Below, piece by piece: positions 1 to 11,019 of a DNA stretch of 11,019 nucleotides (position 1 is the stretch's first letter; each line of letters opens with the position of its first letter). The stretch lies in assembly GCA_028701635.1 (NCBI GenBank), contig JAQVQJ010000029.1:1-11019 (forward strand). Direction: 5' to 3'. Source of the DNA: Clostridia bacterium. GTDB lineage: Bacteria; Bacillota_A; Clostridia; Christensenellales; UBA1242. A program made the position numbers and the translations under genes. The notes under the pieces are model-generated. The model was not told the DNA's origin. It was given only the letters and a program-made list of their open reading frames with translations, and did not search any database.

Positions 1-664
1 AGAAATTTGAAGATCAATTTCGTGGAGATCAGAAGGAAATTCTTGGTCGTCAGCGCCAATATTTACGTTTTTTCATGAATGTAAAAATGTTATGGATATT
101 GGATGTGGTCGAGGTGAATTTATTGAACTTCTTCACAAAAATGGAGCTGGAGCTTTTGGAGTTGAAACAGATTCCGCTATGGTAGATGAGTGCAAGAGAA
201 AGAATTTAAATGTTGTAAATGATGATGTTGTTTCTTACCTTGAAGGACAAATTGGTCGTGAACAGCCTGATAATATTGATGGCATTTTCGTTGCTCAAGT
301 GGTTGAGCATTTGCACATGGATTATATTATAAAGATGCTTAGATTATGTTATAAAATTTTGCAAGAAGGTAAGTTTATCGTTCTGGAGACTATTAATGTT
401 AAGTCTCTCTCAACTTTTACGAATAGTGTTTATCTTGATCCGACTCATGTTAAGCCAATTCATCCTGAAACTTTAAAATTTTTGATAGAGTCAGTTGGGT
501 TTAAATTTGATGGATTTATTTTTTCTTCTGAATTTAAGCGTGATGAAAAGCTGGAGATAATTTCTGAAAATACTTCGCAGGACAAGATTTATAATAAAAA
601 TATCGCGCTACTTAATGAGCTTCTTTTTGCTCCCCAAGATTATGCAATTATCGCAAAAAAATAG
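1..664 (+). CDS. Class I SAM-dependent methyltransferase, 5'-partial, with apparent -1 frameshift
   Basis: Likely methylates a glycan or glycan terminus in the cytoplasm. From position 3 the first frame reads KFEDQFRG, then RQRQYLRFF, a conserved lead-in of polysaccharide-cluster methyltransferases. The rest lies one frame back: HECKNVMDIGCGRGEF holds SAM motif I (nucleotides 92-121), followed by the acidic GVETD strand end, the VAQVVEHL post-motif and a conserved YLDPTHVKPIHPETLKFL segment. The 5' end lies outside the window. Joining the frames at the T run near 68-74 restores a continuous family-like protein; the upstream frame alone stops at 183-185. ATG 92 is not a credible start because it falls inside motif I and has no ribosome binding site. 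The C-terminus overlaps the next gene by 23 bp. Related domains occur in WbdD-type O-antigen chain-terminating enzymes, but no kinase domain is visible, so a capping role is only a guess. The methyltransferase call is firm; the substrate is unknown. Confidence 0.85.
68..74 (+). other. Candidate -1 slippery heptamer T-TTT-TTC at the frame junction
   Basis: In the upstream frame the codons are CGT TTT TTC, so the heptamer reads T-TTT-TTC and matches the X-XXY-YYZ pattern used in -1 ribosomal slippage. Slipping back one base continues with CAT GAA TGT AAA AAT and enters the methyltransferase motif I frame. I see no strong stem-loop or internal Shine-Dalgarno sequence nearby. A missing T in the T6 run, from mutation or sequencing, would look the same. 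Confidence 0.4.
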
Positions 665-1820
665 AATCGCTATTGTAATTCCTTGGTTTGGGAAAGATGT
701 TCCGGGAGGCGCGGAAAATGCTACTAAATCTTTAATAGAGCATCTTAGCCCGTATTTTGATATAGAAGTTTTAACTACTTGTGTGGAAAATTTTCATTCT
801 GACTGGAATGATAATTTTTGGAAGGAGGGTGAATATTTTGAATTGGGAATTACCGTTAGGCGTTTTAAAGTTCGTAAAAGAGATGTTCTTAGATTTGATG
901 ATGTGAATGCTAAGCTTATGAGAGGCGAGAAGATTTCAACAGATGAAGAAAAGGTTTTTATTGAAGAATCGATTCGTAGTGATGATTTGACCGGTTTTAT
1001 TCATGATAATTTATCTGATTATAAATGGATTATTGCTATCCCTTATATGTTTGGGACAACTTACGATTCTATTCTTGAGGCATCGAATAAATCTATCTTA
1101 ATCCCTTGTTTGCATGATGAGAGTTATGCGTATTTAAATATATACAAAAAAATGTTTTCTGCGTCTCAAAAAATTCTTTTTTTGACAAATACGGAAATGG
1201 ATTTTGCCAAGAAATTGTTCTCTAGTGAAGTGTTGAAATTTAATTATGTAGGATTAGGGCTTGATGTAAACGTTCATGCTGATAAAGGTAAATTTAAAAA
1301 AAAATATAATTTTGATAATTTCGTGCTTTGTGCGGGACGAAAAGATGTTACTAAAAATACGCCTGAATTGATTGAGTTTTTTGATCGATATGTGAGAGAG
1401 ACAGATAGAGATATTAAACTTGTTTTAATTGGTCCGGGGAAATTATCTTTATTCGATAATCCGCAGATAATTGATTTGGGCTTTGTTTCCAAGGAGGATC
1501 AGTATAATGCTATGACAGACTGTTTGTTTTTATGCAATCCGTCACATAACGAGAGTTTTTCTATAGTTATTATGGAGAGTTGGCTTTGCAATAGACCGGT
1601 TTTAGTAAGCGAAAGTTGTGCGGTTACTCGTGATCATGTGGTATTAAGTAATGGAGGGTTATTTTATAAGGACTATAATGTTTTCAAAGAGTGTTTGGAT
1701 TACTTTCTAAATCATAAATTTGAATCTGATATTATGGGGCAAAATGGCAGAAAATATGTTTTAGATAATTTCAGCTGGGAAAAAGTGACTCAACAATATT
1801 TAAATGTTTTAAATGACTAA
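642..1820 (+). CDS. GT4-family glycosyltransferase (GT-B fold), paralogue of the 2901-4079 gene
   Basis: A retaining GT-B glycosyltransferase that probably transfers a nucleotide-activated sugar to a growing lipid-linked glycan at the cytoplasmic membrane face. From ATG 642 the protein has 392 residues. The N-terminal acceptor domain begins IAIVIPWFGKDVPGGAEN (residues 9-26) with the glycine-rich loop of GT4 enzymes. The C-terminal donor domain has AGRKDVTKN (231-239, K238 likely at the donor phosphates) and the E-x7-E signature E304-E312, followed by SNGGLFY (336-342). An in-frame ATG at 615 would overlap the methyltransferase by 50 bp. I chose 642 because it gives the same N-terminal phase and length (392 aa) as the paralogue downstream; neither start has a Shine-Dalgarno sequence. 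The stop overlaps the next start by 8 bp, so translation is probably coupled. Donor, acceptor and linkage cannot be read from the sequence. Confidence 0.9.
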   Translation: MQLSQKNRIAIVIPWFGKDVPGGAENATKSLIEHLSPYFDIEVLTTCVENFHSDWNDNFWKEGEYFELGITVRRFKVRKRDVLRFDDVNAKLMRGEKISTDEEKVFIEESIRSDDLTGFIHDNLSDYKWIIAIPYMFGTTYDSILEASNKSILIPCLHDESYAYLNIYKKMFSASQKILFLTNTEMDFAKKLFSSEVLKFNYVGLGLDVNVHADKGKFKKKYNFDNFVLCAGRKDVTKNTPELIEFFDRYVRETDRDIKLVLIGPGKLSLFDNPQIIDLGFVSKEDQYNAMTDCLFLCNPSHNESFSIVIMESWLCNRPVLVSESCAVTRDHVVLSNGGLFYKDYNVFKECLDYFLNHKFESDIMGQNGRKYVLDNFSWEKVTQQYLNVLND

Positions 1821-2901
1821 GATTGCTATACATCAATTTGCGGCCAACCTTTCATTCGGAGATGCAATTTCCAATGATATGTTGGAAATTCAGGCTGCTT
1901 TGATAAGACTTGGGTATGATTCAAAAATATATGCTCAGTATATGGATCCCCAAATGAGTGAATATTTTAATTTATTTACCGAATATAAAGGAGACTCAAA
2001 TAATTTGATTTTTTTTCATGCTTCAATCGGAGGTGATATTTTTGATTTAGTTAAGAATTTGCCCGACAGAAAAATTCTTATTTATCACAATATAACGCCT
2101 TCCAGTTTTTTTCGTGGATATAATGAACATTTGGCTAATCTTCTTGATCAGGGTGAGTGCAAATTGAAAGAGATTTTTCCTTATTTATCTTTTGCTGTTG
2201 GTGATAGCGATTTTAATAGAAATGATCTTGTTAAAATGGGGTTTTCTGAAGAAAAAACAGACGTTTTGCCGATATTTTTGGATTTTAAAAAATATGATAG
2301 TCCTCTTAATTCCAGATTGCAGAAGGATTTGAAGGCTGATGGAATTAAAAATATTTTATTCGTCGGTCGATTTGCGCCAAATAAGAGGCATGAAGATTTA
2401 ATTAAAGCTTTTTATGTTTATCATCGTTATTTTAATCATAAATCGCGGCTAATAATGGTTGGTGGACATAGTGGCATGGAAAATTATTATTTGCGCCTGA
2501 AGAAGCTTATAAAAATACTTGGGATGGAGGAATTTGTAGTCTTGGGGGAGCAGGTTTCTTTTGAGGATTTGGTTACCTACTATAAAACTGCGGACCTTTT
2601 CCTTTCTATGAGTGAACATGAAGGATTTTTTGTCCCAATTTTGGAATGTTTTTATTTGGGCGTTCCAGTTTTGGCTTATTTCGCTGCAGCAGTTCCTGAA
2701 ACTATGGGGGGAGCGGGTGTTATTTTTAAGGAAAAAAACTTGAAAAATGTTGCTGTGATGATGGATCAACTTATCACGGATAACTCATTCAAAACAAAAA
2801 CAATAAACTCACAGAAGCAACTGCTCGATGATTTTAAACGCGACGTTATAGAGCAGAAACTAAAATTAATTATCAATAAGGTATTAAGCTCAAATATATA
2901 A
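1813..2901 (+). CDS. GT4-family glycosyltransferase (GT-B fold)
   Basis: A 362-residue GT-B enzyme, likely one step in cytoplasmic assembly of the surface glycan. The N-terminal part has IHQFAANLSFGDAISNDM (6-23), a pattern common in polysaccharide-cluster GT4 proteins, and YHNITPSSFF (91-100). The donor domain starts near residue 178 with ILFVGRFAPNKRHEDLI (181-197; R186 and K191 are likely donor-phosphate contacts). The E-x7-E motif is E270-GFFVPIL-E278, followed by GVPVLAY (283-289). It is not close to the flanking GT4 genes, so it probably makes a different linkage. It starts 8 bp inside the previous gene and ends TAATG, a 1-bp overlap with the next start, consistent with one transcript and translational coupling. 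No recognisable ribosome binding site precedes it. Sugar specificity is unknown. Confidence 0.9.
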   Translation: MTKIAIHQFAANLSFGDAISNDMLEIQAALIRLGYDSKIYAQYMDPQMSEYFNLFTEYKGDSNNLIFFHASIGGDIFDLVKNLPDRKILIYHNITPSSFFRGYNEHLANLLDQGECKLKEIFPYLSFAVGDSDFNRNDLVKMGFSEEKTDVLPIFLDFKKYDSPLNSRLQKDLKADGIKNILFVGRFAPNKRHEDLIKAFYVYHRYFNHKSRLIMVGGHSGMENYYLRLKKLIKILGMEEFVVLGEQVSFEDLVTYYKTADLFLSMSEHEGFFVPILECFYLGVPVLAYFAAAVPETMGGAGVIFKEKNLKNVAVMMDQLITDNSFKTKTINSQKQLLDDFKRDVIEQKLKLIINKVLSSNI

Positions 2902-4079
2902 TGAAAAAAAAACTTGCTTTTGTAATTCAGAGATACGGGCTTGAAGTGAATGGGGGAGCTGAATTGCATTGTCGACAACTGGCAGAACATTTGAAAGATG
3001 ATTTTGATGTAGAGGTTTTGACAACCTGCGCGATTGATTATTACACATGGAAAAACGAATACAAGGAAGGTGAAACTGAAATAAATGGAATCAAGGTAAT
3101 TAGATTCCCAGTTGATTTTGAGAGAGATAAAAAGGATTTTGATAACTATACTCAAAAGGCTTTTGCCAATCCTGGGAATTTAGAAATTGGAGAGGAGTGG
3201 ATGAAAAAACAGGGACCCTATTCGTCAAAGCTTTTTTCTTATATTGAAGATAATCAGAATGATTACGATTATATTATATTTTTTACTTATTTGTATGCTA
3301 ATACTTATTTTGGAATGCAGAAAGTTAAGGATAAATCTAAAGTTGTGCTTGTGCCAACGGCTCATGACGAACCCCCTATTTATTTAAAAATTTTTGATAG
3401 CGTTTTTTCATGTCCGAGTAAAATTATTTATAATACTTACGCAGAGAGAAATTTTGTTTTTAACCGATTTAATAATAATCGAATTGAAAATATAGTGGCT
3501 GGTGTTGGAGTTGAGTTTCCTGAGCGCTATAGTGAAAATCATGGTCGGTTTAAAGCTAAATATAATCTTGATCATTACGCTCTTTACGTTGGAAGAATCG
3601 ATGAGTCCAAGGGGTGCAAGGAGATGTTTGAATATTTTTTGGATTATAAAAGGAATAATCCATCTTCACTTAAGTTGGTTTTGTTTGGGAAAGAGGAGAT
3701 TATTATACCTAAAACTGAAAATGATGATATTGTTTCTTTGGGATTTGTTAGTGACAATGATAAGTTTGATGGAATTTTCGGTGCTGATTTTTTGATCATT
3801 CCTTCTCGATATGAAAGTCTTTCAATGGTTTTGTTAGAGTCATTTTTGTGCGGAAAACCTGTTTTAGTAAATGGGAAGAGTGAAGTGTTAAAAGATCATT
3901 GTATCTCAAGCAATGGAGGACTTTGGTATGAAAATAAGTTTGAGTTTGTAGAGGAATGTGACGATCTTCTTTATAAGGAGGATTATAGTCGTTTATTGGG
4001 AGAAAATGGTGGTAAGTATGTCATGGAGAATTATTCGTGGCATAAGATTATAGAGAAGGTAATTCAAATTTTGTCTTAG
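2901..4079 (+). CDS. GT4-family glycosyltransferase, paralogue of the 642-1820 gene
   Basis: A 392-residue GT-B glycosyltransferase, expected at the cytoplasmic membrane face. The N-terminal domain has FVIQRYGLEVNGGAELHCR (7-25). The donor domain has LYVGRIDESKGCKEMFEYF (228-246, K237 in the basic donor-binding position), GFVS (281-284) and the E-x7-E pair E305-E313, then GKPVLV and SNGGLWY (337-343). It shares landmarks with the 642-1820 product in the same order: VEVLTTC, HDE, GFVS, ES(F/L)S, LV, a DH pair and SNGGL(F/W)Y, plus identical length. The two are therefore diverged duplicates, split by an unrelated GT4. It begins at the TAATG junction with the previous gene. A 28-bp AT-rich gap follows. 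The two paralogues may add similar sugars at different positions; that is inference. Confidence 0.91.
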   Translation: MKKKLAFVIQRYGLEVNGGAELHCRQLAEHLKDDFDVEVLTTCAIDYYTWKNEYKEGETEINGIKVIRFPVDFERDKKDFDNYTQKAFANPGNLEIGEEWMKKQGPYSSKLFSYIEDNQNDYDYIIFFTYLYANTYFGMQKVKDKSKVVLVPTAHDEPPIYLKIFDSVFSCPSKIIYNTYAERNFVFNRFNNNRIENIVAGVGVEFPERYSENHGRFKAKYNLDHYALYVGRIDESKGCKEMFEYFLDYKRNNPSSLKLVLFGKEEIIIPKTENDDIVSLGFVSDNDKFDGIFGADFLIIPSRYESLSMVLLESFLCGKPVLVNGKSEVLKDHCISSNGGLWYENKFEFVEECDDLLYKEDYSRLLGENGGKYVMENYSWHKIIEKVIQILS

Positions 4080-4107
4080 TTAGTTTTAATATAATATAAA
4101 ATTTTTT

Positions 4108-6570
4108 ATGCGTAGTTATCAAAGACCAATTATATTTTATTTTGAGCTGATTCTTATGTTTGTTGTGGCTGCAAGCGTTATTTCTGTTGCAATGCTTATG
4201 TTTAACGTGTTTCAGCCGCTAATTGTTATTTTATTAAGTTTTTGTTTGGTATTTTTTATATTTATTTTTAGACATTATAAACTTGAATGGAATGATTCTC
4301 GTTTTGGTTTTTCTTTATTGTTAGTTTTAGCTGTAGCGATTTTTTTCAGGTTAAGTCCTTATAATTATGTTCTTGGAGGGCAGGATCAGGGGGTTTATGT
4401 CAATATGGCCGCTTATTATTCCGAAAATGGATCAGCGTTTATAAATGACGATATTCGTGATCAATTAATTTCTGATTATCAGGATTTATACGATAAATTA
4501 AATCAAGGAAAAGTATGGCAATCCGGTACCGATCACCCTCGTTATGTAGCAGATAAATATGAAGGCAATCATCTTCCGGGGGTCTATATAAAAAACCTTG
4601 AAAATTCTGAATATGTTTTTCAGTTCTATCCATTGCATCCTCTTTGGATGAGCCTTTTTGGTGTAGTATTTGGTAATGGAGGCATGGTTTGGGCATTAAC
4701 TTTTTTCTCTTTGCTGTCTCTTATTGGGGCTTATTTAATTGCTTATGAGCTTTCTGGTCGCAGAAGGCTTGCGGGAATTATTTTAGCTTTGCTCTTAGCT
4801 ATTAATCCCTTGCATGCGTTTTTCTCAAAGTTTCCTGTAAGTGAAGTACCAGCGCTTGCTTTTACTTTTCTTGGTTTTTATTATCTCCTAAAATTTTATA
4901 ATGATTCTAAGGAACAAAAATCTAATATATTCGATTTGTTTTTTTCGAGTTGGATGTTTTTTGGATTATTTTTCACAAGAATAACCGGATTTATGTATAT
5001 CCCGTTCTTTTTATTGATTGGTTTTCTTTCATTTTTTCATAGTAATAGTGAGATTAAAAAAAATATTATTCTATATATTGTTAGTGTTATTGCCTTATTT
5101 ATGGGCTCTTTATTTTATGGATATTTTTATTCGTATCCTTATTTTAAGGATATATTTTTAATATCATTTAGTAAGCTTTTTGACATAGTAAGTTTGCATA
5201 TGTTGGTTGTGATCTGCATAGGAGGTTTGATGATGTTTGTTTTGGCAAAGTTTCATTTATTTAAAAAATTAAAGGAGCGGATGATTGATTTTATTGAATT
5301 TATACGGAAGTTATTGCCATATTTGTTTTATTCTATAATTATTTTGGGGGCATACAAGGCGTATATTTTTGCTTTTACCAATGCTACTGTAATGGATTCT
5401 CTTAACACGCGGTGGCAATTTGCTTATCAACAATGGAAGTCAATTGGGTATACAAGTTTAAGTGTCGAATTGACTTATCTTACTATTGTGGGTTTTTTAT
5501 TGTTGTTGATTGCGGTTTATTCTCTTGGTAAAAGCAGAAAAACCACTAACAATCTACTAGTGGTTTTCCTTTCAATGTTTTGGTTTTATATTTTGTTTTT
5601 GCAGTATAGGATTCCTTATCAATACTATTATGCGCGTTATCATTTAAGTGAAGTATTGCCGTTTTCACTATTGGCTGTCTCTATTTTTCTGACAGCTATT
5701 TGGTATAGAAAAAAATGGGGGAAATATTTTGTGCCTGTAATTGTGGGGATTATGTGTTTGTTTTTATTGCCAATAACTATGGTGCAGTTTGCTGGGGCTG
5801 AGAATGAAGGTGTCCATAAGCCTTTAGGAGAAATAGCCGAGATTGTTGAGGATGATATACTTTTAGTAGGGAAAAATATCTCTGATAGTATTGTCACTTC
5901 TTTGAAATTTTATTATGAATTAAAGGTTGTCAAATTTTCGCAAGATTGTGATAACAATAGTGAGTCTTTTGCGTTTATTAAATCACTTTCTGAAATAAAT
6001 AAAGGTGATATTTTTTATATTACAACTCGTGAAATTAATGATTCTACTTTGGAGTTTATGAATCGGATGTCTTTTAAATCAGGTTTATTTGAGCATGGGC
6101 CAAGACCCCCAACTAAATTTTTGTTTCATGAAATGGAGGATTTTTTCTTATATCGGATTGATGTGGACAATTTGAATCAAAGTTCTGAATTGTTCAGATT
6201 TTATATGGAAATTGCCAATTTTGATTTAGAAGGGTTTTATTCCGATAAATTGTGGACAAAAGGCGATGCTAGAATTGTCGATTTAGATTATAAAATTAAA
6301 ACTGATGATACGACTGTTGTTATTAAGCTTGCCGGATTTCATCCTTATAAAAATCAGCCGGACAAAATGGGGCTAAGGTTATTAATTAATGATGTTCCTG
6401 CCGAGTTTATTAAAGCGGATGATAAGAATTTTCATTATCATCTACCAGAAAATATTGAAACGATTCAGTCGATACAAATTATTTCAGCAACTTTTATCCC
6501 GAAAGATTTGGGGATAAATAATGACACTCGTGTGCTTGGAGTGGATGTAAACGCTATTAGTATTTTTTAA
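4108..6570 (+). CDS. GT-C type multi-span membrane glycosyltransferase (GT39/ArnT-like) with C-terminal soluble region
   Basis: An 820-residue membrane protein. Residues 1-560 hold roughly a dozen hydrophobic segments. The first extracytoplasmic loop, after about residue 80, carries VLGGQDQGVYVNMAAYY (88-104), with an Asp (D93) where GT-C enzymes keep a catalytic acidic residue. FYPLHPLW (173-180), SKFPVSEVPAL (240-250) and YARYHLSEVLPF (508-519) are other GT-C-like landmarks. Such enzymes use polyprenyl-phosphate sugars at the outer membrane face. Residues from about 565 are soluble: an alpha/beta-like stretch, then a beta-rich end starting near GFYSDKLWTKGDARI (709-723) that looks like a carbohydrate-binding sandwich (inference, no fold search done). 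The gene directly precedes a DPM1-like GT2 able to make such a donor. An exact 10-bp inverted repeat lies inside it (5539-5567). No ribosome binding site is seen. The acceptor is unknown. Confidence 0.82.
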   Translation: MRSYQRPIIFYFELILMFVVAASVISVAMLMFNVFQPLIVILLSFCLVFFIFIFRHYKLEWNDSRFGFSLLLVLAVAIFFRLSPYNYVLGGQDQGVYVNMAAYYSENGSAFINDDIRDQLISDYQDLYDKLNQGKVWQSGTDHPRYVADKYEGNHLPGVYIKNLENSEYVFQFYPLHPLWMSLFGVVFGNGGMVWALTFFSLLSLIGAYLIAYELSGRRRLAGIILALLLAINPLHAFFSKFPVSEVPALAFTFLGFYYLLKFYNDSKEQKSNIFDLFFSSWMFFGLFFTRITGFMYIPFFLLIGFLSFFHSNSEIKKNIILYIVSVIALFMGSLFYGYFYSYPYFKDIFLISFSKLFDIVSLHMLVVICIGGLMMFVLAKFHLFKKLKERMIDFIEFIRKLLPYLFYSIIILGAYKAYIFAFTNATVMDSLNTRWQFAYQQWKSIGYTSLSVELTYLTIVGFLLLLIAVYSLGKSRKTTNNLLVVFLSMFWFYILFLQYRIPYQYYYARYHLSEVLPFSLLAVSIFLTAIWYRKKWGKYFVPVIVGIMCLFLLPITMVQFAGAENEGVHKPLGEIAEIVEDDILLVGKNISDSIVTSLKFYYELKVVKFSQDCDNNSESFAFIKSLSEINKGDIFYITTREINDSTLEFMNRMSFKSGLFEHGPRPPTKFLFHEMEDFFLYRIDVDNLNQSSELFRFYMEIANFDLEGFYSDKLWTKGDARIVDLDYKIKTDDTTVVIKLAGFHPYKNQPDKMGLRLLINDVPAEFIKADDKNFHYHLPENIETIQSIQIISATFIPKDLGINNDTRVLGVDVNAISIF
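5539..5567 (+). terminator. Perfect 10-bp terminator-like hairpin inside the GT-C gene
   Basis: AAAACCACTA (5539-5548) and TAGTGGTTTT (5558-5567) are exact reverse complements around a 9-base loop. The stem core CCACTA is flanked by an A run on the left and TTTT plus a pyrimidine-rich CCTTTC on the right, the shape of a bidirectional intrinsic terminator. It encodes residues about 478-487 (KTTNNLLVVF) between two membrane segments, so the reading frame is uninterrupted. Whether it terminates or attenuates transcription is not shown. Confidence 0.4.
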
Positions 6571-6615
6571 ATCTGTATTTCGATATATACTCTTTGAGTA
6601 AATTATATTCAGCTC

Positions 6616-7542
6616 ATGAAACTAATTATCCAAATCCCTTGTTATAACGAAGAAAAGACTTTGCCTTTGGTTTTCAAAGACCTCCCGAAGTATATCAAAG
6701 GGATTGATATTATTGAAACTCAAATAATCGATGATGGTTCTACGGATGATACAGTCAAAATCGCAAAAAGCTTGGGGGTGGATCATGTTGTGAAATATGT
6801 CGGGAACAAGGGGCTTGCTCGTGCTTTTAAAACCGGAGTTGAAAATGCTCTAAAACACGGAGCCGACATTTTGGTGAATACGGATGGGGATAATCAGTAT
6901 GATTCTGCTGACATTGCCAAATTGGTCCAACCTATTCTTGATGGGAAGGCGGATATTGTAATCGGGGATAGGCAGACAGGTAAAATCAAGCATTTTTCTT
7001 TTATAAAAAGGTTTTTTCAGTGGCTGGGGACCAGAGTTACCGGTTTTTTTGCCGGACAAAGAATGAATGATGCGGTGAGTGGGTTTCGTGCTTATACCAG
7101 AGAAGCATTGATTGAGATAAATGTTGTTTCGGAATTTAGTTATGTTCTTGATACTACGGTTCAGGCTATAAAAAAGAGGTTGAAAATAGTGCATGTGCCT
7201 ATCAGAACTAATTTGCCTACAAGAAAATCGCGGTTGTTTAAGAGTATTTGGGAGCACATGAGGAGATCTGCGGCCGATCTTATAAGGATTTATTCTTTGT
7301 ATGAACCTTTTAAGGTGTTTTTGTCTTTGGCGGTGATTTTTATTCTTTTGGGGACTTATCCTGTGGCTCGATATCTATATTTCTTCTTTATCGGGCAAGG
7401 AGGTGGGCATGTGCAGTCTCTTATATTCGGATCTATTTTGTATATAGTCGGATTTCAGTTCCTTGGACTTGGGATTTTGGGTGAGCACATGAGGATAAAT
7501 AGGAAGTTGATTGAGGATATTTTAAAGAGACTAAAGAAATAA
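6616..7542 (+). CDS. GT2 polyprenyl-phosphate glycosyltransferase (DPM1/GtrB/ArnC-like)
   Basis: A 308-residue GT-A enzyme expected to transfer a sugar from a nucleotide sugar to undecaprenyl (polyprenyl) phosphate at the inner membrane face. The N-terminus IIQIPCYNEEKTLP (4-17) is the family opening. IIDDGSTDDT (37-46) binds the nucleotide, NTDGDNQYD (88-96) contains the metal-binding acidic cluster, and NDAVSGFRAY (151-160) and PTRKSRLFKS (201-210) are conserved in DPM-like proteins. Two membrane segments, about 233-258 and 266-288, form a C-terminal anchor as in GtrB/ArnC rather than the soluble yeast-type enzyme. The protein ends in a basic tail. It follows the GT-C gene by 45 bp and would supply that enzyme's lipid-linked donor (inference). 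Its TAATG end overlaps the next start by 1 bp. The sugar could be mannose, glucose or another hexose; sequence alone does not tell. Confidence 0.92.
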   Translation: MKLIIQIPCYNEEKTLPLVFKDLPKYIKGIDIIETQIIDDGSTDDTVKIAKSLGVDHVVKYVGNKGLARAFKTGVENALKHGADILVNTDGDNQYDSADIAKLVQPILDGKADIVIGDRQTGKIKHFSFIKRFFQWLGTRVTGFFAGQRMNDAVSGFRAYTREALIEINVVSEFSYVLDTTVQAIKKRLKIVHVPIRTNLPTRKSRLFKSIWEHMRRSAADLIRIYSLYEPFKVFLSLAVIFILLGTYPVARYLYFFFIGQGGGHVQSLIFGSILYIVGFQFLGLGILGEHMRINRKLIEDILKRLKK

Positions 7543-8354
7543 TGAAGGCTATTTTGTTTATAACTAAAAATTATTATTTAATTAAATTTGGGATGATTCA
7601 AGCGATGAATTTCCATCCTATGCCGAGATATTTGATGCGTAAAAATGCTATTATTAAAATAATAAAAAAATTTTCATATAACAATAAAAAACTATTAGAA
7701 ATTGGATATGGTGCGGGAGAAATTTTTTCTACATATCTTCAGCTAGGAATCAAGTGTTATGGATATGATTTTTCGGAAGAGGCGTATAAGTATACATCAA
7801 AAAATTTTGATAGCACCGTAGCATTGTATAAAAAAGAAGATGACATTCAAAAATTTGACTTTGACTTTGTTGTTGCTTGTGAAGTTTTAGAACATATAGA
7901 AAACGAGGAACAAGCCTTGTTGAATTGGAAGTCATATTTAAAAAAGAATGGAGTGCTTATTATTTCTGTGCCTGCGCATCAAAATCGCTGGGATGATAAT
8001 GATATTTCAAGTGGACATTTTAGAAGATATGAAAAAAATAAATTGAAAGAATTATTGAATAAATGGGGTTACCAAGTAGAAATGTTTTATACATATGATT
8101 TTCCATCTTGTTTCGTATTGGATCCAATTAGATCTAATAGGGCGAAAAAAATGCATTTATCTAACAAAAGCACGTGTATAAACAAGGAGGAGTTCACTAA
8201 AATAAGTGGTATAGCAAGAGATGAAAATAAGATTTTTAAGTTTTTTTCCAATAAATATTTTTGGCATCCTCTAATAAAATTCCAAGAACTATTTTATAAA
8301 TCTAATTTAGGATCAGCTTATATTGTTGCTTGCACACAAAAAATGAATGATTAA
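7542..8354 (+). CDS. Class I SAM-dependent methyltransferase
   Basis: A 270-residue Rossmann-fold methyltransferase, probably acting on a sugar or lipid-linked glycan given its neighbours. LLEIGYGAGEI (51-61) is motif I (SAM-binding glycine loop). CYGYDFSEEAYKY (72-84) ends the second strand with the acidic D76 expected to bind the SAM ribose. FDFVVACEVLEHIE (107-120) and GVLIISVPAH (137-146) match motifs II-III. The later W150, SGHFRRYE (157-164) block is frequent in methyltransferases of polysaccharide clusters. The start at 7542 shares its A with the preceding TAA stop (TAATG), so translation may be coupled. About 45 residues precede motif I. The gene is visibly richer in AAA, AAT, ATA and AGA codons than the genes upstream and resembles its downstream neighbour, suggesting a separate origin. 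It is not similar to the 1-664 methyltransferase beyond the fold. Substrate unknown. Confidence 0.88.
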   Translation: MKAILFITKNYYLIKFGMIQAMNFHPMPRYLMRKNAIIKIIKKFSYNNKKLLEIGYGAGEIFSTYLQLGIKCYGYDFSEEAYKYTSKNFDSTVALYKKEDDIQKFDFDFVVACEVLEHIENEEQALLNWKSYLKKNGVLIISVPAHQNRWDDNDISSGHFRRYEKNKLKELLNKWGYQVEMFYTYDFPSCFVLDPIRSNRAKKMHLSNKSTCINKEEFTKISGIARDENKIFKFFSNKYFWHPLIKFQELFYKSNLGSAYIVACTQKMND

Positions 8355-8378
8355 TAATCATATTATGAGAATTGAACT

Positions 8379-9320
8379 ATGAATTTTATTAGTTTTGAAC
8401 AATTAAACGATTGTATTTATAAGAATCTACACAAGGTGCCAAGAGATATTGATTTAATAGTAGGGATTCCTAGAAGTGGAATGTTACCAGCAACTATCTT
8501 GGCATTATATCTAAATCTACCATTTGTAGACATAGACAGTTTTTTAAGTGGGACAATTTATCAAACTGGCAATACAAGAAAATGTGAAAACTGGATCAAA
8601 TGCGCAAAAGATGCAAAAAAAATATTAGTGATAGACGATAGTATTAGTACTGGAAAAGCTATTCAACAGGCAAAAGAACAAATAAAACAATCTAATATCG
8701 ACTGTGAAATTTATTTTTGTGCAATTTATGCACTAAGTTTAAATTTTTTCATGGTAGATGTTTTTTTTGAAGTTTGCAATCATCCAAGAATGTTTGAATG
8801 GAACTATATGCATCATTGGGGATTGAAATACTCCTGTGTTGATATAGATGGCGTTTTATGTCGCGATCCGAACTTTTATGAAAATGATGATGGGGAAAAG
8901 TATATTAAATTTATTAGAAATGCACTTCCAAAATTTTTACCAACAAAACCTATTGGCTATATTGTATCTGCAAGATTAGAAAAATATAGGAATGAAACAG
9001 AGAAATGGTTGCAAAAGTATAATATTAAATACGATAATTTAATAATGCTTAACTGTGAAAACAGTAAAGAGCGAATAAAAAGTGTAAATCAAGGGGAATT
9101 TAAGGCAAATGTTTATAAAAATTCAGACTGCTTTCTTTTTATTGAAAGTAATCTGGAACAAGCAGTAGAAATATGCAAACTATCTCATAAACAAGTTTTT
9201 TGTACTGCAAATAGAAGATTAATAAATCCAAATAATTTAAATAATTATGTTCAAATATTGTTAAATGATTGGAGAATTACGCTAAAAAGAGTTATCAAAA
9301 AAATATTAAAGAAAATATAG
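8379..9320 (+). CDS. Phosphoribosyltransferase-HAD phosphatase fusion protein, possible ribofuranose-forming enzyme
   Basis: A 313-residue two-domain protein. Domain 1 (about 1-135) is a type I PRT fold: DLIVGIPRSGMLPA (25-38), VDIDSFLSG (50-58) and the PRPP loop ILVIDDSISTGKA (82-94) with the diagnostic acidic pair D86-D87 and TG. Domain 2 (about 150-285) is HAD-like: VDIDGVLC (154-161) gives nucleophile D155 and acid/base D157, IVSAR (195-199) gives motif II S197, K242 is a motif III candidate, and FIESN (254-258) occupies motif IV with one acidic residue. The linker has HPRMFEWNYMHHWG (135-148). A basic tail (303-312) ends it. PRPP-dependent phosphoribosyl transfer followed by HAD dephosphorylation is a known route to ribofuranose in bacterial glycans, for example the H. 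influenzae type b capsule polymerase. This gene would carry both steps; that is inference. Nucleotide salvage is the main alternative. Codon use is A-rich. Stop TAG is followed at once by a second TAG. Confidence 0.85.
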   Translation: MNFISFEQLNDCIYKNLHKVPRDIDLIVGIPRSGMLPATILALYLNLPFVDIDSFLSGTIYQTGNTRKCENWIKCAKDAKKILVIDDSISTGKAIQQAKEQIKQSNIDCEIYFCAIYALSLNFFMVDVFFEVCNHPRMFEWNYMHHWGLKYSCVDIDGVLCRDPNFYENDDGEKYIKFIRNALPKFLPTKPIGYIVSARLEKYRNETEKWLQKYNIKYDNLIMLNCENSKERIKSVNQGEFKANVYKNSDCFLFIESNLEQAVEICKLSHKQVFCTANRRLINPNNLNNYVQILLNDWRITLKRVIKKILKKI

Positions 9321-9331
9321 TAGTGATTTTT

Positions 9332-9347
9332 CCAACTAAAGAGTTGG
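9332..9347 (+). terminator. Short hairpin in the convergent intergenic gap
   Basis: CCAACT (9332-9337) pairs exactly with AGTTGG (9342-9347) around the loop AAAG, and can extend outward by a T-G wobble and a T-A pair. It starts 12 bases after the stop of the PRT-HAD gene, where a terminator would be expected, but it lacks a T run on its 3' side (T5 lies on the 5' side). Function as a plus-strand terminator is therefore doubtful. Confidence 0.3.
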
Positions 9348-9407
9348 GACATTAGGTTGTGCTATTAAGTAATATTAATTATTCTCAATTGGCTCTTTTT
9401 GTTGTGA

Positions 9408-9421
9408 AGCTTTTTAAAGCT
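9408..9421. repeat. 14-bp AT-rich palindrome at the convergent gene ends
   Basis: AGCTTT-TT-AAAGCT is a perfect inverted repeat reaching into the stop codon of the minus-strand gene. On the plus strand it is followed after three bases by TTTTT, so it could be a weak end signal for plus-strand transcripts. The stem is mostly A-T and the loop small, so it may be chance in this AT-rich DNA. Confidence 0.25.
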
Positions 9422-10400
9422 ATATTTTTGGTGGTGGTTGAAAAGATAATGACTTGTTTTTGTTTTTGATCTTATATATTGTTGCATAAATTCCTAATAA
9501 TCCGTCTCCAATTATTGTTGCTGATCTGGAAGCTATTGCTATGAAAACTCCTATTTCAATTGGAAAAAATCTGGTTAGAAGTAAAGCCAAGATGCCTTCC
9601 CTCACTCCTAATCCTGCCGGAATGAATATTGCCAGCATTCCAATTGTGCCTGAAAAAGACAAAAAACTTACGATTTCCGTAAAATGAGATATATTAATTG
9701 TTGTTATACTATTAATCATGATGAAGAAAGCGAAGCCATTTAGAATTTGGATGCTTAGATATTTTAATGAGAAAAAAAATATTTCTTTAAATGATAGGAA
9801 TTTGAATTTTTCTATTTTTTGTTTTTTGGCTATTTTTAGCAGTAAATTTGATGCCGTATGAAATATTTTTGGATGTAGGAGTAGCAAAATAATTGGAATA
9901 AGTATTATAATTCCCGCTTTATATGAAAAGGAGTTTTTTATTGATTCGGGAGCAAGGTAATAAATCAATGGAATACTTGCTATCAATCCTGAAAATATTT
10001 GTAAAAGCATTTCGTATATCGTGCATATTATGCATGTTTTTGTATCTATTCCGTTTTTTTTGCCAAAATAAGTTTTTATTACAGCTATACTTATATTTCC
10101 TGGTATGTATCGGCTTATCCAGGCTATGCTTTGTATATATAAGATGTAAAACAACTTAAATTTCACTTTTCCTAATTTGTGTAATATGTCATGCCAAAAT
10201 ACGCCTAATAAAATAGGGCTTACTGTGAATATAAAAATTGAAATTATAAACAAAGAAAAATTAAAATCCCATTTGTAGGCTACTATTTTTGTCCAGTTAT
10301 AGTATGTGAATTTTGTAAAAAAGAACACTATTAGAAAAATAATTACTACTTTTAAAATAAAAAGAGTCTTTATTCTAATTTTATTTTGATTTTTTTTCAT
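9420..10400 (-). CDS. UPF0104/AglD-like (LPG_synthase_TM) multi-span membrane protein, flippase-like
   Basis: A 326-residue integral membrane protein with about eight hydrophobic segments after a basic N-terminus (MKKNQNKIRIK). Conserved landmarks of the lysylphosphatidylglycerol synthase transmembrane/UPF0104 superfamily are present: SRYIPGN (96-102) after the second helical pair and IFIPAGLGVREGILALLL (258-275) near the C-terminus, then SRSATIIGDGLLG (291-303). Members such as archaeal AglD and the flippase half of MprF act on lipid-linked substrates. This protein has only the membrane half and no aminoacyl-transferase domain, so it is not MprF. A role in moving or modifying a polyprenyl- or glycerolipid-linked sugar is inferred from context. 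Its ATG overlaps the dehydrogenase stop as ATGA (10397-10400), indicating one operon. A GGGAGG lies 14 bases before the ATG but is too distant and is coding sequence. It converges with the PRT-HAD gene across 99 bp. Confidence 0.8.
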   Translation of the reverse strand: MKKNQNKIRIKTLFILKVVIIFLIVFFFTKFTYYNWTKIVAYKWDFNFSLFIISIFIFTVSPILLGVFWHDILHKLGKVKFKLFYILYIQSIAWISRYIPGNISIAVIKTYFGKKNGIDTKTCIICTIYEMLLQIFSGLIASIPLIYYLAPESIKNSFSYKAGIIILIPIILLLLHPKIFHTASNLLLKIAKKQKIEKFKFLSFKEIFFFSLKYLSIQILNGFAFFIMINSITTINISHFTEIVSFLSFSGTIGMLAIFIPAGLGVREGILALLLTRFFPIEIGVFIAIASRSATIIGDGLLGIYATIYKIKNKNKSLSFQPPPKI

Positions 10401-11019
10401 TTTTTATAGATATTCCTCCCATCCAAAATCAATCCCCCTTTCATCGCTTTTTTCATTCCCTCAATATCCACACTTCTAAATTCATCCCATTCGGTTGCGA
10501 CTATCAAGGCATCTGCGCCTTTTACTGCGTCCTGAGAGTTTTTTGCGTAATAAATGTACGGGAGGATCTTTTTTGTATTTGGCATGGCTACCGGGTCGAA
10601 TGCTCGTATTTTTGCGCCTTCCTTTAGTAATTTTTCAATTATTTTCAGCGCTGGGGCTTCTCGCACATCATCAGTTTTCGGTTTAAATGCCAGTCCCCAA
10701 ACCGCTATCACTTTTCCTTTCAAATTTGGGATTTGTTTTTTTAGTTTTTCAAGCAGTAGATCTATTTGTCTGTGATTTACTTCTTCTGTAGCTTTCATAA
10801 TTTTAAATTCATACCCATATTCTTCTCCGGTTTTTATCAGGGCTTTTACATCTTTTGGGAAACAGCTTCCGCCGTATCCGATTCCCGCGTGCAAAAATCT
10901 TGGTCCTATGCGGTTATCCAAACCTATTCCTTTTGCTATTTCTTGAATATTTCCGCCCGCTTTTTCACAGAAATTCGATATTTCATTGATGAAAGAAATC
11001 TTTGTGGCGAGGAATGAAT
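10397..11019 (-). CDS. ugd: UDP-glucose 6-dehydrogenase, C-terminal part (5'-partial at window end)
   Basis: Oxidises UDP-glucose to UDP-glucuronate with two NAD+ in the cytoplasm, giving a charged sugar donor for the surface glycan. About 206 residues are visible. They begin FLATKISFINEISNFCE, the central helix of the family, followed by GIGLDNRIG and the catalytic block GIGYGGSCFPKD with its active-site Cys. The C-terminal domain has VIAVWGLAFKPKTDDVREAP, then IRAFDPVA and LIVATEWDEF, ending GRNIYKK. The N-terminal NAD-binding domain is beyond the window edge. A TTG at 10921 (in GLDNRIG) is internal, not a start, because the family sequence continues unbroken upstream to 11017. It is co-directional with and overlaps by ATGA the membrane protein downstream. 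UDP-mannose/ManNAc dehydrogenases are relatives, but the GGSCFPKD context and C-terminus fit the UDP-glucose enzyme best. Confidence 0.93.
   Translation of the reverse strand, partial: SFLATKISFINEISNFCEKAGGNIQEIAKGIGLDNRIGPRFLHAGIGYGGSCFPKDVKALIKTGEEYGYEFKIMKATEEVNHRQIDLLLEKLKKQIPNLKGKVIAVWGLAFKPKTDDVREAPALKIIEKLLKEGAKIRAFDPVAMPNTKKILPYIYYAKNSQDAVKGADALIVATEWDEFRSVDIEGMKKAMKGGLILDGRNIYKK

What the first reader, a model, noticed from the sequence alone, without database searches (positions are those of the whole stretch)
8379..9320. Single-chain PRT-HAD fusion: candidate self-contained ribofuranosylation enzyme
A PRPP-loop phosphoribosyltransferase fused to a HAD phosphatase inside a glycosyltransferase cluster matches the chemistry of the known two-step route to ribofuranose in bacterial polysaccharides: transfer of ribose 5-phosphate from PRPP to a glycan, then removal of the phosphate. 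No base- or nucleotide-metabolism gene is nearby. Having both activities in one short protein would make ribosylation a portable cassette. The HAD motif IV is minimal (one acidic residue), so phosphatase activity needs proof.
Basis: partly seen in the sequence, partly recalled or inferred. Interest (0 to 1): 0.75.

Follow-up and report, generated by a model that had tools for sequence, protein, structure and literature searches.

The report
Glycan-linked phosphoribosyltransferase–phosphatase fusion enzyme
A small two-part enzyme, found in sugar-polymer gene clusters across many microbes and sometimes fused directly to sugar-transferring enzymes, looks like a second, separately built way of adding ribose to cell-surface sugars, though no activity has been measured.

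Summary
The ORF is real: 313 aa, 8379-9320, a phosphoribosyltransferase (aa 1-145) joined to a HAD phosphatase (aa 147-280) in a glycosyltransferase cluster. It belongs to a patchily spread family seen in several bacterial phyla, an archaeon, plasmids and viral contigs. Of 88 loci, 75 have a detected glycan-assembly gene within five genes; 0 of 20 control PRT loci do. Five fused proteins from four sources, in three domain orders, join PRT-HAD to GT2 or GT4 glycosyltransferases. The PRT fold is closest to 6-oxopurine PRTs, but the purine-specific Asp and Lys are rarely kept, while PRPP-site and HAD catalytic residues nearly always are.

Best reading: a PRPP-dependent ribofuranosyltransferase that transfers ribose-5-phosphate to a glycan, then removes the phosphate. 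This is inferred; nothing has been assayed. The single-chain concept is already published for gPRT-PRP enzymes. This family lacks three traits described for the Bcs3 prototype (split acidic pair, helical bundles, large phosphatase cap), so it looks like a separate, compact solution to the same chemistry: a new variant of a known kind.

The parts
8379..9320 (+). PRT-HAD fusion protein, 313 aa
   Evidence: ORF; PF00156; AlphaFold2 model pLDDT 91.8
8379..8813 (+). PRT domain, aa 1-145
8463..8480 (+). GIPRSG loop (aa 29-34), expected pyrophosphate-binding loop
   Evidence: R32 and G34 each 86 of 87 loci, the other a gap; role recalled from PRT literature
8628..8660 (+). PRPP loop VIDDSISTGKA (aa 84-94)
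   Evidence: D86 84 of 87 (3 Glu), D87 87 of 87, G92 85 of 87 loci
8784..8804 (+). PRMFEWN motif (aa 136-142), predicted acceptor side of the site
   Evidence: R137, F139, W141, N142 each 87 of 87 loci; W141 aligns with a Trp of purine PRTs
8817..9218 (+). HAD phosphatase domain, aa 147-280
8841..8861 (+). HAD motif I DIDGVLC (D155 expected nucleophile, D157 acid/base)
   Evidence: D155 85 of 87, D157 86 of 87 loci; both 119 of 119 P proteins
8964..8990 (+). HAD motif II region (aa 196-204, [ST]xR)
   Evidence: R199 87 of 87, S/T197 87 of 87 loci
9102..9104 (+). HAD motif III Lys K242
   Evidence: 87 of 87 loci, 119 of 119 P proteins
9138..9149 (+). HAD motif IV FIES (E256)
   Evidence: E256 87 of 87 loci, 119 of 119 P proteins
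9237..9314 (+). C-terminal basic helix, aa 287-312, predicted membrane-association tail
   Evidence: helix in model; net basic tail in most cellular members printed (not the 158-residue tail of L037); unfused viral members printed end within 2-9 residues; membrane role inferred
7542..8354 (+). SAM methyltransferase, 24 bases upstream of the PRT-HAD gene, same strand
   Evidence: Methyltransf_23 E 1.9e-17; same cluster (c37) directly downstream of the PRT-HAD in L001, L004, L005
6616..7542 (+). GT2, polyprenyl-phosphate-sugar-synthase-like
   Evidence: Glycos_transf_2 E 2.6e-21; closest NCBIfam AglJ, 102 bits, cut-off 325
4108..6570 (+). 820-aa hydrophobic protein, GT-C-like by inference only
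   Evidence: no Pfam match at E<=0.01
615..4079 (+). three GT4 glycosyltransferases (615-1820, 1813-2901, 2901-4079)
   Evidence: Glycos_transf_1 E 4.6e-13, 1.1e-20, 1.8e-14
92..664 (+). second SAM methyltransferase
   Evidence: Methyltransf_23 E 1.5e-10
9420..10400 (-). PF03706 LPG_synthase_TM membrane protein
   Evidence: E 6e-18
10397..11017 (-). UDP-glucose/GDP-mannose dehydrogenase, cut by the window end
   Evidence: PF03720 E 8.7e-35

Best explanation
A PRPP-dependent ribofuranosyltransferase of cell-surface glycan assembly, in one chain. Step 1 (inferred): the N-terminal PRT domain binds Mg-PRPP through the D86-D87 loop and the GIPRSG loop and transfers ribose-5-phosphate, with inversion, to a hydroxyl of a glycan (probably lipid-linked at the membrane, where the basic C-terminal helix would hold the enzyme), giving beta-Ribf-5-P. 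Step 2 (inferred): the C-terminal Pnkp-like HAD domain (D155 nucleophile, D157, T/S197, R199, K242, E256) removes the 5-phosphate, leaving a beta-ribofuranosyl residue that other GTs extend or methyltransferases may modify. Shown here: predicted fold, residue conservation, glycan neighbourhoods, GT fusions. Not shown: activity, acceptor, product.
For: PRPP-site residues and the expected HAD catalytic residues are invariant or nearly so across 87 loci and 119 metagenomic homologues. 75 of 88 loci have a glycan-assembly gene within 5 genes, 72 within 2, against 0 of 20 loci of other PRT genes chosen from non-member hits of the same profile. Of 84 immediate neighbours, 13 match Glycos_transf_2, 10 Glyco_trans_1_4, 9 Polysacc_synt (Wzx type), 6 PS_pyruv_trans, 4 Wzy_C (families can overlap). 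Fusions: GT2-PRT/HAD-TPR-multiple GTs (L054, L062; near-identical), PRT/HAD-GT4 (viral contig L084; and L141), GT2...PRT/HAD (L112). Position of the purine catalytic Asp is Asp in 5 of 206, of the O6-Lys Lys in 2 of 206. Closest HAD structures are polynucleotide (ribose-phosphate) phosphatases. The same chemistry is established for another PRT-type plus HAD pair, gPRT-PRP (passages).
Against: No assay, no acceptor, and no carrier with a published ribose glycan was found in the searches made. A Ribf-rich glycan from the Rhizobiaceae (Liberibacter crescens LPS, passages) gives no support: 12 of 394 Rhizobiaceae genomes matched and all 12 are 5.9-6.7 Mb, so none is Liberibacter-sized; whether L. 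crescens was among the 394 is not known. The PRT fold is a 6-oxopurine PRT fold, and W141 aligns with their Trp. 13 of 88 loci had no glycan gene detected within 5 genes. On Pfam inspection of some neighbours, L014, L020, L027, L028, L029, L033 and L087 still show none, L038 only an acyltransferase, and L016 was not scanned. L115, the only whole-length member besides the seed in the 299-genome Bacillota sample, sits beside a helicase and a ketopantoate reductase and has Glu at the HAD nucleophile position.
Confidence: 0.6

Rival explanations
1. The PRT domain phosphoribosylates a small molecule or lipid carrier (for example polyprenyl phosphate), and the HAD domain makes the free riboside, which the neighbouring GTs then use. 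Same chemistry, but the acceptor is not the growing glycan.
For: Basic C-terminal helix and a GT2 of the polyprenyl-phosphate-sugar-synthase-like cluster c21 one or two genes upstream in six loci including the window. The published three-component pathway makes a polyprenyl-linked ribose donor.
Against: The polyprenyl phosphoribosyl synthases described there are UbiA-type membrane enzymes, not soluble PRTs. Direct fusions to GT2 and GT4 domains fit a glycan acceptor better.
Confidence: 0.18
2. A nucleobase PRT plus nucleotidase: it makes a nucleoside monophosphate from a base and PRPP and dephosphorylates it, so the product is a nucleoside; the glycan context would be incidental, or the nucleoside a glycan decoration.
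For: Closest fold is 6-oxopurine PRT; W141, aligned with the Trp of purine PRTs, is 87 of 87; the HAD resembles nucleic-acid phosphatases.
Against: The catalytic Asp position is Asp in 5 of 206 and the O6-Lys position Lys in 2 of 206 (roles recalled). Best NCBIfam match is 33 bits against a cut-off of 138. Control PRT loci show no glycan genes (0 of 20), these loci do (75 of 88). GT fusions.
Confidence: 0.12
3. A PRPP-binding regulator or scaffold of glycan assembly (PyrR-like use of a PRT fold), with a HAD domain acting on some other phosphate.
Against: The HAD active site is nearly invariant and so are the PRPP loop and W141, which suits catalysis by both halves.
Confidence: 0.06

Closest known systems
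gPRT-PRP dual-domain ribofuranosyltransferases (K. pneumoniae O4/O7, H. influenzae b Bcs3 CriT/CrpP, E. coli K13 KrkA)
   Same: A PRT-type domain and a HAD phosphatase in one chain or pair, in glycan clusters, at times fused to other GTs; PRPP donor expected here by inference
   Different: CriT has three helical bundles and D680/E818 from two loops in place of the vicinal DD; CrpP has a 98-residue cap (393-490) and only the first Asp of DXD. Here: vicinal D86-D87, a ~145-aa PRT without bundles, both Asp of DXD, no cap of that size. Domain order also differs from Bcs3 (CrpP before CriT), but the K13 paper's passage calls the gPRT module the N-terminal one, so order is not relied on
6-oxopurine phosphoribosyltransferases (XGPRT, HGXPRT GpT-2)
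   Different: Catalytic Asp and O6-Lys rarely kept; PRxFxWN motif; glycan context; HAD fusion
Pnkp-type HAD 3'-phosphatases (T4 Pnkp, bacterial Pnkp1)
   Different: Single acidic residue in motif IV (ES; DD in T4 Pnkp is recalled); joined to a PRT instead of a kinase
Polyprenyl phosphoribose synthase with PRP domain (C. youngae ORF15)
   Same: PRPP plus a HAD phosphatase in one chain for ribose in glycans
   Different: Transferase half is a UbiA membrane enzyme, not a PRT fold

Membership tests
gPRT-PRP ribofuranosyltransferases | PRT domain with an acidic pair from two loops in place of the vicinal DD, and helical bundles HB-1 to HB-3 (as in CriT) | tested here: not met
   Vicinal D86-D87 in the family; predicted model has no bundles in aa 1-145; CriT description from passages of PMC10299916
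gPRT-PRP ribofuranosyltransferases | PRP HAD with a large alpha-helical cap (98 residues in CrpP) after motif I | tested here: not met
   Motif II (V196) lies 41 positions after D155, with one helix between (aa 173-181); cap size
gPRT-PRP ribofuranosyltransferases | Domain order | tested here: inconclusive
   PRT then HAD here; PRP then gPRT in Bcs3, but the K13 paper describes the gPRT module as N-terminal
gPRT-PRP ribofuranosyltransferases | Detectable sequence kinship to known members | tested here: inconclusive
   No Bcs3 or T. composti name among the 27 PDB sequences at E<=1; no direct alignment with a gPRT was made
gPRT-PRP ribofuranosyltransferases | PRPP-dependent transfer of Ribf-5-P to a glycan and dephosphorylation | not testable with these tools
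   needs enzyme assay
6-oxopurine PRT | PRT type I fold with PRPP loop | tested here: met
   on a predicted model
6-oxopurine PRT | Catalytic Asp in the PRPP loop (DxxDTG) and O6-binding Lys | tested here: not met
   Asp in 5 of 206, Lys in 2 of 206; positions from the alignment; roles recalled
6-oxopurine PRT | Scores above a curated purine PRT cut-off | tested here: not met
   best 33 bits against 138
HAD superfamily phosphatase | DxD, S/T, K and acidic motif IV in a HAD Rossmann fold | tested here: met
HAD superfamily phosphatase | Phosphatase activity | not testable with these tools
   needs assay

The most novel reading that the evidence does not exclude
Evolution built PRPP-dependent ribofuranosylation of glycans a second time: a purine-type PRT stripped of its base chemistry was fused to a Pnkp-type phosphatase, giving a ~300-aa module that moves between bacteria, archaea, plasmids and viruses and is plugged directly into GT2 and GT4 polypeptides. 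If so, ribose-containing glycans exist in many phyla where the known gPRT/PRP marker would not find them.
Probability: 0.45. Interest if true: 0.75.

Novelty: new variant of a known kind. Interest (0 to 1): 0.6.

Why it matters
Ribofuranose in bacterial polysaccharides was traced to PRPP only recently, through the gPRT fold. A smaller PRT-HAD family with a canonical PRT fold, spread over several phyla and fused to GTs, would show that the chemistry arose more than once, would give a marker for ribosylated glycans in genes now named 'phosphoribosyltransferase family protein', and would offer a compact enzyme for glycan synthesis.

Tried and rejected
Considered and set aside: nucleobase salvage as the main function (purine-specific residues rarely kept; but fold and Trp agree, so it stays a rival); decay of the phosphatase (motif IV invariant); membership of the gPRT-PRP family (anatomy differs). 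No Bcs3 or other gPRT chain is among the rows shown by Foldseek or VIA-align, which does not exclude kinship.

Led nowhere: no whole genome is held for the window. The viral scan with one protein found no relative, with the alignment 8 loci, one partial. Annotated phage records: no match in 50,697, so the hosts, and even the viral nature, of those contigs stay unsure. The 2022 gPRT paper is not held. Searches for a carrier with a published Ribf glycan gave no case (for Liberibacter). Literature searches that showed no description of this family: (open-licence PMC papers only; I saw listings, plus passages of six papers: and one whole section).

Limits of counts: of 278 relatives in genome contigs only the best 80 were kept. 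L088 (partial) was left out of the neighbourhood and residue counts; L112, L115, L141-L143 and the plasmid copies came later and are in neither. In one search eight targets missed by my ORF caller were placed by position, and the three fused loci then known were counted as having a glycan gene. Gene calling was a simple longest-ORF method. The count used phmmer to Pfam-verified proteins; on Pfam inspection L081, L086 and L011 (GT87) gained a glycan family above cut-off and L007 a Wzy_C match below it. For the neighbour tally 84 of 86 immediate neighbours of 43 chosen loci were scanned (window:9423-10400 and L081:6842-7156 left out), and 25 of 66 families were shown. The 20 control loci were picked by me among non-member places in one Bacillota sample; 17 of their targets are 434-490 aa, taken from length to be PurF, 3 are 176-183 aa, and several contigs end near the gene.

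Full report

Family. The protein search returned 2,892 proteins at E<=1e-3 among 3,773 candidates; the 120 listed (one of them the window's own) are 51-71% identical otherwise and 311-359 aa. How many of the unlisted are true members is not known. In genome contigs 278 of 295 candidate stretches encode relatives; the best 80 were kept. Viral contigs gave 8, one partial. Sampling by phylum shows patchy presence: 4 of 247, 7 of 249 and 2 of 244 genomes at E<=1e-20 in the phyla of L018 (Bacteroidota), L010 (Pseudomonadota) and L014 (Cyanobacteriota), each count including the seed genome. In the phylum of L003 (Bacillota) 48 of 299 genomes matched at E<=1e-3, but only two over the whole length: the seed and the divergent L115; the others are partial matches, E 1e-7 or weaker. 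Rhizobiaceae: 12 of 394 at E<=1e-10, seed included. Plasmids: 41 of 72,556 records. Annotated phages: 0 of 50,697. In a 42-row tree the Methanospirillum protein lies in a 7-row set with the window and Bacillota rows (100/98), which suggests transfer between domains of life.

Residues. Over 87 loci and 119 metagenomic proteins, for the loci: D86 is Asp in 84 (3 Glu), D87 in 87, R32 in 86 (one gap); R137, F139, W141 and N142 in 87. In the HAD half D155 in 85, D157 in 86, T/S197 in 87, R199 in 87, K242 in 87, E256 in 87. The TRK of the flexible loop, constant in the close group, is not kept in distant members. The profile alignment to the S. solfataricus HGXPRT places the purine catalytic Asp at position 90 and the O6-binding Lys at 119 (roles recalled); these are Asp in 5 and Lys in 2 of 206 proteins. 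So PRPP binding is kept and purine recognition is not, while W141, aligned with the Trp of purine PRTs, is kept. The last point is compatible with stacking of a base or of a sugar.

Neighbourhood. With Pfam-verified GT2, GT4, Wzx, Wzy, pyruvyl-transferase, Wzt, UDP-sugar dehydrogenase and other proteins as phmmer queries, 75 of 88 loci have such a gene within five genes and 72 within two (three fused loci counted in). The control, 20 loci of other PRT genes that the same profile had hit, gives 0 of 20. Pfam on 84 of the 86 immediate neighbours of 43 chosen loci: 13 Glycos_transf_2, 10 Glyco_trans_1_4, 10 Methyltransf_23, 9 Polysacc_synt, 6 PS_pyruv_trans, 4 Wzy_C; 25 of 66 families were shown. 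The Wzx-type cluster c6 occurs in 15 loci; in 13 of the 77 loci printed it is an immediate neighbour (12 alphaproteobacteria and the KSB1 locus L008; Pfam). Methyltransferases pair with the gene in distant lineages (cluster c17 in 7 loci, c37 in 4 including the window), so an O-methylated ribose or neighbour sugar is a possible product detail (inference). Exceptions are told under evidence against.

Fusions. L062 (3,366 aa) and L054 (2,099 aa, cut by the contig end), two near-identical Bacteroidetes MAG proteins, carry GT2, then PRT-HAD (aa 307-592), TPRs and several further GT domains. L084 (viral contig, 623 aa) is PRT-HAD then GT4. L141 (unnamed Rhizobiaceae genome, 916 aa) is PRT-HAD then GT4; its PRT part is seen by the family profile (E 1.4e-80) and tblastn (41% over aa 1-276), not by Pfam at E<=0.01. 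So there are five proteins, four sources and three domain orders. These tie the module to glycan assembly more directly than neighbours can.

Mobility. Paracoccus marcusii plasmid pMARC4 (15,289 bp, mobilizable) carries a 'lipopolysaccharide biosynthesis protein', the PRT-HAD gene 35 bases on and a glycosyltransferase 25 bases on, all on one strand, followed by a GT2 and a nucleotide-sugar dehydrogenase on the other.

Comparison with what is known. Passages and one section of PMC11127046, and passages of PMC10299916, PMC11231755 and PMC12887879 describe the gPRT-PRP enzymes: PRPP donor, Ribf-5-P transfer, HAD dephosphorylation, in one chain or two, at times fused to GTs. The original 2022 paper was not held. 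So the chemistry and the single-chain idea are published. The present family differs from the Bcs3 description in keeping the vicinal DD motif, in lacking CriT's three helical bundles, in keeping both Asp of DXD, and in lacking CrpP's 98-residue cap. Order differs from Bcs3 too, but the K13 paper calls the gPRT module N-terminal, so I do not rest on it. KrkA's C-terminal amphipathic helices are thought to bind the membrane, as proposed here for the basic tail. No direct sequence or structure comparison with a gPRT was made. None of the searches named under Tried and rejected showed this family described as a glycan enzyme.

Judgement. Ribofuranosylation of a glycan is the best-supported function (0.6), by inference from chemistry, residues, context and fusions. 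A lipid carrier, a small molecule or a nucleobase as acceptor remains possible. Novelty: a new variant of a known kind.

Noticed in passing
L145 (Rhizobium beringeri plasmid pRlX4), L037 and related Rhizobium loci: The Rhizobium plasmid copies (PRT-HAD with a long C-terminal extension, 158 residues in L037) lie with glycosyltransferases; in L145 T6SS-type genes (VgrG, DUF4150, DUF2169) follow, and in L037 a caspase-domain Sel1-repeat gene lies upstream.
   Followed up: no
L115:8544-9398 (-): A divergent Bacillota copy has Glu in place of the HAD nucleophile Asp and an altered motif II, and lies near a ResIII/DUF3427 helicase and a ketopantoate reductase; possibly a phosphatase-dead branch with another role.
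   Followed up: partly
L010, L013, L017, L026, L058, L059, L142 and others: In rhizobia and relatives a GMC oxidoreductase of about 480 aa (cluster c13, 9 loci) and a ~150-aa protein without Pfam match (c15, 8 loci) recur close by; they could modify the ribose or a neighbouring sugar.
   Followed up: no
L082, L083, L085 (viral contigs): A viral cassette GT2 - (CmcI methyltransferase in L082, L083) - methyltransferase - PRT-HAD - nucleotide-sugar-transferase-like gene recurs, hinting at virus-encoded glycan building.
   Followed up: partly
L054, L062: Giant glycosyltransferase polypeptides (2,099 aa, cut by the contig end, and 3,366 aa) with GT2, PRT-HAD and TPR modules, and GT4 in the longer one, in two near-identical Bacteroidetes MAG contigs.
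   Followed up: partly
4108-6570 (+): An 820-aa hydrophobic protein with no Pfam match, perhaps a GT-C type enzyme, beside a polyprenyl-phosphate-sugar-synthase-like GT2.
   Followed up: no
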